This document shows positions 1 through 64,000 of a stretch of 64,000 nucleotides of DNA, piece by piece. The translations under genes were made by a program, and so were the position numbers. The stretch covers positions 1-64,000 of the forward strand of contig JAUIDB010000011.1 in the NCBI GenBank assembly GCA_030429235.1, written 5' to 3'. A model generated the notes under the pieces. That model searched no databases. It was not told where the DNA came from and saw nothing but the letters and a program-made list of their open reading frames with translations. The DNA comes from Thermoanaerobaculia bacterium (lineage in GTDB: Bacteria > Acidobacteriota > Thermoanaerobaculia > Multivoradales > JAIOJS01). Within the stretch, counting starts at the first letter, position 1, and every line of letters starts with the position of its first letter.

Positions 1-3
1 ATC

Positions 4-1944
4 CTACCTGTCCGTGGCGGACACGAGCTGACGTTCGTTCCCCAGTCGACGGGTGACACCACGCGAGTCGAAGTGCTCGAGGATGGGGATCGCCCACTTA
101 CGCGAGAGTCCGAAGCGGTCCTTGAATCGAGGCACGTCGAAGCGCTCCCATCCGGTCGCCCGGAGGGCTCGGACGGTCTCGTCGAGTGCTGCCGTGGCCA
201 GGATGAGACCCCCGGGGAGTCGGACGAGCCTCTTCTGGTCGACGAGGTAGCGGAGCATCCCTTCGAAGATCTGCGGCTTGGCCGAGAGTTCGCGGGCCAG
301 CTCGTTGGGCGATGGAGGAGCGAGAGCGCCCGCCTCGAATGCGGCCAGGATCTTCTGCGCCAGGACCGACTCCTCGTCGGTCAGGAGCGTGGTGCGGCCG
401 TAGAGACCGACTTCGCCCCCGGCCACGACCAGGACCTTGCGGGCGGCGAGCAGTGACAGGTACGTGTCGGCGAGCGGACGCCCGGCCGGGCGGAGGATGC
501 GGCGTACCGCTTCCGCCTTGCCCAGCGTATCGGCCAGGCGCTGTTCGGCGAAATACTCTTCGAGTACCCGGCGCGAGTGCGCCTCGACCTGCCGAATCAC
601 TCCGGGCTCGAGCCAGCGCGGTTCGTTTCCGGGGCGTCCGGCGACGGCCACCAGCCGGCCACCACGGGTCAGAGCCTCGAGCCGTACCGTGACCTCGGCC
701 ACGGACTCATCGAGTCGAGCGGCGAGCAGCGTCGCTGGGGCACCTCCCTCGCCGGCTTCGGCGACCCAGGTCACCAGCGCAGAGTCGATGTCGGTCTGGA
801 TGGCCTGGGCGGCTCGGCCACGGTCGACCGCGCTGCGACGATGCCAGCGAGGGTCCAGGACCGAACCACCACCCCAGGTCTGGGCCGGAGATGGCCGCCG
901 CAGGATGAAGCGGTCTCCGCGGGTCGCCGCGACCGGATGGTCGAGTCGCAACTCCAGGGTTCCCTCCTCGCCAGCTGCGAGCGGATTGGGCTCGACCGGC
1001 CGCATCTTGCCCAGCACCTCGGCGCTGAACAGGTGCAGCCGGACCGGTGTCCAGCCGGACAGAAGCGTCGGAGAGGCATCCTGGGCTTCGGGCTCGGGAA
1101 GCAGCTTGCTGCGAGTCAAGAGGCTGTGGGTGGGCTGAATCGATTCGGGAGCCACCAGTTGCCGGCCCCGAGAGAGTTGGTCGAGTTCCCAGCCCGTGAC
1201 CTGGGCCGAAACCCGCTCTCCGCGGGCTACCGATTGCCGTTCCGAACCGTGCACCTGGAGGGAGCGGACTCGGCCCAGTCCACCCAGGGGCAGGAGCTCG
1301 AGTTCGTCGCCGACCGTGATCTCGCCGCTGACCAGGGTTCCGGTCACGATCGTCCCCAGTCCCTTCAGGAGGAAGGACCGATCGATAGGCAAGCGAGCCG
1401 GAGCGGGGTCCGCATCGAAGAGCGCTGCCCGTTGGGCGACGTCGACGAGGGTCGACCGGAGTTGGTCGAGACCCTCGCCAGTCACCGCTGAGAGCGGCAC
1501 GATCGGCGCTCCGGCGAAGGGAGTCGTACTCAGCAACTCCTCGACTTCCAACTGGGCCAGTTCGACCAGATCGCGGCTGACCAGATCGATCTTGGTCAGC
1601 GCTACCACGGCGTGGGGAATCTCGAGCAGCGAACAGATCTCCAGGTGCTCGCGCGTTTGTGGCTCGACGCCCTGGTCGGCGGCGACGACCAACAACAGCA
1701 CCCGGATGCCACCCAGGCCGGCCAGCGCGTTGTGTAGGAAACGCTCGTGGCCCGGGACGTCCACGAACCCGATCTGCAGATCATCGGTCTGCAGGTGGGC
1801 GAAACCGAGATCGATGGTGATCCCGCGGGTTTTCTCCTCGGCCCAGCGGTCGCAATCGATGCCGGTAAGAGCCTCGATCAGTTTGGTCTTGCCGTGGTCG
1901 ACGTGCCCGGCCGTACCGACGATGACGCGCCCTGGGTGACTCAC
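4..1944 (-). CDS. selB: Selenocysteine-specific translation elongation factor SelB
   Basis: This GTPase delivers Sec-tRNA(Sec) to UGA codons that are followed by a SECIS element. The N-terminal G domain shows the P-loop GHVDHGKT (residues 13-20), the G3 motif DVPGH (62-66) and the G4 motif TKID (about 117). It is followed by EF-Tu-like beta-barrel domains and a C-terminal region of about 270 residues that fits the winged-helix repeats binding SECIS RNA. At 646 aa it is full length for the family. The start is GTG. It lies 9 bp after the YqeY gene, so the two are probably co-transcribed. Its presence implies that the organism makes selenoproteins, but selA, selC and selD are not in the window. 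Confidence 0.96.
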   Translation of the reverse strand: MSHPGRVIVGTAGHVDHGKTKLIEALTGIDCDRWAEEKTRGITIDLGFAHLQTDDLQIGFVDVPGHERFLHNALAGLGGIRVLLLVVAADQGVEPQTREHLEICSLLEIPHAVVALTKIDLVSRDLVELAQLEVEELLSTTPFAGAPIVPLSAVTGEGLDQLRSTLVDVAQRAALFDADPAPARLPIDRSFLLKGLGTIVTGTLVSGEITVGDELELLPLGGLGRVRSLQVHGSERQSVARGERVSAQVTGWELDQLSRGRQLVAPESIQPTHSLLTRSKLLPEPEAQDASPTLLSGWTPVRLHLFSAEVLGKMRPVEPNPLAAGEEGTLELRLDHPVAATRGDRFILRRPSPAQTWGGGSVLDPRWHRRSAVDRGRAAQAIQTDIDSALVTWVAEAGEGGAPATLLAARLDESVAEVTVRLEALTRGGRLVAVAGRPGNEPRWLEPGVIRQVEAHSRRVLEEYFAEQRLADTLGKAEAVRRILRPAGRPLADTYLSLLAARKVLVVAGGEVGLYGRTTLLTDEESVLAQKILAAFEAGALAPPSPNELARELSAKPQIFEGMLRYLVDQKRLVRLPGGLILATAALDETVRALRATGWERFDVPRFKDRFGLSRKWAIPILEHFDSRGVTRRLGNERQLVSATDR

Positions 1945-1953
1945 GGTCGAGCG

Positions 1954-2403
1954 CTAGGAGTCGAGGACTTCGCGGGCCAAGCGCTGCAGATCGCGCCCTT
2001 CGATGCGACCCTTGTAGCGCGGGAGGATCGCGCCCATGACGCGGCCGATCGCCTTCGGCCCCGCCAGGCCTTCGGCGGCGACCAACTCTTCGATGGCGCC
2101 GCGGACTTCGTCCTCCGAGACGGGTTCAGGCAGGTACTCGGCCAGGATCTCGGCCTCCCGCTCCTCTTTGGCCGCGAGTTCCGAACGATCACCGTCCCGG
2201 TACTGGTCGGCCGCTTCGCGACGCTGCTTGACGCCGCGCTGAACCAGGGTCAAGAAGGTCGCGGCGTCGACTTCGGCTCCGTTCTTGATCCGTTCGCTCT
2301 CCAGCGACGAGAGGAGCATGCGTAGGGTCGCGACCCGCTCCTTGTCCCGCGCTTTCATCGCGCCCTTGATGTCTTGCTGGAGGCTCTCTTTCGGCGTGCT
2401 CAT
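1954..2403 (-). CDS. yqeY: GatB/YqeY domain protein
   Basis: A small cytosolic protein of 149 aa, the usual length for stand-alone YqeY proteins. It matches the helical domain also found at the C-terminus of GatB, the tRNA-dependent amidotransferase subunit. The N-terminus (QQDIKGAMKARDKERVATLRML) and the C-terminal region around GPKAIGRVMGAI are typical of the family. The role of stand-alone YqeY is not settled; a link to tRNA or aminoacylation is inferred from the GatB homology and from sitting directly upstream of selB. The ATG has no Shine-Dalgarno sequence, but a TATCAT hexamer ends 7 nt before it, so the mRNA is probably leaderless. Confidence 0.93.
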   Translation of the reverse strand: MSTPKESLQQDIKGAMKARDKERVATLRMLLSSLESERIKNGAEVDAATFLTLVQRGVKQRREAADQYRDGDRSELAAKEEREAEILAEYLPEPVSEDEVRGAIEELVAAEGLAGPKAIGRVMGAILPRYKGRIEGRDLQRLAREVLDS

Positions 2404-2410
2404 GCCGCGG

Positions 2411-2416
2411 ATGATA
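2411..2416 (-). promoter_or_regulatory. Putative -10 element of the yqeY-selB unit (leaderless)
   Basis: TATCAT on the minus strand ends 7 nt before the yqeY ATG. With the usual 6-8 nt to the start site, transcription would begin at the start codon. No good -35 match is seen. Confidence 0.5.
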
Positions 2417-2418
2417 GC

Positions 2419-4623
2419 TCAGCGTCGGGGGAGTTCGATGATGAACCGGGCCCCCCGTGGTTGATTGTCCTCGACCCGGATCGTGCCCTGGTGCTGCGAG
2501 ATCAAACGGTGGACGATGGCCAGTCCTAGGCCGGTCCCTCGGCCCTTGGTCGAGAAGTGCGGCAGGAAGAGCTTGCCCTTGGCGTCCGGGGGGATGCCTC
2601 GACCGGTGTCGGCGACGCTGATCCGCAACTGGTCTCTCTCGACGCTCGCCTTGACTTCGACTCGTCCGGGACCCTCGGTCGCCTGGATGGCGTTGTCGAG
2701 GAGGTTGATAAGAACCCCCTTGAGCTGCTCGGGGTCACCCCAGGCCCGCTTGGCTTCGGGCGCCACGGTCCCTTCCACGGTCACATCTGCTTTCAAACCC
2801 TGGTAGAGCCGCACCGTCTCTGCGACCAGGTTGGCGAGATCGAAGTGGGTGGCATGGAAGCCGGGAAGGCGAGCGAAGCGCGAGAACTCGTCGACCATGC
2901 TTTCGAGAGTCTCGACCTCGCGCACGATGATCGAGGTTCCCTCCTGCAGGGTCTCGGCGAACTCCTCGGACTCCTGTCGGTAGCGATAGATCAAGCGTTC
3001 GGCAGCCAGGCGGATCGGTGTCAGTGGATTCTTGATCTCATGGGCGATGCGCCGGGCGGCGTCGCTCCAGGCGGCCACCTGCTGCGCCTGGATCAACTCG
3101 GTGAGGTCTTCGAGCACGAGAACCTGACCGATCCGACTGCCCTCACTGTCGTGCATCGCCGTCGCATGCCGTTCGAGCGTCTTCCAACTGCCGCGGATGA
3201 CCAGCTTGACTTCGGTGCGGTCGGTCGCCGCTAGTCCCTCGGGAGGGAGCAGCTTGCTGCGCTCTGCATCCTGCCAGGCCTGGCGGATCGGGTGTCCGTG
3301 GAGCTGTTCCCACCCTTGTCCGAGCATCTTGAGCGCCGCGTCGTTGCTGAGGACGACGACCTCGTCGCGGTCGAGCGCAATCACCCCGGCGGCGACGCTG
3401 TTGAGGATCGTCTCGAGGAGGGCACGCTCGGCGTCGAGGCGCCGATTGGCCTCGGTGAGGTTTCGATTGCCGCGTTCGAGGGCACCGGTCATGCGGTTGA
3501 ACGAATCGACCAGGACTCCCAGCTCGTCGTCGGCGGTGATCTCCACCCGGTACGACAGGTCGCCGCTGCGGATGATTCGGGTGCCGTCGACCAGGGCCTG
3601 AATCGGCACGGTGATCCGGCGGGCGAGATAGAGCCCTACCCAGGAGGACGCCAGGAGCACCAGTAGGGTGATCATCAGGAACAGGAGCAGCTGGCTCGCG
3701 GTGATCTCTGCCTTCTGCAGCTCCAGCTGTCGGTAGTTCTGGTAGGCCTGGATCAGCTGCTGGCTCTGTTGCGCCAGGGTCGGGAGGACGACCCGGGCCC
3801 CGAGAATGACCAACGGGCCTTGGAGCTCGGGCTCGGCCGGCAGCGTGACATCGTCCGAAGTCGCCGAGTCGGGGACCGCCACCGCCGCCAGAATGAGACG
3901 ACCCTGGCCGGCGGTGGGAAGGCTCCGGGTAGCTTCCCCGTCGGCGGCGGCCTGCTCCAGGAAACTCCTCTCTGGCTCTGGGAGGTCGGTCAACCCCGAT
4001 TGCGGGTTGATGATTCCGTGGAGGAATACGTTGCCCTGATAGACGACCAGAAGGTCGAGCCCCGAGCGTCGCAGGGCCGTCTGGAGCGTGCGGTCGAGTT
4101 CGGGCCGCAGGGTCGGGTCCGTGGTCTCCTCGACGTCGAGATCCTCGGCCAGGTTTCGCGCGTCGCGGAGAGTGTTCTCTTCGATCGTCAGCAGCATCGC
4201 CTGCGCCACGCTCGATCCTTGCTGGAGGACCTGCTTCACCGGAGTTGCGAACCAGCGTTCGACCGACTGTTGCAGGAGCTGTGTGGCGTAGACGAAGAGG
4301 ACGAGAACCGGGATCAGGGACAGGCCGATGTAGGTTGCGACCAGTTTGCTCTTGAACTTCGAGCCCAGGACCCGCTGTCGACGCTCGAGCAGCAGTTTGA
4401 AGACGCTGCGGGCGAGGACGAAGAGGACCGCCAGGATCAGGACTGCGTCGATGTACCACAGGACAAAGAGCAGGACGCGATTGGTCACCAGGGTGTCGGG
4501 TAGGTCGCTCGATCGCAGCAGGAGGTAGTAGAGCCCCGAGAGCAGAACGAGCAGCAGCGCCAGCATCGACAGAATGAACCGCGTGTCCTTGCGGCGGCGT
4601 CGGAACTGTTGGCGAAGACCCAT
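2419..4623 (-). CDS. ntrY: NtrY-like membrane sensor histidine kinase
   Basis: A 734-aa inner-membrane histidine kinase. Transmembrane segments lie near residues 17-36, 49-72 and 95-113, followed by a periplasmic sensor stretch, another membrane helix (about 311-333), HAMP (about 334-385), PAS (about 400-505), and HisKA with the phospho-acceptor His528 in HEIKNPLTP. The ATPase domain has an N-box (NLLDNAIQ), DTGRGIP and GTGLGLA. This layout is that of NtrY, which phosphorylates the NtrX regulator in nitrogen or redox control. It follows the DUF4390 gene by 14 bp, a known NtrY partner arrangement. No NtrX gene is present in the window, so the regulator must lie elsewhere. Confidence 0.92.
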   Translation of the reverse strand: MGLRQQFRRRRKDTRFILSMLALLLVLLSGLYYLLLRSSDLPDTLVTNRVLLFVLWYIDAVLILAVLFVLARSVFKLLLERRQRVLGSKFKSKLVATYIGLSLIPVLVLFVYATQLLQQSVERWFATPVKQVLQQGSSVAQAMLLTIEENTLRDARNLAEDLDVEETTDPTLRPELDRTLQTALRRSGLDLLVVYQGNVFLHGIINPQSGLTDLPEPERSFLEQAAADGEATRSLPTAGQGRLILAAVAVPDSATSDDVTLPAEPELQGPLVILGARVVLPTLAQQSQQLIQAYQNYRQLELQKAEITASQLLLFLMITLLVLLASSWVGLYLARRITVPIQALVDGTRIIRSGDLSYRVEITADDELGVLVDSFNRMTGALERGNRNLTEANRRLDAERALLETILNSVAAGVIALDRDEVVVLSNDAALKMLGQGWEQLHGHPIRQAWQDAERSKLLPPEGLAATDRTEVKLVIRGSWKTLERHATAMHDSEGSRIGQVLVLEDLTELIQAQQVAAWSDAARRIAHEIKNPLTPIRLAAERLIYRYRQESEEFAETLQEGTSIIVREVETLESMVDEFSRFARLPGFHATHFDLANLVAETVRLYQGLKADVTVEGTVAPEAKRAWGDPEQLKGVLINLLDNAIQATEGPGRVEVKASVERDQLRISVADTGRGIPPDAKGKLFLPHFSTKGRGTGLGLAIVHRLISQHQGTIRVEDNQPRGARFIIELPRR

Positions 4624-4637
4624 GGGCTACGGCAGGG

Positions 4638-5174
4638 TCAAGGTGCGGGGATCTGGAAAGGCTGCGACTCGCGCCAATCGGTTTCGATGCGGGTGGGGAT
4701 CAGCGAGAACCGGGCGCGAGAACCGAGGTGGACCCGGGCGCGAAGGCGACATCGGCTGCCCTCTTCCAGTTCGGAGAGGGCGAAGAGGTCCAGACCCTCG
4801 ACCTCGGTCATCATCTTCTCCAGGTCGGCGAGGTCGCGGCTGATGCGGCTCTCGATCAACCCGCCGTCCAGCTTGAAGTTGACGAGGTACTCGCGGGCCA
4901 CCGCGTTGTACATCGCGGCGACCTCGAGCTGGCTCGAGGCGACCTCGGAGTCCCACCAGCGCCGCCGCTGACGCACGAGTTCGAACTCATAGGTGAATCC
5001 GGAGGGCAGGCCGCTCTCGATCCGTTCGATCAGCTCCGGACCGAATGCGTTCTCGAAGCGGATCGATACGAGCATGCGGCCCTCGGCCAGAGTCACCTGC
5101 GGTCGAGTCAGTTGGGGTTCGTCGTCCGAGGGAGCCAAGAGACTGAGAAGCAAGAGGATCCAGGCTGCTCGCAT
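4638..5174 (-). CDS. DUF4390 secreted/periplasmic protein
   Basis: A 178-aa protein with a short hydrophobic N-terminus (MRAAWILLLLSLLAP) that looks like a signal peptide, followed by a beta-rich domain with FENAFGPELIERIESGLP and RIETDWRESQPFQIP. The family (DUF4390) has no known function but is often found directly upstream of ntrY, as here (14 bp), so a role as a periplasmic partner of that sensor is reasonable. An upstream in-frame extension was rejected because it runs into the smpB promoter region. The chosen ATG has no Shine-Dalgarno; TAGAGT ends 8 nt before it. Confidence 0.85.
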   Translation of the reverse strand: MRAAWILLLLSLLAPSDDEPQLTRPQVTLAEGRMLVSIRFENAFGPELIERIESGLPSGFTYEFELVRQRRRWWDSEVASSQLEVAAMYNAVAREYLVNFKLDGGLIESRISRDLADLEKMMTEVEGLDLFALSELEEGSRCRLRARVHLGSRARFSLIPTRIETDWRESQPFQIPAP

Positions 5175-5182
5175 CGTTGCCA

Positions 5183-5188
5183 ACTCTA
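5183..5188 (-). promoter_or_regulatory. Putative -10 element of DUF4390-ntrY (leaderless)
   Basis: TAGAGT on the minus strand ends 8 nt before the DUF4390 ATG, with no ribosome-binding site between them. It faces the smpB -10 element in the same 77-bp divergent gap. Confidence 0.45.
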
Positions 5189-5239
5189 TCCGAACGGCCT
5201 GGGGACGCGGAGTCTCGCCTCTTCGGGGCCGGCTGGCAG

Positions 5240-5245
5240 TAGAAT
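5240..5245 (+). promoter_or_regulatory. Putative -10 element of smpB (leaderless)
   Basis: TAGAAT ends 6 nt before the smpB ATG and no Shine-Dalgarno sequence is present. The spacing places the transcription start at about the A of ATG. Confidence 0.5.
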
Positions 5246-5251
5246 CGCCTG

Positions 5252-5734
5252 ATGGCAAGCCCGAAGCAGCCCGCGCAGCGTACTCTGGCCCGCAACAAAA
5301 AGGCCCGGCACGACTACCACATCCTCGAGACCCTCGAGGCCGGGGTGGCACTGCTCGGAACCGAAGTGAAGGCGATCCGACAGGGCAAGGTGCAGCTCCG
5401 CGATGCCCACGTGCGACTCGACGCAGGGCAGGCCTGGTTGGTGGGAGTCCACATCGGTGCCTACAGCCACGGCAATCGTGAGAACCACGAAGCCGAGCGC
5501 CCCCGTAAGTTGTTGCTGTCGCGGCGCGAACTCGACCGCTTGTTCGGCCTCACCCAGACCAAGGGGGTGAGTCTGGTCCCTCTGAGCGTCTACACCAAGG
5601 GCAATTGGATCAAATTCGAGATCGGGTTGGTTCGGGGCAAGAAGCTCTTCGATAAGCGTGAGACCGAAAAGTGCAAGGAACTCGAGCGCGAGGCTCGGGC
5701 CGCCATGTCGGAAGCCAATCGCCGCGGCGCCTAG
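5252..5734 (+). CDS. smpB: SsrA-binding protein SmpB
   Basis: SmpB binds tmRNA and is needed for trans-translation, which rescues ribosomes stalled on broken mRNAs. The family features are all visible in this 160-aa protein: RNKKARHDYHI near the N-terminus, EAGVALLGTEVKAIRQGKV, NHEAERPRKLL, the VYTKGNWIKFEIGLVRGKK stretch, and the basic C-terminal tail beginning with FDKRET that folds into the decoding centre. The ssrA gene is not in the window. The gene is divergent from DUF4390-ntrY and is followed by about 200 bp leading to the tRNA promoter. Confidence 0.98.
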   Translation: MASPKQPAQRTLARNKKARHDYHILETLEAGVALLGTEVKAIRQGKVQLRDAHVRLDAGQAWLVGVHIGAYSHGNRENHEAERPRKLLLSRRELDRLFGLTQTKGVSLVPLSVYTKGNWIKFEIGLVRGKKLFDKRETEKCKELEREARAAMSEANRRGA

Positions 5735-5890
5735 TGGCTAGACCCCGAGTCGCTGGCCGTGGCGAGCAACCTATCTCCCGGGCGGCGGCTCGAAGTGCGT
5801 CGAGGCGGGGTCGGCCGCGCGTTTCGACCAGTCGCAACCTGACGCCGGCGGAGCTCCCCTAGGGTCGTGATCAGTCGGTCTTTGAGGTCG

Positions 5891-5919
5891 TTGACATCGT
5901 CTGGCGAGTGCCTTATGAT
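5891..5919 (+). promoter_or_regulatory. Consensus sigma-70 promoter of the tRNA-Val/tRNA-Asp/rpmG unit
   Basis: A perfect -35 TTGACA (5891-5896), a 17-nt spacer and a -10 TATGAT (5914-5919) lie 19 bp before tRNA-Val. The DNA after the -10 is GC-rich (GCGCCACC), as in stringently controlled stable-RNA promoters. It is the only textbook bipartite promoter seen in the window. Confidence 0.85.
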
Positions 5920-5938
5920 GCGCCACCTCTGGGCGGCA

Positions 5939-6012
5939 GGGAGGTTAGCTCAGTTGGTTAGAGCACCTGCCTTACACGCAGGGGGTCGCGGGTTCGAGTC
6001 CCTCACCTCCCA
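5939..6012 (+). tRNA. tRNA-Val (anticodon TAC)
   Basis: A 74-nt cloverleaf. The acceptor stem GGGAGGT (5939-5945) pairs with ACCTCCC (6005-6011); the D arm holds GCTC..GAGC; the anticodon loop CTTACAC (5971-5977) carries TAC at 5973-5975; the T arm has GGTTCGAGTCC. The discriminator is A at 6012. The next bases are CCG, so the CCA end is not encoded and must be added after transcription. Confidence 0.97.
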
Positions 6013-6058
6013 CCGGCGACCCCTCCGGTCACCGGGCCAGATCGATCGAGTTTCATGC

Positions 6059-6135
6059 GGGGTCGTAGTTCAGCTGGTTAGAATGCCGGCCTGTCACGCC
6101 GGAGGTCGCGGGTTCGAGTCCCGTCGACCCCGCCA
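6059..6135 (+). tRNA. tRNA-Asp (anticodon GTC)
   Basis: A 77-nt tRNA including CCA. The acceptor stem GGGGTCG (6059-6065) pairs with CGACCCC (6125-6131), followed by discriminator G (6132) and an encoded CCA (6133-6135). The anticodon loop CTGTCAC (6091-6097) carries GTC. It lies 46 bp after tRNA-Val and probably shares its promoter. Confidence 0.97.
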
Positions 6136-6247
6136 ATACTCTCCTCCAACCGACACTAGAGTTTCATCACGGGCCCCCCGATCGGATCGGGCCCGAGGCG
6201 CGCCGCCCGGAGGTCCTGGGAACGGCCGCAGCCACGGAGCAATCGAT

Positions 6248-6403
6248 ATGCGCGACAAGATCAAGATGGTTTCCTCGGCTGGTACCGGGTACTTCTACAC
6301 CACCACCAAGAACAAGCGGACCTCGACCGAGAAGCTCCGTCTCAAGAAGTACGACCCCAAGGTGCGCAAGCACGTAGAGTTCGTCGAGGAGAAGATGCGC
6401 TAG
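6248..6403 (+). CDS. rpmG: 50S ribosomal protein L33
   Basis: A 51-aa basic protein, close to E. coli L33 along its whole length ([19 protein letters not shown], then KLRLKKYDP). It lacks the CxxC pairs of the zinc-binding form, so it is the Zn-free (C-minus) type. The ATG is preceded by GGAG about 10 nt upstream. It follows tRNA-Asp by 112 bp and is closed by a strong terminator, so it is not joined to secE-nusG here. Confidence 0.97.
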
Positions 6404-6456
6404 GCGCGGATCACCCCGATTGGCAGTGACCTGTCCGGGTCACTCGCTGCCCCGAA

Positions 6457-6490
6457 GAGCCCGCCATTCCGGCGGGCTCTCGTCGTTTTG
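6457..6490 (+). terminator. Rho-independent terminator after rpmG
   Basis: GAGCCCGCC (6457-6465) and GGCGGGCTC (6471-6479) form a perfect 9-bp GC-rich stem with a 5-nt loop, followed by TCGTCGTTTT. A smaller hairpin (GTGAC/GTCAC, 6426-6443) lies just before it. The rest of the 298-bp gap to the next gene shows nothing else clear. Confidence 0.85.
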
Positions 6491-6701
6491 GGGTCCGATC
6501 GCTTCCTTCGACGACAGGGCTCGATCCTCGGCTTCCGCATCCGGGTTGCGTTCCTCTTCAGCGGAGCCTACACTTCGGGCGACCTACGACCAGAGTCCTT
6601 CCCAGGCTCACGATCGCTTCGTCGGCCGGATTGGCCCTCTGCCGCAATGACGCGGCCAGGGCCCGGTGGCCCTCCGCTCCAAGTACAAGAGGAGCGGAAG
6701 G

Positions 6702-7343
6702 ATGGACAGAGAGAGAGCTAGATCGACGGATGGGTGTGCCGAGGCTCGGCGACGAGAGATCGGGGCCCGGGATGCCTTCGACTGGGATCGCTTCGTCGGC
6801 GAGCAGGGGGATCGGCTGCGCCGCATCGTACGAGGGGTGGCGCGAAGCCGTCGGGGTGGAGTGACCGAGGAGGGGGTCGACGATCTCTTCCAGGAGACGC
6901 TCTTGCGGATGTTGCAGTGTCGGAGGTTCCACCGCCACGTCGCCCGCCACTGCCAGGCTGAGCTCGAGAGCTACTTCCGCCAGACCGTTCGTACGGTGGT
7001 GCTCGATGACTGGCGACGGCGGGCGGCGGCCAAACGCTGCGCCGAGGAGTGGGTTCCAGAGTCCCTGGCTGATTGCTGTCGAGATTCGTCACCGAGTCCA
7101 GAGCAGAGGGTGCTCGCGGTCGAGCGTCAAGGGGTCCTGCGGGAACGCCTGCAGGCCGCCTTACCCGAGAGTTGCTCGAAGCGCGACCGTGAGCTGTTGG
7201 ATCGCGTGGTTTTCGAAGGGGCTCGGCCCTGCGACTTGGCGGCTGCGCCCAGGGCCGGCTTCTCGCCGGGAGCCGCGTACGTAGCCCTCCACCGCATGCG
7301 GCGGGCCTTGCGGGAGCGGGGAAGGGAGAAACTACTGCACTAG
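6702..7343 (+). CDS. RNA polymerase sigma-70 family (ECF-like) factor
   Basis: A 213-aa protein with the two-domain layout of a small sigma factor: a region 2 stretch (VDDLFQETLLRML, then an arginine-rich segment DDWRRRAAAKR) and a C-terminal region 4-like helix-turn-helix (about residues 140-210). The match to classical ECF factors is loose and the region 4 sequence is divergent, so it may belong to a minor group. The start was placed at ATG 6702 because AGGAG lies at 6690-6694 with good spacing; an ATG 36 bp upstream has none. No anti-sigma gene is adjacent, so how it is controlled is unclear. Confidence 0.75.
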   Translation: MDRERARSTDGCAEARRREIGARDAFDWDRFVGEQGDRLRRIVRGVARSRRGGVTEEGVDDLFQETLLRMLQCRRFHRHVARHCQAELESYFRQTVRTVVLDDWRRRAAAKRCAEEWVPESLADCCRDSSPSPEQRVLAVERQGVLRERLQAALPESCSKRDRELLDRVVFEGARPCDLAAAPRAGFSPGAAYVALHRMRRALRERGREKLLH

Positions 7344-7397
7344 GTCTTGTGCATCAGGGGGCTTGTGCACCGGGGGAAGCGTGGCGATGGCTTCAGC

Positions 7398-7403
7398 TAT
7401 GCT
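7398..7403 (+). promoter_or_regulatory. Putative -10 element of mobA (leaderless)
   Basis: TATGCT ends 6 nt before the chosen mobA ATG, and there is no Shine-Dalgarno sequence. Confidence 0.4.
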
Positions 7404-7409
7404 GCCGCG

Positions 7410-7994
7410 ATGACCGACGAGTCCGGCCGCTCCTCCCTGATAGAACGAGTTTGCGGAGGGGTTCTGGTGGGCGGTCGGAGCCGTCGGATGGGTCGGGACA
7501 AGGCCGAGTTGCTCTACCGCGGAAGGTCTCTCCTGGAGATCTCGTTGGCCGCCCTGGGGGGGCTGGAACGGATCGCCCTGGTGGGGGAGTCACGGGTGGT
7601 GCCCAACCCCGCGCTGGAGCGGGTGCCCGATGCTCCCGGGGTGGTGGGTCCGCTGGCCGGACTGATCGGCGCGCTGCGCTCCGAGCCGCAAGCAGCCTGG
7701 GTCGTGCTGGCTTGTGATCTACCTCGAGTCGAACCTCGGGTGGTGGATTGGCTGATCGCCCAGCGCGATCCGGAGTTCGATGCCGTCCTGCCTCGGGTCG
7801 GGGGGAGGGCGCAGCCGTTGGTGGCCCTCTACGAACCCTCCGCCCTGCCTCGACTCGAGGCCCTGGGGGACTCGGGAGAGCCTGCTCCTTCTCGGCTCGC
7901 CGGCCAGCGCCGGGTGGCGCTGGTCGCCCCTCCCGACGACCTTCTCGCTTGTTTCGTCAACGTCAACACGCCGGAGCAGCTGGCGGCGCTGTAG
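7410..7994 (+). CDS. mobA: Molybdenum cofactor guanylyltransferase MobA-like
   Basis: MobA joins GMP to molybdopterin to make the guanine dinucleotide cofactor of DMSO-reductase-type enzymes. The N-terminal nucleotide-binding loop GGVLVGGRSRRMGRDKAEL is characteristic, as are GPLAGLIGAL and the metal-binding LACDLPRV, with FVNVNTPEQL near the C-terminus. At 194 aa it has normal length. The start at 7410 removes a non-homologous upstream extension. It sits alone between a sigma factor and a penicillin-binding protein. A related MobA-like nucleotidyltransferase with another substrate is less likely. Confidence 0.88.
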   Translation: MTDESGRSSLIERVCGGVLVGGRSRRMGRDKAELLYRGRSLLEISLAALGGLERIALVGESRVVPNPALERVPDAPGVVGPLAGLIGALRSEPQAAWVVLACDLPRVEPRVVDWLIAQRDPEFDAVLPRVGGRAQPLVALYEPSALPRLEALGDSGEPAPSRLAGQRRVALVAPPDDLLACFVNVNTPEQLAAL

Positions 7995-8026
7995 GTCCTC
8001 GGCCGACGTCTCACCGGTCGGAGACG

Positions 8027-8032
8027 TAGAAT
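8027..8032 (+). promoter_or_regulatory. Putative -10 element of the PBP gene (leaderless)
   Basis: TAGAAT ends 7 nt before the ATG at 8040. It is the same hexamer as at smpB, again without a Shine-Dalgarno sequence. Confidence 0.5.
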
Positions 8033-8039
8033 CTCGCCG

Positions 8040-10439
8040 ATGGCACCGGTGCGCTACAAGAAGAAGGGCAGGGTTCGCTGGGAGCTGAAATCCTGGCATC
8101 TCCTGCTTTCCGCCGCGGTCCTCGTCGGGCTGTCAGGTGGATTGGGATGGCTCCTCTGGCCCTTCTGGGATCTTTCGGGCCAGTTCGGGAGCCTCCCCGA
8201 TCTTCGTCCGTCGCGTCTCTACGGTCAGCCGATGGGGCTGGTCACCGGACAACGCCTCGAGGCTGAGCTGCTGGTCGACGAACTGCTCTCGCTCGGGTAC
8301 CGCGAGCGGCCGGACAGCAAACTTCGCCCCGGCGAGTTCCATCGCCAGGATGACTCGGTCGGGATCTTCTCTCGCCGCCACCCGAACCAGAGGGGTGAAG
8401 TTCCGGCTCGTCCGATCGAAGTCGATCTCTCGCAAGGTCGAGTGCAGAAGCTGTGGGTGGCCGGACTCGAAGTGCCTCGGGTCGATCTCGATCCTCCGCT
8501 GATCGCCTCCTTCTACGGCCCGGATCGCAAGGACCGCCGGCCGGTGGTCCTGGAGGAGATGTCCGAGGACCTGATCCTGGCCGTCCTGGCGGCCGAAGAT
8601 GCGCGGTACTTCGAGCACGGTGGGGTCTCGCTTCTCGGCATCGCTCGGGCGATGGCCGCCAACCTGCGGAGCGGCAGTATCTCGCAGGGTGGCAGCACGC
8701 TGACCCAGCAGCTGACGAAGAACCTCTTCCTGACGCACGAACGGACGCTGACTCGCAAGGTGCGAGAAGCTGTTCTGGCCGTGCTGGTCGACGTGCGGTA
8801 CGGAAAGCGGGAGATCCTGCAGGCCTATCTGAACGAGATCTATCTGGGAGGCTCCGGGTCCGCCAACCTGATGGGTGTCGGAGCTGCCTCCTGGGCATAC
8901 TTCGGGCGTCACCCGGCCGAGTTGTCGCTAGCCGAAGCTGCCACGCTCGCCGGGATCATTCCGGCTCCGGCACGCTTCTCTCCGTTCAACTATCCGGAAC
9001 GGGCCGTCGAGCGACGCAACCTCGTGCTCGGTCGGTTGGACGAGCTGGGGTGGATCGAGAGCGACCGGGTCGAGCGAGCGCGGGCCGCCGAGCTGGTCGT
9101 GCATCCGCCCTCGCTGCGGGCCCGGCAGGCGCCCTATTTCGTCGATGCCATGGCTCGTGAGGCCCGAGAACGATTTGGCATCGAGGAGTTGCAGGACACC
9201 GGCTACGTTCTCCTGTCGACCCTGTCGCGGCGCGAGCAGATTCAGGCGGAGTCGGCCGTGGCCTGGGGCCTCGAGTCGCTCGAGGGTGGTTGGGAGAAGG
9301 GCCGGCAGGGTCGTGGCCCTTTGCAGTCCGCGCTGGTCAGCCTCGATCCCCACAGTGGCGCCATCCGAGCCTACGTCGGGGGGCGAGACTACGCTGAGTC
9401 GCAGTATGACCGGGCGGGCGTCGCGCGTCGCCAGGTGGGGAGTGCCTTCAAGCCGATCGTCTACGCTGCCGCCTTTCGCACCGGACGGGCTACCCCCGCG
9501 TCGATTTTCGAGGACTCTCCCTTGACGCTGGTCTCGGCGGGGAAGCGGTGGAGCCCAGAGAACTCCGATGGCCGGTACCGGGGTGCGGTTTCGGTGCGAT
9601 CGATCCTGCGCCAGAGTCTCAACGTTCCGACGGTTCGGGTCGCCATGGCGACGGAACTCGAGTCGGTGGTCGAGCTGGCGGGGAAGATGGGGGTTCAGCC
9701 GCGTCCGGCCGCCGTGCCTTCGCTCGCGCTGGGAGCAGTGGAACTCTCTCCGGTCGAACTGGCTGGGGTCTACGCGGTTTTCGCCAGTGGTGGGTTGCGT
9801 CCCACCCCTCACGGACTGCGCGGAGCGCTGACTCCCGAGGGGCTCCCCATGGCTTCACCACCGCCCTCTACCGAGGCCGTGTTGGAGCCAGCGGTCGCCC
9901 ATCTGGTGACGACCCTGCTCCAGGACGTCGTCGATCACGGTACCGGACGCAAGGCTCGTGAGATGGGACTGCGCGACCCGGTCGCCGGCAAGACCGGTAC
10001 GACCAATGATCGTCGGGACAGTTGGTTCGCGGGGTACTCTCCCGACCGAGTGAGCGTGGTCTGGGTCGGGTACGACGAGAACCTCTCCACCCGGTTGTCC
10101 GGCACCAGGGCCGCGTTGCCGATTTGGACTCGGTTTGCCTACGCCGTGCGGCCCACCGGCGGCTATCCACCCTTCGTGCGCCCACCTGGCCTCGTCGAGG
10201 CACTGATCGATCCGGAGTCCGGGCAACTGGCGACCACGAGGTGCTACGACGTGGTCCGAGAGCTCTTTCTCGAGGCTTCGCCGCCCCGTGCTCTCTGTCC
10301 TCTTCACGGGGGGCGCCGGGCCCGCCCCCTGCCCCAACCGGAGGGTATTCTGCCCGAGGAGGGGGAGCCCCGCCGTTTCCGCGATTGGCTGGATCGGGTG
10401 TTTCGCCGCGATGGCAGGCCGCCCCGTGACGGCGCCTGA
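8040..10439 (+). CDS. mrcB: Bifunctional penicillin-binding protein 1B (glycosyltransferase/transpeptidase)
   Basis: A class A penicillin-binding protein that polymerises and cross-links peptidoglycan in the periplasm. The order is: a basic cytoplasmic tail, one membrane helix (about residues 20-42), a UB2H-like region (about 60-150) typical of PBP1b, a GT51 domain with catalytic Glu in AAEDARYFEHGG (about 185-194) and GGSTLTQQLTKN, then a transpeptidase with SAFK (Ser468, Lys471), SLN (526-528) and KTGT (651-654). All catalytic motifs are intact in 799 aa. The UB2H domain in E. coli PBP1b binds the LpoB activator; no LpoB-like gene is adjacent. Confidence 0.95.
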   Translation: MAPVRYKKKGRVRWELKSWHLLLSAAVLVGLSGGLGWLLWPFWDLSGQFGSLPDLRPSRLYGQPMGLVTGQRLEAELLVDELLSLGYRERPDSKLRPGEFHRQDDSVGIFSRRHPNQRGEVPARPIEVDLSQGRVQKLWVAGLEVPRVDLDPPLIASFYGPDRKDRRPVVLEEMSEDLILAVLAAEDARYFEHGGVSLLGIARAMAANLRSGSISQGGSTLTQQLTKNLFLTHERTLTRKVREAVLAVLVDVRYGKREILQAYLNEIYLGGSGSANLMGVGAASWAYFGRHPAELSLAEAATLAGIIPAPARFSPFNYPERAVERRNLVLGRLDELGWIESDRVERARAAELVVHPPSLRARQAPYFVDAMAREARERFGIEELQDTGYVLLSTLSRREQIQAESAVAWGLESLEGGWEKGRQGRGPLQSALVSLDPHSGAIRAYVGGRDYAESQYDRAGVARRQVGSAFKPIVYAAAFRTGRATPASIFEDSPLTLVSAGKRWSPENSDGRYRGAVSVRSILRQSLNVPTVRVAMATELESVVELAGKMGVQPRPAAVPSLALGAVELSPVELAGVYAVFASGGLRPTPHGLRGALTPEGLPMASPPPSTEAVLEPAVAHLVTTLLQDVVDHGTGRKAREMGLRDPVAGKTGTTNDRRDSWFAGYSPDRVSVVWVGYDENLSTRLSGTRAALPIWTRFAYAVRPTGGYPPFVRPPGLVEALIDPESGQLATTRCYDVVRELFLEASPPRALCPLHGGRRARPLPQPEGILPEEGEPRRFRDWLDRVFRRDGRPPRDGA

Positions 10440-10516
10440 CGGTCGGCGGGTGGCGGCGTAGTCGGGGAGGCGCGCCACGTGTCACCAGGCGTCCGGAAGC
10501 CCAGACGCCGCTGCGG

Positions 10517-10522
10517 TAGACT
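10517..10522 (+). promoter_or_regulatory. Putative -10 element of the 5'-nucleotidase gene
   Basis: TAGACT ends 10 nt before the ATG at 10533. No ribosome-binding site is seen, so the transcript would be leaderless or nearly so. Confidence 0.35.
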
Positions 10523-10532
10523 GTGCGACTCC

Positions 10533-12101
10533 ATGGCGTCATCCGTTTCCCTTCCCGAGATACCCCAGCGAGCCACGAGCCAGGTTTGGCGCGGGGTCGC
10601 GGTGCTGCTGACCCTGGCCCTGCTCTCCCTTTCGCTGGGCTGTGGCACGTACTACGACGACAAGGTCGAGCCGGAGCGCCTGTGGGTGCACTACTTCAAC
10701 GACTGGCACGGCCGACTGGAGCCCTTCCAGCGCCCCGGCAGCGATCGGTCGGTTGGCGGCGCAGCCCGGCTCTTTACGCTGGTTCAAGCGCGTCGCGCGG
10801 CGGCGCTGGCCGATGGAGCCGATCACCTCCTGATCATCGCGGGAGACATTCTCCAGGGCACTCCCCTTTCGACCGTCTTCCGGGGCGAGCCCGACTTCGA
10901 ACTGCTGCGACGGATGAGCGTCGACGCCATGAGTCTGGGTAACCACGAGTTCGACTTCGGCCAGCCCAACCTGGCGAGCCGAATCGCTCAGGCCAACTTT
11001 CCGATTCTGGCCGCCAACGTGTTCGGTCCCGATGGAGAGGTGCTGACCGCGGGCAGCACGGTGATCGAGCTCCCCGAGACGCGCCGTAAGGTCGCGATCC
11101 TCGGATTGGTGACCGCTGACGTGCCGATCACGACCCACCGCCGCAACGTCGAGGGGCTGACCTTCCAGGACCCGGTCGAAGCCGCGGCACGCGAACTCCC
11201 GGCCCTGGTCGAGTCGACGGACTTCGTCATCGTGCTTTCGCACTGTGGGTTGGCCGTCGATCGCCGTCTGGCCAAGCTCCCCGGCGTCGACCTCGTCGTC
11301 GGGGGACACGACCAGCAACTCGTCGAACCAGTGCTCGATGGAGCTCCCATCGTGCAGGCCGGCGAGTGGGGTGAGCATCTCGGTGAGGCTCGCCTGGAGC
11401 GTCTCTACTCCGGTCAGGTACGCCTGGTCGAGAACGAGTATCTGCCGGTGGACGAGCGCGTACCGGCGGACCCCGAGGTCCAGGAGTTCGTCGCCCACTA
11501 CCGGTCCCTGCTCGGCGAGGAGCTCAAGGAGCAGGTCGCAGTGGCCAGAGTGCGCCTGGAGGGGGAGCGAGAAGCGGTGCGGGTGCGAGAAACCAACCTC
11601 GCGGATCTGGTGGTCGACGCGATGCGCGAAACCACTGGTGTCGACATCGCTCTTCTCAACGGCGGAGCGATTCGAGCCTCGATCGAGGAGGGGCCGATTA
11701 CCCTCGAGAACGTGCTCGAGGTGCTGCCCTTCGACAATCGCCTGCAGAGCACGGTCCTCACCGGACGTCAACTCCGACAGCTTCTCGAGCGTTCGTTCGG
11801 CTTGCTGGAGGAGGGGGGGGACATGGGGGGCTTCCTGCAGGTCTCCGGGCTTCGGGCCGAGGTGCGAGCCGGCGAGCTGGTGCGGGTCGAGATCGCGGGG
11901 GAACCGCTGAATCCAACGCGAGAGTACCGGGTCGCGACCACCGATTTCCTGGCTCTCGGGGGCGATGGCTACCAGAGTCTGGTCGAACACACCTGGGTCG
12001 ACTCGGGCTACACGCTGTCGGATTCTCTGACCCAGCGACTCCGCGAACTGGGTGAGGTTTCCATCGAGGTCGATGGCCGGCTGCAGAGGCATCCGGGTTA
12101 G
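10533..12101 (+). CDS. 5'-nucleotidase/UshA-family metallophosphatase lipoprotein
   Basis: A 522-aa exported protein. The N-terminus has a signal sequence ending in the lipobox LSLGC, so it should be a lipoprotein. The metallophosphatase domain shows the dimetal motifs FNDWHGRLEP, AGDILQGTPLS, GNHEFDFGQ, SHCGLA and GGHDQQ. The C-terminal 5'-nucleotidase domain carries NGGAIRASIEEG, PFDN and the substrate-binding GGDGYQSL. The family removes phosphate from extracellular nucleotides or splits 2',3'-cyclic nucleotides; the exact substrate cannot be read from sequence. The start at 10533 was chosen for the lipoprotein signal. Confidence 0.92.
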   Translation: MASSVSLPEIPQRATSQVWRGVAVLLTLALLSLSLGCGTYYDDKVEPERLWVHYFNDWHGRLEPFQRPGSDRSVGGAARLFTLVQARRAAALADGADHLLIIAGDILQGTPLSTVFRGEPDFELLRRMSVDAMSLGNHEFDFGQPNLASRIAQANFPILAANVFGPDGEVLTAGSTVIELPETRRKVAILGLVTADVPITTHRRNVEGLTFQDPVEAAARELPALVESTDFVIVLSHCGLAVDRRLAKLPGVDLVVGGHDQQLVEPVLDGAPIVQAGEWGEHLGEARLERLYSGQVRLVENEYLPVDERVPADPEVQEFVAHYRSLLGEELKEQVAVARVRLEGEREAVRVRETNLADLVVDAMRETTGVDIALLNGGAIRASIEEGPITLENVLEVLPFDNRLQSTVLTGRQLRQLLERSFGLLEEGGDMGGFLQVSGLRAEVRAGELVRVEIAGEPLNPTREYRVATTDFLALGGDGYQSLVEHTWVDSGYTLSDSLTQRLRELGEVSIEVDGRLQRHPG

Positions 12102-12143
12102 AATCGGTCGATCCATTCGGAGAAACGGGACGGAAGAAGGAGG
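12099..12143 (+). promoter_or_regulatory. Putative -10 and Shine-Dalgarno of the FHA-RDD gene
   Basis: TAGAAT (12099-12104, overlapping the stop of the nucleotidase gene) could serve as a -10. A full AAGGAGG (12137-12143) follows and sits 6 nt before an ATC codon at 12150. The ribosome-binding site fixes the start region even though no ATG, GTG or TTG is available there. Confidence 0.6.
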
Positions 12144-12149
12144 CCCACC

Positions 12150-13280
12150 ATCGAGACCCGAGCCACCTACCACCTCGACATCGAGGGGCAGCGCTTCGAG
12201 CTGGGTACCGGCGAGACCACGATCGGTCGCAGTCGAACCTGCTTTATCACTCTGCGAGATCCGGCGGCTAGCCGCACCCATCTCACGGTGACGATCGACG
12301 GGGACGGAGTTCGGGTTCGGGATATGAACTCGAGCAACGGTACCTACTTCAACGGTCAACCCCTGGTCGACGAACGGCCTCTGACCGATGGGGACCGTTT
12401 GACCATCGGCGAGACGGAGCTCGTGTTCGGGGTGGATCAGGTACGGTCGACGGCGCTCCCCGAAGATAGCCCCAGCGCCACCGTTCGGGTCGAGCTCGCG
12501 CTGCGGCCCTGCATCCGGTGCGGAGTCGATCTGGCCCTAGGCACGCAGGTCTGCCCGCGGTGTCGGCAGGATCAGCAGCAACCGGTGGAGCCTGCGGAGC
12601 CCGCCGAAGCACCACCCGCACCGACCGAGGACCAGGCCGATGCACCTCCCGCGGTGGCGGATTCGTCTCCCCAGGTTGCGGCTCCGGCTCCTCCGCCGGT
12701 GCCGACGCCAGTGGCCGCCCCGCCGCCACCACCACCTCGCCCAACCCCAGAGCCAGCGACCCCGGATCCCGTGGCGCCACCCCTGGTGGCGGCACCACCG
12801 CCAGTGGCCGAGATCGAACTCGATCCCGCCCCGGTAGCAGCGTCGGCTCCGCTCGTCGCCCGGCCAGGGGTGACGGACTCGAATCCCGAGTTCGCTCCTC
12901 CCGCCGGCTTCTGGATCCGACTGCTCGGTTGGGTGGTCGATGCCGTGTGGATCAACTTGACTCTCATCCTGGTCGGACTGCTCCTGCCCGGCAGCGTGCA
13001 GTCGGTCGTGGGCGGCATTCTCGGTCTGGCCCTGGGTCTTGGCGTTCCCATCATCGGATGGGGACGCTACGGCACGACGCCTGGCAAGCGGCTGTTCAAA
13101 CTCTACGTGTGCACGGTCGAGGGAGAGGTCGGAATCGGCTACGGGCGGGCCGCGCTACGTCTCGTCGGCTACGTGTGTAGTGGCCTCCTGCTCTGCATCG
13201 GGTTCCTGATGATCGGATTGACACCCGCCAAGCGGGGATTGCACGATCATCTGGCCGGAACCTACGTCGCCCGACGTTAG
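12150..13280 (+). CDS. FHA - zinc ribbon - RDD membrane protein (apparent ATC start)
   Basis: A 376-aa protein. An N-terminal FHA domain (GRSRTCF...ASRTHLTV...NSSNGTYFNG) would bind phosphothreonine; a zinc ribbon follows (CIRCG...CPRC), then a Pro/Ala-rich linker of about 130 residues and a C-terminal RDD membrane domain (RLLGWVVDAVW to the end). The first canonical start in frame, GTG 12288, would cut the FHA fold after its conserved GRS and SxxH strands. Only CTG codons and an ATC lie upstream, after the in-frame stop at 12099. The ATC at 12150 has a perfect Shine-Dalgarno 6 nt away, so translation probably starts there. A sequence error is the main alternative. Confidence 0.8.
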   Translation: METRATYHLDIEGQRFELGTGETTIGRSRTCFITLRDPAASRTHLTVTIDGDGVRVRDMNSSNGTYFNGQPLVDERPLTDGDRLTIGETELVFGVDQVRSTALPEDSPSATVRVELALRPCIRCGVDLALGTQVCPRCRQDQQQPVEPAEPAEAPPAPTEDQADAPPAVADSSPQVAAPAPPPVPTPVAAPPPPPPRPTPEPATPDPVAPPLVAAPPPVAEIELDPAPVAASAPLVARPGVTDSNPEFAPPAGFWIRLLGWVVDAVWINLTLILVGLLLPGSVQSVVGGILGLALGLGVPIIGWGRYGTTPGKRLFKLYVCTVEGEVGIGYGRAALRLVGYVCSGLLLCIGFLMIGLTPAKRGLHDHLAGTYVARR

Positions 13281-13367
13281 GTTCGGAGAGCGTCGGGGGC
13301 CCGTTCGCGCCCCGCGGGTGGCCGGGGGGACCGATCCCCGACAGGGCGGGCTCGTGCCCGGCTCGCG

Positions 13368-14144
13368 TCAGGGACGGCTCGGGGGCCCTGGCCGAGACTC
13401 CGGAGTCGACGCGGCTCGCGAGGACCGCGCCGCTGCAAACATCGTTGCCACCTTCTGCTGGGTGGCTTCAGCGAGCCGGTGGCGTTCGGTGCTTGCATCT
13501 ACCTCGATCGGGGCTCCGATCCGAACCTTGACGCGGGCCGGTCGTAGCGCCAACGAACGGGCCGGCATCGCCTGGGAGGTGCCCACGATGGCGACCGGAA
13601 CGACGGGGACTCCGGCGGCGATCGGGGCCCGGAAACCACCACTCTTGAAGCGGTTGACCTGCTGGCCATTACCCCGGGTTCCCTCGGAGAAGGAGATCAC
13701 CGACTTCCCTTCTCGGAGGAGATCCGTAACGCGCTCGACCGCCTGTAGACCCTTGCCGCGGTGGCCCCGTTCGACGAACACCATGCCGACGAAGGACACG
13801 AACCAGCCGATGAAGGGAAAGGAGGCCAGTTCGGCCTTGGCGACGAAGTGGAGTCCCGTCGGGAGCGTCGCGAACAGGACCGGAATATCCAGGAACGACT
13901 GGTGGTTGCTGGCGAAGTAGTAGGCTCGCCCTTCTTCCAACTGCTCTTGCCCCTCGGCCTCCAACCGCAGCAGCGCGGCTCGGTTGAGTACGGGAGCCCA
14001 CACCCGTCGGGCGAGCACCAGCGCTAGACTACGACGTCGGGTGACCGTAGAGAGCACCACCGCAAACGTGATCCAGAAGACCGTCCAAACGAAGAAGCAG
14101 GTGAATTGAACGGCGTTGACGAGACGCCACAGAAGATTCTTCAT
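13368..14144 (-). CDS. plsC: 1-acyl-sn-glycerol-3-phosphate acyltransferase
   Basis: PlsC adds the second acyl chain to make phosphatidic acid at the inner membrane. The 258-aa protein has a hydrophobic N-terminus, the catalytic NHQSFLD (NHxxxxD) box, FVERG, the EGTRG box and a VPVVPVAI segment, in the right order. The C-terminal 30 residues are Arg/Pro/Ser-rich and outside the domain. The start at 14144 gives a typical membrane-anchored N-terminus. It is convergent with the FHA-RDD gene (87-bp gap) and divergent from the MauE-like gene. Confidence 0.93.
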   Translation of the reverse strand: MKNLLWRLVNAVQFTCFFVWTVFWITFAVVLSTVTRRRSLALVLARRVWAPVLNRAALLRLEAEGQEQLEEGRAYYFASNHQSFLDIPVLFATLPTGLHFVAKAELASFPFIGWFVSFVGMVFVERGHRGKGLQAVERVTDLLREGKSVISFSEGTRGNGQQVNRFKSGGFRAPIAAGVPVVPVAIVGTSQAMPARSLALRPARVKVRIGAPIEVDASTERHRLAEATQQKVATMFAAARSSRAASTPESRPGPPSRP

Positions 14145-14155
14145 ATCGGGGGGCG

Positions 14156-14161
14156 AATGTA
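14156..14161 (-). promoter_or_regulatory. Possible -10 element of plsC
   Basis: TACATT on the minus strand ends 11 nt before the plsC ATG. The spacing is a little longer than the best leaderless examples, so support is weak. Confidence 0.25.
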
Positions 14162-14203
14162 CCATCGATCCGGCCGGTCGGCCGGCGCAGGGGAGAGAAC
14201 GGA

Positions 14204-15154
14204 ATGACAGCAGTAGGCAGCGAACCGCGAGGGTTTGGCCCACGGAGCTTGGGGGCGCTCGGCGGTTTCGTGCTGGGGGCGGTGCTGTTGGTTGCCGCTT
14301 GGGCCAAGGCACTCGATATTGCGGCCTTCTCCCAGCAGATCGCCAACGAAGGATTGACCCTCGGGCTGGGCGCCGGTCTGGTGGCCTTCATGGCACTGGC
14401 ACTCGAGGTTGGGTTGGGGGTGTTGCTGCTGTCGGGAGTTCGCCGACCCTGGGTCTTGTGGCCTTCGACCGCCCTGGTGGCCCTCTTCCTCTTCCTGACG
14501 GGACGGAGCTATTGGCGCTTCGCGCAGGGCGAGGAGGTGGCGCTCGACTGCGGGTGTTTCGGGAACCTGGTGTCGAGAACGCCTGCCGAGGCCTTCTGGC
14601 AGGACCTTCTCCTTCTGGTGCCGGCCCTCTTGCTGGCGTTCATCGCGGTGCCGCGGGGGGCCTTTCCGCGCTGGCGCACGGTGAGTGCCGGGATCGCCGC
14701 GTTGGCGGTGGTGGTCTTTGCTTATCTCGCTCCCGACCTGCCACTCGATGACCTGGCGACGCGCCTCAAGCCCGACGTCCAGCTCTCCGAACTCTGCGTC
14801 GGAGAGGACGATGCGGCGGTCTGCCTGACCGATGTAGCCCCGGAGCTCACCGAGGGGGAGCACTGGGTCGTGCTCGTCGATCTCGCCGAGTCGCCCGAGA
14901 CCTGGGTCGACCCTCTCAACGAGCTGACCCTGGCCGGTCACGGTGCGCCCCCGCTCGTGCTGACGGCAGCCTCGCCGGAAGCGCTCGGTGAGTTCCGCTG
15001 GACCTGGGGGCCGACGTTTGAGTTGCGCGAGACCCCAGAGCCGCTCCTTCGCCCCCTCTACCGCACCCTGCCTCGCTCCTTTCTGTCTCGCGACGGGGTG
15101 GTCGTGCTAACGTCGCCCGGGCTGCCGCCCGCGGTGGCGGAATCTCAACCCTGA
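14204..15154 (+). CDS. MauE/DoxX-like membrane protein
   Basis: A 316-aa protein. The N-terminal half holds four predicted membrane helices (about residues 20-36, 52-77, 84-100, 132-153) and the cysteine motif CGCFG (116-120), which is characteristic of MauE-type DoxX relatives that work with periplasmic thioredoxin-like proteins in disulfide handling. After another hydrophobic segment (about 161-178) comes a soluble domain of about 140 residues without a CxxC pair. It lies 41 bp upstream of a secreted thioredoxin-fold gene, which supports a shared redox role. The ATG is preceded by GGGAGAG. Confidence 0.75.
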   Translation: MTAVGSEPRGFGPRSLGALGGFVLGAVLLVAAWAKALDIAAFSQQIANEGLTLGLGAGLVAFMALALEVGLGVLLLSGVRRPWVLWPSTALVALFLFLTGRSYWRFAQGEEVALDCGCFGNLVSRTPAEAFWQDLLLLVPALLLAFIAVPRGAFPRWRTVSAGIAALAVVVFAYLAPDLPLDDLATRLKPDVQLSELCVGEDDAAVCLTDVAPELTEGEHWVVLVDLAESPETWVDPLNELTLAGHGAPPLVLTAASPEALGEFRWTWGPTFELRETPEPLLRPLYRTLPRSFLSRDGVVVLTSPGLPPAVAESQP

Positions 15155-15195
15155 ATTCTCCCTCTCCGGCCCATGGCCGTTCGCTAGGAGTCGCC

Positions 15196-16014
15196 ATGAT
15201 CGCTCGTTTTCGTCGTCTCAGAACCCCGCTCATGATCCTCGGCCTGACCTTCGGTCTGGTGGTCGCCGCGGGAGGTCAGGAGATCCCTCCCGACGCCGTC
15301 TTGCAAGGATTCGAACCGACGGGGGCCTACGACCTCCAGATCGACGGTACGGTCGATTCCGCGGCGCGCCTGTTCGAGGCCCAGCGTGCTGGCAGCGTGC
15401 TGCTGATCCAGAGCGACTCCTTCCCCGATCCGGTGCTGTTGACGCCGAGGTCGAAGCAGGTCGAGCTGGTGGCCGCGGCCAAAGTGGTGGAGCGAGAGGA
15501 TGGTCGCATCGACATCCTGTCCGATGCCGCGCCGGAATCTCAGGGCGAGTTCTCGATCGACAACGGCGAAGTGGTGTTTGCGGTGGGCGACCATTCCGCT
15601 CGCCTCGTGCAGCGCCCGTACCTTCTCGGTCTGCAGACGGGATCTGCCATGGTCGAACACGATGCTTCGTACGGCTTCCGCGCCGGCGAGTACAAGCCCT
15701 CGGGGCCGATGATCCGCAACCTCGCGGCCGTCGATTCACCGGTGCGCATCCGCGTCTACTTCGGTTCCTGGTGCCCGCACTGCAAGGAGATGGTGCCGAA
15801 GGCCCTCAGTGTGGAGAAGGCGCTGGCGGGTTCCAATCTCAGCTTCGAGTACTACGGCCTGCCGCGACCCTTCGGCGATGAGCCCGAGGCCCTGAAGGCC
15901 GATATCCGCGCCGTACCTACCGGCGTCGTCTATCGGGATGGCAAGGAGATTGGCCGGCTAGAAGGGGGGTCCTGGAAGATTCCCGAGTTGGCGCTGAAGC
16001 GGCTGCTCCAGTAG
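15196..16014 (+). CDS. Secreted thioredoxin-fold protein
   Basis: A 272-aa protein with a clear N-terminal signal peptide (MIARFRRL..., hydrophobic to about residue 25). A beta-rich N-terminal part of about 150 residues is not recognised. The C-terminal half is a thioredoxin-like domain with the active site GSWCPHC (Cys193, Cys196) and a cis-Pro region near VPTGVVYRDG. It likely acts as a periplasmic thiol-disulfide oxidoreductase, possibly fed electrons by the MauE-like protein encoded just upstream. It ends 7 bp before the LuxC-like gene, so all three probably form one operon. Confidence 0.8.
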   Translation: MIARFRRLRTPLMILGLTFGLVVAAGGQEIPPDAVLQGFEPTGAYDLQIDGTVDSAARLFEAQRAGSVLLIQSDSFPDPVLLTPRSKQVELVAAAKVVEREDGRIDILSDAAPESQGEFSIDNGEVVFAVGDHSARLVQRPYLLGLQTGSAMVEHDASYGFRAGEYKPSGPMIRNLAAVDSPVRIRVYFGSWCPHCKEMVPKALSVEKALAGSNLSFEYYGLPRPFGDEPEALKADIRAVPTGVVYRDGKEIGRLEGGSWKIPELALKRLLQ

Positions 16015-16021
16015 AGGCCCG

Positions 16022-17200
16022 ATGAGCGACCAGCGGCAGGTGGGGTCCCCGGCCGACTGGGACTGGCGCCAGGCCGCAGCCGCGATGGCCTCGATTGGCG
16101 ACGACGAACTGCTCGAAGCCTGGAATCAGATCCTCGCGGAGTTTCTCGATTCCCGGTCGCCGGTGCGCCGAGGAATCGACCCCGACCTCATCGCAGCCAC
16201 CGGCACGGCGCCGGCGTCCCTCCAGGCGGGATTCGAGGCGGTCCTCGGTGGCGTCCGGGGCAAGGCCGCCGAGGACCTCGTTCGACGGGCGGCCGGTCGA
16301 CGGCGTTGTGCCCCCCTGCTCGTGGTCCTCGCCGGGAACCTGCCCGCTCTCGTAGTGCAACCGCTCCTACCGGCCCTGGCGCTACGTCGGCCCGTGGTGG
16401 TGAAAACCGCGTCCGAGCTTCCTCAGGTGCCAGAGGCTCTGGTCACAGCGCTCGTTCGCCGCCTGCCGGCACTGGCCGATGGGGTTCTCGTGCGGTCGTG
16501 GCGAGGTGGAAGCGCCGCGGTGGAAGGCCAGTGGCTGGGCGTGGCCGACCAGGTCGTGGCTTACGGTGGCGCGGAGGCGATGGAACAGCTCCGGAGCCGA
16601 TTCTCCGGGGAGCTTCTGGACTACGGGCCCAAGTTGAGCTTGGCGGTCAGCGGGGGGGAGGACGACCCGCTCGACCAAGCGGACCGGCTGGTGCGCGATA
16701 TCGTTCTATTCGAGCAGCGAGGTTGCTTGTCGGTCCAGTTGCTGTTCGTGACGGAGCGGGCTGATGCCTGGGGCGAAGCCTTGAGCGCTGCCCTGCTGGA
16801 GCGGTCGCGCAGTTGGCCCGCGCCGCGTCCATCGACCTTCGAGGCGGCTCGCGTGCAGCAGGCCCGGTTGGAGGCGCAGAGCCGCGGTGCCTGGGTCAGC
16901 TCCGGGGCGCTTCGGTCGGGCACCGTGATCGTCGAGCCTGAGGGAGCGGAGGTCCGTCCCTCGCCTGGCCTACGGACGGTGATCGTGCATCCGCTGCGGC
17001 GGATCGAGGAGCTTCCCGATCGACTCGCTCGCTTCGCCGGCCAACTGCAGGGCGTCGGAGTGTCCGGTCCGCTGGGGACCTCGGTGCGTCGCGCCTTGGG
17101 TGAGTTGGGAGTTTCGCGGTTTGCGCCCTTTGGGGAGTTGCAGTCGCCCGATGCCAGCTGGTGCAACGGGGGGAGAGACCTCTTGGAGAGCCTGGCCTAG
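16022..17200 (+). CDS. luxC: LuxC-type acyl-CoA/acyl-protein reductase
   Basis: A 392-aa member of the LuxC family, which reduces activated fatty acyl groups to aldehydes with NADPH in the aldehyde dehydrogenase fold. Visible family features are the nucleotide-binding part (VVLAGNLPALVVQPLLPALA, then RRPVVVKTAS) and the catalytic cysteine in FEQRGCLS (Cys235). No luxAB or luxD is present. A LuxE-type acyl-activating enzyme is encoded 3 kb away on the other strand, and the two probably make an aldehyde together. The gene is the third of the MauE-like/thioredoxin operon and its last 4 bp overlap the convergent VWA-FHA gene. Confidence 0.85.
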   Translation: MSDQRQVGSPADWDWRQAAAAMASIGDDELLEAWNQILAEFLDSRSPVRRGIDPDLIAATGTAPASLQAGFEAVLGGVRGKAAEDLVRRAAGRRRCAPLLVVLAGNLPALVVQPLLPALALRRPVVVKTASELPQVPEALVTALVRRLPALADGVLVRSWRGGSAAVEGQWLGVADQVVAYGGAEAMEQLRSRFSGELLDYGPKLSLAVSGGEDDPLDQADRLVRDIVLFEQRGCLSVQLLFVTERADAWGEALSAALLERSRSWPAPRPSTFEAARVQQARLEAQSRGAWVSSGALRSGTVIVEPEGAEVRPSPGLRTVIVHPLRRIEELPDRLARFAGQLQGVGVSGPLGTSVRRALGELGVSRFAPFGELQSPDASWCNGGRDLLESLA

Positions 17201-18537
17201 GAGAGGGAGCGAGCCTTGCTGCGATACTCGAACTCGGTGCGGCCGGCCCGAATCACGTCGCCCGACTTCAGGAGATGGGATCGCACCGCTTCGTCGTTGA
17301 CGTAGGTGCCGTTGGTCGAACCCATGTCGATCACGTAGTAGCGGCCATCCTCGGGCACGATCTTGAAGTGACGGGCCGAAAGGGCGGTATCGGGGATACC
17401 GATGCTATTGCTGCGAGCGTCTCGCCCGACCGCGAACGCACTTTCGGAGCTGAGCATGTAGGAGCGAGGGTCGCCGCCCTGGGTCCGGATGGTGATCATG
17501 TTCTCATCGGCGAGGACCCGGGTGACCTCGAGCACCGCCGGGTCGAAAGCGTCTTCCAGCGAGCTGGGCGGTTGGACCGGGAACTCGGCGGTCTGGCGTA
17601 GTTCCATGATGCCCCGGTTCTGGAGGCGGGCGATGAGGGACTCCTCCTCGCAGCGGGGGCAGGTCGCTCCTTCGAAAGGGACGGCGCCTCCACAGCGCGG
17701 ACAGTAGTGTGCCGCCTCGGACTCGCTCGGACCCTGCCGTAGGTTGCCTAGGAGTCGCGCCAAGACGGCGGCCAGGACCAGGATCGTGACCAGGGCGAGA
17801 ATGAGTGGCAGGGGCAGCGTGTCCCGCTCCTCGGCCGGGCCCTCGGAGCCGGTCGATTCCCGGCTGACGGGAGGCGTGGCGGGTTCGGTCGCCGGGGGCT
17901 GCACCACGATGGTCGCCGTGTCCTCCTGCTGCTGTTGTTCGATCTCGTCCCGTGATCTGGAGATTGCTTCGACCATCTGGCCCGCTTCGCCGGAACCCAG
18001 GTACTCACCGCCGGTCAGCAACGCCAATCGGCGTAGTGTTCTCTCTTGCAGGCTCCGGCCCATGGCCAGGGGTAGGATCCGGACCCCCTGGCTCTCGCAC
18101 ACGCGGGCTACGTCCTCGAGGGTCGTGGCCGAGTTTTCGTCTCGGCCGTCGGTGGCCAGGAGAATCACGCCGCCCTCGGGCATCGCTCGCGCCGCCACCA
18201 CCAGGGCGTCGTGGAGTTGCGTGTAGTTGCCCACCGGATCGAGCGCTTCCAGCGCGGCCGTCACGTCGTTGGGCGTCGCGCCGAGTTCGACCAGCCATCG
18301 GGGCTCGTCGTCGAACGCGAGCAGCCCGGTGGGCTGGTCCGACGGCAACAGGGCCAGGGTGGCGGCGATCTGGTCGGTAGTCCGGGCCAGGTCTCCGGGA
18401 CGCAGGGATCGGCTGGTATCCACGGCCACCGTGACCGGGATCGGCGCAGTGTCGGCGGCCGATTCCTGGGCTACGACGAGGGAGGACAGAAGGGCCAGGA
18501 GGAGAAGGGTGGCCGCAGCCAGACGAGATCGATCCAT
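17197..18537 (-). CDS. VWA - zinc ribbon - FHA membrane protein
   Basis: A 446-aa protein with a signal peptide, a von Willebrand factor A domain exposed to the periplasm (MIDAS DTSRS, then LATDGRDE), a Pro/Thr linker, one membrane helix (about residues 246-266), a cytoplasmic zinc ribbon (CPRCGG...CPRC) and a C-terminal FHA domain (AVGRDARSN, ALSARHFKI, GSTNGTYVN). It could link a periplasmic binding event to a phosphothreonine signal inside. The ATG has AGGAG upstream. It is the last gene of the LuxE-porin group and shares the rare zinc ribbon/FHA pairing with the protein at 12150. Confidence 0.85.
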   Translation of the reverse strand: MDRSRLAAATLLLLALLSSLVVAQESAADTAPIPVTVAVDTSRSLRPGDLARTTDQIAATLALLPSDQPTGLLAFDDEPRWLVELGATPNDVTAALEALDPVGNYTQLHDALVVAARAMPEGGVILLATDGRDENSATTLEDVARVCESQGVRILPLAMGRSLQERTLRRLALLTGGEYLGSGEAGQMVEAISRSRDEIEQQQQEDTATIVVQPPATEPATPPVSRESTGSEGPAEERDTLPLPLILALVTILVLAAVLARLLGNLRQGPSESEAAHYCPRCGGAVPFEGATCPRCEEESLIARLQNRGIMELRQTAEFPVQPPSSLEDAFDPAVLEVTRVLADENMITIRTQGGDPRSYMLSSESAFAVGRDARSNSIGIPDTALSARHFKIVPEDGRYYVIDMGSTNGTYVNDEAVRSHLLKSGDVIRAGRTEFEYRSKARSLS

Positions 18538-18648
18538 GACTAAGAACTCCTGCTCGGCTCGAATGTCCAGCTTCGAGCTTCTCCGCAGTCTACCAGTTGC
18601 GTCCGGTAGACCGAGCGAGGGGCCGCCGCTCCTGGCCCAACCTGGGCG

Positions 18649-19983
18649 CTACATGCGCCAGCGCAGGGTCGCCAGCAACTCGTCGTTGTGCACCGTGGCT
18701 CCACTCTTGAGGACGAATCGGTTGTCGGCAAATTCGGCGGTCAGGTCGATTCCGTCCACGATCCCCAATCGGATGCCATAGTCGGTCTTCTCCCAGTCCC
18801 AGGAGAAGCTCGGCGAGGGCGTGATGGGGGGAGCGGCGAATTCGGGATCGAGCTTGGAGTAGCGGATCGCTGGCTGCACGAAGGGGAAGAGCTGCTTGCC
18901 GCCGAGCGCCGCACCCACCGGCAGGTCGATCGACCAGGCTAGCTCCGCCTCGAGTCCGGTGCGCTTCAGGCCGGCGACATCCTGGTCGACGTACTGTCCG
19001 AAGAAGGTCAAGCCGCCCTGGTAGACCCACAGGTTGGCGCCAATCTCTTCCTTGCTGGTGCCGGCGAGCTCGTAACTGAAGTCGGTGCCGAAAGGACCCT
19101 CGAGCAGGTCGAGATCGCCGCCGTAGAAGGTCCCCTCCAGTTCGACGGTCGAGGCGAGATCGCGTTCGTAGCCCCAGACCAGGAAGTCGATGCCGTCGGT
19201 GTTGCTGGCATCGGCAAACCGAAAACCGACTCCCCAGCCGATCTCCATCTCCTCGAAGAAAGAGCTGTCGGGATCCTCGACCTCGGCGTCGTAGAGAATG
19301 ACGATTCCGGTTCCCAGACCTTCACTGGCATCCCGATCGTCGAGCCCGTTGTCACCGGCCAGGGCATTGGGATCCCGCATGAACAGTGGGTTCCCCTGGG
19401 TCGCGGAGAACTTGAGGTAGAAGTGACGCCCCAGGTCGATGCCGAGTTCGACACCGATGTCTTCGAGGCGATTGAAGGCGGTGCTCACCAGACCGTAGCT
19501 CTCCAGGTGACGGTCATCCTGACGTTCGAACTTTCCCATCTTGCCGAACTTGAGATAGCCGCCGGAGCCCTCCGGCAGGGTGGCGGGCAGGGCTTCCTCT
19601 CCGAAGCGAAGCCAGGCCTCGTCGATATCGATCTCTTTGTCGGTCGTGGTCGGGTTTCGTTCGTGGAGGTCGATGAAGTCCACCTTGAGGTGGCCCTGGA
19701 AGCGGGGGGAAAAGCGGGCGTCGAGAAAGAGGGTGACGGCGGAGACTTCGTAGTGCTCACCGGTTTCGACAGTCTCCATCGCGAACCGCTCACCTTCCGG
19801 AGGGAACGGAACGGGTAGACGGATGAAGTTGCTATCTCGATAGTGGCCCTTGGCTTCGATTCCCCAGTCGAAGCGGCTCTGGGATTGGGCCAGCCCCGGT
19901 TGGGGCAAGCACCCGATACCCAGTAGCAAGACGGCGAGTCCGACGGACGGACGAAGGGCTCGAGCGGGACGGACTGAGATCAT
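18649..19983 (-). CDS. OprO/OprP-type outer-membrane porin
   Basis: A 444-aa protein with a signal peptide and a beta-barrel pattern throughout, ending in an aromatic/hydrophobic strand (LLATLRWRM). Short stretches such as LKVDFIDLHE, DEAWLRFG and LKFGKMGKFERQ resemble phosphate-selective porins. The substrate is unknown. A strong GGAGGAG lies 5 nt before the ATG. It is 39 bp after luxE and 111 bp before the VWA-FHA gene. Porins of this type often sit near cupredoxin genes, and one lies about 1.2 kb away on the other strand. Confidence 0.75.
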   Translation of the reverse strand: MISVRPARALRPSVGLAVLLLGIGCLPQPGLAQSQSRFDWGIEAKGHYRDSNFIRLPVPFPPEGERFAMETVETGEHYEVSAVTLFLDARFSPRFQGHLKVDFIDLHERNPTTTDKEIDIDEAWLRFGEEALPATLPEGSGGYLKFGKMGKFERQDDRHLESYGLVSTAFNRLEDIGVELGIDLGRHFYLKFSATQGNPLFMRDPNALAGDNGLDDRDASEGLGTGIVILYDAEVEDPDSSFFEEMEIGWGVGFRFADASNTDGIDFLVWGYERDLASTVELEGTFYGGDLDLLEGPFGTDFSYELAGTSKEEIGANLWVYQGGLTFFGQYVDQDVAGLKRTGLEAELAWSIDLPVGAALGGKQLFPFVQPAIRYSKLDPEFAAPPITPSPSFSWDWEKTDYGIRLGIVDGIDLTAEFADNRFVLKSGATVHNDELLATLRWRM

Positions 19984-20022
19984 GGCAACTCCTCCAGAGA
20001 AACACCGGGCTTTGGGGTGGTC

Positions 20023-21072
20023 CTAGGTTAGCGCAAGCTCCTCCACCGTCAGCGAGCAGCCTCGCAGTTCGGCGTCGGTCGCTCGTCCCTCGAGCCAGAA
20101 GCTACCGTCTTCGGCCACCCGTCCCACGTCCTCGGTCAAGACGTGGATCGCGCTACCGAGGTTGCCCAGGTCCAGGAAGGCCAGGAGACCGGAGGCTCCC
20201 GCGGGTTGGTCGACAAGGGTTTCAGGGTGGAGGGCCCGCACCCGAACCCAGGATGGAAGCCGGTAGCGCCACTGCGAGCGCTGGCTCGCATAAGCCTGGG
20301 AAGAGAGTTCGGTCATACCGTACTCCCAGACGATCGACTCGGGACCGAGACCCAGGTACTCCGTCGTCCTGGCCTGCAAGCGATCTCGAGACACCTCTCG
20401 CTCCCGACCCTTCAGGCCGCCGGTTTCGAAGAGAACGCTTCCCGGCGGAAGGCGAAAGTGCAGGTAGCGTTTCTCGAGAGCGTCGAGCAGTTGGTCGAGC
20501 GCCAAGGAGGTCGCGAGAACGAGGCACGGAGCGCCCTCCCGCTGCCGCGCGCCAAGCCAGGAACGCGCGATCGGCAGCTTGATGCCGCGGGGACCGATGG
20601 CGTAGTCCGAGTCGTCGCTTCCGAACTGCTTCACGACGTGTTCGACCATGAACGACAGACTCGAATCGGGCTGGTCGGTTCGCCGGGGTACCAACGAGAG
20701 CATCGAGGGCTCGACGAGCCCGGAGAGGCACTCTCGGGGAAAGGAGCGATCGATCAGAGTTCGGTACAGATCGGGAAAGGGATGGTAGTGGGTGCTCCGC
20801 CCGACTCCCCTGGTTCCGCTACTGCGGAAGGTCTCGAGCGGTTCCTGGACATGGAGAGACTGGGATTTGAAAGCCAGGGTCGGGACCAGGGGGATCTGGC
20901 GCCAGTCGTCGATCGACTCGGGCCGGGCGCCGGAGGACTCGGCGAGGCGGGCGATGGCCGGGATCGACGCACACTGCAGGCTGTAGACCTCCAAGGCCAG
21001 AGGACCGAATGCGGCTTCGGAGGGTTTGTCGACGTAGGAGGCGAGGCGGGTGAGCAAGGATTCGACCGTCAT
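20023..21072 (-). CDS. luxE: LuxE-type acyl-protein synthetase
   Basis: A 349-aa member of the LuxE family in the adenylate-forming superfamily. LuxE activates a fatty acid as acyl-AMP and transfers it to an enzyme thiol for reduction by LuxC. The nucleotide-binding loop FRSSGTRGVGRS and the adenylation segment EYGMTELSSQAY are clear, and length is normal. The start at ATG 21072 was preferred to an in-frame TTG at 21108 because homology begins there. The gene heads the LuxE-porin-VWA group, which converges on the luxC operon. Confidence 0.87.
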   Translation of the reverse strand: MTVESLLTRLASYVDKPSEAAFGPLALEVYSLQCASIPAIARLAESSGARPESIDDWRQIPLVPTLAFKSQSLHVQEPLETFRSSGTRGVGRSTHYHPFPDLYRTLIDRSFPRECLSGLVEPSMLSLVPRRTDQPDSSLSFMVEHVVKQFGSDDSDYAIGPRGIKLPIARSWLGARQREGAPCLVLATSLALDQLLDALEKRYLHFRLPPGSVLFETGGLKGREREVSRDRLQARTTEYLGLGPESIVWEYGMTELSSQAYASQRSQWRYRLPSWVRVRALHPETLVDQPAGASGLLAFLDLGNLGSAIHVLTEDVGRVAEDGSFWLEGRATDAELRGCSLTVEELALT

Positions 21073-21139
21073 CGCGGTAGTCTGTCGCGAAGGTCGGGCG
21101 GATCGCAACCATCGAGCGGTCCGGAAACGGGGACCCTGT

Positions 21140-21145
21140 TATGAT
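21140..21145 (+). promoter_or_regulatory. Possible -10 element of the cupredoxin gene
   Basis: TATGAT ends 12 nt before the ATG at 21158. A good -35 is not seen. Confidence 0.35.
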
Positions 21146-21157
21146 CGCGGCCTCAGA

Positions 21158-21853
21158 ATGACTCTCCAACGTTGCTCTCTCGGCCTGCGGTACCTCGTCT
21201 GCGGCCTTTTCTTCCTCCTCGCCGTCGACTCGGCACTGGTCGCGGCCGAGCTGAGCGGTGAGCTGCGCCTGGTGCGGCGGGGCAGGCCGGTGCGGGGAGA
21301 CCTCTCGACCGGTCTGGTGGTCTTCACTCCCCACCGATCGGCGAGCGTCGAGGCCCCAGAGCGACCCTTCGAGATGGTGACGGTGGACAAGAACTTCGAA
21401 CCCAGGGTCCTCGCCGTGCCGGTGGGGGCGACGGTTCGTTTCCCGAACTCGGACCCTATTCTGCACAACGTCTTTTCGGTGTCTGGAGAGAATGCGTTCG
21501 ACCTGGGGCTCTATAAGCAGGGACCGGGCAAGGCGGCGACGTTCCACCATCCGGGGCTGGTGCGCGTGTTCTGCAACGTGCATCACGACATGATCGCCTA
21601 CATTCGGGTGGTCGAGACCCCGTACGTGGTGCGCCCCGACAGCAAGGGGCGGTTTCGTCTCCGCAATCTCCCCGAGGGCGGAGGAACCCTCACGGTGTGG
21701 CACGAGCGAACCAACGACGAGACGATCGAGATCGCGGCGGGACAGTCGTCGGTTGGCACGGTAGAGATCACCGCGACCCGACCACGCGTTCCCCAGCATA
21801 CGAACAAGGTGGGCAAACCCTATCGTCGTAGTGGGCGGCGCAATTACCGATAG
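21158..21853 (+). CDS. Secreted cupredoxin (plastocyanin-like) protein
   Basis: A 231-aa exported protein. After the signal peptide (to about residue 30) comes a cupredoxin-like domain with a complete type 1 copper set: His103 (HNVF), Cys139, His142 and Met145 (CNVHHDM). A small beta domain resembling carboxypeptidase regulatory repeats (KGRFRLRNLPEGGGTLTVWHE) and a basic tail follow. Database relatives are often labelled methylamine utilisation proteins, but this is a name only. It is 63 bp upstream of the receptor-kinase gene and may be its extracytoplasmic partner. Confidence 0.85.
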   Translation: MTLQRCSLGLRYLVCGLFFLLAVDSALVAAELSGELRLVRRGRPVRGDLSTGLVVFTPHRSASVEAPERPFEMVTVDKNFEPRVLAVPVGATVRFPNSDPILHNVFSVSGENAFDLGLYKQGPGKAATFHHPGLVRVFCNVHHDMIAYIRVVETPYVVRPDSKGRFRLRNLPEGGGTLTVWHERTNDETIEIAAGQSSVGTVEITATRPRVPQHTNKVGKPYRRSGRRNYR

Positions 21854-21916
21854 GGCACGAGGTTAGGACTTGGAGATCACGATGCAAACCGACCACGACC
21901 GTACGAGGGAACCGCG

Positions 21917-24529
21917 ATGAGGATCTCGCTGGGGACCCGGATCTTCGGCCTGACTGCGCTCGTCGTCACCCTGGCGGTGGGAGCCGCCGTGGTGGTGACC
22001 TACCTGCAAGGGGAGCGGATCGCCGACGAGACCGCGCGCCAGGCCCTGGACCGGGCCAACTCCGTGCAGGCTGTGCTGCAGCAGCAGCGGCTCGACGAAT
22101 TGGCCCTGATCGCCAAGATCTTCGCGGGGGATGCCGCGCTGACCAGCTACGTCGCCGAGGCCATTGACTCAGGGGATTCCCTGTCGGTCCTCGACCAGCT
22201 GGAGGAGCGTCAGGATGATCTCGGATTCGATTTCGGGATCATGCTCGATGGCGACGGCTTCCTGGTGGCCCGCACCGACGATCCGCAGGCCACCGGAGAC
22301 GATATGGCTGACCGAGCTCTGGTGGCGTTGGCCCTCGACGAGTTCAGTGGATCGGGAGTGTGGGAGCAGGACGGTCGGCTCTACCACGCGGTGGCCGAGT
22401 CACTGACGGTCGATCGCCTTCTGGTCGGTTTCTTCATCGCGGGTTTTGCCATCGACGACCTGACCGCAGTGGAAGTCGGCCGCACGAGCCAGACCGATGT
22501 CGCCTACCTCAGTCAGGGGGCGGAAGGCCTGCAGCTCGTCGCCAGTACCTTGCAGGTGGGCATGGCCGACCAGGTGCTCCAGACCTTGAGTGGTCATGCG
22601 GCTATGGGGGGCATCTTCGAGCGAGGGCAGGCCGCCGAGCAGTTCGAGCTGATGCTGTCGGGGGCGCGGTGGATCGGTCTCCTGCGGCCGTTGGAGAACG
22701 CGGACGGTGAGGCGGTCGGGGCCGCCCTGGCGCTGACCTCCCTCGACGAGCAGATGGCGCCCTTCCAGCGGATCGAACGGACGCTGGTGCTGGTCGGCGT
22801 GGCCGCCATCCTCCTGGCTTCGTTGCTCTCGTTCCTACTCTCGCAGAGGGTGATGAAGCCGGTGCGGGAACTGGCGCGGGTGGCCACCGCCGCGAGCGAA
22901 GGGAACTACGATCAGCGAACGGGGATCTCACGTCGGGACGAGGTGGGACAGTTGGCGAACTCCTTTGATGCCCTGCTGAGCGAACTGCGAGAGAAGCAGG
23001 ACATGGAGGCCTACATCGGTAGCCTGTCGCGGTCGATGGGGACCGGAGCCGCCGAGGAGGAGAAGCCCCTCGAACCGCCGATGGCCCGCGAGCAGGTGCT
23101 GATGGCGGTAGAGCTTCGTGGTTATGCGCTGGGCAAGGTGACCGTCGATCCGGAAGACACGCTGGGAGCGCTCGGCCGCGACCTTCGACGCATCGCCCGC
23201 GCGGTCGAGGAGCGCAAGGGTCGGATCGAGGGGATCTTCGGTCATCGAGTGGTCGCGAGCTTCAGTGGTCTCAACGGTGGGTATCGCGCCCTCAGTGCCG
23301 GGACCGAACTGTCCAAGAGCCTGCGGGCCGAGAGTTCGGCCTTCGACGACGTGCCTCCGCCGGCGATCGCACTGGTTCGGGGCGAGATGGTCAGTGGATC
23401 GGTCGTCTGGGGCGAGGGACCCCAGCGCATGGTCGTGGGACGTCCCTTCCTGCTGCTCGACGGACTCCTACGGGAAGCGACCCCGGGCGACGTGGCGATG
23501 AGTCCGGACCTGTACGAAGAACTCTCGGACAGCTTCCAACGCGCTGGCATGTCGATCAAGCCCCAGCGTGGGATCCTCGGCAGCCAGACGCTCTACGTGC
23601 TCAGCACCGACAAGGCAGCGCGGGTGACCGGTGAAGTACCGGTGCTCGAACCCGACCTCGAAAGCCACGCGACGGCTGCCTTCAAGGCGCACACCCTGGC
23701 CGAGGTCACGCCGGGACGAGTCCTGGGGGATCGATTCGAGATCCTCGGAACCCTGGGAGCGGGCGGCATGGGTGTCGTCTACAAGGTCCGCGACCGGGAA
23801 CTCGACGACCTGGTGGCGCTGAAGATGCTCAAGGAGGCGGCATTCAGCAGTCCGGAGCAGTTGGAGCGTCTCAAGAGCGAGCTCAAGTTGGCGCGCAAGA
23901 TCACCCATCCCAACGTGCTGCGGACGTTTGATTTCGGAGAGATCGGCGGCAACCCGTTCATCTCGATGGAGTACGTGCGCGGGATCACGTTGCGGCAGGT
24001 CCTCGACGAGACGGGAGCCTTACCCTTCTCGGCCGGGCTGCGGATCGCTCGTCAACTCTGTCGCGGGCTCGAGGCCGCCCATGCCGTCGGCGTTCTACAC
24101 CGTGACATCAAGCCCGAGAACCTCATCGTCGAAGCCAATGGCAATGCCAAGTTGATGGACTTCGGCATCGCACGGCCGATCGTGCGAGAAGAGGCTGGAC
24201 AGACCCAGGAAGGTTTTGCCGTCGGCACGCCGCAATACATGGCTCCCGAACAGCTGCAGGGGCTGGAAGTCGACCAGAGGGTCGACCTCTACGCCGTCGG
24301 GGTGGTTCTCTACGAGGTGTTTACCCACCACGTGCCGTTTGAAGGCAAGAACCCCATGCAGGTGATGATGGCCACCCTCAAAGAGGAGCCGCCGCCGCCG
24401 TCGTCCTACTGGCCCGAGATTCCACGACCCCTCGAGGCCATCATCCTGCGCTGCCTGGCCAAGGAGCCAGCGGGGCGGTACGACAACGTCGGCAAGCTCA
24501 TCGATGATCTGGAGGGGCTGCGAGCCTGA
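21917..24529 (+). CDS. Receptor Ser/Thr protein kinase with HAMP and degenerate cyclase domain
   Basis: An 870-aa inner-membrane protein. Order: membrane helix (about residues 9-30), periplasmic sensor region (about 31-285, Cache-like), second helix (about 288-308), HAMP (about 309-362), a class III nucleotide cyclase-like domain (about 392-565), and a complete Hanks-type kinase (about 603-866) with GTLGAGGMG, Lys636 (VALK), HRDIKPEN (728-735), DFG (748-750) and APEQL. The cyclase-like domain lacks normal metal ligands: the usual FxD site reads MAVEL and the GDA site reads GHR. It is therefore probably a regulatory relic. The gene follows the cupredoxin gene by 63 bp. Confidence 0.88.
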   Translation: MRISLGTRIFGLTALVVTLAVGAAVVVTYLQGERIADETARQALDRANSVQAVLQQQRLDELALIAKIFAGDAALTSYVAEAIDSGDSLSVLDQLEERQDDLGFDFGIMLDGDGFLVARTDDPQATGDDMADRALVALALDEFSGSGVWEQDGRLYHAVAESLTVDRLLVGFFIAGFAIDDLTAVEVGRTSQTDVAYLSQGAEGLQLVASTLQVGMADQVLQTLSGHAAMGGIFERGQAAEQFELMLSGARWIGLLRPLENADGEAVGAALALTSLDEQMAPFQRIERTLVLVGVAAILLASLLSFLLSQRVMKPVRELARVATAASEGNYDQRTGISRRDEVGQLANSFDALLSELREKQDMEAYIGSLSRSMGTGAAEEEKPLEPPMAREQVLMAVELRGYALGKVTVDPEDTLGALGRDLRRIARAVEERKGRIEGIFGHRVVASFSGLNGGYRALSAGTELSKSLRAESSAFDDVPPPAIALVRGEMVSGSVVWGEGPQRMVVGRPFLLLDGLLREATPGDVAMSPDLYEELSDSFQRAGMSIKPQRGILGSQTLYVLSTDKAARVTGEVPVLEPDLESHATAAFKAHTLAEVTPGRVLGDRFEILGTLGAGGMGVVYKVRDRELDDLVALKMLKEAAFSSPEQLERLKSELKLARKITHPNVLRTFDFGEIGGNPFISMEYVRGITLRQVLDETGALPFSAGLRIARQLCRGLEAAHAVGVLHRDIKPENLIVEANGNAKLMDFGIARPIVREEAGQTQEGFAVGTPQYMAPEQLQGLEVDQRVDLYAVGVVLYEVFTHHVPFEGKNPMQVMMATLKEEPPPPSSYWPEIPRPLEAIILRCLAKEPAGRYDNVGKLIDDLEGLRA

Positions 24530-24641
24530 ACCGGACGCTCTCGCTGCGGCGTGCGGACTGCCGTCCCGAAGATGGCCACGCCGGGTCGGGTCGTCTTCAA
24601 CACGCCGCGCAGGAAAGTGCAGGTTCGGGGGTTCCACGGTC

Positions 24642-25304
24642 GTGGAGGCTGCCACTCTGACGAACGACCCGCCCGCGATCGGTACCGGAAGCGACTCCGC
24701 TTCCTCGGGTGGAGTCCGTCCGCCGGTGGATCCCGATTGGGCGTTGGTGGCACGGGTCGCCAGCGGCGACGAGAGCGCCTTCTCGACCCTGGTCGAACGC
24801 CACCAGACGCGGGTACTTTCGGTCTGTCATCGTTTGCTGGGGGATAGAGAGCAAGCCCGCGACGCGTGTCAGGAGGTCTTTCTCAAGCTGTTTCGTCACG
24901 CCGATCGGTTCGAACCCAAGGCTCGGGTATCCACCTGGCTCTATCGCATCGCTACCAACTACTGCCTCAACCGGTTGCGACGACGGAAGATCGTACGCTG
25001 GATGTCGTTGGAGGGGGCGACGACCGACGACGATGCCCTGCCCCTGGACCCACCGGCCGAAGCGGCTACTCCCGAGGAGGCGGCGATGCTACGCCAGCGC
25101 TGGCGGGCTACCCGTCGAGCGATCGATCAGCTGCCGGCCAGTCAGAAGAGCGTCCTGGTCCTGGCACGCTTCGAGGGCCTGTCGTATCGTGAGATCGCCG
25201 AGGTCCTGGAGATTACGCTGGGAGCGGTCGAGAGTCGATTGTTCCGCGCCATGCGCCGTTTGGAGACCCTGCTGGCGGCGGAGGATCGGCGCAAGAAGAG
25301 CTGA
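24642..25304 (+). CDS. ECF RNA polymerase sigma factor
   Basis: A typical ECF sigma factor of about 220 aa. Region 2 is clear (SAFSTLVERHQTRVLSVCHRLL, DACQEVFLKLFRH, STWLYRIATNYCLNRLRRRK) and region 4 ends with LSYREIAEVLEITLGAVESRLFRAMRRL. No ATG lies near the conserved start; GTG 24642 gives a sensible N-terminus, though its ribosome site is weak, so the exact start is uncertain. The next two genes encode a likely membrane anti-sigma factor and a periplasmic sensor, so its activity is probably held by them. Confidence 0.88.
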   Translation: MEAATLTNDPPAIGTGSDSASSGGVRPPVDPDWALVARVASGDESAFSTLVERHQTRVLSVCHRLLGDREQARDACQEVFLKLFRHADRFEPKARVSTWLYRIATNYCLNRLRRRKIVRWMSLEGATTDDDALPLDPPAEAATPEEAAMLRQRWRATRRAIDQLPASQKSVLVLARFEGLSYREIAEVLEITLGAVESRLFRAMRRLETLLAAEDRRKKS

Positions 25305-25355
25305 GTTCGAGGGTTCCAACAATAGGGTAGGTATCGACTACCCGAGGATACGAAG

Positions 25356-25769
25356 ATGAACAACCAACAGCGAGACATTCTGCGGAGACTGGTCGACGAG
25401 GTGGCCGAGAGTGCATCGGAACCTTCAGCCCCCGAAGCCGATGCCCAGCTGACCACGACCGAGTCATCCCTGGTCGACACCTGGCGGGCGCTCGAACTGC
25501 CCCCTCCTCCCGCACCGGATCCTCATGCCGCGGGTCGCTGGGCAGCCCTCGCCCGGTCGCGGAGAGCGCGAGGTGGCTACTGGGTAGAGGGTCTCGTCAC
25601 CGCCGCGGGGTTGGCACTGGGGCTCGGCCTCGGTCTGGGAACCCCGCTCTTCGGTCCCGCGGTCGAGGTGGCGCCGGCAGAGATCACGGCCTCTTGGGAC
25701 GAATCGACGACAGCGACCCTGGCCGAAGGCTATCTCGATCTGTTCGAGGACTCGGTGGAGCAACCGTGA
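25356..25769 (+). CDS. Putative membrane-bound anti-sigma factor
   Basis: A 137-aa protein with a soluble acidic N-terminal half (about 85 residues), one membrane helix (GLVTAAGLALGLGLGLGTPLF, about 78-98) and a short acidic periplasmic tail. No database family is recognised. Its place between an ECF sigma gene (51 bp upstream) and a periplasmic sensor gene (overlapping TGATG) and its topology match anti-sigma factors of the CnrY type. There is no HCC zinc motif, so it is not a ZAS-type anti-sigma factor. Confidence 0.6.
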   Translation: MNNQQRDILRRLVDEVAESASEPSAPEADAQLTTTESSLVDTWRALELPPPPAPDPHAAGRWAALARSRRARGGYWVEGLVTAAGLALGLGLGLGTPLFGPAVEVAPAEITASWDESTTATLAEGYLDLFEDSVEQP

Positions 25770-26332
25770 TGGGGCTGCGACGCTGGTTGGTGCCGGCTCT
25801 ACTGCTCTCGGTGGGAGTCAACCTGGGACTTCTGATCGGGTTTGGCGTACGGCAGTTCGATGGCGGTTCGCAGGGAGCCGACGGGTGGCGCGAGCGTCGG
25901 ACAGGCCACGAGCTGGCGGAACGGACTCCGGAAGAACACCAGGGTCGAATGCGCTTCGAAGCGCTGGCGCAGCGACTCGACCTCGAGGGTGCCACGCGTG
26001 AAGAGTTCATCCAGCGACAACAGAGGTTCCTGGAGCGAACCGAGCGACTGCGGCGCACCCGAGACGAGGCTCGGCGGGGGCTGCACCGGGCCCTGACCGC
26101 CGAGGTTCCGGACCAGAATCAGGTCGCTGAGCGACTCGAGGTCGCCGTCAAGGCGTCGGCAGAGATGGAGAAGGCGCTGGTCGAACACGTGCTCGAAGCT
26201 CGTGAACTGCTGGACGGCGAAGCCGAACGGCGCTATCTGCGGTTTCTCGAGCATCTGGTGTCGCGACGAGGAGAGCGAGCCCGCCGTCCCGGTTCCCGGC
26301 GCCGTCCGGGGGACCGCTCCCCCCCTCCCTGA
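25769..26332 (+). CDS. CnrX/ZraP-like periplasmic sensor protein
   Basis: A 187-aa protein with an N-terminal membrane anchor (LVPALLLSVGVNLGLLIGFG) and a charged, all-helical periplasmic part rich in Arg and Glu (about residues 45-170), ending in a basic Pro/Arg tail. This resembles the helical-hairpin family of CpxP, Spy, ZraP and CnrX that sense metals or misfolded proteins. The His/Met metal ligands of CnrX are not obvious, so the stimulus is open. The ATG overlaps the upstream stop (TGATG), which suggests translational coupling. Confidence 0.6.
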   Translation: MGLRRWLVPALLLSVGVNLGLLIGFGVRQFDGGSQGADGWRERRTGHELAERTPEEHQGRMRFEALAQRLDLEGATREEFIQRQQRFLERTERLRRTRDEARRGLHRALTAEVPDQNQVAERLEVAVKASAEMEKALVEHVLEARELLDGEAERRYLRFLEHLVSRRGERARRPGSRRRPGDRSPPP

Positions 26333-26445
26333 GCCGATCGGGACGAGAGATTCGATCGGAGTCCAGCTCCTCCAAACATCTGGCCGAGCAGAACCGTAGA
26401 AGAGAGTGAGCGACAGAGAGAACTCCTTCCTCCTTCCTCCTTGAT

Positions 26446-26478
26446 GACCCTGCAGAGTGCTGCGGGGTCTCTTTTTTT
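26446..26478 (+). terminator. Rho-independent terminator of the ECF module
   Basis: GACCCTGCAG (26446-26455) pairs with CTGCGGGGTC (26460-26469) around a 4-nt loop, followed by TCTCTTTTTTT. A short TCCTTCC pyrimidine repeat (26424-26440) lies just before it. Confidence 0.9.
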
Positions 26479-26517
26479 GCCTCTGCGGGAAGCTGGCAGA
26501 CCGAGCCGCCGTTGGAG

Positions 26518-28983
26518 TCAATCGCGCAGTGGCCACGAGTCAGCGAAGAAACGTCGCGCCGCCCGGGCGGGGTCATCGATGAGCTCGCTGGCAGCGTCGG
26601 GTTCGGTCCATTCGATGGGGAGGTAGTCGCGGTACGGTCGTCCCAGGAAGCGGCGGTCGAACAGGGCGATGACGCCGCGGTCCTCGGCCGAGCGGATCAG
26701 ACGGCCCGCTGCCTGCACGACTCGGGTCATACCGGGCACCACGAAGGCGTACTCGAAGCCGCGCTCGTAGCGCTGGTCGAAGTACTCGCGCAGCAGGACC
26801 CGTTCCAGCGAAAGGGCAGGGAGACAGGGGCCGACGACGGCAACTCCCTGCAGCATCTCACCCGGGTAGTCGACGCCCTCGGCGAACACACCGCCGGCCA
26901 CGGCCAGCAGCAGCACATCGCGAAAGAGCGAGCCGCGTAGCGCCGTCAGGATCTCCGCCCGGACCTCGTCACTGTCCGAACGGCGCTGGATCATCAACCG
27001 TTTGCCGGGAACCTGGAGTCGCTCGGCGACCTCGGCCAGAAAGGCGTAGCTGGGGAACAGTACGAGGGCATTGCCCGGAATCGCTGCTGCGAAGTCGGCG
27101 AGCCGCTGGGCGATTCGATCGTAGTGGTGCACTCGCTGTCGGAAGGTCGTCTCTACCGTCGAGTCGATGACCACGCATCGGTTCTCGACCGGAAAGGGCG
27201 CCGGCACGGTAAGGGTAGCGGTCCGCGACGCCTCGAAGCCGAGCAGGTCACGGTAGAAGTCGAACGGCGTCAGGGTTGCCGACAAGCCGATGGTGGCGTG
27301 GGTCCTCTCGATCACCTGTCCCAGGAACTGACTCGGGTCCTTGCAGAGGATCTGGAGCCGCGCGCCCTGGGCGTCCCGGATGGCGAGAGTCGAGAAGGCA
27401 TCGTCGTGGACCAGCATCAGTCCGTTCACGAAGCGCAGGAAGCCGAAGTAGAGCTCGACCCAGGGATCCTGGGCCCGGAAGGAGCGGGTATCGCGTTGGT
27501 ACTCCAGGTAGTCGACGAATGCCTCGTCGAAGCGAGGCCGAAGGAGCCAGATCTCTTCCTCGGGCAGGTCGACTTCGACTGCCTGCTCACCGTGGCGGGG
27601 TGCCTCCGGGTCTCCGAGTTCGAGTTCCAGTGCATCCTGAACCCACTGCTCGACGAGGTCGGCCAGGTCTCCGGCGAGGTCGGAGACGCGGCGGAGGATC
27701 GGCAGGGCCGCTGACAGCGCCAGCGTCTCACTCAGCCGCCGTGCCTCGGCAGCGACTAGGCTCGGGCTGTAGTAGGCGCGCCCCCGTTCGACCAGGTTGT
27801 GCACCTCGTCGACGATCAGGATCACGTCGGAGAGATCCTCTTCGCTTCCGAAGGCCGAGAGGGCGACGTAGGGGTCGAAGGCGTAGTTGTAGTCGCAGGC
27901 CACGACCTGAGCCTGGCCCGAGAGGTCGAGGCTCACTTCGAACGGGCAGACCTCCTCGTCGCGGGCGCGGCTGAAGATGGCTTCGGGTTCGAGCGTCGGA
28001 TAGTCGTCGAGAAGCCGTCGCAGGATCCCGGTGGACTGCACTTTCGAATAGTAGTCGCGAGCGTACGGGCAGTACTCTTCGTGGCAGATGACCTCACCGT
28101 TGGCGCACATCTTCGCCTTGGCGCGCAGGCGGAGGGAGTGAAAGCTCTCCTCGGCGTTGAGCAGTTCGAGGACCTGCATCGCCATGTCTTGCTGCAGGGT
28201 CTTGGCGGTGAGGACGAAGACGCGCTTCTCGTGGGCCAGCGCGTGCCGCAGAGCGGGGTGGAGGGCGGCGACCGTCTTCCCGATTCCCGTCGGGGCTTGC
28301 AGGAGGAGATGGTCTCCCTGCTCGAGGGCGAGGGCCACGGCGTCGAGGATCTCCTGTTGTCCCGGTCGCACCTCGGGGTACGGGAAGGGCAACTCGGCGG
28401 CAATTCTGCGCCGTTCGGCCGCCGCGAGACGTTCTGCTTCGTAGGCGCGAATGAGGGACGATAGACGCCGACGCACCTCACCGTCGAGAGCGGACCAGCG
28501 GACCGAGAGTGCGTCTCGCTCGACGCTGTCGCTCCCGATCTCGATCAGGATCAGCTCCGCCCGCACTGCCGTCTCTTGCTGCTCACCGATCTGCTGTTGC
28601 CGCAGCATCCAAGCGTAGAGTAGGGCCTGGCGTTCGTACATCTCGCGGGTCGAGGGCGCCAGCCGTCCGCCACGGCGCACGGATTTGATCTCTTCGACCA
28701 CGAGGGTTCCATCCGGGTCCCGACGCACCCCGTCAGCGCGGCCGCGCAGGTGGATCTGCCACCCACGGTGGACCAGTTCTACCGCCAGGGCGACTTCTCG
28801 CCGGTACGTCGGGTCCTGCTCCTCGGTCTCGGTCTGGTAGCGGCTGTGGATTGCCTGGCCGAGCCAGAGGCGCTCGAATCCGCCCCGCTGTCCGAATCCC
28901 AGGCTTCCCGCTGCTTCGCGCTCCAGGAGGTCGGCCACGGAGAGCTCGAGTCGGCTCGAGGAGGGATCAAAGCGCGGCGGCAT
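26518..28983 (-). CDS. RecB/Cas4-like nuclease fused to XPD/DinG-type Fe-S helicase
   Basis: An 821-aa protein. The N-terminal domain (about residues 35-130) has the full RecB/Cas4-type PD-(D/E)XK set: His46, Asp84 (GRADG), Glu98-Ile-Lys100 and the Gln119 motif (RQALLYA). The rest is a superfamily 2 helicase of the XPD/DinG group: Walker A APTGIGKT (230-237), four cysteines placed as in the XPD iron-sulfur cluster (293, 300, 305, 346), the DEVH box (392-395) and a C-terminal motor domain ending with QAAGRLIRS. It should unwind DNA 5' to 3' and may cut it, pointing to repair or defence. The start at 28983 was chosen because upstream sequence runs through the divergent gene. Confidence 0.88.
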   Translation of the reverse strand: MPPRFDPSSSRLELSVADLLEREAAGSLGFGQRGGFERLWLGQAIHSRYQTETEEQDPTYRREVALAVELVHRGWQIHLRGRADGVRRDPDGTLVVEEIKSVRRGGRLAPSTREMYERQALLYAWMLRQQQIGEQQETAVRAELILIEIGSDSVERDALSVRWSALDGEVRRRLSSLIRAYEAERLAAAERRRIAAELPFPYPEVRPGQQEILDAVALALEQGDHLLLQAPTGIGKTVAALHPALRHALAHEKRVFVLTAKTLQQDMAMQVLELLNAEESFHSLRLRAKAKMCANGEVICHEEYCPYARDYYSKVQSTGILRRLLDDYPTLEPEAIFSRARDEEVCPFEVSLDLSGQAQVVACDYNYAFDPYVALSAFGSEEDLSDVILIVDEVHNLVERGRAYYSPSLVAAEARRLSETLALSAALPILRRVSDLAGDLADLVEQWVQDALELELGDPEAPRHGEQAVEVDLPEEEIWLLRPRFDEAFVDYLEYQRDTRSFRAQDPWVELYFGFLRFVNGLMLVHDDAFSTLAIRDAQGARLQILCKDPSQFLGQVIERTHATIGLSATLTPFDFYRDLLGFEASRTATLTVPAPFPVENRCVVIDSTVETTFRQRVHHYDRIAQRLADFAAAIPGNALVLFPSYAFLAEVAERLQVPGKRLMIQRRSDSDEVRAEILTALRGSLFRDVLLLAVAGGVFAEGVDYPGEMLQGVAVVGPCLPALSLERVLLREYFDQRYERGFEYAFVVPGMTRVVQAAGRLIRSAEDRGVIALFDRRFLGRPYRDYLPIEWTEPDAASELIDDPARAARRFFADSWPLRD

Positions 28984-28989
28984 CGACCG

Positions 28990-28995
28990 AGTATA
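28990..28995 (-). promoter_or_regulatory. Putative -10 element of the helicase gene (leaderless)
   Basis: TATACT on the minus strand ends 6 nt before the ATG at 28983, with no Shine-Dalgarno sequence. Confidence 0.5.
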
Positions 28996-29127
28996 CGGTC
29001 GGGTGGAGATGCTGGACACGCCCGATCGAGTCCGGTTCGAACGGGGGGCTGTACCTCTCCTTGGGCGGCCAGGGGCCGGCATCCGTACACTCGGGAAGAA
29101 GACCGATTCTGGAGAAAAGGAGTCAGT

Positions 29128-29697
29128 ATGCGTCGCCCTTCGATTCGATGGTCCTGGTTCGTCCTGGGTTTGGTGGTCCTGGTGGTTGGGCTGTGGCTCC
29201 CCGGCCCGGTCGTGGTCGAGGCCGAGGTACCCAAGCCAGTTCGGGTGGTCAATTTCCCAGCTCTGCAGGAGGTCGAGGGAGAGGTGCATGTCGGGCAACC
29301 GATCCCCCATACCCGCCTGCTCGTGAAGGACTCACAGGTGGGTCCTGGACGATTCGAGAATCCGAACTCGTACGAGGACCTGGGCGTCATCGACGTGTCC
29401 GGATTCAGTACCGTGACGCTCTCGCTGGCGGGTGAGATTCAGGGGCGGCTGACGCACGGCGGAGTCATCGGCGCCTTGCTGGTGCCGGAGGTACCCGCCA
29501 TTCGGGACGCCCTGCGCGTGCACGGAGTGCACCAGTTCACTGTGCAGGAGCAGACGGTCGTCAGCCCCTCCGAGAGCGGGTTGTTCCATTCGGCCCAGGC
29601 GACGGCCCAGCTCGGGTTCCCGCGGTATCGAGTTTTTTTGTTCAACGAGACCTCGAGAACCGCTACCGCGACGCTCTACCTGTACCTCGGACAGTAG
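29128..29697 (+). CDS. Secreted protein of unknown function
   Basis: A 189-aa protein with a signal peptide or N-terminal anchor (WSWFVLGLVVLVVGLWLPGPV) and a mostly beta-strand mature part. No family is recognised. The start is well supported by AAAAGGAG at 29115-29122. It is divergent from the nuclease-helicase gene (144-bp gap) and convergent with the patatin gene, so it is a single-gene unit. Confidence 0.75.
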   Translation: MRRPSIRWSWFVLGLVVLVVGLWLPGPVVVEAEVPKPVRVVNFPALQEVEGEVHVGQPIPHTRLLVKDSQVGPGRFENPNSYEDLGVIDVSGFSTVTLSLAGEIQGRLTHGGVIGALLVPEVPAIRDALRVHGVHQFTVQEQTVVSPSESGLFHSAQATAQLGFPRYRVFLFNETSRTATATLYLYLGQ

Positions 29698-29748
29698 GTG
29701 CGATCAGGGTCGAAGCCTCGGTTCGGATCGGCGCCGGAGTGTTTAGCT

Positions 29749-31962
29749 CTAGAAGCGGTGGCCCAGCGAGAAGAAGTACCTGCGCCGTAGGTCCTCGCCG
29801 AATCCGATCCCGAACTGGGCGGGTCCCAGGTAGGAGTCGACGGCCAGGAAGACACTGCCGTGCCACAGTAGATCGCTGAGGTCGATCTCCCGGCGCTCGG
29901 ACCAGATGTTGCCCGTCTCGACCGTGCCGCCGAGGTAGATCGGCATCGAGAAGCCTCTGTCCGCGACGGGATAGAGCAGCTGGGCCGTGATCAGGGCTTT
30001 CTGGCGGCCCACCAGTTGGAGTTCGGTCATCGCGGAGAGGCGATGCGGTCCGCCCAGCGCAAAGGGGGCTGCCGCCGGAGTTGATGGGTCGAAGAGCAGC
30101 CCGAGCTCCGCGCTGACCGAGCCGCGAAAGCGACCCGGGGAGAAGGCTCGAGACCACCGCAGGTCGAGGAAGTCGATCGGGTCGGGAGTCGCGAGGCCTT
30201 CGAACTGACGGACGGCCATCGCTTCGAACCATTGACCCCGGCCGGGAAAACTCGCATGGTCCAGGGTATCGAAACGCAGCAGGAGTCTCGCTTGCTGCTG
30301 CGAGAAGCTCTCGGTGAGCGGACTCGGGGCTCCGGTCTGCCGTTCGGCGTCGCCGTTCCAGTAGCTGTAACCCAACCGAAGCTCACCCCCGCGCAAGATC
30401 TCCATCCCGACATCGAAGCCCCCAGACCAGCCGCGGAGGCGGTAGATCGCCGGACGGCCGTCTCCCGTCAAGATGGGGACGCGACGAGCGCGGTAGGCGG
30501 CGCGGGGCGCGACGAAGAACCGAGGTCCAGTCGGCTGGTACCACTCGCCCCCGAAGGACTGCTGCTCGCCGAGGATGGTGTCGATGCGGAGTTCCGCGCC
30601 GGCCTGGCCTACCCGGGTCGCGACGTAGCGCAAGCCGAGCTCGAACCTCGTTTCACCTTGGAAGTCATCATCCAGCGCGAGATGAAAGCGAAGGGTCTCG
30701 GAGCGATCCGTGATCGATCGGGTGGCGATCGAGATCGAGACCGTCTCGTCGTCTCCCGCTTCGAACCGTGTGCCTGCCGGGTCGAGGAGTTCGAGCGCAT
30801 CGAGGTACTCGAGATCGGCGGCGAGTTCCTCGAGATCGAGGGCGGCTCCGACCTCGGTGCCGAGGCTGCGCCGCAGCCGATCGGCGTTCTCTTCGGTCTC
30901 GTTCGGAAGCAGGATCTCAGCGACCCGCGGGCTCGTCGATACACGCTGCAATTCCCGTCGGTACGCGGCGTAGTCTTCGGACGGGACGGCCAGTTGGCGC
31001 AGGGAATCGCTCAGGGCCTCGGCGGCGCGACGTCCGGCCTGGATCCCCGCCGCGGCCCGGTCGAACTCGGTGCTGCCGAGGCCGTCGAGGTCGGGAGTGA
31101 TCAACAGGTCCTCGGGGCCGAGGGTGGCCGCCTCCTGCGCGCTCTGGCGCCCGATCAGGATGGTCAGCATCTGATTGAATACGGCGAGGACCGAGCTATC
31201 GGCTTCCAGGGGATAGAGGGTGTCGCCGACGTCGACGGCGATCAGGATGTCGGGGGCCAGGGTGCGGGCGACTTCGATCGGCAGGTTGGCGGTGATGCCT
31301 CCGTCGGCCAGCAGGTGGCCATCCAGTTCGATGGGGTCGAAGAAGCCCGGTGCCGACATCGAGGCCCGCATGGCCAGCGCGAGATCGCCCGAGGCCAGCA
31401 CCACGGACTCTCCCGTCCGCAGATCGGAGGCGACGGCGCGGAACGGAATGGGGAGGTCGTCGAAGCTCTCGACCTGGCTCACCCCGAGCGTCAACCCCCT
31501 CAGCAGGTAAAGCACGTGGCGACCGTCGACGACACCGGCGGGGATCTGGGGGCGACCGTTCTCGAGTCGCAACACGCCCCGGAAGCGGAAGGCACGGTCG
31601 TCCTCGCGACGGCGAAAGGGAAGAGCCTGGCGTGGGCGATCGTTCGAGAGGGTGCGGGCCCAGTCGACGCCGGTGACGATCTCCTCCAAGCGCTCACCGT
31701 CCGCTCCGCTGGCGTAGAGCCCGCCCACGATCGAACCCATTGAGGTCCCGACGACAAAGTCGATCGGCACCTGAAGCTCTTCGAGGACTTGCAGTACCCC
31801 GATGTGAGCGGCGCCTCGCGCACCACCTCCGCTGAGGACGAGACCGATGGTAGGTCGTTCCGACGACACGCGGAGCGGTTCCGAGCCAGCGGCCGCCCCG
31901 ATGACCAGAAGGTTCGCCAGGGCAACTACCAGACCGAGTCGAAAGCCTCGCGCCAAGGCCAT
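29749..31962 (-). CDS. Patatin-like phospholipase with C-terminal outer-membrane barrel (type Vd-like)
   Basis: A 737-aa exported protein. After the signal peptide comes a patatin lipase domain with the oxyanion loop GGGARG (45-50), the nucleophile Ser74 in GTSMG and Asp220 in DGG, so the Ser-Asp dyad is complete. A linker or POTRA-like stretch (about 330-400) leads to a 16-strand-type Omp85 barrel ending in the OM signal FFSLGHRF. This is the layout of PlpD of Pseudomonas aeruginosa, a type Vd autotransporter, although release of the lipase cannot be judged here. It is the last gene of a four-gene operon, 8 bp after pgi. Confidence 0.9.
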   Translation of the reverse strand: MALARGFRLGLVVALANLLVIGAAAGSEPLRVSSERPTIGLVLSGGGARGAAHIGVLQVLEELQVPIDFVVGTSMGSIVGGLYASGADGERLEEIVTGVDWARTLSNDRPRQALPFRRREDDRAFRFRGVLRLENGRPQIPAGVVDGRHVLYLLRGLTLGVSQVESFDDLPIPFRAVASDLRTGESVVLASGDLALAMRASMSAPGFFDPIELDGHLLADGGITANLPIEVARTLAPDILIAVDVGDTLYPLEADSSVLAVFNQMLTILIGRQSAQEAATLGPEDLLITPDLDGLGSTEFDRAAAGIQAGRRAAEALSDSLRQLAVPSEDYAAYRRELQRVSTSPRVAEILLPNETEENADRLRRSLGTEVGAALDLEELAADLEYLDALELLDPAGTRFEAGDDETVSISIATRSITDRSETLRFHLALDDDFQGETRFELGLRYVATRVGQAGAELRIDTILGEQQSFGGEWYQPTGPRFFVAPRAAYRARRVPILTGDGRPAIYRLRGWSGGFDVGMEILRGGELRLGYSYWNGDAERQTGAPSPLTESFSQQQARLLLRFDTLDHASFPGRGQWFEAMAVRQFEGLATPDPIDFLDLRWSRAFSPGRFRGSVSAELGLLFDPSTPAAAPFALGGPHRLSAMTELQLVGRQKALITAQLLYPVADRGFSMPIYLGGTVETGNIWSERREIDLSDLLWHGSVFLAVDSYLGPAQFGIGFGEDLRRRYFFSLGHRF

Positions 31963-31970
31963 CGGGGGGC

Positions 31971-33578
31971 CTAGGAGGTCTCGTCGAATCGCTGGATCAG
32001 CTCGTCGAGCAGTTCGAGCGGGCCCCCGCGACAGTCGAGCCGCACGACCGGGCGCTGGCGCGATATCAGGGCTCGAAGATCGCCGACCGCCTGGGCCGCC
32101 GCCAGGGTCTCGAAGCCGTAGCGCCAGCCTGGGATCGCCAGTCTCGGCTGGGCCGAATCGACGATCTGCACGAAGAGTCCGTCGCCCGCCCCTCCTTTGT
32201 GCAGTTGGCCAGTGGAATGAAGATACCGAGGTCCGTAGCCGAAGGTCGTGGCCACGTCGAAGCGCTCGATGAGGCGGCGCCTCAGCCTGCGGATCCTCGC
32301 TTCGAGGTCCCGCGAGACGTCGAGGTAGGCGAGGAGTGCGACGTAGGCGGGTTGCGTCGCCTCGATCGCCTGCGCGAGGTCGGTTTCCGTGGTCGGGGTC
32401 TGCAGGACGCCGTCGGCTTCGAACTCGGCCAGCACGCTCGCCGCGCCGTCCTTGGCAGCTTGAACGTCCGGTTGGTCGAAGGGGTGCACGTCGAGCAGGT
32501 GTCCGGCGACGGCGGTAGCGAGTTGCCAGACGTAGAGCTGTCCCCCGAGGTCGGCGGGAGTGGTGAGAGCCAGTTCGAGTACCGGTAGATTGGCTCTACG
32601 CAAGGCGTCCACTCTGAGGTCGAGCGTCTCGTTGTCGTCGCCCGCGAGTCGGAGCACCACGAACCAGCGATCGTCGCGATAGTGCGTCCAGGTCGTCGCT
32701 GGCTCGTCGGCGACCGGCAGGATGCCTCGCCCATCTTTGCCGGTACTCTCGGCGACCAGCTGTTCGGCCCAAAGACCGAAAGTGGTCAACCGCGGCGAGG
32801 TCAACAGGGTCATCTTGTCGCGCCCTTCCCCCGCCATCGCTCCCATCCAGGCTCCGAGCTGCAAGGCCGGATTGCGGTCGGATGGGGTGGAGGGCTGACA
32901 GAGTTCTCGCTGCTCGGCCGCGTGGTGCAGGAGTCGACCCACCCGGACGCCGGCGAGACAGGCGGGGAGAATCCCGAATCCGGACAGCACACTGAACCGT
33001 CCGCCGATGTCCGGTGGATTGCGGAAGGTCTCGGCGTAGCCGGCCTCGGCGGCTAGGACATCGAGCGGCGAGCCGGGGTCGGTGATGGCGAGAAAGTGAG
33101 GACCTGGGTTGTGGGTCAGGGTATCGACCTCGCCCCAGAAGTAGTCTCGAAGAGCCTGCATCTCCAGCGTACCCCCCGACTTGCTGGCTGCGATGAACAG
33201 GGTGTGGGCCGGATCGATCTGAGACCGGATGCGGCGTACCCAACTCGGAACCGTCGAGTCGAGAACGTGCAGGCGGGGGTGTCCCGGTGTGCTCCCGAGG
33301 CAACTGGCCAGAGCCTCGGCTCCGAGGCTGGACCCACCCATGCCGAGGAGGACCAGATCCTCGTAGCCAGTGGCCAGCACGTCTTCGCGAAGTCGCTCCA
33401 GATCGGGCAGTCGTTCCAGCATCTGGGTGGGTGCATCCAGCCATCCCAGACGATCGACGAGTTCGGTCGGTTCGTTCCTCCAGACGGTGTGGTCTCGCTG
33501 CCAGATGCGCTCGATGATTCGCTGCTCGACCAGGCGTGCGATCGTCTGGTCGAGGGCGGAGGGGAGATTCGAGGTCAT
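31971..33578 (-). CDS. pgi: Glucose-6-phosphate isomerase (form related to transaldolase/PGI fusions)
   Basis: The 535-aa protein interconverts glucose-6-phosphate and fructose-6-phosphate. Two SIS-type sugar-phosphate domains are visible: LLGMGGSSLGAEAL, then AASKSGGTLEM, and near the end STGQLHKGG with the catalytic lysine/histidine region. The sequence is closest in style to the PGI half of bifunctional transaldolase/PGI proteins, but no transaldolase domain is attached and none is next door. It lies 10 bp after the Omp85-like gene and 8 bp before the patatin gene, an unusual operon for a central metabolic enzyme. Confidence 0.88.
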   Translation of the reverse strand: MTSNLPSALDQTIARLVEQRIIERIWQRDHTVWRNEPTELVDRLGWLDAPTQMLERLPDLERLREDVLATGYEDLVLLGMGGSSLGAEALASCLGSTPGHPRLHVLDSTVPSWVRRIRSQIDPAHTLFIAASKSGGTLEMQALRDYFWGEVDTLTHNPGPHFLAITDPGSPLDVLAAEAGYAETFRNPPDIGGRFSVLSGFGILPACLAGVRVGRLLHHAAEQRELCQPSTPSDRNPALQLGAWMGAMAGEGRDKMTLLTSPRLTTFGLWAEQLVAESTGKDGRGILPVADEPATTWTHYRDDRWFVVLRLAGDDNETLDLRVDALRRANLPVLELALTTPADLGGQLYVWQLATAVAGHLLDVHPFDQPDVQAAKDGAASVLAEFEADGVLQTPTTETDLAQAIEATQPAYVALLAYLDVSRDLEARIRRLRRRLIERFDVATTFGYGPRYLHSTGQLHKGGAGDGLFVQIVDSAQPRLAIPGWRYGFETLAAAQAVGDLRALISRQRPVVRLDCRGGPLELLDELIQRFDETS

Positions 33579-33588
33579 GGGCAGGTGC

Positions 33589-35391
33589 TCAGAAGGACTC
33601 TCGCGAGGTTATCAGCCACTGCACGCTGTCGTGCTTGCCGTCCAGCGGGAAGGCGACATCGAGATGGATCATCTTGCCCTGAGACGAGCGGCTCGAACTG
33701 AGGCGCAGGCCGAGGCCGATGTTCTTGAGGACGCCCTCGTCGTCGTCCTCGAAGCGGCCGTGGGTGAACCAGGCGCGGCCGAAGTCGACGAACGCGGCTC
33801 CGCCGACATAGAAGAGATGGAACAGGTGAAGATCGGAGTAGTAGCGCTGCTCCAGGGTGACCAGGAACTTCCGGGTCCCGGCCTGGTAGTTTCGCGGGTA
33901 GCCGCGCAGGCCCGTGTCACCACCGAGCAGCAGCTGGGTTTCGCGATCGGGGTTCCAGTTGGCGTCGAAGCTGGCGAGGCCGTAGAACTGGAACCGTTTG
34001 AAGTTGCGGCGGTAGTACTCGACCCGGAATCCAGCGTGCACGCCTTCGCTCTCGTCGCGGTTCCAACGGCCCTCGCCCGTGAAGTCGAACAGGATGAGCT
34101 CTTTGGGGTGGCGCTGGATTCCGATGTGGTAGTTGGTAGCCAGAATCAGTTGGTTGGTGTCGGCTCCCAGGGCCTCCGCGGAGTATCCCAGTCGGAAACG
34201 GAACTCCGTGCCGAGGTTCAGGTCTTCGGTTCGACTCATCTGATCGAGGTTGTGGGCCTCGACGAAATTGTCAGAGATCCGCTCGTAGCCGATCCATGGG
34301 TAGGAGATCACCCGGTCGAACCACAACGGCGTGGGGCGGTCGGGATTGGGGTCCTGGTCTTCGTCGCGGTCGTAGCGGTGCTTCTCGAACGAGTAGCCGA
34401 AGGTCATCCTCTGGGTGATGCCGTCACGGTAGCCCTTCGACAAACCACCGAACAGCGAATACTCCTCGACCTGCTGCCGGAACACCTGTCGGACCTTGGC
34501 TTTGTGGTAGATCTTGGTGATGCGGTCGTCGTTAACGACTCGCGTCCCGGCGGACCAACGGGTATCCAGCGAGTAGAAGGGCCGCTCGAGGTCGATGGTG
34601 CGGCGGTACCCATCGCTGTTGTCGGCAAAGAGCAGCCGGAACTCGCCGCGGGTGCCAAACAGTGCCGTGTCGTGGAAACGGAAGCGGTACGAGGTCCGTT
34701 CGGGATCGTCTTCGTACTTCAGGGTAAGGAACCGTCCGGAGCCGAGGAAGTTCGAGTCCTGGATCTCGAAGCTGAAGGTGTTTTCACCACCGCTGCGTTC
34801 CAGTCCGGCCGAGACGCCGAGGGTCCAGACATCGCGGGTCACGACCAGGATGTCGACGGTATTGCCGCGCACGCGCAGCGGGCCGATCCAGGCGTCGTAG
34901 AGATACTCAGCGGCCCGCAGCGTACGTTCCGTCTCGTCGAGCACCCGGCGAGAGTACGGCTCGCCGGTCCGGAACAGGAGCTTGCGGGCGATGACCTGTT
35001 CACGGGTCCTGATATGGAGCTTGTTGGCGATATTGAACAGCGTCTTGTTCTCCTCGGGGTGAGAGGGATCGAAGACGTTGTTTCGCTGAATGTAGATCTC
35101 GCCGACCACGGCGCCGGCGGCTTCGAGGGTACCGTCGTCCGGTACGGACTCGGTCTCAGAGAAGTGGGGCGAGGTTTCGAGGACGTGAACCTCTCGGTTC
35201 GAGTCCCACCAACGGGAGAACCGCCCGGTGCGGTCAGCGCCGGCCTCTGAGGCTTCCCCCGACGGAGCCGCTACGGATTCCGCGGTCGCCACCGTGGCGC
35301 AGACCGACAGACACCCCCACAGCAGCCATCGAGCCGCTTCTCGACCCGTGAGGAGTGGGGTGGGGGGGAGCCGGAGCTTGCGAAATCGCAC
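33589..35391 (-). CDS. Omp85/BamA-family outer-membrane protein
   Basis: A 600-aa outer-membrane barrel protein. A GTG start at 35391 gives a good signal peptide (cleavage near ATAES). A POTRA-like region (about residues 70-170; VGEIYIQRNNVFD, then TREQVIARKLLFRTGEPY) precedes a beta-barrel of about 400 residues with LLLGGDTGLRGYPRNY, the family's loop 6 signature (VRGF-like, here LRGY), and a C-terminal Phe. It is too short to be the main BamA with five POTRA domains, so a TamA-like or surface-antigen role is more likely. It begins 14 bp after the GH2 gene. Confidence 0.87.
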   Translation of the reverse strand: MRFRKLRLPPTPLLTGREAARWLLWGCLSVCATVATAESVAAPSGEASEAGADRTGRFSRWWDSNREVHVLETSPHFSETESVPDDGTLEAAGAVVGEIYIQRNNVFDPSHPEENKTLFNIANKLHIRTREQVIARKLLFRTGEPYSRRVLDETERTLRAAEYLYDAWIGPLRVRGNTVDILVVTRDVWTLGVSAGLERSGGENTFSFEIQDSNFLGSGRFLTLKYEDDPERTSYRFRFHDTALFGTRGEFRLLFADNSDGYRRTIDLERPFYSLDTRWSAGTRVVNDDRITKIYHKAKVRQVFRQQVEEYSLFGGLSKGYRDGITQRMTFGYSFEKHRYDRDEDQDPNPDRPTPLWFDRVISYPWIGYERISDNFVEAHNLDQMSRTEDLNLGTEFRFRLGYSAEALGADTNQLILATNYHIGIQRHPKELILFDFTGEGRWNRDESEGVHAGFRVEYYRRNFKRFQFYGLASFDANWNPDRETQLLLGGDTGLRGYPRNYQAGTRKFLVTLEQRYYSDLHLFHLFYVGGAAFVDFGRAWFTHGRFEDDDEGVLKNIGLGLRLSSSRSSQGKMIHLDVAFPLDGKHDSVQWLITSRESF

Positions 35392-35405
35392 AGTCGCGGC
35401 CGATT

Positions 35406-38261
35406 CTACTCGTCGGGACGGGGAAACCGTAGCCGAATCGTGCCCTGGGTGTGGCGATCGGTGGCGGAAGCTCCAGGGTACGTCACCGCGGGTGGCGAGA
35501 GATCTTCCGCCGGATGAAACTTGGTGCCGATGGATGGAATCCGGTGCAAGACGGCCAGATCGAAGGGCGTCATCTCGACAAGGGTATGTCGGGGATCCGG
35601 TCCCCAATTGGGAGACAGGACCTGCAGGAAACGTCGCGGGTCGTCGGCGAGGTCCAGGACCAGCCCACCGAATGTGGTGTCGAATGACGCCCAGCGGACG
35701 CCCGAGTGGTAGCCGTTGCTCTCGGGATAGTCCCACACGACTCCGGTATTGGAGGCGTTGATCGTTGTCTCCCAGAGGCCCAGTCGTCGGCCCAGGGTGC
35801 GGTTGCCCCAGGTGCGATAGGGACCCTCGGCAAGGCGCCGAAACCGCAGCAGGCTGCCTTCGGGCAGCCGGAAACCCAGCCCCGGAGAAGCGGGAGAAAG
35901 CTCGTAGCTCAGGACGATCGAGCCGTCGGGGTCGAGGCTCCATTCGAACGACCGAAGACCCTTCCGGTTGGAGACCTGGACGTGGTTGCCCAGGTGGATC
36001 CCCACCTCGGGAGGATCGGGATCCTCGGGGCCAGCCGCGGCTTCCCAGGTGGCTACGAAGGGTCCGCGGAGGGGGAGGATGCGATCGGCGTGGCGAACCT
36101 CGACCAGGCGGCCGTCGTGGCGCGAGATGCTGAGCCGCGTCGGGCCGGCCGCGAGCTCGAAGACGTCGTCGAAGCTGCCGAGGCTCGTCGACGTCGTGGG
36201 AGGAAGAGGAGTCGGAGCTGGATTCTCGAGGGGGAAGACCCAGGTGCCTCGAGGTCGACCCCGTCCGTCGATCAGAACCAGACGCAGGGCTGGCAGCTCG
36301 GAGTCTGCGAGCGGTGCGGAGTTCTGATCCCAGGCCGCCCAGATCGGGGCCAGTGAGAGTTCGCCGGTCGTGCGCGGATCGAGCGCCGGGAGCGCCAGTT
36401 GGCCCGCGGCGATCCTGCGCTCGTCGAGATCGGTCGACGGTCCGGGAAAGGCGACGATCTCCCAGCGCAGGGTCGCCGTATCGAGTCGGCTGTGGTCAAA
36501 GCGGTTCTCGATCCGCAGCGAAGCAGGGGCTCCGGGTTCCGAGACCTCGGGCGCCTGGATCCTCAGAGGAGCCCACTGCTCTCTCACCCCGTAGGCGCTG
36601 GCTTCGAGTTGGCGGTACGGTCCGACCAGGCCGTCGGGAGCGTGATTGCCGTCGGTATCGATTCGCCTGTCCTCGGCGTCGGCTCGAACCACGCCTTCGT
36701 CGAACAGAGCCCAGAGAAAGCCGCCAGCGGCTCGCGGCGAGGACTCGATCAGAGACCAGAAGGCGCTCAATCCTGCCGCGTGGCCGCCATCGTACAGTCC
36801 GTGCAGCATCTCGGTGGGCAGCACCAGGCCCCGAGTCTTCCGGTCCGAACCATCGAGCCGAGCCGCGAGTTCGCTCCAATTCGGATAGTGGCGGGTATCG
36901 AAGCCGCCGAAGATCGCATCGGGGTGCACGACGGGCCGCTTCTGCGGATCCAACGAGCGGATCATCGGATCGAGGCGGACGTTCCAGCCACTCTCGTTCC
37001 CGTTCGCCCAGAGGACCACGGACGGGTGGTTGCGATCGAAGGTGACCATCTCGTGGACCAGCGGAGTGCCGCTTCGGGTCGAGTATGCATCATGCCAGCC
37101 GGTCAGTTCATCGATGACCAGGAGTCCCAGCTCGTCGCAGGCGTCCAGGAAATGCCGGTCGGGAGGGTAATGAGAGGATCTCACTGCGTTGGCATTGAGC
37201 CACGCGATGAGCTCGGCATCCCGGCGACTCAGCACCCGCGAGGTGGCGCGTCCGCTGTCGGGGTGGAAGGAGTGTCGGTTGATCCCGCGGAGTAGCGTCC
37301 GTCGTCCGTTGAGGTAGAACCCATCCGCCCGAACCTCGACCGACCGGAAGCCGATCCGCTCGCGGCGCCGGTGAAGGACCTCGGTCCCGGCACGCAGCTC
37401 GGTCACCAGATCGTAGAGCTGGGGGCGTTCTGGGTTCCAGGACTCGATATCCGGGAGGAGCGTGGCCAGACGGATGCGATTGGTCGGGCCGACGAGCGCT
37501 CCGAAGCTCGCTCCGACCCTCTGGCCCGAGAGGGTCTCGATCCAGCCGGTGACGAGATCGGGCCGCTCCGCGTGGCGGTCGACCCGGAGATCGATCTCCA
37601 CGTCCAGGTGACCCTGGTGCCGCGCGTCGACCGCCAGCTCGCCGATCGCCGACTGCGGTTCGGCTTCCAGGTATACGGGCCGAAAGATCCCGCCGAAGAC
37701 CCAGTAGTCCGCGTCCCGCTCGGCCCGGTTGACGGAACCATCGCGCGACTCGCGATCCACGCGCACTTCGAGCAGGTTCTCACCCTCGCCGAACTCGACG
37801 AGTTCGGTGACGTCATAGCGGAATCGGTAGAAGGCGCCCTGGTGGGTCGGGCCGGCGGATCGACCGTTGAGTCGCACCGTGGCGTCGGTCATCACTCCTT
37901 CGAAAACCAGCCAGACGCGTTGGCCGGACCAGTGGTCGGGGAGGTGAAACCGATGTCGGTAGTCACCCCGCTCCTGGGCCTTCGGTTCGTCGTGCCCATA
38001 GTTGTACTGGCCGAAGCCGTGGAGTTCCCAATTGGACGGAACTGGAATCGTGGTCCAGGACCCGCAGTCGCGGCCGTGGTGACAGCGAAACTCCCAGTCG
38101 ACTGCGTCCGCGGCGTCGATGCCGCTCAGGTAGAGGCGCTCGGTCTCTCGGGCTTCGGTCGGCAGAGCCAGAAGAAGGCCGAGGCACGCCGAGACGAGGA
38201 TCCCCCGAACCGGGTCGCAGCGACCGCGCCTGCCGTGCCTGGAATCCGTGGGAGCTCGCAT
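35406..38261 (-). CDS. Secreted glycoside hydrolase family 2 (beta-galactosidase-like)
   Basis: A 951-aa exported enzyme. After a signal peptide (GILVSACLGLLLALPTEA) come the GH2 sugar-binding domain (WTTIPVPSNWELHGFGQYNY; GDYRHRFHLP), an immunoglobulin-like domain and a TIM barrel with NRHSFHPDSGR, the acid/base region NHPSVVLWANGNESGWN and the probable nucleophile region TEMLHG. C-terminal beta domains resemble the LacZ small domain. It most likely removes beta-linked galactose or a related sugar in the periplasm or outside; the exact substrate is not clear. It heads the GH2-Omp85-pgi-patatin operon. Confidence 0.87.
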   Translation of the reverse strand: MRAPTDSRHGRRGRCDPVRGILVSACLGLLLALPTEARETERLYLSGIDAADAVDWEFRCHHGRDCGSWTTIPVPSNWELHGFGQYNYGHDEPKAQERGDYRHRFHLPDHWSGQRVWLVFEGVMTDATVRLNGRSAGPTHQGAFYRFRYDVTELVEFGEGENLLEVRVDRESRDGSVNRAERDADYWVFGGIFRPVYLEAEPQSAIGELAVDARHQGHLDVEIDLRVDRHAERPDLVTGWIETLSGQRVGASFGALVGPTNRIRLATLLPDIESWNPERPQLYDLVTELRAGTEVLHRRRERIGFRSVEVRADGFYLNGRRTLLRGINRHSFHPDSGRATSRVLSRRDAELIAWLNANAVRSSHYPPDRHFLDACDELGLLVIDELTGWHDAYSTRSGTPLVHEMVTFDRNHPSVVLWANGNESGWNVRLDPMIRSLDPQKRPVVHPDAIFGGFDTRHYPNWSELAARLDGSDRKTRGLVLPTEMLHGLYDGGHAAGLSAFWSLIESSPRAAGGFLWALFDEGVVRADAEDRRIDTDGNHAPDGLVGPYRQLEASAYGVREQWAPLRIQAPEVSEPGAPASLRIENRFDHSRLDTATLRWEIVAFPGPSTDLDERRIAAGQLALPALDPRTTGELSLAPIWAAWDQNSAPLADSELPALRLVLIDGRGRPRGTWVFPLENPAPTPLPPTTSTSLGSFDDVFELAAGPTRLSISRHDGRLVEVRHADRILPLRGPFVATWEAAAGPEDPDPPEVGIHLGNHVQVSNRKGLRSFEWSLDPDGSIVLSYELSPASPGLGFRLPEGSLLRFRRLAEGPYRTWGNRTLGRRLGLWETTINASNTGVVWDYPESNGYHSGVRWASFDTTFGGLVLDLADDPRRFLQVLSPNWGPDPRHTLVEMTPFDLAVLHRIPSIGTKFHPAEDLSPPAVTYPGASATDRHTQGTIRLRFPRPDE

Positions 38262-38267
38262 CGCCGC

Positions 38268-38277
38268 AGGATACACT
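38268..38277. promoter_or_regulatory. Overlapping divergent -10 elements (GH2 and peptide-binding lipoprotein)
   Basis: The ten bases AGGATACACT hold TATCCT on the minus strand (38268-38273), 6 nt before the GH2 ATG, and TACACT on the plus strand (38272-38277), 9 nt before the lipoprotein ATG. The two share two bases, so both could not be occupied at once. Confidence 0.4.
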
Positions 38278-38286
38278 GTGAGCACC

Positions 38287-39834
38287 ATGTTCGTGATCAG
38301 TCTCGGTCGGTGGTCCCGACGGATGCGGTCGTCCGTGACCGTTCTGGAGTGGGTCCTGGTCTTGTCGATACTCCTCCTGTCGCTGGGCTGTCGTGGCGAA
38401 TCCGCCGTCGAGCGCGCGACACCGCAACGTGAGCTGAGAATCGGCAACTACTCCGACATCCTCAGTCTCGATCCCTATCTCAACGACGAGTTCCTCACCT
38501 TTTCGGTCCTCAACAGCGTCTACGAGCCTCTGGTGGCCTTTGATGCCGAGCTGAGGCTCCGACCGATGCTGGCGGTGAGCTGGGAGAACCCCACCGACCT
38601 CGTCTGGCGTTTCGAGCTCCGCCCCGGAGTCTTCTTCCACGACGGTCGCCCTTTGACGGCCGACGATGTCGTCTTCTCGTTGCGGCGCGCGATCGAGCAC
38701 CCCGAGACCAATCTCGCGAGCTACGTCGTGGCCGTAGAAGAGGTTCGGGCCATCGACGAACTCACCGTCGAGATCGTGACCCGGCAGCCGTACCCCATCC
38801 TGCTCAACAAGCTCACCCATATTCTCGTGCTGCCGGCCGGTACTCCCGACGTGCTGGAGACGGCGGTGGGGACCGGGCCGTACCGCGTCGGTCAGTGGCG
38901 GGACGGCACCCTGGACCTGGTCGCTTACCAGGGGTACTGGGGCGAACCCGTGGTCGAGTCCCGTGTCCAGTTGGTCGCGGTGTCGGATCGGGACGACAGG
39001 GTCTCTCGCCTCCTCTCTGGAGACGTCGATCTCGTGCTCGACCTGACAGCCAGTGACATCGAGCGCGTCGAGAGCGCAAGCGGAGTCCGATTGGCCTCCT
39101 GGTCTGGCCTGACGGTGGACTATCTGCAAATGGATGTGGCCCGGCCCCCCTTTGACGACGTGCGCGTGCGGAGGGCGATCCATCTGGCCCTCGACCGCCA
39201 AGATTGGGTCGAGGAGGTGTTGTCGGGTCGAGGGGTTCCGGCGAGCCAGATGGTGGCGAGGTCGGTCTTCGGCTACTCCCCAGCGATCGGGGTGGCGGAG
39301 CGGGATCTCGTGGCGGCGCGGCAGCTCCTGGCAGAGGCGGGATATCCCGACGGCATCGACCTCCTACTGGAGTCCCGTGCTTCGCGTCAGGGAGGCGAGG
39401 TGTTGGTGCGCCAGTTGGCGGAGGCGGGAATCCGGGTCGAGCTGCACCTCTCGCCCTGGAACGAGCTGTTCCAACGGTTGCAGGCCCAGGAGGTGCCGTT
39501 CTATCACGGTGCGGTGCTGGCCAGCACCGGTGACGCCAGTGACGTCCTGGACAGTAAGTTCCATACGCGGAGCGTGGGTTGGGGGCAGACCAACTTCTCT
39601 GGCTACGGCAACGCGGAACTCGATGCCCTCATCGAAGCCAGCGGCGTGACCCTCGACATGCGGAGCCGCCGACAGGCCCTCGAGCGGAGCATGGCGCTGG
39701 TCATGCAGGATCTACCGACGATTCCGATCGCGGTGGTAGAACAGATCTACGGAGTCCGAGAGGGCGTAGTCTTCACCCCTCGCGTCGACGGCCGCGTCCT
39801 GGCGCAGCAGGTCTACCGGGAAGCCCTCAAGTAG
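38287..39834 (+). CDS. ABC transporter substrate-binding lipoprotein, peptide/opine family (SBP_bac_5)
   Basis: A 515-aa extracytoplasmic solute-binding protein. The signal sequence ends in the lipobox LSLGC. The mature part shows family features: LSLDPYLND, YEPLVAFD, WRFELRPGVFFHDGRPLTADDVVFSL, GTGPYRV, and VRRAIHLALDRQ. It binds oligopeptides or similar ligands and hands them to a permease that is not encoded nearby. ATG 38323 would give a shorter, more typical signal peptide and is an alternative start. The last 8 bp overlap the convergent pcnB gene. Confidence 0.9.
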   Translation: MFVISLGRWSRRMRSSVTVLEWVLVLSILLLSLGCRGESAVERATPQRELRIGNYSDILSLDPYLNDEFLTFSVLNSVYEPLVAFDAELRLRPMLAVSWENPTDLVWRFELRPGVFFHDGRPLTADDVVFSLRRAIEHPETNLASYVVAVEEVRAIDELTVEIVTRQPYPILLNKLTHILVLPAGTPDVLETAVGTGPYRVGQWRDGTLDLVAYQGYWGEPVVESRVQLVAVSDRDDRVSRLLSGDVDLVLDLTASDIERVESASGVRLASWSGLTVDYLQMDVARPPFDDVRVRRAIHLALDRQDWVEEVLSGRGVPASQMVARSVFGYSPAIGVAERDLVAARQLLAEAGYPDGIDLLLESRASRQGGEVLVRQLAEAGIRVELHLSPWNELFQRLQAQEVPFYHGAVLASTGDASDVLDSKFHTRSVGWGQTNFSGYGNAELDALIEASGVTLDMRSRRQALERSMALVMQDLPTIPIAVVEQIYGVREGVVFTPRVDGRVLAQQVYREALK

Positions 39835-41179
39835 CCTTGCCGCGGCGCCGGCTGCGACCGCCGCGTCGTCGTCTTCGCCGACGCCTGGCTGACCTCTGGC
39901 CTGGGGATGAGGCGTCCTCGTCCGGGGCTTCGGCGCGTCCCAACGGGCCTCGTTGCCGAGCGGCTTCCTGCCATACGGTCAGTGCTTCCTCACCCTCGCC
40001 GGTGGCTCGCACCAGGATCTCGAAGAGCTGCAGGGCGTCATCGAAGTAGTTGCGACGAGCGAACTGAACGCGGGCGTTGTCACTCCAGCGGGGTTCGCAG
40101 AGCCGATTGAACCCGACGAGTGCATGCAGCATCTGCGAGCGGCGGTTGCGAGACAGCGCGAACCGTCGACTGAAAGGCTCGACGCACTGTTCGATGAGCT
40201 GTCGGATTGCGGCTCGGCTCATCGGTCGCCCCTTGCGCCTCTCCATCTCGTCCCGGCGGGTGAAGATCTCGGGCAGCAGGATGATCGACAACACGGTGGC
40301 CTCGCTGGGGATCCGCCCCTCCGCCACGAAGCTGTCGATCGTGGGCAGAAGGCGACCGAAGTCGGCAACCCCTCCGGCTCCCTGTCCGATCATGCCGTAG
40401 GCTTCCGGTAGCAGGATCTCCAACAGGCCGAGGTCGAGCATCCACTGGATCGAGGCGCCAGAACTCCCGCAGCGCAACAGTTGGATGACCTCGTCTGTGA
40501 TGCGGGCAGGGGAGGCCTGGTCCAAACGTTGACAGTTGTCCTGGATCGCGGCCTGGGTGGCCGGGTCCATCCCGAAGCCCAGTCGGCCGGCAAACTCACA
40601 GGCTCTCATCATCCGCACCGGATCCTCCTGCATGCGGATGCCCGGTTCACCGATGACCCGGATCATCTTCCGCTCGAGGTCCTCGAGCCCGCCGACGTAG
40701 TCGATGACCGAGAAGTCCTCGATGTCGTAGAACAGACCGTTGACCGTGAAGTCTCGGCGGAAGGCATCCTGCCTCGGCGTCCCGTAGGTGTTGTCGCTGG
40801 TCACCAGCAGGTCGTCGCCATCGCTCTTCTGATGCCGGGGGTCGGGGTTGCGGCGGAACGTCGAGACTTCGAGAATCTCGGGGCCGAACACGACATGCAC
40901 GAGTCGGAAGCGGCGACCGATCAGACGCGAGTTGCGGAAGATGCGCCGCACCTCCGGTGGTCGAGCATCGGTACTGATGTCGAAGTCCTTGGGGGAGCCT
41001 CCCAGCAGGAGGTCGCGCACACTCCCTCCCACCAAGTACGCCTTGAACCCCTTTTGACGGAGTCGGTAGAGGACCTTGAGTGCGTTCGGCGAGATGTTGG
41101 AGCGTGAGATCGGATGCTCGGGACGGGGCAGGATTCTCGGCGCGCGAGATCCTTGGCCGTCGGGGTGCGGTTCACTCAC
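39827..41179 (-). CDS. pcnB: Polynucleotide adenylyltransferase PcnB (poly(A) polymerase/CCA family)
   Basis: A 450-aa class II nucleotidyltransferase. The head domain shows ISPNALKVLYRLRQKGFKAYLVGGSVRDLLL and the catalytic DFD (KDFDIST), then RRDFTVNGLFYD and the neck RMQEDPVRMMRACEFAGRLGF. The ISRSNIS start is very like E. coli PcnB, so poly(A) polymerase is favoured over CCA-adding enzyme, though the two cannot be told apart safely. The C-terminus is a strongly basic run (about 20 Arg), fit for RNA binding. The start is GTG, 7 nt after a consensus TATAAT. Confidence 0.88.
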   Translation of the reverse strand: MSEPHPDGQGSRAPRILPRPEHPISRSNISPNALKVLYRLRQKGFKAYLVGGSVRDLLLGGSPKDFDISTDARPPEVRRIFRNSRLIGRRFRLVHVVFGPEILEVSTFRRNPDPRHQKSDGDDLLVTSDNTYGTPRQDAFRRDFTVNGLFYDIEDFSVIDYVGGLEDLERKMIRVIGEPGIRMQEDPVRMMRACEFAGRLGFGMDPATQAAIQDNCQRLDQASPARITDEVIQLLRCGSSGASIQWMLDLGLLEILLPEAYGMIGQGAGGVADFGRLLPTIDSFVAEGRIPSEATVLSIILLPEIFTRRDEMERRKGRPMSRAAIRQLIEQCVEPFSRRFALSRNRRSQMLHALVGFNRLCEPRWSDNARVQFARRNYFDDALQLFEILVRATGEGEEALTVWQEAARQRGPLGRAEAPDEDASSPGQRSARRRRRRRRGGRSRRRGKAT

Positions 41180-41186
41180 GAAGGGG

Positions 41187-41192
41187 ATTATA
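41187..41192 (-). promoter_or_regulatory. Consensus -10 element of pcnB (leaderless)
   Basis: TATAAT on the minus strand ends 7 nt before the GTG start of pcnB and no Shine-Dalgarno lies between. This is the clearest leaderless candidate. Confidence 0.6.
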
Positions 41193-41239
41193 CGGGGTGC
41201 TCGGCGACCGCGTGGCCGGGGGTCCCAGAAGACGAGAGA

Positions 41240-41269
41240 GCTCTGGAGGGAGAAGCCCCCCTCCAGAGC
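41240..41269 (-). terminator. Rho-independent terminator after the M16 protease gene
   Basis: A perfect 11-bp inverted repeat, GCTCTGGAGGG (41240-41250) and CCCTCCAGAGC (41259-41269), lies 7 bp beyond the M16 stop. On the minus strand it is followed by the pyrimidine-rich TCTCTCGTCTTCT. Confidence 0.75.
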
Positions 41270-41276
41270 CTGCCGG

Positions 41277-44036
41277 CTACTCGGCGGGGTTTCCGTCCGC
41301 GTCGATCAATCGGATCTCGCCGATCCCGAGGGCTTCGATCTTCTCTTCGATCTTGGAACGATCACCGACCACGACCCAGACGAGGTTGTCGGGTTGCAGG
41401 ACGGCGTCGGCCTGGGTGACGACGTCGGAGAGGGTCAGACCCGCGACGTCGTCGGCCCGAGTCTCCCAGTAGTCCTGCGCGAGACCGTACTGCTCGATCT
41501 CGACGATGTCGTTGAGTACCGCGCCGTTGGTCTCCCACCGTCCGGGCAGGGTGAGAGTCTTCTGATCCTTGATCTTGGCCAGTTCTTCCTCGGTGGGGGG
41601 CCGTTCACCGCCACTTCGGATCCCTCGGATCTCCTTCAGGATCTCGGCCATCGATTCGGACGTCTTGTCGGTCTGCACCGGAGCGTAGACGATGAAGGGG
41701 CGCTGACCGACGGCATCCCAGATCAAGCTCCGAGCGCCGTAGGACCAGTGTTTGTCCTCTCGCAGATTGAGGTTGATCCGCCCGGTGAAGCCGCCGCCGA
41801 GAATCGAGTTCATCGCCTCGATCTCGAGTTCGTCAGGGTTGCTCATGGGCGGAGCCAGGTGTCCGGCGAAGACGATCGACTGCTCGGAGTTCGGCCGATC
41901 GACCAGATAGATCACCGACGCGTCGTGGTGTCCGACCTCTCCGAGGTTCTTGCTCGGCGTGTCCGCCGCTTGCCAGTCACCGAACCGAGCCTCGAGCATC
42001 GGCTCGAGGTCCGCCATCGAGACGTCGCCCACCACGACCAGCGTCGCGTTGTTGGGCCGGAACCAGGTCGAATGGAAGCTCTCGAGAGCCTCGATGCTGA
42101 GCGCTTCGACCGATTCCAGGGTGCCCGAGCCGGTCATCGGCAGCCCGTAGGCGTGCTCCTCGCCGAACAGGATGCGGGGGAAGACCCGCAGGGCCATACT
42201 GAGTGGCTGGACCTTCTCGCGCTGGATGGCGGCCAGTTGCTGCTTGCGGAGTCGCTCGAACTCGGCCTCGGGGAAGGAGGGGTTCCTGACGACGTCGGCG
42301 AACAGATCGAGAGAGGCCTCGAGGTTCTCGGACAGGGCCGAGAGGGTCACCGCCGAAGCGTCGAGGTCCGAACCGGATCCGAGGTTGGCCCCCAGCCGCT
42401 CGAGCTCGTCGGAGATCTCGAGAGCGCTGCGGCTGGTCGTGCCCTCGTCGAGCATCGCCATGGCGAGGCTCGCGGTGCCGGGAAGACCGAACTGGTCCGA
42501 GGCGTAGCCCGCGTCGAGGAACAGCTGCAAGTTGACGACCGGAAGACTGTTGCGTTCGGCCAGGATCACCTTGAGGCCGTTGGACAGGGTCTTGGTCTCC
42601 CGGTGCGGGAACACTCCGGCGGGGAAGTCGGTGACTTCGGGAACCCCTGCGCTTCGATCCACGGTGCTGTCGCTGGTGGTGTAGTTGGCGAAGGGCAGGA
42701 TCTCGAGGGTGAACGAGCCGGCGTCGAGCCACTGCTTGGCTGCCTGCTGGATCTTGGCCGGGGTGGCGGTCAACACTCGGGCCTGCGACGCGCGGTGTGC
42801 GTCGGCGTTGCCGAAGTAGACCTCGTAGGTAGCCAGGATGTCGGATTTTCCACCGAAACCTCCTATCCCTTCGAGCCCTCTCACGAACCCGGCTTGCAGG
42901 CTCATGCGGGCGCGCTCGACCTCGGCCTCGGTCGGCCCCTCGGTCAGCAGTCGGTCGAGTTCCTCCTCCATGGCGCGCTCGACGGCGGCGAGATCGCCAC
43001 CGGGCTGAGCGGTGGCGAACATGATGAAGAGGCCACCGAGTTCACGCGTCCAGTTGAAGGCGGCGATATCGGTCGCGATCTGATCGTCGTAGACCAGACG
43101 CTTGTACAGACGCGAACTCTTGCCGTTGGAGAGGATCTGCCCCAGAAGATCGAGGTAGTCGACGTCCGGGTTGCCCCATTCGGCGACGTTCCAGGCCTTG
43201 TAGACCCGAGCCTGGGGGACGCGGTCCTCCATGGTCGCCCGCGTGTCCTGGGCGAGTGGCGAAACGTCGACCGCCGGCTTGGTCAGCGGCGGTCCCGACG
43301 GAATGTCACCGAAGTAACGCTCGACTCGCGTCTTCACGTCCTGTGCGTCGACGTCGCCCGCGACGGCGATCACGGCATTGGCGGACCCGTAGTACGCCTT
43401 GAACCACTCGTGCACGTCGTCCAGCGAGGCGGCGTCCAGGTCTTCGAGCGAGCCGATGACCGAGTGGTCGTAGGGGTGGCCGTGCGGAACCGTGTTCTCG
43501 AAGATGGTCAGGAACGCCTTGCCGTAGGGCTGGTTCTCGCCCTGGCGCTTTTCGTTCTGCACCACGCCGCGCTGCTCGTCCAGCTTGGCTTGGTCGATTG
43601 CGCCCAGCAGGTGCCCCATCCGGTCGGACTCCATCCATAGGGCCATGTCGAGGGCGGTCTTGGGGACGACCTGGAAGTAGTTGGTCCGGTCGAAGTTGGT
43701 CGTGCCGTTCATCCCGGTGGCGCCGACGCGGTCGAACGGTTTGAAGTAGTCGTCGTTGTAGTTCTCGCTTCCGTTGAACATCAGGTGTTCGAAGAGGTGG
43801 GCGAACCCGGTTTTGCCGGGCTTCTCGTCGGCCGAGCCGACGTCGTACCAGATGTTGACGGCGACGATGGGTGCCTTGTGGTCCTCGTGGACGAGAAGGG
43901 TCAGCCCGTTGTCGAGTACGAACTTCTCATGGGGAATGTCGACCACGCCGGCGGGGTACTCGTCGGCGAAGTTGGCCGAGGTGAGGAGCAGACTCCCCGC
44001 CAGTAGGCAGGTGGTGAGGTGGGATCTGTTTCGCAA
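41277..44036 (-). CDS. M16 (pitrilysin-family) zinc metalloprotease, exported
   Basis: A 919-aa protease with a signal peptide and two tandem M16 units (about residues 35-470 and 490-919). The first carries the inverted zinc motif HLFEH (80-84) and the downstream glutamate in LDEQRGVVQNEKRQ; the second half is the inactive partner, as usual. It degrades peptides in the periplasm or outside. Translation seems to start at TTG with GGGAG about 9 nt upstream; no ATG is near. The gene is followed by a strong terminator and stands as a single unit. Confidence 0.93.
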   Translation of the reverse strand: MRNRSHLTTCLLAGSLLLTSANFADEYPAGVVDIPHEKFVLDNGLTLLVHEDHKAPIVAVNIWYDVGSADEKPGKTGFAHLFEHLMFNGSENYNDDYFKPFDRVGATGMNGTTNFDRTNYFQVVPKTALDMALWMESDRMGHLLGAIDQAKLDEQRGVVQNEKRQGENQPYGKAFLTIFENTVPHGHPYDHSVIGSLEDLDAASLDDVHEWFKAYYGSANAVIAVAGDVDAQDVKTRVERYFGDIPSGPPLTKPAVDVSPLAQDTRATMEDRVPQARVYKAWNVAEWGNPDVDYLDLLGQILSNGKSSRLYKRLVYDDQIATDIAAFNWTRELGGLFIMFATAQPGGDLAAVERAMEEELDRLLTEGPTEAEVERARMSLQAGFVRGLEGIGGFGGKSDILATYEVYFGNADAHRASQARVLTATPAKIQQAAKQWLDAGSFTLEILPFANYTTSDSTVDRSAGVPEVTDFPAGVFPHRETKTLSNGLKVILAERNSLPVVNLQLFLDAGYASDQFGLPGTASLAMAMLDEGTTSRSALEISDELERLGANLGSGSDLDASAVTLSALSENLEASLDLFADVVRNPSFPEAEFERLRKQQLAAIQREKVQPLSMALRVFPRILFGEEHAYGLPMTGSGTLESVEALSIEALESFHSTWFRPNNATLVVVGDVSMADLEPMLEARFGDWQAADTPSKNLGEVGHHDASVIYLVDRPNSEQSIVFAGHLAPPMSNPDELEIEAMNSILGGGFTGRINLNLREDKHWSYGARSLIWDAVGQRPFIVYAPVQTDKTSESMAEILKEIRGIRSGGERPPTEEELAKIKDQKTLTLPGRWETNGAVLNDIVEIEQYGLAQDYWETRADDVAGLTLSDVVTQADAVLQPDNLVWVVVGDRSKIEEKIEALGIGEIRLIDADGNPAE

Positions 44037-44158
44037 GTTGGTGATCTCCCTGAGTTGATGAACTTGGGCACAGCGAACCCTCCGGATCGCGGCCCGGGTT
44101 GCTCTTTCAATACTCCGAAGTACGAGCCGACTCGGCTCGATGTTGCAGGACGCGAAGC

Positions 44159-45016
44159 TCAGGACGCGGAGAAGGTGTCGCAGCGATCGGGATCGCCGTA
44201 TTGGAGGCCCTGTCGAAACCAGTGCATCCGTTGGGCCGAAGTCCCGTGGGTGAAGGACTCGGGCCGGACGGAGGCACCGGCGCCCCGCTGCAGGGTGTCG
44301 TCGCCGATGGCGCTCGCGGCCGCCAGCCCCTCCTCGATGTCACCCTGCTCGAGTAGATTCCGTTGGGTGCTGGCGTGGTGCCCCCAGACTCCGGCCAGGC
44401 AGTCGGCCTGGAGTTCGAGGCGCACCGACAGGCGGTTGGCGTCCGCCTTGCTCACCCGCCGCTGTTGGGCGGATACCTGGCCCGAGATGCCGAGCAGATT
44501 CTGTACGTGGTGTCCGACCTCGTGGGCCACGACATAGGCCTGCGCGAAGTCTCCCGGAGCGCCCATGCGCGTCAGCTGATCGTAGAACCCGAGGTCGATG
44601 TAGACCTTGCGGTCGGCCGGGCAGTAGAAGGGGCCGACGGCCGCAGAAGTGAAGCCGCAGGCGGACTGCACCGAATCCGTGAAGAGCACGAGTGTTGGGA
44701 GCTGATAGCGTTGGCCCGAAGCCGCGAAGACGTCGGTCCAGGTCTGTTCCGTGTCGGCCAGCACCACCGACACCATCTCGGCGAGTTCGTCTTCGCGGGG
44801 GTTGGTCGCGCCCGGAGCCGGGCCCGGGGTCGAAGTCACTTGACCCTGGCTGCCTCCCAGCAGGGAGAGCAGCTCGAGGGGGTTCGTACCGGTGACGAAG
44901 GAGATGACCAGCAGGATGAGGATCCCGCCGATTCCGAGTTGAAGACCACCTCTCGGCGTGCGCGCCCGGCGGCGGTCCTCGACCTGTGTACTTCTCTGTC
45001 TGTTCTTCCAGCGCAC
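44159..45016 (-). CDS. ypfJ: YpfJ-family neutral zinc metallopeptidase
   Basis: A 285-aa protein with a basic cytoplasmic N-terminus, one membrane helix (about residues 27-42), a short linker and a zinc peptidase domain with HEVGHH, SVRLELQADCLAGVWGHH and SAQRMHWFRQG, all typical of the YpfJ/KPN_02809 family. The physiological substrate is unknown. A GTG start is supported by GGAGGGG 5 nt upstream. It lies 122 bp before the M16 gene; the gap shows no clear terminator. Confidence 0.93.
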   Translation of the reverse strand: MRWKNRQRSTQVEDRRRARTPRGGLQLGIGGILILLVISFVTGTNPLELLSLLGGSQGQVTSTPGPAPGATNPREDELAEMVSVVLADTEQTWTDVFAASGQRYQLPTLVLFTDSVQSACGFTSAAVGPFYCPADRKVYIDLGFYDQLTRMGAPGDFAQAYVVAHEVGHHVQNLLGISGQVSAQQRRVSKADANRLSVRLELQADCLAGVWGHHASTQRNLLEQGDIEEGLAAASAIGDDTLQRGAGASVRPESFTHGTSAQRMHWFRQGLQYGDPDRCDTFSAS

Positions 45017-45179
45017 CGGGCCCCTCCGGGTCGTGGTTTGACGGCAGTGGCGACGAGACGGTCGGAGCTTAGCAGGCCAGCGGCGGGAGTTTGATAGGCT
45101 GGTCGAACCTCAGCTGGCGAGCGCGCGGTGGAATAGTGGACGAGTCCGCGACGTACCGACAGAGAAAGGAGTCCTGTCT

Positions 45180-45524
45180 ATGCCACCGGTTGTCTACCTG
45201 ATCATGGCCCTCCCGCTCGCGGGAATTCTCTACAGCGCCTACCTCGAGCATCTGAAGTTCAAGGAGAAGCTGCACCGTCTGGGGGGAGCCGACAGCGAGC
45301 GCGCGGCCGAGTACGAAGAGCTGAAGGCCGAGAACGAGCGCCTGGCTCGCAGGGTGGAGAATCTCGAAGCCGTCGTGACGAGCCGCCTGTGGAGCGGAAG
45401 CGAGCCGGCGGCGAGCGAGAGCGAGCGGGCGCGGCTCGAGATCGCGGTGTCCGACGCGCTGGCCCCGGAGGCTCCCAGCGCCGAACTCGGCCTCGAGCGT
45501 CTCGCGGAAGGCCTGAGGGTCTAG
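45180..45524 (+). CDS. Small PspB-like membrane/coiled-coil protein (copy 1)
   Basis: A 114-aa protein: one N-terminal membrane helix (VYLIMALPLAGILYSAYLEHL), a coiled coil (about residues 30-65) ending in RRVENLEAVVTSR, an acidic linker and a C-terminal RLAEGLR. This layout resembles PspB, the small membrane protein of the phage-shock envelope stress response, but no PspA or PspC is nearby. The start has AAGGAG 8 nt upstream. A paralogue follows after 127 bp. Confidence 0.65.
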   Translation: MPPVVYLIMALPLAGILYSAYLEHLKFKEKLHRLGGADSERAAEYEELKAENERLARRVENLEAVVTSRLWSGSEPAASESERARLEIAVSDALAPEAPSAELGLERLAEGLRV

Positions 45525-45651
45525 TGTCCCGTCGCGTCTGGTCGAGGTTTCCCTCTCCAGATACTCTCAGCATTCCTCGTCGTCGCGCCTTGCCAGCGGC
45601 GAAGAGGATCTCGTTCAAAGCGGCAAGGAATAGCCAGACGGGACCTTCGCC

Positions 45652-45987
45652 ATGTCGTTCTACTACATCTGGGTCTTGATTCCGCTCGCCGGCGTGGTGG
45701 CGGGCATGTTCAAGGACTTTCTGAAGTTCAAGGCGTCGCAGGAGAAGCTCGGTGTTTCGGCCAAGGCGCTCGAGCAGCAGGTCGCGCAGTTGGAGGCCAC
45801 CAACGACCGGCTGGTCCAACGAGTCGAGAACCTGGAGGCGGTGGTGACGAGCCGCTTCTGGCACTCGGTGGACGCGCCGGCTGGAACCGCCGAACACGCC
45901 CGACTCGACATCGCTCTGGGAGAGATCGAGCCCGAGAAGCCGAGCGCCGAGCGCCGCATGAAACGCCTGGCCGAGGGCCTACGCTAG
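45652..45987 (+). CDS. Small PspB-like membrane/coiled-coil protein (copy 2)
   Basis: A 111-aa paralogue of the preceding gene with the same order: membrane helix (YYIWVLIPLAGVVAGMF), coiled coil, the shared block RVENLEAVVTSR, an acidic linker with ARLDIAL, and the C-terminal RLAEGLR. Identity is concentrated in the coiled-coil end and the last ten residues. The two probably arose by tandem duplication and might form a hetero-oligomer. The function is not known. Confidence 0.65.
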   Translation: MSFYYIWVLIPLAGVVAGMFKDFLKFKASQEKLGVSAKALEQQVAQLEATNDRLVQRVENLEAVVTSRFWHSVDAPAGTAEHARLDIALGEIEPEKPSAERRMKRLAEGLR

Positions 45988-46015
45988 GGTGCCGAGTTCT
46001 GCTCTGGGTCCTGGC

Positions 46016-46498
46016 CTACGCCTCGGGGTAGGCCTCGACCACCGGATCCTGGACCACGAGCTCGATCCCGGCCTCCGCGAACAGCTGTCGCGTCTCCTGG
46101 GCAGCGTGGTATTGGCGCCTCGCCACGACCCGCTCGATACCGACGCTGACGATCAGCAGGGCACAGGTGCGACAGGGCTCCATGGTGCAGTACAGCTCGG
46201 CTCCCTCTAGCGCTGTTCCGCACCGCGCTGCCTGACAGATCGCGTTCTGTTCGGCGTGGATTGTGCGGACGCAGTGTTGGCGCGCCGTCCCATCTTCGTC
46301 CAGGACCTGTTTGAGCAGGTGGCCGACCTCGTCGCAATGGGGAAAGCCAGGCGGAGAACCGACGTAGCCCGTGGCGATGATGCGTCGGTCCTTGACGATC
46401 ACGCAGCCGCTCTTGCCTCGGTTGCAGGTGGCTCGTTTTGCGACCTCCTCCATCAGAGAGAGGAAGTAGTCGTCCCAGCTTGGCCTACCGCCGGTCAC
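46016..46498 (-). CDS. Deoxycytidylate (dCMP) deaminase
   Basis: A 160-aa zinc enzyme that turns dCMP into dUMP for thymidylate synthesis. The catalytic motif HAE (81-83, Glu83 proton shuttle) and PCRTC (108-112) bind the active-site zinc; extra Cys and His residues (about 25, 54, 76) fit the second zinc site seen in ComEB-type dCMP deaminases. The GTG start overlaps the stop of the IPTL-CTERM gene (GTGA), which suggests translational coupling. Confidence 0.9.
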   Translation of the reverse strand: MTGGRPSWDDYFLSLMEEVAKRATCNRGKSGCVIVKDRRIIATGYVGSPPGFPHCDEVGHLLKQVLDEDGTARQHCVRTIHAEQNAICQAARCGTALEGAELYCTMEPCRTCALLIVSVGIERVVARRQYHAAQETRQLFAEAGIELVVQDPVVEAYPEA

Positions 46499-47250
46499 CT
46501 CCGGCTCCAGGTCCAGGCCAGGCCGGCGAGGAGCAGGACCAGGCTGAGTCTGGACCACGCGCCGAGCGTCGGGATCTCGACGGCGGCCGGAACCCCCGCC
46601 ACGGGGCGAACCAGCACCGCGCGGTGATCCTGGAAGATCGGATCGCTGGTTTCGGCGATGTTGCTCCACTCTCCCTTGGCCCGATCATCGATGAAGAACA
46701 CGTTGGTGAAGGGCGTCTCCGGAGTCGTGTCGGCGCAGAGGAAGAAGAACTGATCGGCGCTGGCGTTCCAGCGCGGCCCGATGTAGATCGTGCCCTCCTC
46801 GGGCAAGGTCACACCGCGAACGTCGACCTGGTAGAAGGCTCCGACGATGCCCTGGGGTACGCTGGTCGCCTGGGTCGGCACGGCCGCGAAGGGAGCCTCC
46901 GCCGGTTGGCCCGGCTCTTCGTTGCTCTCTTCGTAGAACACGACGTCGAAGTCGATCGAGTCGTCGGTGCGCGTCCTCAGCCAGCAGACGCAGACACTCT
47001 CGAGGCGGCGGGATCTGAACTCCGAACGGTCGTAGACCTGGACGTACTCTCCGGATTGCACCGAAGGGACCCAGCCCCAGCCGGTCTCCAGGCTCCCGTC
47101 GTCCTTGATCACGCCGTCGGTGCAAGCTGGTGTCGGAGTGCCGACCCCCTCGATCGGGTCCGCGGGCAGCGAGCGGTCAGGGAAGACTGGGGACACGATC
47201 AATAAGGCGATGGCAAGACTGCCGATGGGAAGGATCCGACCGGGGATCAT
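46495..47250 (-). CDS. IPTL-CTERM sorted surface protein
   Basis: A 251-aa exported protein. It has an N-terminal signal peptide, a beta-rich central part with several cysteines and no recognised fold, and a C-terminal IPTL-CTERM signal: IPTLGAWSRL, a hydrophobic helix (SLVLLLAGLAWTW) and SRR. Such tails are processed by an exosortase (the XrtH type is the known partner), so the genome should encode one. GAGGAGG lies 5 nt before the ATG. It overlaps the dCMP deaminase gene by 4 bp. Confidence 0.85.
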   Translation of the reverse strand: MIPGRILPIGSLAIALLIVSPVFPDRSLPADPIEGVGTPTPACTDGVIKDDGSLETGWGWVPSVQSGEYVQVYDRSEFRSRRLESVCVCWLRTRTDDSIDFDVVFYEESNEEPGQPAEAPFAAVPTQATSVPQGIVGAFYQVDVRGVTLPEEGTIYIGPRWNASADQFFFLCADTTPETPFTNVFFIDDRAKGEWSNIAETSDPIFQDHRAVLVRPVAGVPAAVEIPTLGAWSRLSLVLLLAGLAWTWSRR

Positions 47251-47428
47251 GAAGGCCTCCTCGGAGAGGGTGAGAGTGAGGCGCCATCTTACTCAATCGG
47301 ATCGGGCCGGGAGCCGCGGTGCGATTGGCCCCAACCCTTCTTCCTGCTAATGTCGGTCACCGTGTCGCGGCCCTCCCGAAGCAGGCCGCGTTGCCCGCAT
47401 TCGATCCCATCCACCCCGGAGGTAGACC

Positions 47429-49075
47429 ATGACCGATTCGTCCCACGGGCCTCGCCCGATCGTCGACGTTGCGCGCGACCTCGGCGTGCCGTCCGAGCAC
47501 CTGGTGCCTTACGGCATCGACAAAGCCAAGATCCGACTCGAGGCTGCCGACAACGGCCGTCCCCGCGGGCGCCTGATTCTCGTCTCGGCGCTGACCCCGA
47601 CCGGTGCCGGAGAGGGCAAGACCACCACTTCCGTCGGTCTGGCTCAAGGTTTGGCCAAGATTGGCGAGAAGGTCTGCCTCGCGCTTCGCGAGCCCTCCCT
47701 GGGGCCGACTTTCGGGATGAAGGGAGGCGCCACGGGGGGCGGCAAGTCGACGCTGACCCCCGAAACCGACATCAATCTCCACTTCACCGGTGATTTCCAT
47801 GCCATCTCGGCGGCGAACAACCTACTCGCGGCGTTGTTGGACAACCACCTGCACCAGGGAAATGCCCTGGGCATCGACGTCCGGCGAGTCTTGTGGCGGC
47901 GTGTCATCGATCTCAACGATCGCGCGCTGCGCAACCTGGTGGCGGGTCTGGGCGGTCCGATCAATGGAGTTCCCCGCGAGACCGGGTTCGACATCACGCC
48001 GGCCTCCGAGGTCATGGCTGCGCTCTGTCTGGCGGAGGATGCCGAGGATCTCAGGGCACGACTCTCCCGGCTGATCGTGGCCCTCAACCACCGGGGTGAG
48101 CCCGTGACCGCAGCCGACCTCGATGCTGTGGGCGCGATGATGGCACTGCTTCGCGACGCCATGATGCCGAACCTGGTGCAGACGGTCGAAGGGGTTCCGG
48201 CGCTCGTTCATGGCGGGCCGTTCGCCAACATCGCGCACGGATGCAACTCGGTCATCGCCACCAAGATGGCGTTGGCCCACGCGGACTGGGTGGTGACGGA
48301 AGCGGGCTTCGGCGCTGACCTTGGAGCGGAGAAGTTCTTCGATATCAAGTGTCGAATGGCCGAGCTGAGCCCGGTGGCAGTGGTGCTCGTGGCGACCGTC
48401 CGGGCCCTGAAGCGGCACGGTGGAGTTGGTCCTCGTGACCTCGAGGCGCCCAATCCCGAAGCCGTCGAGCGCGGGATGGCCAACCTCGAGAAGCACATCG
48501 AGAACATTCAGCTGTTCAACCGCACGCCGGTGGTGGCGATCAATCGGTTCCACACCGACAGCGAGGAGGAACTGGCGGTGGTGCGTCGAGCCTGCGAGAA
48601 GCGCGGCGTCCCCGTTGCGCTGTCGGAGATCTTCGCCCGCGGCGGCGAGGGCGGAGTGGAACTCGCGCAAGCGGTCAAGGCCCAGGCCGAGCGTGCGACG
48701 GGGGGAACCCCGCCGCTCTACGAAACGTCGGCCTCGGTCAAGGAGAAGGTCGAGACCGTGGCGCGCAAGGTCTACGGCGCGGTCGGGGTCAAGTACACCC
48801 GCCACGCCGAGCGCGACCTCGCTCAGATCGAGGGTCTCGGCTATGCCGACCTGCCGATCTGTATGGCCAAGACCCCCGCTTCGCTGTCCGATGACGGTAG
48901 TCTGGTGGGGCGCCCCGAGGGCTTCGAGGTCACGGTCAACAACTTCGTCCTCTCGCCGGGAGCCGGTTTCGTGGTGGCGATGCTGGGCAGCGTACTCAGG
49001 ATGCCCGGGTTGCCGAAAGAGCCCGCGGCGAGTCGGATCGACCTGGTCAACGGAGAGATCGAGGGCGTCTCCTAG
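47429..49075 (+). CDS. fhs: Formate-tetrahydrofolate ligase
   Basis: This enzyme makes 10-formyl-THF from formate, THF and ATP in one-carbon metabolism. The 548-aa protein has normal length and the ATP-binding loop TPTGAGEGKTTTSVGL, the EPSLGPTFGMKGGATGGGK segment, INLHFTGDFHAI and the C-terminal PGLPKEPAA. The usual GGGYSQV stretch reads GGGKSTL here, a change outside the P-loop. The ATG has GGAGGT upstream. It stands alone between divergent and convergent neighbours. Confidence 0.96.
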   Translation: MTDSSHGPRPIVDVARDLGVPSEHLVPYGIDKAKIRLEAADNGRPRGRLILVSALTPTGAGEGKTTTSVGLAQGLAKIGEKVCLALREPSLGPTFGMKGGATGGGKSTLTPETDINLHFTGDFHAISAANNLLAALLDNHLHQGNALGIDVRRVLWRRVIDLNDRALRNLVAGLGGPINGVPRETGFDITPASEVMAALCLAEDAEDLRARLSRLIVALNHRGEPVTAADLDAVGAMMALLRDAMMPNLVQTVEGVPALVHGGPFANIAHGCNSVIATKMALAHADWVVTEAGFGADLGAEKFFDIKCRMAELSPVAVVLVATVRALKRHGGVGPRDLEAPNPEAVERGMANLEKHIENIQLFNRTPVVAINRFHTDSEEELAVVRRACEKRGVPVALSEIFARGGEGGVELAQAVKAQAERATGGTPPLYETSASVKEKVETVARKVYGAVGVKYTRHAERDLAQIEGLGYADLPICMAKTPASLSDDGSLVGRPEGFEVTVNNFVLSPGAGFVVAMLGSVLRMPGLPKEPAASRIDLVNGEIEGVS

Positions 49076-49093
49076 ACCTCGAGCGGACCGGCC

Positions 49094-50602
49094 TCATCCC
49101 TGGAGCTTGAAGAAGTCTCGGATCCGACCCAGGATCGACTGCTCTTCCTCGGGGGTGGGGCTCGTCGCCGAACTCTCGCGGCGAGACTCGACGGTGGCTT
49201 CAGTCTCGGCGCGGCGAGCGAGGAGGGCCTCACTGAGTACCTCTGCCAGTTCGGGCCGCTCCTCTAGCAGCGGCGCCAGGCGACGTTTGGTGAGCACCAG
49301 CACGTCACAGGGACCGTCGGCCCGGACCGTGGCACTGCGCGGATCACCGGTGAGCAGCGACATCTCTCCAAGGAACTGACCGGGACCCAGGGAGGCGAGT
49401 TGAATCTCCCCGGTCCCCAGGTCGCGCCCCGACTTCGAAATCAGGACCCGTCCCGAGGCGACCACGAAGAGGGAATCCCCCGCCTCTCCTTCCCGCATCA
49501 GGATCTCTCCATCGTCGTACGGGGCTCGCCGCACGGAGGCGGCGAGCCGTTCGATGACGTCGCGATCGAGACCGGCGAACAGGGGGAGCGAGGACAGCAG
49601 TCGGTACTCCTCCCGATCGCGGGTCCGGTGCTGCTCCTGGTCGTCGCGTACTCGTTTGAGTTCGACGGTGCGCACGGGATAGGGAACCGCCAGGTCGCTG
49701 CGCCGGAGCTCGTACCAGATCCGAGAGTAGACCAGGTCGCGGAAGCGAGAGAGGCTGGCGACGTCCCGGGTCCAGACCCGGAGCTTGTAGTCGATCGACG
49801 ACTCACTGAAGTGGTCGACGAAGGCCCGGGGAGGGTGGCCACGCGGGGGCTCTCCGAGCGATCGGGCCGCGCGGAGCAGGGCCGCTCGGACCTGAGCCGG
49901 AGGAGCGTCGTACGACAAGCCCACGTGGAACGAGATGCCGATCGGTGCGGTGCCCGAACCGTAGTTGACGAGACGTTGCGTCGACAGCATGGAGTTGGGC
50001 TCGAAGAACTCGATCCCCTCGTTGGAACGTAACCGCACGCTGCGCCAGGAGGTGTCGAGGACCTCGACGGCCTGGCCTTCCAGGAGCAGCCAATCGCCGC
50101 GAGAAAACGGTTTTTCGAGCTCCAGGGCCATGCCCGCAAAGACGTTCTTGAGTACGTCCTGTAGAGCCAGACCCACCACCGCCGACAGCACCGTGGACGA
50201 CACTAGGACCGCCGGTAGGGGGTAGTCGAGGATGCGGGTCGCCACGAGCAGCGCGGCCGCGACGACCACCCCGGCGCGCAGGACGTCGCGAGCGAGTTTC
50301 GGCAGGACCGGGCCCTTGTCGGGCGCCCACGGCCGCTGGATCAGCAAGGTGTCGACCAGACTGATCCCGACGATTGCCGCCAGAAGCGTGGCCAGAGAGG
50401 AGGCCAGGCGCCAGCCCAGACTGTCGATCTGTCGCGCGATCGTGAGGGTGGTCGCAGTGGCCACAGTGATGGCGAACGTGTGGTAGATCCAGGGGCGGCG
50501 GGGACGCTGGCCGAACCGACTCAGGAGGCCGAACAGCAGTTCGAGCAGGATCAGGAGACCGATCCCGGCCGCGCCGGCGAGTACGAGAGGAGAGGGGTTC
50601 AT
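49094..50602 (-). CDS. MscS-type mechanosensitive channel with cyclic-nucleotide-binding domain
   Basis: A 502-aa inner-membrane protein. Four hydrophobic helices (about residues 8-27, 41-60, 67-88, 106-150) lead to the MscS pore helix and beta domain (VVGLALQDVLKNVFAGMALELEKPFSRGDWL) and the alpha/beta cytoplasmic domain. A C-terminal cNMP-binding domain (about 345-455) carries GEAGDSLFVVASGRV and the phosphate-binding cassette FLGEMSLLTGDPRSATV. Such channels are gated by cyclic nucleotides or tension. TAGAAT ends 12 nt before the ATG, so the leader would be only a few bases. Confidence 0.92.
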   Translation of the reverse strand: MNPSPLVLAGAAGIGLLILLELLFGLLSRFGQRPRRPWIYHTFAITVATATTLTIARQIDSLGWRLASSLATLLAAIVGISLVDTLLIQRPWAPDKGPVLPKLARDVLRAGVVVAAALLVATRILDYPLPAVLVSSTVLSAVVGLALQDVLKNVFAGMALELEKPFSRGDWLLLEGQAVEVLDTSWRSVRLRSNEGIEFFEPNSMLSTQRLVNYGSGTAPIGISFHVGLSYDAPPAQVRAALLRAARSLGEPPRGHPPRAFVDHFSESSIDYKLRVWTRDVASLSRFRDLVYSRIWYELRRSDLAVPYPVRTVELKRVRDDQEQHRTRDREEYRLLSSLPLFAGLDRDVIERLAASVRRAPYDDGEILMREGEAGDSLFVVASGRVLISKSGRDLGTGEIQLASLGPGQFLGEMSLLTGDPRSATVRADGPCDVLVLTKRRLAPLLEERPELAEVLSEALLARRAETEATVESRRESSATSPTPEEEQSILGRIRDFFKLQG

Positions 50603-50614
50603 GGAGAGAACCCC

Positions 50615-50620
50615 ATTCTA
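50615..50620 (-). promoter_or_regulatory. Possible -10 element of the MscS-CNBD gene
   Basis: TAGAAT on the minus strand ends 12 nt before the ATG at 50602; the same hexamer is found at smpB and the PBP gene. Confidence 0.35.
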
Positions 50621-50651
50621 ACCGTGCGGGAACGATCGCCGGGTTTCGTCG

Positions 50652-51893
50652 CTACTCGTAGTAGACCAACTCGCGGATGCGGTGCGAATCGAGTGCTACC
50701 TGCTGCGGGTCGCCATGGATCAGGTAAGCCTCCCAGGCGATGGTGTCGAGATCCCGCGTTTGCGGTGCCGGTTGGCCTACTCGACGCAGCTGACCGAAGC
50801 CTGCGAAGGAGGGCAGCTTCTCGGCGGTCGCGGCCCCGTGGACCTTGCGAATTCGCGGCAGGTTGCGGCTCTGGATACCCGACACGAGCCGCGCGAAGAG
50901 GCTGTCGTAGCGATCGAGCCGAACGTCGCTGCGGCGGAGCGGAAGATGGGCCAGATAGTGGCATGCCGCCAGCTCGAACAGGCTGCGACCATGCAGTTGC
51001 GAGGCCAGCGTGGGGAGGTTGCCGCCGCCGAACCGAGCACCGACTTCGATCAGGCACGGTCCGCGGTCGTCGATCTTGGCCTCCATGTGGATAGGGGCTC
51101 GGCGCAGCTCGAGCGCTTCCACCACGGCCGCCGCGTAGTGTCCCAGCTGCTCGAACTGCGGTTCTCGGCTCGCCACCCGGTCGACGTGGTAGTAGAGGTT
51201 CGGGATGCCGTCGACGGTACGACGGTCGTACTTCCAGATATCGGTGACGAGAAGGTCGCCGGCTCCGTCGACCATCCCATTGATCGCGTACTCGACCCCA
51301 CCGATGTACTCCTCGAGGAGCACGTCGCCGGCGTCGGCTCGGAGGACCCGTTGGCAGGCTGCGAGCAGTTCGCCGTCGTCGCGAGCGAAAAAGACGTCGA
51401 TCGAGCCGGCGCCCCCGGTCGGTTTGACGACGATCGGCCAGCGATCGACTCGCCGCTGGAACGCGACCGCCTCGTCGGGTGAGCGGACCGTGGTCGAGGC
51501 GTTGATCCGCACCCCGGACTTCTGCCGTAGCCAGCTCTTCATGACGCCCTTGTCGCGGCAGCGCTCGATCACTCGGTAGGGGTTCCAGCCTAGGGCCAGG
51601 CGTTCCCCGAGTTCGGCTCCCAACAACACGCTGCGTTCGTCCCAGGGGATCACGCCGCGGAGTTCGGGCCAGTCGGCACGGATCCGCTGGGCCAGGGCGG
51701 CGACCGAAGGGAACTGGGGGACCAGGTACTCGTCGGTGACGAGGTGTCCCCACTGTTGGGCGAATCGAAGCCGCCACAGGTCCCAGTGCCGAGGGGTGGT
51801 GAACAGCGCGACCGCCGCTTCCCCGGTGCGACCGAGAAAGTCCATCATCTCCCAGGCGTAGGGGTCGGTGGGGTCGAGGATCAGGTAGGCCAT
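50652..51893 (-). CDS. ATP-grasp family ligase of unknown substrate
   Basis: A 413-aa ATP-grasp enzyme, a class that joins a carboxylate to an amine or thiol via acyl-phosphate. It shows the N-terminal lid (CRDKGVMKSWLRQKSGVR), the ATP lysine in WPIVVKPTGGAGS, LLEEYIGGVEYAINGMV and the metal-binding IEVGARFGGGNLPTL. It resembles the BacD/carbamoyl-phosphate-synthase-like group that makes dipeptides or amino-acid conjugates. No partner genes of a biosynthetic cluster are nearby. It starts 63 bp after the RRM gene. Confidence 0.8.
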   Translation of the reverse strand: MAYLILDPTDPYAWEMMDFLGRTGEAAVALFTTPRHWDLWRLRFAQQWGHLVTDEYLVPQFPSVAALAQRIRADWPELRGVIPWDERSVLLGAELGERLALGWNPYRVIERCRDKGVMKSWLRQKSGVRINASTTVRSPDEAVAFQRRVDRWPIVVKPTGGAGSIDVFFARDDGELLAACQRVLRADAGDVLLEEYIGGVEYAINGMVDGAGDLLVTDIWKYDRRTVDGIPNLYYHVDRVASREPQFEQLGHYAAAVVEALELRRAPIHMEAKIDDRGPCLIEVGARFGGGNLPTLASQLHGRSLFELAACHYLAHLPLRRSDVRLDRYDSLFARLVSGIQSRNLPRIRKVHGAATAEKLPSFAGFGQLRRVGQPAPQTRDLDTIAWEAYLIHGDPQQVALDSHRIRELVYYE

Positions 51894-51956
51894 AGGCGCC
51901 GGAGTCTCCAGGGAGAGGACGACGAACTCGCTCCTGGGTCGGCGGAGCTGGCGACT

Positions 51957-52370
51957 CTAGAGGCTACGTTTCTTGCCGCGTTGTCCGCGCCGACTGCCCT
52001 TGGGCTTGCCGCCACGTCCCTTGCGGCCGCCACCCCCGCCGCCACCGCCGTAACCGCCGCCATCGCCGCCACCGTAGCCTCCCCCGCCGTAGCCACCCGG
52101 AGGGCCTCCCGGGCCGCGACGCGGTCGGTCTTCGGCCAGATTGATCCGTAGGGCTCGGCCGTTGAGCTCCTCGCCGTCGAACTTCTCGATCGCTGCTGCC
52201 GCTTCCTCTTCGTTGGCAAACTCGACGAACGCGAACCCCCGAGGGCGTCCACTGAGTCGGTCGATGGGCAGGAATACCTCACGAATCTCCCCCGCGTCGG
52301 CCAGGGCCGCGGCCAGGTCTTGCTCGGTGGTGGAGTAGTTGAGATTGCCTACGAATACCTTTTTCGACAC
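51957..52370 (-). CDS. Glycine-rich RRM RNA-binding protein
   Basis: A 137-aa protein. The RRM domain (residues 1-80) has intact RNP2 (VFVGNL) and RNP1 (RGFAFVEF), as in the cold-shock-linked Rbp proteins of cyanobacteria and other bacteria. A Gly/Tyr-rich segment (about 90-115) and a basic Lys/Arg/Gly tail (about 115-137) follow, fit for RNA chaperone activity or condensate formation. The GTG start has GGAGGA 3 nt upstream. Confidence 0.92.
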   Translation of the reverse strand: MSKKVFVGNLNYSTTEQDLAAALADAGEIREVFLPIDRLSGRPRGFAFVEFANEEEAAAAIEKFDGEELNGRALRINLAEDRPRRGPGGPPGGYGGGGYGGGDGGGYGGGGGGGGRKGRGGKPKGSRRGQRGKKRSL

Positions 52371-52586
52371 GCGTCCTCCGCTCTATGGTCCGCTCGAGTT
52401 TCGTTCGATGGCGGTCGCGGATCGCGCCGTCGATGGTCTATCCGGTTCCCTACGCAACGGTAGGCGGTCCGGCAAGGGAAGCTGCGAGGGTAGCACGGGG
52501 GTTTCGGGCGGGCAAACGCGGTGCGCGCCGACGAGGGTTGGTCACCTGGTATCATCACGACACTTCCAAAGAGTGAACTACCAGAG

Positions 52587-54281
52587 ATGACGGCGAGAAG
52601 ATCAGAACCGGCTGTGAGCCGGGGAGGGGTACGTGGGCACGACCTCGAGCGATCGTTGAACCTGCTCTCCTCGGTTCTCGAGAGCCCGGACGATCTGGTG
52701 ATCTTCTCGCTCGATCACGAGTACCGCTATACGGCGTTCAACTCGAACCACTGGCGGACGATGAAGACGATCTGGGGGGTCGAGATCGAGGTCGGCCTCG
52801 AGATGCTCTCGGTGATCAAAGACCCCGCCGATCGGCAGAAGGCTCGTGAGAACTTCGACCGGGCCTTGGCTGGCGAGCGCTTCACCAAGGTGGAGGCCTA
52901 CGGCGAAGCGCCGAACCGGTTCTACTACGAGGACAGCTACAACCCGATCCTCGATGCCGAGGGCACCGTGCAGGGTTTGACCGTGTTCCTCAAGGACATC
53001 ACCGAGCGGATGGAACGCGAGGAGGAACTCGCCAAGTATCGGAGTGGTCTGGAAGAACTCGTCGCCGAAAGGACGCAGGACCTGGAGCGGGCGCGCGATC
53101 AGCTCGAGCGCGAGATCGAAGAGAGAGAGCGAACCGAGGCACTGCTCTTGAGGTCGCAGCGCCTCGAGGCTCTGGGCACGTTGGCCGGAGGCGTGGCCCA
53201 CGACTTCAACAATCTGCTCACGGCGATCGTCGGCTATTCCGACCTCCTGCTGGCAGAACTTCCCAGCATCGAGTTCGCCCCTGACTATCTTCACAAGATC
53301 AAAGCAGCTGGGCGCCACGGCTCGAATCTCACGTCGCGACTGCTGGCCTTCAGTCGCCGCCAGGTGCTGCAGTCGAGTCTTCTCGACCTCAACGACGTCG
53401 TGGAGCAGATGGCCGACCTCTTCGATCACGTCCTTCCCGAGCACATCCAGTTCTCGACCGAGCTCGCAGCGGGGCTGCCCCGGGTGCGAGCCGACCGGGC
53501 CCAGATCGAACAGGTCATCATGAACCTGGTGGTCAACTCCCGCGACGCCATGCCCCAAGGGGGGCAGCTCATGCTCTCGACCGCGGTGGATCGGGACGAT
53601 TGGATCCGGTTGGTGGTCGAGGACAAGGGCAGCGGTATGACGGCCGCTACCCTGGAGAGGATCTTCGATCCCTTCTTCACCACCAAGGAGGGGGCGAGTG
53701 GCTCGGGACTCGGTCTCTCGATGGTCTACGGTATCGTCGAGCAGCACGGGGGCTCGTTGGACGTCACGTCGCAGCCGGACGAGGGAACGAGGGTCGTGAT
53801 CAAGCTTCCGGTGGTGGAGAGCGACCCGGCGCCCGAGAGTGAATTCTCAGAGGCTCCGAGGGCCACGAACCAACCGGTGGAGGGAAACGCTCGCACCCTG
53901 CTCTTAGTCGAGGACGACGCCTCGATTCGGACCATGGCTCGGCTCTTTCTCGAACGTGAGGGGTACCAGGTCCTGGAGTCCGCCAACGCTCAACAGGCGC
54001 TCAAGCACTTCGAGCGAGCGCCCGTCGGCTCGATCGATCTTCTCTTTTCGGACGTCGTCTTGCCGGATCGCGATGGCGTCTCGCTGGCTCGTGAGCTCGT
54101 CCAGAGGCAGGCGGACCTTCGTATTCTGTTGACCAGTGGGTACAGCGAAACCAGGGTCGACACCGAGGAACTCCTCGCCCTTCCGGCCTATCGCTTTCTC
54201 AGCAAGCCGTACTACCCCAAGGCAGTGCTCGAGATGATCGACGAGTTGTTGGCCCCGGGGGCGACCGAGACCTCTCCCTAG
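52587..54281 (+). CDS. Hybrid sensor histidine kinase/response regulator with PAS domain
   Basis: A 564-aa soluble hybrid kinase. A PAS sensor (about residues 25-140, ending LKDITERMEREEELA), a coiled coil, HisKA with His205 in GGVAHDFNNLLTAIVGY, an ATPase domain (VMNLVVNSRDAM, KGSGM, GSGLGLSMVYGIV) and a C-terminal receiver (LLVEDDAS, phospho-Asp in FSDVVLPDRDG, SKPYY). There is no membrane helix, so the signal is cytosolic. No separate output regulator is adjacent. The ATG at 52587 lacks a good ribosome site; an in-frame upstream extension is possible. The last 4 bp overlap the convergent TPR gene. Confidence 0.9.
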   Translation: MTARRSEPAVSRGGVRGHDLERSLNLLSSVLESPDDLVIFSLDHEYRYTAFNSNHWRTMKTIWGVEIEVGLEMLSVIKDPADRQKARENFDRALAGERFTKVEAYGEAPNRFYYEDSYNPILDAEGTVQGLTVFLKDITERMEREEELAKYRSGLEELVAERTQDLERARDQLEREIEERERTEALLLRSQRLEALGTLAGGVAHDFNNLLTAIVGYSDLLLAELPSIEFAPDYLHKIKAAGRHGSNLTSRLLAFSRRQVLQSSLLDLNDVVEQMADLFDHVLPEHIQFSTELAAGLPRVRADRAQIEQVIMNLVVNSRDAMPQGGQLMLSTAVDRDDWIRLVVEDKGSGMTAATLERIFDPFFTTKEGASGSGLGLSMVYGIVEQHGGSLDVTSQPDEGTRVVIKLPVVESDPAPESEFSEAPRATNQPVEGNARTLLLVEDDASIRTMARLFLEREGYQVLESANAQQALKHFERAPVGSIDLLFSDVVLPDRDGVSLARELVQRQADLRILLTSGYSETRVDTEELLALPAYRFLSKPYYPKAVLEMIDELLAPGATETSP

Positions 54282-55408
54282 AAGTCGGAAGCGAGCTGGC
54301 GAGCCAGGGCCACGACGCGGGGACTGTAGGAAGCGGTCTCTTCGAGGCGTCGGGCGTCGGCGGCCTGGGCCTTGGTGAGCCAGCGCTGCGCACCCTCTTC
54401 GTCTCCTCGAGCGAGCGCCAGGCTTCCCATGGCAGCGCGGGCATCGGCCCGGGCTCCCAGGACCAGGGCGCGCCGGTAGAAGCGGTAGGCTTCGTCGAAG
54501 CGCCTTTGGGCCAGGCTCGAATCCCCCAGGTTCAGATAGGTGTAGGGATTCCGGTTGGCGCGCTGATCGAGGAGGTCGATCAGCTCGCGCGCTACGTTGG
54601 CTCGGCCCAGCGACACCATCAAGGCGTGGAGGTTGTGGTAGGCGGGAAGGTGACCGGGCTCCACTCGGGAGGCTTGCAGGTAGGCCTCTTCAGCTCCTTC
54701 GAAGTCGCCGATGCGGCGCAAGCCGACGCCGAGATTGACCCACAGACTCCCGTCCCGAGGGTAGAGACGCGTAGCGGTCTTGAACGTCGCGACCGCGTCG
54801 TAGGTGCGGCCTTCGATCAGTTGATTCGTTCCGAGGTTCGAATAGTGCAGGGCCAGTGCTTCGCGATCGCTCAGTTTGAAGCCCCGGGAGTAGTCCACCA
54901 CTTCGTCGAATGCGAAGCGTAGGGTCAACTGGTTCGATCCCGAGCCATAAGCACCGGTCACGTGCTCCGACACCAGGACCAGATCGCCTTCCCGACCGTA
55001 CCGATCGGGTCGAATCACCGAGTAATAGTAGGCGTCGACACCTCGTTGCCGGGCCATGGCGATGAAGAGGTGGGCGAAGGAGAGGCAATTGAAGGTCTTC
55101 TGCTCGAAAACCTCGCGCGCGGTGCCGGTGAAGGTATGACTGTACTCGAGGCCCAAGCGGTCACTCTGTAGACTGCTCAGCAGTTGGTTGAGGGTGTGCC
55201 GCCGGTTGATGCCGGGCGGGACGTTGTCGTCGAGCCACTCTTGCATCTCGGGAGTCAGCTCGTGGAGGCGGGCGAGTTCCTCGGCCGGGTCGATGTCCAG
55301 GGGGGGAACCGTGGGCACGAGGTTGGTCGTCTGCGACTGCCCGATACCGCCGAAGGCGAGACCGGGGAGCGCTACGAGGACGACGAGCGTTCGCAGGGCA
55401 TGGGTCAT
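54278..55408 (-). CDS. Transglutaminase-like/TPR exported protein
   Basis: A 376-aa exported protein. After the signal peptide, a transglutaminase-like domain (about residues 70-190) has the cysteine in FNCLSFAHLF and a histidine in SEHVTGAY; the third residue of a protease-like triad is less certain. At least four TPR repeats (about 195-370) follow and should mediate protein contacts. The start was set at 55408 because AAAGGAGG lies 7 nt upstream, rather than at an ATG 18 bp earlier. The function is not known. Confidence 0.8.
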   Translation of the reverse strand: MTHALRTLVVLVALPGLAFGGIGQSQTTNLVPTVPPLDIDPAEELARLHELTPEMQEWLDDNVPPGINRRHTLNQLLSSLQSDRLGLEYSHTFTGTAREVFEQKTFNCLSFAHLFIAMARQRGVDAYYYSVIRPDRYGREGDLVLVSEHVTGAYGSGSNQLTLRFAFDEVVDYSRGFKLSDREALALHYSNLGTNQLIEGRTYDAVATFKTATRLYPRDGSLWVNLGVGLRRIGDFEGAEEAYLQASRVEPGHLPAYHNLHALMVSLGRANVARELIDLLDQRANRNPYTYLNLGDSSLAQRRFDEAYRFYRRALVLGARADARAAMGSLALARGDEEGAQRWLTKAQAADARRLEETASYSPRVVALARQLASDF

Positions 55409-55547
55409 GGGGTGGCCTCCTTTCATCCAGTATACCTACGCTGCGGAGCTGGCCAAGGTTTAGGATTGCTCGCCGTGGCCAGAGGGGGCGGAATAGACCA
55501 GGCCAGACGATCGTTGCAAACTGGGAGAAGGAGTTGCGAGGACCGAG

Positions 55548-56459
55548 ATGACACAAACCGATTCGCCCGACGAAGCCGACCAGCGTTCGGAGAGCGGGCG
55601 CATGTCGCGCGCGGCAGCATTGTCTCCGCTCGCCCTGTTGGGTGGACTCGGTGTGCTCGGCCTGGTGCGCGAGAGCGTTCAGAAGCGTCAGATGTTCTCG
55701 CCGACCGCATATCCTCGCGGTGCCTGGGAACCATGGCGGCATGGGGTCGAGGCCGAGGACCACTGGTTCGAGGCCGCGGACGGCGTCCGCCTGCACGGCT
55801 GGTGGATCCCGCACCCCAACCCACGAGGAACGGTCCTCTACTGTCACGGCAACAGCGGCAGTTTGGGGAGCGAGATCGACACGCTGCGGCGATTCCGTCG
55901 ACTGCGTTGCAACCTGTTCGCCTTCGACTACCGAGGTTACGGGCGCAGCGAAGGGGCTCCCAAGGAGGCCGGGCTCTACAGGGACGTCCGGGGAGCCTAT
56001 CGGTTCTTGGTCGGCGAGCTCGCAGTTCCCGAGTCGGAGGTGATTCTCTTTGGACACTCGCTGGGGGGAGCGGTGGCGGTGGATGCGGCGACCGAGTGCC
56101 AGGTGGCGGGTCTGGTGGTCCAGAATTCGCTGACACAGATGCGCGACATGGCGAAGGTGAATTTCACCGATCCCGTCGGTAGCCGGCTTCCAATCCACTG
56201 GGTGGCACGCAACCAGTTCCGGTCCATCGACAAGATCGGGAGCGTGGACTGTCCAGTACTGATCATCCACGGCCGCCTCGACCAGCGGATCCCTATCGAG
56301 CAAGGGCGCCGCCTCTTCGAGGCAGCCGCCGAGCCGAGGGAGTTCCTCGAGATCCCGGGGGCGGGGCACAACGACATCGCTCGCCGCGGGCGACTGCGCT
56401 ACTGGCTCCGACTGTCGCAGTTCCGGGATCGCACCCTCAGGGCTGCACGGCTGCCTTGA
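55548..56459 (+). CDS. Alpha/beta hydrolase (Bem46-like), membrane-anchored
   Basis: A 303-aa protein with an N-terminal hydrophobic anchor (about residues 23-41) and an alpha/beta hydrolase fold. The triad is visible: Ser171 in FGHSLGGA, Asp in IHGRLDQRIP, His in GAGHNDI. The oxyanion segment LYCHGNSGSLGS is typical of the Bem46/ABHD13 group. The substrate is unknown. The last 23 bp overlap the convergent DUF1028 gene. Confidence 0.87.
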   Translation: MTQTDSPDEADQRSESGRMSRAAALSPLALLGGLGVLGLVRESVQKRQMFSPTAYPRGAWEPWRHGVEAEDHWFEAADGVRLHGWWIPHPNPRGTVLYCHGNSGSLGSEIDTLRRFRRLRCNLFAFDYRGYGRSEGAPKEAGLYRDVRGAYRFLVGELAVPESEVILFGHSLGGAVAVDAATECQVAGLVVQNSLTQMRDMAKVNFTDPVGSRLPIHWVARNQFRSIDKIGSVDCPVLIIHGRLDQRIPIEQGRRLFEAAAEPREFLEIPGAGHNDIARRGRLRYWLRLSQFRDRTLRAARLP

Positions 56460-57468
56460 TGCGCCCAATGGCCTCGGGATCGTTGGGCAATAGACCGGGG
56501 GCCACCAAACGATCGACGACCTCGAGCCAGATCGGTTCCTCGGTGAAGACCTGGCGGAAGATGGGCAGTGCTTCTGCCTCGCGTCCGATCGAGAAGAGCG
56601 TGACGGCACGCCAGAACGGGAGTTCGACGATGTGGGGGGCGAGCAGTGCCGCCTGGGTGTAGTGCTCGACGGCCGCTTCGACGTCTCCCAGGGCCATGGC
56701 TTCGTCGCCAGCATTCGAGGCCTCGTAGGCCCGGTGCACTCCCAAGAGACGCCGGAGTTCGGCGAGGGGCGCGGCGTGGTCATCGACCCTGAGATCGACC
56801 AGGCGGTCCCTCCAGGGTTGGTCGCTCCGGTCGCCGCTGACGATGAGTAGGGCGGCACTCTGCCGCCCCCGGATGTCCCCTCCTTCTCCTTCGGCGGCTT
56901 CCAGGGCTGCGATCAGACGGTCTGCAAAAGGCCCTTCGGCGGCTCGATAGGCGTCGGCCATGGCATCCCAGACGGTGTCTCGAAGCATCAGATTGGCCTG
57001 CACGCTGAAGGCCTCGCCCTCGACGTGACCGGCGGCCGCGATGCACTGCTCACCGGTCCAGGCGGCCACTCGCCCCTCGGCATCGACCATGGCGACCTGA
57101 CGGACCGACCGCTGCGGATCCTCTTCGAGGAGGGCGTCGAGAGCCCGACGCGGTGCGATCCCCTGTTGCATGAGAGCCAGCCCCCTTGGTCCGTAGGCAG
57201 TCTCGACGAAGGACTGCGTGGCCACTGCCCCCACACCTGGTTCGGCCCACGCGACCACCGTGCCGACCTGGAACCAGTGGCTTTGCACGGCGACGCCCAA
57301 CTGACCGGTCTCGGGATCCCGAGCCACGATCGAGTAGGTGTGAGCCAGGTCGGATCCCAGGAGGGGGCGGCTCAACGGTTCGGCTTCCGAGCCGAAGCTC
57401 GGGCTCGCCAGGGCGAGGCCGAGGCACAGGACGGTGATTCCGTAGCATCGGGACTGAGGTCGGGACAT
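56437..57468 (-). CDS. Secreted DUF1028 protein with C-terminal TPR-like region
   Basis: A 343-aa protein. After the signal peptide, the DUF1028 domain (about residues 42-240) starts with HTYSIVARDPETGQLGVAVQSHWFQVG and includes GVGAVATQS, typical of this Ntn-hydrolase-like family of unknown activity. The last 90 residues are helical and TPR-like (VEAAVEHYTQAALLAP). AAGGAGG lies 5 nt before the ATG. Confidence 0.88.
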   Translation of the reverse strand: MSRPQSRCYGITVLCLGLALASPSFGSEAEPLSRPLLGSDLAHTYSIVARDPETGQLGVAVQSHWFQVGTVVAWAEPGVGAVATQSFVETAYGPRGLALMQQGIAPRRALDALLEEDPQRSVRQVAMVDAEGRVAAWTGEQCIAAAGHVEGEAFSVQANLMLRDTVWDAMADAYRAAEGPFADRLIAALEAAEGEGGDIRGRQSAALLIVSGDRSDQPWRDRLVDLRVDDHAAPLAELRRLLGVHRAYEASNAGDEAMALGDVEAAVEHYTQAALLAPHIVELPFWRAVTLFSIGREAEALPIFRQVFTEEPIWLEVVDRLVAPGLLPNDPEAIGRIKAAVQP

Positions 57469-57517
57469 CGATTCCTCCTTGGTTGGGGGCGGTGCACTAT
57501 CCTGCCAGGCTTCGGAA

Positions 57518-57907
57518 TCAAGCCCTCTCCCAGGGAGCGGGTGGGATCGCCTCGGCGTCGACGACGCGGATCACCAGGGCCAATCCCCGTTCGTTGGCCA
57601 CCTGGGTGGCGTTCCTCAGAAGTTCGCGGGCGAGGTCATCGGGTTCGCTGGTGCAGTCCAATTGGATGCGGACCGCTTTGCCGGCATACTGTGGGTACTG
57701 TTCCGCCAGGTGTCCGTCGAGAACGTATACGAAGTAGTTGGAGAGTTTGTCGTTGAGCTGCTCTAGCTGAGCTTGGCCCTGGTCCCAGGATCGAGTCTCG
57801 ATCAGGGTCAGTACGACCTGACTCCGGCGCTCGTCGAACGAGATCAGATCGACGATGGCCGGGTTCTCCACCCCGCGGCTGAGCTTCTCTTGGTTGTTCT
57901 CTGTCAT
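57518..57907 (-). CDS. DUF6572-like small protein
   Basis: A 129-aa cytosolic protein without signal or membrane helix. The core (AIVDLISFDERRSQVVLTLIE, QLEQLNDKLSNYFVYVLDG) resembles the DUF6572 family, whose function is unknown. The start was set at 57907, with AGGAAG upstream; the longer frame runs back into the kinase-TPR gene. It follows that gene by 40 bp and may share its transcript. Confidence 0.7.
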   Translation of the reverse strand: MTENNQEKLSRGVENPAIVDLISFDERRSQVVLTLIETRSWDQGQAQLEQLNDKLSNYFVYVLDGHLAEQYPQYAGKAVRIQLDCTSEPDDLARELLRNATQVANERGLALVIRVVDAEAIPPAPWERA

Positions 57908-57947
57908 CGCGCTTCCTTCCGCTTCCCGAAGACCCGCGACTTTACCC

Positions 57948-60900
57948 CTATCCCGAGAGGGATTGAATCGGGGAAGGCTGTTTGGTGGTCGTTGACGAGA
58001 GGGCAGCGAGTCGGTGGAAGCCGAGCGCAGCCGCATCGCGGGCCAACCGTTCTAGCTCTTGCAAGCCAGCCTCCGGATCGGTCCGCGCCAAGGCCTGGGC
58101 GTGGGCCCACCGTGCCTCGAGTTCCAGCCGTACTACGCCGGTACGACGGCACTCGTCGATCAGCTGTTCGGCGCGTCGTAGCGCGGTGGTGGGATTGGGC
58201 TCGAGCGACAGCGTGGCGATGGCGACGGCGAGGGCGATAGCGGGACTGTCGCGACGGTCGGCGAGTGAACTCGCCAGATCGAGTTCCCGCCGCGCGGCGG
58301 CCGCCTCTCCCAGGGCCTGGTGTGCCAGGGCCAGGGCGAGTCGAGCGATCGCCTCGTCGTCCGGCACGCTGGCGCCGCGGAGCGCCGACAGGGCTTCGCG
58401 AGCGGTCTGGGCCGCCGTGTCGACCTCTCCGAGGTCGAGTTGCACGAAGGCGAGCAGTGCTTCGCTCTTGGCAGCTGCCATCGGTTCGCCGAGCCGAGCC
58501 TGAATGGCAGCGGCCTCGGCCAGAGCTTCCGCCGCGGTGGTGAGGTCGCCACGATCCCGCAGGACCTCGGCGTGGTTGGCGAGGACCAAGGCAATGCTCG
58601 ACTCATCCTCGAGGTCTCGATAGACCTCGAGACAGCGCTCGAAACTCGCGGCGGCCTCGCCGAGTTCCCCGCGGTCCCACTGCAGAATCGCCAGATTGTT
58701 TAGCGCGCTGCCGAGTCCGTCGAGATGACCGATTCTCTCGAACTGATCGAGGGCGAGTCGGTAGTACGACTCGGCGCGCGAAGACTCTCCGCGGTCCGAC
58801 AGCACGATGGCCAGGTTGTTGAGCGCGGCGGCTTCGTCGCCCAGGTTGCCGGAAGCGCGAGCGGCGGTGAGCGCTTCGTCGAAGTGTCGTTCGGCGGCTG
58901 CGAGGTCGCCCTCGATCGAATCGAGAATGGCCAGCCCCTTGAGAGCATCGTGCTCCCCCTCGGGAAAGCCGACCTGTTGCGAGAGAGCTCGGGCCGTCTC
59001 GTAGTCGCGGCGGGCCTGGCTCGCGTGGCCTTGTCGACGAGCCAACGAGGCCGAGACCAGAGTGGCGCGAATGCGGCCGCGCTGCGCTCCGACCTCTTCG
59101 AAGAGCGAGCGTGCTTCTGCGATCTGGGCCAGGGCTTCGGATGGGTTGCCCTTCGCGGCTTCCAGGCGAGCCCTCTCGACCAGCAACTGACCCAGGCCGT
59201 GGCGGTCTTCGGTGAGCTCGTAGAGACTGCGGGCGCGGAGGAGATGCTGTTCGGCCTGATCGAGGTCTCCGCTCCGACGGGCGGCGTTCGCCGCCTTGAG
59301 GCGAGCTTCGGCCTCGAGGTGCAACGCTCCTTGCTGTCGGGCTGTGTGCCAGGCCTGGGCCGCGGCACGGCCGATCCTCGGTACATCGGACCGGAGGGCC
59401 GCGACTTCGGCCTCGAGCAACGCGATCTCGGGATCGCTGGTCGTGTCGAAGTCCTCGGTCAGGGAGCTGAGGCTGGCGTCGGCTCGCGCAGCCAGGCCGG
59501 CTCCGACCCAGGCTTCGGTGCGCAGTCTGGCGAAGCGCAACTCGTCAGGGTGGAAGTGGGCGAGAGCGTCGTAGGTCTCGGCGGCGCCGACCCAGTCTCC
59601 CTGGTAGGACTGTTGCTGGGCCTGGATCAGAAGCTGCGCTTCACGTGGGATGTCAGCCGCCAACTCTGCAGCTCGGATCGCTACCTCGCGAGCCTGAGCG
59701 TCGTATCCCTGCAGGCGCCAGGCTCGCCCCAGTTCGGAGTAGAGGATGGCGTTGTCGGGCTCGAGATCGACCGCCTCCTGAAGTGCTTGCCGAGCGGTGT
59801 TGCCGTCGCGGGCTCGTAGGGCCACTCGAGCGGCGGTCAGGAGCTCCGCGACGCGCCGATTCCCGGGCTGGGTGCGGGCCAGTCGATCTCCCTCTTCGGT
59901 GGTCAAGGGAGAGGCTCCGAGGGCTTCGCGTAGTTCGGAGCCGAGCATCTGGACGAGTTGCACGATCTGGTCCGTGCGGCCGGTCTGGCTCCACGAGGCC
60001 ACGGTTGCGTCGTCTGTCGCCGAGAGCAATCGGAGGTCGAGTCGCAGGGTCTGCTCGGCTTGGTTGCCTTCGACGAAGTAGGTCCCTTCGATGAGGTAGG
60101 TCGTGGGCAACCGGCTGAGGAGCGGAGTGGGATCTGGCGCTTCTTCGTAGCGGGCGACCGTATTGCGGGACAGCGCCCGGAGAGCTCCTTCGGCGCCAAC
60201 CTCGGTGGTCAGCATCTCCGCGACCGCGTGGCCGATCCAGTGCAGTTCCTCCGGCGCCTGGAGCGAATCGAGGGCGGCGACGGCCACCGTGGTGCGGGCC
60301 GGGCTTCTAGACTCCTCAGCGGCGGGTGGAGGTTCGACCTGAGGGCTCGGTTGCCTCGCGTTCCACCAAGACCCGACGAACGCCAGGATGACGAGAAGAA
60401 GTGCTGCGGCGAGGTTGCGTCGAGGCCGCGTGAACGTCGGCGACCCTGCATCGGCGGCGACGAGATCCTCCGACTCGAGGTCGCCGAGCGCCGAGGTGCG
60501 AAGCGCCGGGTCGATGAGCGGCAGAATCGCCTCGACCCGTTTGGGCCGTTCGCCCGGTTCCCGTCGAAGGCAGCGCAGGATCGTGCGCTCCCAGGCCGGG
60601 TCGAGGTCGGGGATCAGGCTGCTCGGGGGGTCGGGGTCCCTCTGGAGTCGCATCATTGCAGTGGTGACCGGGTTTCTGCTCTCGAACGGGAGCCTTCCGG
60701 TCATCATCTGGTACATCAGCACGCCGAGGGCGTAGATGTCGGCCGCCGGAGTCACGGGTTGGGAGCGCAACTGCTCGGGCGCGATGAAGGCGGGAGTTCC
60801 CAGCACCTGGCCGTGGGCCGTAATCGGAGAGCCGGAGCCCGCTCGGAGATTGCGCGACAACCCGAAGTCGCTGACGACCGGTCGCCGCTCGGCTCCGTCG

Positions 60901-61445
60901 GCGACGATCACTACGTTGCTGCTCTTGAAGTCACGGTGGACGACGCCCGCGGCGTGGGCAGCACTGAGTCCAGCGATGATGCCTCGCAGCAGATCCAGCG
61001 CGTCAGCCGCCTCGAGCGGACCCCTCTCGTCGATCCAGGCCGCCAAGGTCGGCCCCTCCAGCAGTTCCATCGTGAAGAAGGGGAGGTCGAGCCCGCTGCG
61101 TCGATCGTGGTGGTAGCCCAGGTCGTAGATGCGGCAGACGTTGGGGTGGGTGATCCGCCGTGCCGTGGTCACTTCGCGTCGAAAGCGGCCCTGCGCGTCG
61201 GTCGATCGCGCCAGTAGCGGCCGAAGGACCTTGGCGGCGACCGTAGTGTCGAGCTCGCTGTCCCGCACCGCGAACACGATCCCCATCGCGCCTTGGCCGA
61301 GGAAGCGCTCGACGACGTAGCGGTCGCCCAACCGTTCGCCGGTCGCAATCTCCAGTTCGAACCAGACGCCAGGTTCGTTCGACCGGTCGGGACCGGATTC
61401 GTCGGATCCGGAGGGATCGGCGATCCTGCGGGTATCGTCGCTCAT
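57948..61445 (-). CDS. Ser/Thr protein kinase with TolB-like and TPR domains
   Basis: A 1165-aa protein. An N-terminal Hanks-type kinase (about residues 43-310) has LGQGAMG, Lys72, HRDFKSSN (170-177), DFG (193-195) and APEQL; it is complete. A single membrane helix (about 344-361) follows, then a TolB-N/CadC-like beta domain (about 385-520) and a long series of TPR repeats (about 535-1130). The kinase is cytosolic and the TPR part should be periplasmic. It begins 16 bp after the MFS gene. The activating signal and targets are unknown. Confidence 0.9.
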   Translation of the reverse strand: MSDDTRRIADPSGSDESGPDRSNEPGVWFELEIATGERLGDRYVVERFLGQGAMGIVFAVRDSELDTTVAAKVLRPLLARSTDAQGRFRREVTTARRITHPNVCRIYDLGYHHDRRSGLDLPFFTMELLEGPTLAAWIDERGPLEAADALDLLRGIIAGLSAAHAAGVVHRDFKSSNVVIVADGAERRPVVSDFGLSRNLRAGSGSPITAHGQVLGTPAFIAPEQLRSQPVTPAADIYALGVLMYQMMTGRLPFESRNPVTTAMMRLQRDPDPPSSLIPDLDPAWERTILRCLRREPGERPKRVEAILPLIDPALRTSALGDLESEDLVAADAGSPTFTRPRRNLAAALLLVILAFVGSWWNARQPSPQVEPPPAAEESRSPARTTVAVAALDSLQAPEELHWIGHAVAEMLTTEVGAEGALRALSRNTVARYEEAPDPTPLLSRLPTTYLIEGTYFVEGNQAEQTLRLDLRLLSATDDATVASWSQTGRTDQIVQLVQMLGSELREALGASPLTTEEGDRLARTQPGNRRVAELLTAARVALRARDGNTARQALQEAVDLEPDNAILYSELGRAWRLQGYDAQAREVAIRAAELAADIPREAQLLIQAQQQSYQGDWVGAAETYDALAHFHPDELRFARLRTEAWVGAGLAARADASLSSLTEDFDTTSDPEIALLEAEVAALRSDVPRIGRAAAQAWHTARQQGALHLEAEARLKAANAARRSGDLDQAEQHLLRARSLYELTEDRHGLGQLLVERARLEAAKGNPSEALAQIAEARSLFEEVGAQRGRIRATLVSASLARRQGHASQARRDYETARALSQQVGFPEGEHDALKGLAILDSIEGDLAAAERHFDEALTAARASGNLGDEAAALNNLAIVLSDRGESSRAESYYRLALDQFERIGHLDGLGSALNNLAILQWDRGELGEAAASFERCLEVYRDLEDESSIALVLANHAEVLRDRGDLTTAAEALAEAAAIQARLGEPMAAAKSEALLAFVQLDLGEVDTAAQTAREALSALRGASVPDDEAIARLALALAHQALGEAAAARRELDLASSLADRRDSPAIALAVAIATLSLEPNPTTALRRAEQLIDECRRTGVVRLELEARWAHAQALARTDPEAGLQELERLARDAAALGFHRLAALSSTTTKQPSPIQSLSG

Positions 61446-61461
61446 GGCAGTGCTCGAGAGG

Positions 61462-62745
61462 CTACTGCGAGTCTACCCCGGGGCGGTGGGCCTCCCTCCG
61501 CTCGATGGGCACGACCTTCCAGAGCCAGCCGATCCCACACAAGATCTGCACCGAACCGAAGACGACGAAGGCCGACCGGAGGCTCAGGATCTCTCGTTCG
61601 AGGAGCAGGCTCGCCGCGAGGATCGACAGCGCATCCGCCGACATGATGAGGAGCCACTCGGTGGCGAACACTCGACCGCGAAACCTGTCGTCGCTGCGCC
61701 GTTGAAGCAGCACTGTCGTCATCACCCAGTTTGCGCCGCTGGTGGTGTGCGCCAGGAGGACCGGCAGGGCGACCCAGTAGGTCCAGGGCAGAGCGGGCAG
61801 GGCGGCGTAGAAGGCGCCCGACAGGAGGATGCACCATCCCATGGCCGCGGGCCAATGGACCGAGTGGGGCAGGTAGCGACGAGCGAGGATGGGACCCAGC
61901 CCGGTTCCGACGCCGCGTACGGCGTAGAGCAACCCCATCGCAGCGGCGGCGGCTTGGGGAGCGACCGCTTCACCGAGCAGGGCCAGGAGGTAGACTAAGG
62001 CGCCGCCACCCAGTGACCATCCGGCCTTGGCCAGCGTCAAGCGGCCGACCGCCGGCACGTGCCGGAGGTAGCGCCAACCCTCGCCGATCTTGCGGCTGGC
62101 AATCAGCCACAGGGGCTCGGCTTCGGGAGGGTCGGTGTTCTGGGGGATGCGACACCGAGCCACGAAGAGAGCGGAGACCAGATAGGTCGCGCTGTCGAGC
62201 AGGAAGACGGCCCGCTCGCCGAAGGCCTGGGTCGCGAGGCCACCGAAGCCCGCGCCCAGGGCGAGCATCACCGACCAGGTCGCGGCGGCCAGGGCATTGG
62301 CGGTAAGGAGTTCGCGCGGAGTCGTGATGTTGGGGAGCGAGGCGGAGCGCGCAGGCTCGAAGACCGACCCCACTACGACCTGCAGGGCGGTGAGGAAGTA
62401 GAGGATCGGGACCTGGGAAGGGTCGTCGATGGCCAGGAAGCCGAGCACAATCACCGACCGCAACAGATCGGACCCGATCATCACCCGCCTTCGGTCCCAG
62501 CGATCCACCAGCACGCCGGCGAGCGGGGATGCCAGCCCGAGCGGGACCATCTTGAAGAGGAAGATCGCACCCAGCGCCAGGGGTGAGCCGGTGAGTCGCG
62601 ACACCAGCGTGTAGAGGGCGATTGTGTTGAACCAGTCGCCGAGGAGTGAGATCAGCGTTGCTGCCCACAGCCGCCGGAAGTTCGGATTGCCACGGATCAG
62701 CTGCAGGTAGCCGACGTCCGGGGATGAGTGAGCGCGCGGAGGCAT
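61462..62745 (-). CDS. MFS transporter (EntS-like MFS_3 family)
   Basis: A 427-aa integral membrane protein with about 12 predicted helices. The first half shows the MFS motif A as GVLVDRWDRRRVMIGSDLLR, and the N-terminus NPNFRRLWAATLISLLGDWF is typical of the MFS_3/EntS group of exporters for siderophores, drugs or macrolides. The substrate is unknown. TAGAGT ends 9 nt before the ATG with no ribosome site. The kinase-TPR gene follows 16 bp later. Confidence 0.88.
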   Translation of the reverse strand: MPPRAHSSPDVGYLQLIRGNPNFRRLWAATLISLLGDWFNTIALYTLVSRLTGSPLALGAIFLFKMVPLGLASPLAGVLVDRWDRRRVMIGSDLLRSVIVLGFLAIDDPSQVPILYFLTALQVVVGSVFEPARSASLPNITTPRELLTANALAAATWSVMLALGAGFGGLATQAFGERAVFLLDSATYLVSALFVARCRIPQNTDPPEAEPLWLIASRKIGEGWRYLRHVPAVGRLTLAKAGWSLGGGALVYLLALLGEAVAPQAAAAAMGLLYAVRGVGTGLGPILARRYLPHSVHWPAAMGWCILLSGAFYAALPALPWTYWVALPVLLAHTTSGANWVMTTVLLQRRSDDRFRGRVFATEWLLIMSADALSILAASLLLEREILSLRSAFVVFGSVQILCGIGWLWKVVPIERREAHRPGVDSQ

Positions 62746-62754
62746 GCGCCGGGA

Positions 62755-62760
62755 ACTCTA
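62755..62760 (-). promoter_or_regulatory. Putative -10 element of the MFS-kinase unit (leaderless)
   Basis: TAGAGT on the minus strand ends 9 nt before the MFS ATG, with no Shine-Dalgarno; the same hexamer occurs at DUF4390. Confidence 0.4.
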
Positions 62761-62816
62761 TCCCGACCGGCGAGAAGCCGAGCGGCGAGGGCCGGCCTTG
62801 GGGTCGTCGAACGGCG

Positions 62817-63764
62817 TCAGTTGGGGCGGGTGCGGGTTCGCAGCTGGCCGGTACTGCGGGTCCCACTGGCGTCCTGATCGTCGGGTGGGTTGTAGCCGCC
62901 GATGACCTGGCTGGCGGGAACCCGTCCCGAGGAGTTGCTCGGAGTCAGTCGGGTCACGCTACCGGGGCGCCGGGTGTCGCGCCGGCCGCGGTCCCGACCG
63001 GTGGTCACGGCGGGAGGATCGGCTTCACCGACCGAACTGTTGGGGTCGAGGTCGCGGTGGGACAGCGTCTTCGAGGCGGCGGGCTCGTCGCCTTCTTCCG
63101 AATCGGACCTCGGCGGCAGCGGAGACTTCGGCTCGTCCGCGGAGTCGTCGGCTGGGGTCACTTCGGTCCCTTCGTCGGGCAGCTGGGGCAGGAGTAGCGA
63201 TGCGATCCGAAAGGGGTCCTCGTAGGCTCGAGGTGCTTCGCTGGCCGAAGCACTGCCGGCATCGAGGCTGAGCAGAGCCCGGGTCGTCAGTGCGCTGTCG
63301 ATCACCTGAGGGTTGACGTCGGGAAACGACAGCGTGGGATCGAGGCGAAAGGCCTCGGCGTAGGCGGCCAGCGCTGGCTTGGTACGGCCGGAGTTCTCGG
63401 CCAGTCGACCGAGTTGGTAGTGACTCCAGGCGTGTTCGGGATCGAGTTCGAGCACTCGGGCGAAGGCTTGGCGCGCGGCATCGGCCTGGTTGCGTTGCGC
63501 TAGGAGGAGGCCTAGATTGAAGTGGGCGCTGACGAGTTGGTCATCGAGGCTGGTGGCTCGTTCGTACGATTCGAGGGCGGCATCGGAGTGCCCGGCCAGC
63601 AGGAGGAGGTTGCCCAGATCGTTGAAGGCATCCGCGTCCGTGGGGTTCTCGGTCAGCAACTGACGCTGTACCTCGATCGCTCGAGCTACCTGGTCCGGCG
63701 ATTCGGCGGCCACGACGATCGGGAGAAGGAGCAGGCCGAGAAGGAAAAAGAGAGTTGTGCGCAC
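62817..63764 (-). CDS. Exported TPR-repeat protein
   Basis: A 315-aa protein with a signal peptide (FFLLGLLLLPIVVAAE), about three TPR repeats (residues 35-140; ADAFNDLGNLLLLAGHSDAALESYERA) and a disordered, Ser/Pro/Arg-rich C-terminal half. It probably acts as a periplasmic assembly factor; no partner is clear. The GTG start has AGGAAA upstream and lies 8 bp after the preceding partial gene. Confidence 0.8.
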   Translation of the reverse strand: MRTTLFFLLGLLLLPIVVAAESPDQVARAIEVQRQLLTENPTDADAFNDLGNLLLLAGHSDAALESYERATSLDDQLVSAHFNLGLLLAQRNQADAARQAFARVLELDPEHAWSHYQLGRLAENSGRTKPALAAYAEAFRLDPTLSFPDVNPQVIDSALTTRALLSLDAGSASASEAPRAYEDPFRIASLLLPQLPDEGTEVTPADDSADEPKSPLPPRSDSEEGDEPAASKTLSHRDLDPNSSVGEADPPAVTTGRDRGRRDTRRPGSVTRLTPSNSSGRVPASQVIGGYNPPDDQDASGTRSTGQLRTRTRPN

Positions 63765-63772
63765 GATGTTTC

Positions 63773-64000
63773 CTATGTCTTGTCGGGTCGGTGCCGAGCA
63801 CCGATCGGTTTTGCTTTGAGTTTGACCTTGCCTCCCTCTTCGACGAGGCGAAACTGGACGGTCGAAGCACCAGTCTTCTTACGAATCCCGGCCATCTGTT
63901 TGTCTAGGTACGAGCGGAAGGTCTCCAACTCCACCTTACCGCCGCGTCGCGCCAGGCCCTCGTAGAGAGCGTTCACCGCGTCCGGGGTCGGTCGTCCACT
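63773..64000 (-). CDS. C-terminal part of an MXAN_5187-like protein (partial)
   Basis: The reading frame stays open to the window edge, so the start lies beyond 64000. The visible 75 residues (including TFRSYLDKQMAGIRKKTG, then VQFRLVEEGGKVKLKAKPIG) resemble the C-terminal domain of MXAN_5187-type proteins, a family of unknown function seen in myxobacteria and relatives. The gene ends 8 bp before the TPR gene. Confidence 0.55.
   Translation of the reverse strand, partial: SGRPTPDAVNALYEGLARRGGKVELETFRSYLDKQMAGIRKKTGASTVQFRLVEEGGKVKLKAKPIGARHRPDKT

Follow-up and report, generated by a model that had tools for sequence, protein, structure and literature searches.

The FHA-RDD gene of the source genome (G000) very probably begins at an AUC codon, which lies at positions 12150-12152 (ATC, + strand) of the window, the whole 64,000-nucleotide stretch that was analysed. 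From the surrounding sequence and a comparison of orthologues, this proposed start codon has the look of a genuine, if weak, initiation site and not of a sequencing error. Read from the ATC, the gene covers 12150-13280 (+), with 376 codons plus a TAG stop, and the frame is open to 13277.

Start site of the FHA-RDD gene

The ATC is preceded by a perfect Shine-Dalgarno (SD) sequence, AAGGAGG (12137-12143, +), at a distance of 6 nt, the spacer being CCCACC (12144-12149, +). The upstream gene encodes a 5'-nucleotidase/metallophosphoesterase (10479-12101, +; longest frame from GTG 10479; Pfam PF02872 and PF00149), whose TAG stop (12099-12101, +) is in frame with the FHA-RDD open reading frame and lies 48 nt before the ATC. 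ATG, GTG and TTG are absent from all 62 in-frame codons between 12102 and 12287, and the first canonical in-frame start is the GTG at 12288-12290 (+), 46 codons into the gene, which we reject as the start. The preliminary description had placed the ATC 6 nt past a perfect AAGGAGG and had reported no canonical start between the stop at 12099 and the GTG at 12288; both statements are confirmed here. In 444 kb of the genome there are 74 AAGGAGG sites, and only the one in front of the FHA-RDD gene combines a near-cognate codon, no canonical start and a frame of at least 300 codons. Folding of the RNA around the start regions revealed no common structure.

Start codons of the orthologues

The comparison set comprised 72 genomes of the order and 149 genomes of the class. 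The FHA-RDD protein of the congener G001, an independent assembly, is 57% identical to that of G000, and its gene has GGAGG-N6-ATC GAC at the homologous site, with the same SD spacing as in G000. In all four genomes of family f4 (G012, G027, G004 and G020), an SD sequence (GGAGG, GAGGAG or AGGAGG, 7-8 nt before the ATT) is followed by ATT TCT/TCC GAN. The codon at the homologous position is thus AUC in 2/2 genomes of family f1 and AUU in 4/4 genomes of f4, which favours the low-efficiency start suggested earlier; the sample of ATH starts is small, being confined to the f1 pair (G000 and G001) and these four genomes. In the protein tree, G000 and G001 form one well supported group and the four f4 genomes another; since the deep forks are weak, the tree is as compatible with a single origin of the ATH start as with two.

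No canonical in-frame codon able to start the conserved protein is present in G000 (ATC) or in G012 and G027 (ATT). G001, G004 and G020 each have a canonical in-frame codon 6-15 codons before the ATH codon, which lacks a good SD sequence of its own, and another follows the ATH codon after 8 codons in G001 and 7 codons in G004; because of these nearby codons, the use of ATH is not forced in these three genomes. The starts in family f6 are ATG (G033, G041 and G022) or TTG (G040), those in f9 are GTG or ATG, and that in f18 is GTG. In f8, the start is ATG in G016 and G023 and ambiguous in G008 (ATC GCT GTG), which was left out of the count of ATC starts, as translation could plausibly begin at its GTG, two codons further along. 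Among relatives outside the class, the starts appear canonical where they can be judged.

The neighbouring genes support the orthology of these FHA-RDD genes. The genes for a MauE-like membrane protein (14204-15154, +) and a thioredoxin-fold protein (15196-16014, +), both assigned by Pfam, form a conserved module downstream of the FHA-RDD gene in f1, and they also follow it in f4, f6 and f9. A protein with VWA, zinc-ribbon and FHA parts is encoded nearby in the window (17197-18537, -), and a similar VWA-type protein is found near the FHA-RDD orthologue of G034 (L222).

Proposed role of the AUC start

The AUC at 12150 would pair imperfectly with the initiator tRNA; initiation would therefore depend on the strong, well-placed SD sequence and would be repressed by IF3. 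The combination of IF3 repression and a weak AUC would keep FHA-RDD output low and tied to IF3 activity, and selection would be maintaining this FHA membrane protein at a low level. The preliminary description had proposed a low-efficiency start with regulatory meaning. This reading is supported by the conservation of the codon as ATC or ATT in orthologues; we infer that the AUC functions as a start, that its yield is low, that IF3 may set this yield and that selection may favour the low dose. Control by IF3, or another selected low-dose role, is in our judgement the probable reason for the AUC start. A more specific proposal, which we regard as tentative, is that AUC and AUU are kept so that the dose of a phospho-signalling membrane protein follows IF3 activity, within a small IF3 regulon that would consist of infC, the FHA-RDD gene and, in f1, perhaps the lolC/E-like gene (CUG).

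The infC gene, which encodes IF3, is autoregulated through its AUU, AUC or AUA start. In the order, infC was located by tblastn, and its start is ATC, ATT, ATA or CTG in most families judged. The infC of G000 (L139, compared with L246, L247, L248 and L164) probably starts at a CTG 10 nt after AAGGAGG. Near-cognate initiation is thus evidently usable in these bacteria. In all four f4 genomes infC starts with GTG, so the IF3 start-codon feedback is missing in the family whose FHA-RDD gene uses AUU. The IF3 of G000 retains Y75, R99, R131, R147 and R168 (E. coli numbering), among which we take Y75, R99 and R131 to be linked to fidelity; the IF3 of f4 has F at position 75, and the fidelity-linked positions are mostly kept.

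The main rival explanation, which we consider less likely, is that the AUC/AUU start is real but neutral, tolerated by drift and compensated by the SD sequence, with no regulatory role. It would agree with the GUG start of the f4 infC, with the restriction of ATH to six genomes and with the AUG, GUG or UUG found at the same site in other families; those families also show that the gene can do without an ATH start. On the other hand, all six f1 and f4 genomes have retained ATH while third positions changed heavily, although a single mutation would give ATG, and f1 and f4 are not grouped together in the protein tree, in which, as stated, the deep forks are weak. These observations argue against neutrality.

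Domains and selection downstream of the ATC

The protein consists, in order, of an FHA domain, a zinc-ribbon-like Cys motif, a Pro-rich linker and an RDD membrane domain, and its predicted N-terminus from the ATC start is (M)ETRATYHLDIEGQR. When it is read from the ATC, the Pfam FHA match spans residues 23-87 with 62.9 bits and covers the whole 67-position model, and the RDD match spans residues 251-370 with 46.7 bits; both pass the gathering scores (20.7 and 24.1, respectively). The protein falls far below every NCBIfam cut-off for the FHA families TagH, FhaB and GltG.

Translation from the GTG at 12288, or from another downstream canonical codon, with the upstream part left untranslated, is the choice that a gene caller restricted to ATG, GTG and TTG must make, and we consider it very improbable. 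It would remove 46 codons, the FHA score would drop to 32.7 bits and the match would start only at model position 28. The loss of 27 model positions bears out the earlier statement that the FHA domain needs sequence upstream of this GTG. Furthermore, none of the orthologues examined in the order starts its FHA domain at the position of GTG 12288, the case that the preliminary description had named as decisive against the ATC. In the comparison of G000 with G001, codons 1-46 comprise 15 identical, 22 synonymous and 9 nonsynonymous codons, and the 39 base differences are distributed 5/4/30 over the three codon positions, 30/39 being in third positions. This substitution pattern shows that strong purifying selection acts on these codons, which speaks against an untranslated leader. 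In the 60 nt upstream of the ATC there are 18 identities, close to chance, of which five belong to the shared GGAGG; within the nearest 20 nt, 5/6 matches are GGAGG. The third-position bias on one side of the ATC and the near-chance identity on the other indicate that protein-type conservation begins at the ATC.

A miscalled base or local assembly error hiding an ATG or GTG, the alternative offered in the preliminary description, might be suspected in a draft genome (4.85 Mb in 92 contigs), but it is very unlikely, at most a slight chance, because the independent congener assembly has GGAGG-N6-ATC and four further assemblies, those of f4, have an SD sequence and ATT. Equally slight is the chance that readthrough of the nucleotidase TAG at 12099 yields a fusion protein: in G000 the two frames coincide and are separated only by the stop and 48 nt, but the nucleotidase counterpart that also precedes the FHA-RDD gene in G001 ends in a different frame, a uvrA-like gene takes its place in f4 (as it does in f8 and f9), and the linker is not conserved, whereas the SD sequence is.

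Comparison with known non-canonical starts

To our knowledge, few bacterial genes besides infC have an AUC or AUU start. Like infC, the FHA-RDD gene has an ATH start with an SD sequence and is an expected target of IF3 discrimination; it differs in encoding a membrane protein instead of IF3, which leaves no apparent loop of feedback. The sigR gene of Streptomyces has a GTC (GUC) start that is repressed by IF3 and was examined by mutagenesis and Edman sequencing (PMC5472188). It resembles the FHA-RDD gene as a regulatory-type gene with a strong SD sequence and a conserved non-canonical start, and a nearby canonical in-frame codon misled its annotation (PMC5472188), a similar trap to that in G001, G004 and G020. 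The sigR start differs in being GUC and in its experimental testing; the AUC/AUU of the FHA-RDD gene is assigned from sequence. In Staphylococcus, cvfC1 (AUU) and ccpN (AUA) have extended SD sequences and about 10% of the AUG yield (PMC13009471). These are likewise conserved ATH starts guided by SD sequences, but the genes are unrelated to FHA-RDD and their starts, unlike the one described here, are supported by ribosome profiling (PMC13009471). The pcnB gene of E. coli is reported to be another gene apart from infC whose output an AUU start restricts (Binns and Masters 2002, as cited in PMC13009471); it is unrelated to FHA-RDD and belongs to another phylum.

The FHA-RDD gene thus joins a small known kind, the genes with ATH starts, in a gene family and phylum for which no earlier report was found: our search of the open-access literature returned none on FHA-RDD proteins in Acidobacteriota. 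Gene callers limited to ATG, GTG and TTG cannot see AUC or AUU starts, and the N-termini annotated for members of the FHA-RDD family are probably incorrect. With an AUC start in f1, AUU in f4 and AUG or GUG in sister families, the gene offers a natural series for studying why such starts persist.

Near-cognate starts elsewhere in the genome

Near-cognate starts are rare in the G000 genome and not the rule. Coding sequence upstream of predicted starts was sought with a six-frame Markov model in a 1.14-Mb sample with 774 predicted genes; a scan based on codon usage only had been dropped, as antisense open reading frames swamped the signal. The upstream coding log-odds exceeded 6 in 21 of the 774 genes, most of which look like noise or misplaced boundaries. 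Homology over the missing-start region together with an SD sequence at a near-cognate codon was found in only two of these 21, the FHA-RDD gene and a lolC/E-like gene, and this number is a lower bound because the scan misses genes with a chance canonical codon upstream. A third match (C26:107156) was rejected, since an ATG directly follows the ATC and no unusual start is needed.

The lolC/E-like gene (C92:12235, -; L179) encodes an ABC permease and has an apparent CTG start with AGGAG 8 nt before it. No canonical codon is present upstream of its conserved N-terminus, and the CTG is conserved in G001 (L193). In addition, a strong coding signal precedes the first canonical codon on contig C2 (approximately 68500-68620, +); it is interrupted by a stop and lacks an SD sequence, and it may represent a frameshift or a broken gene.
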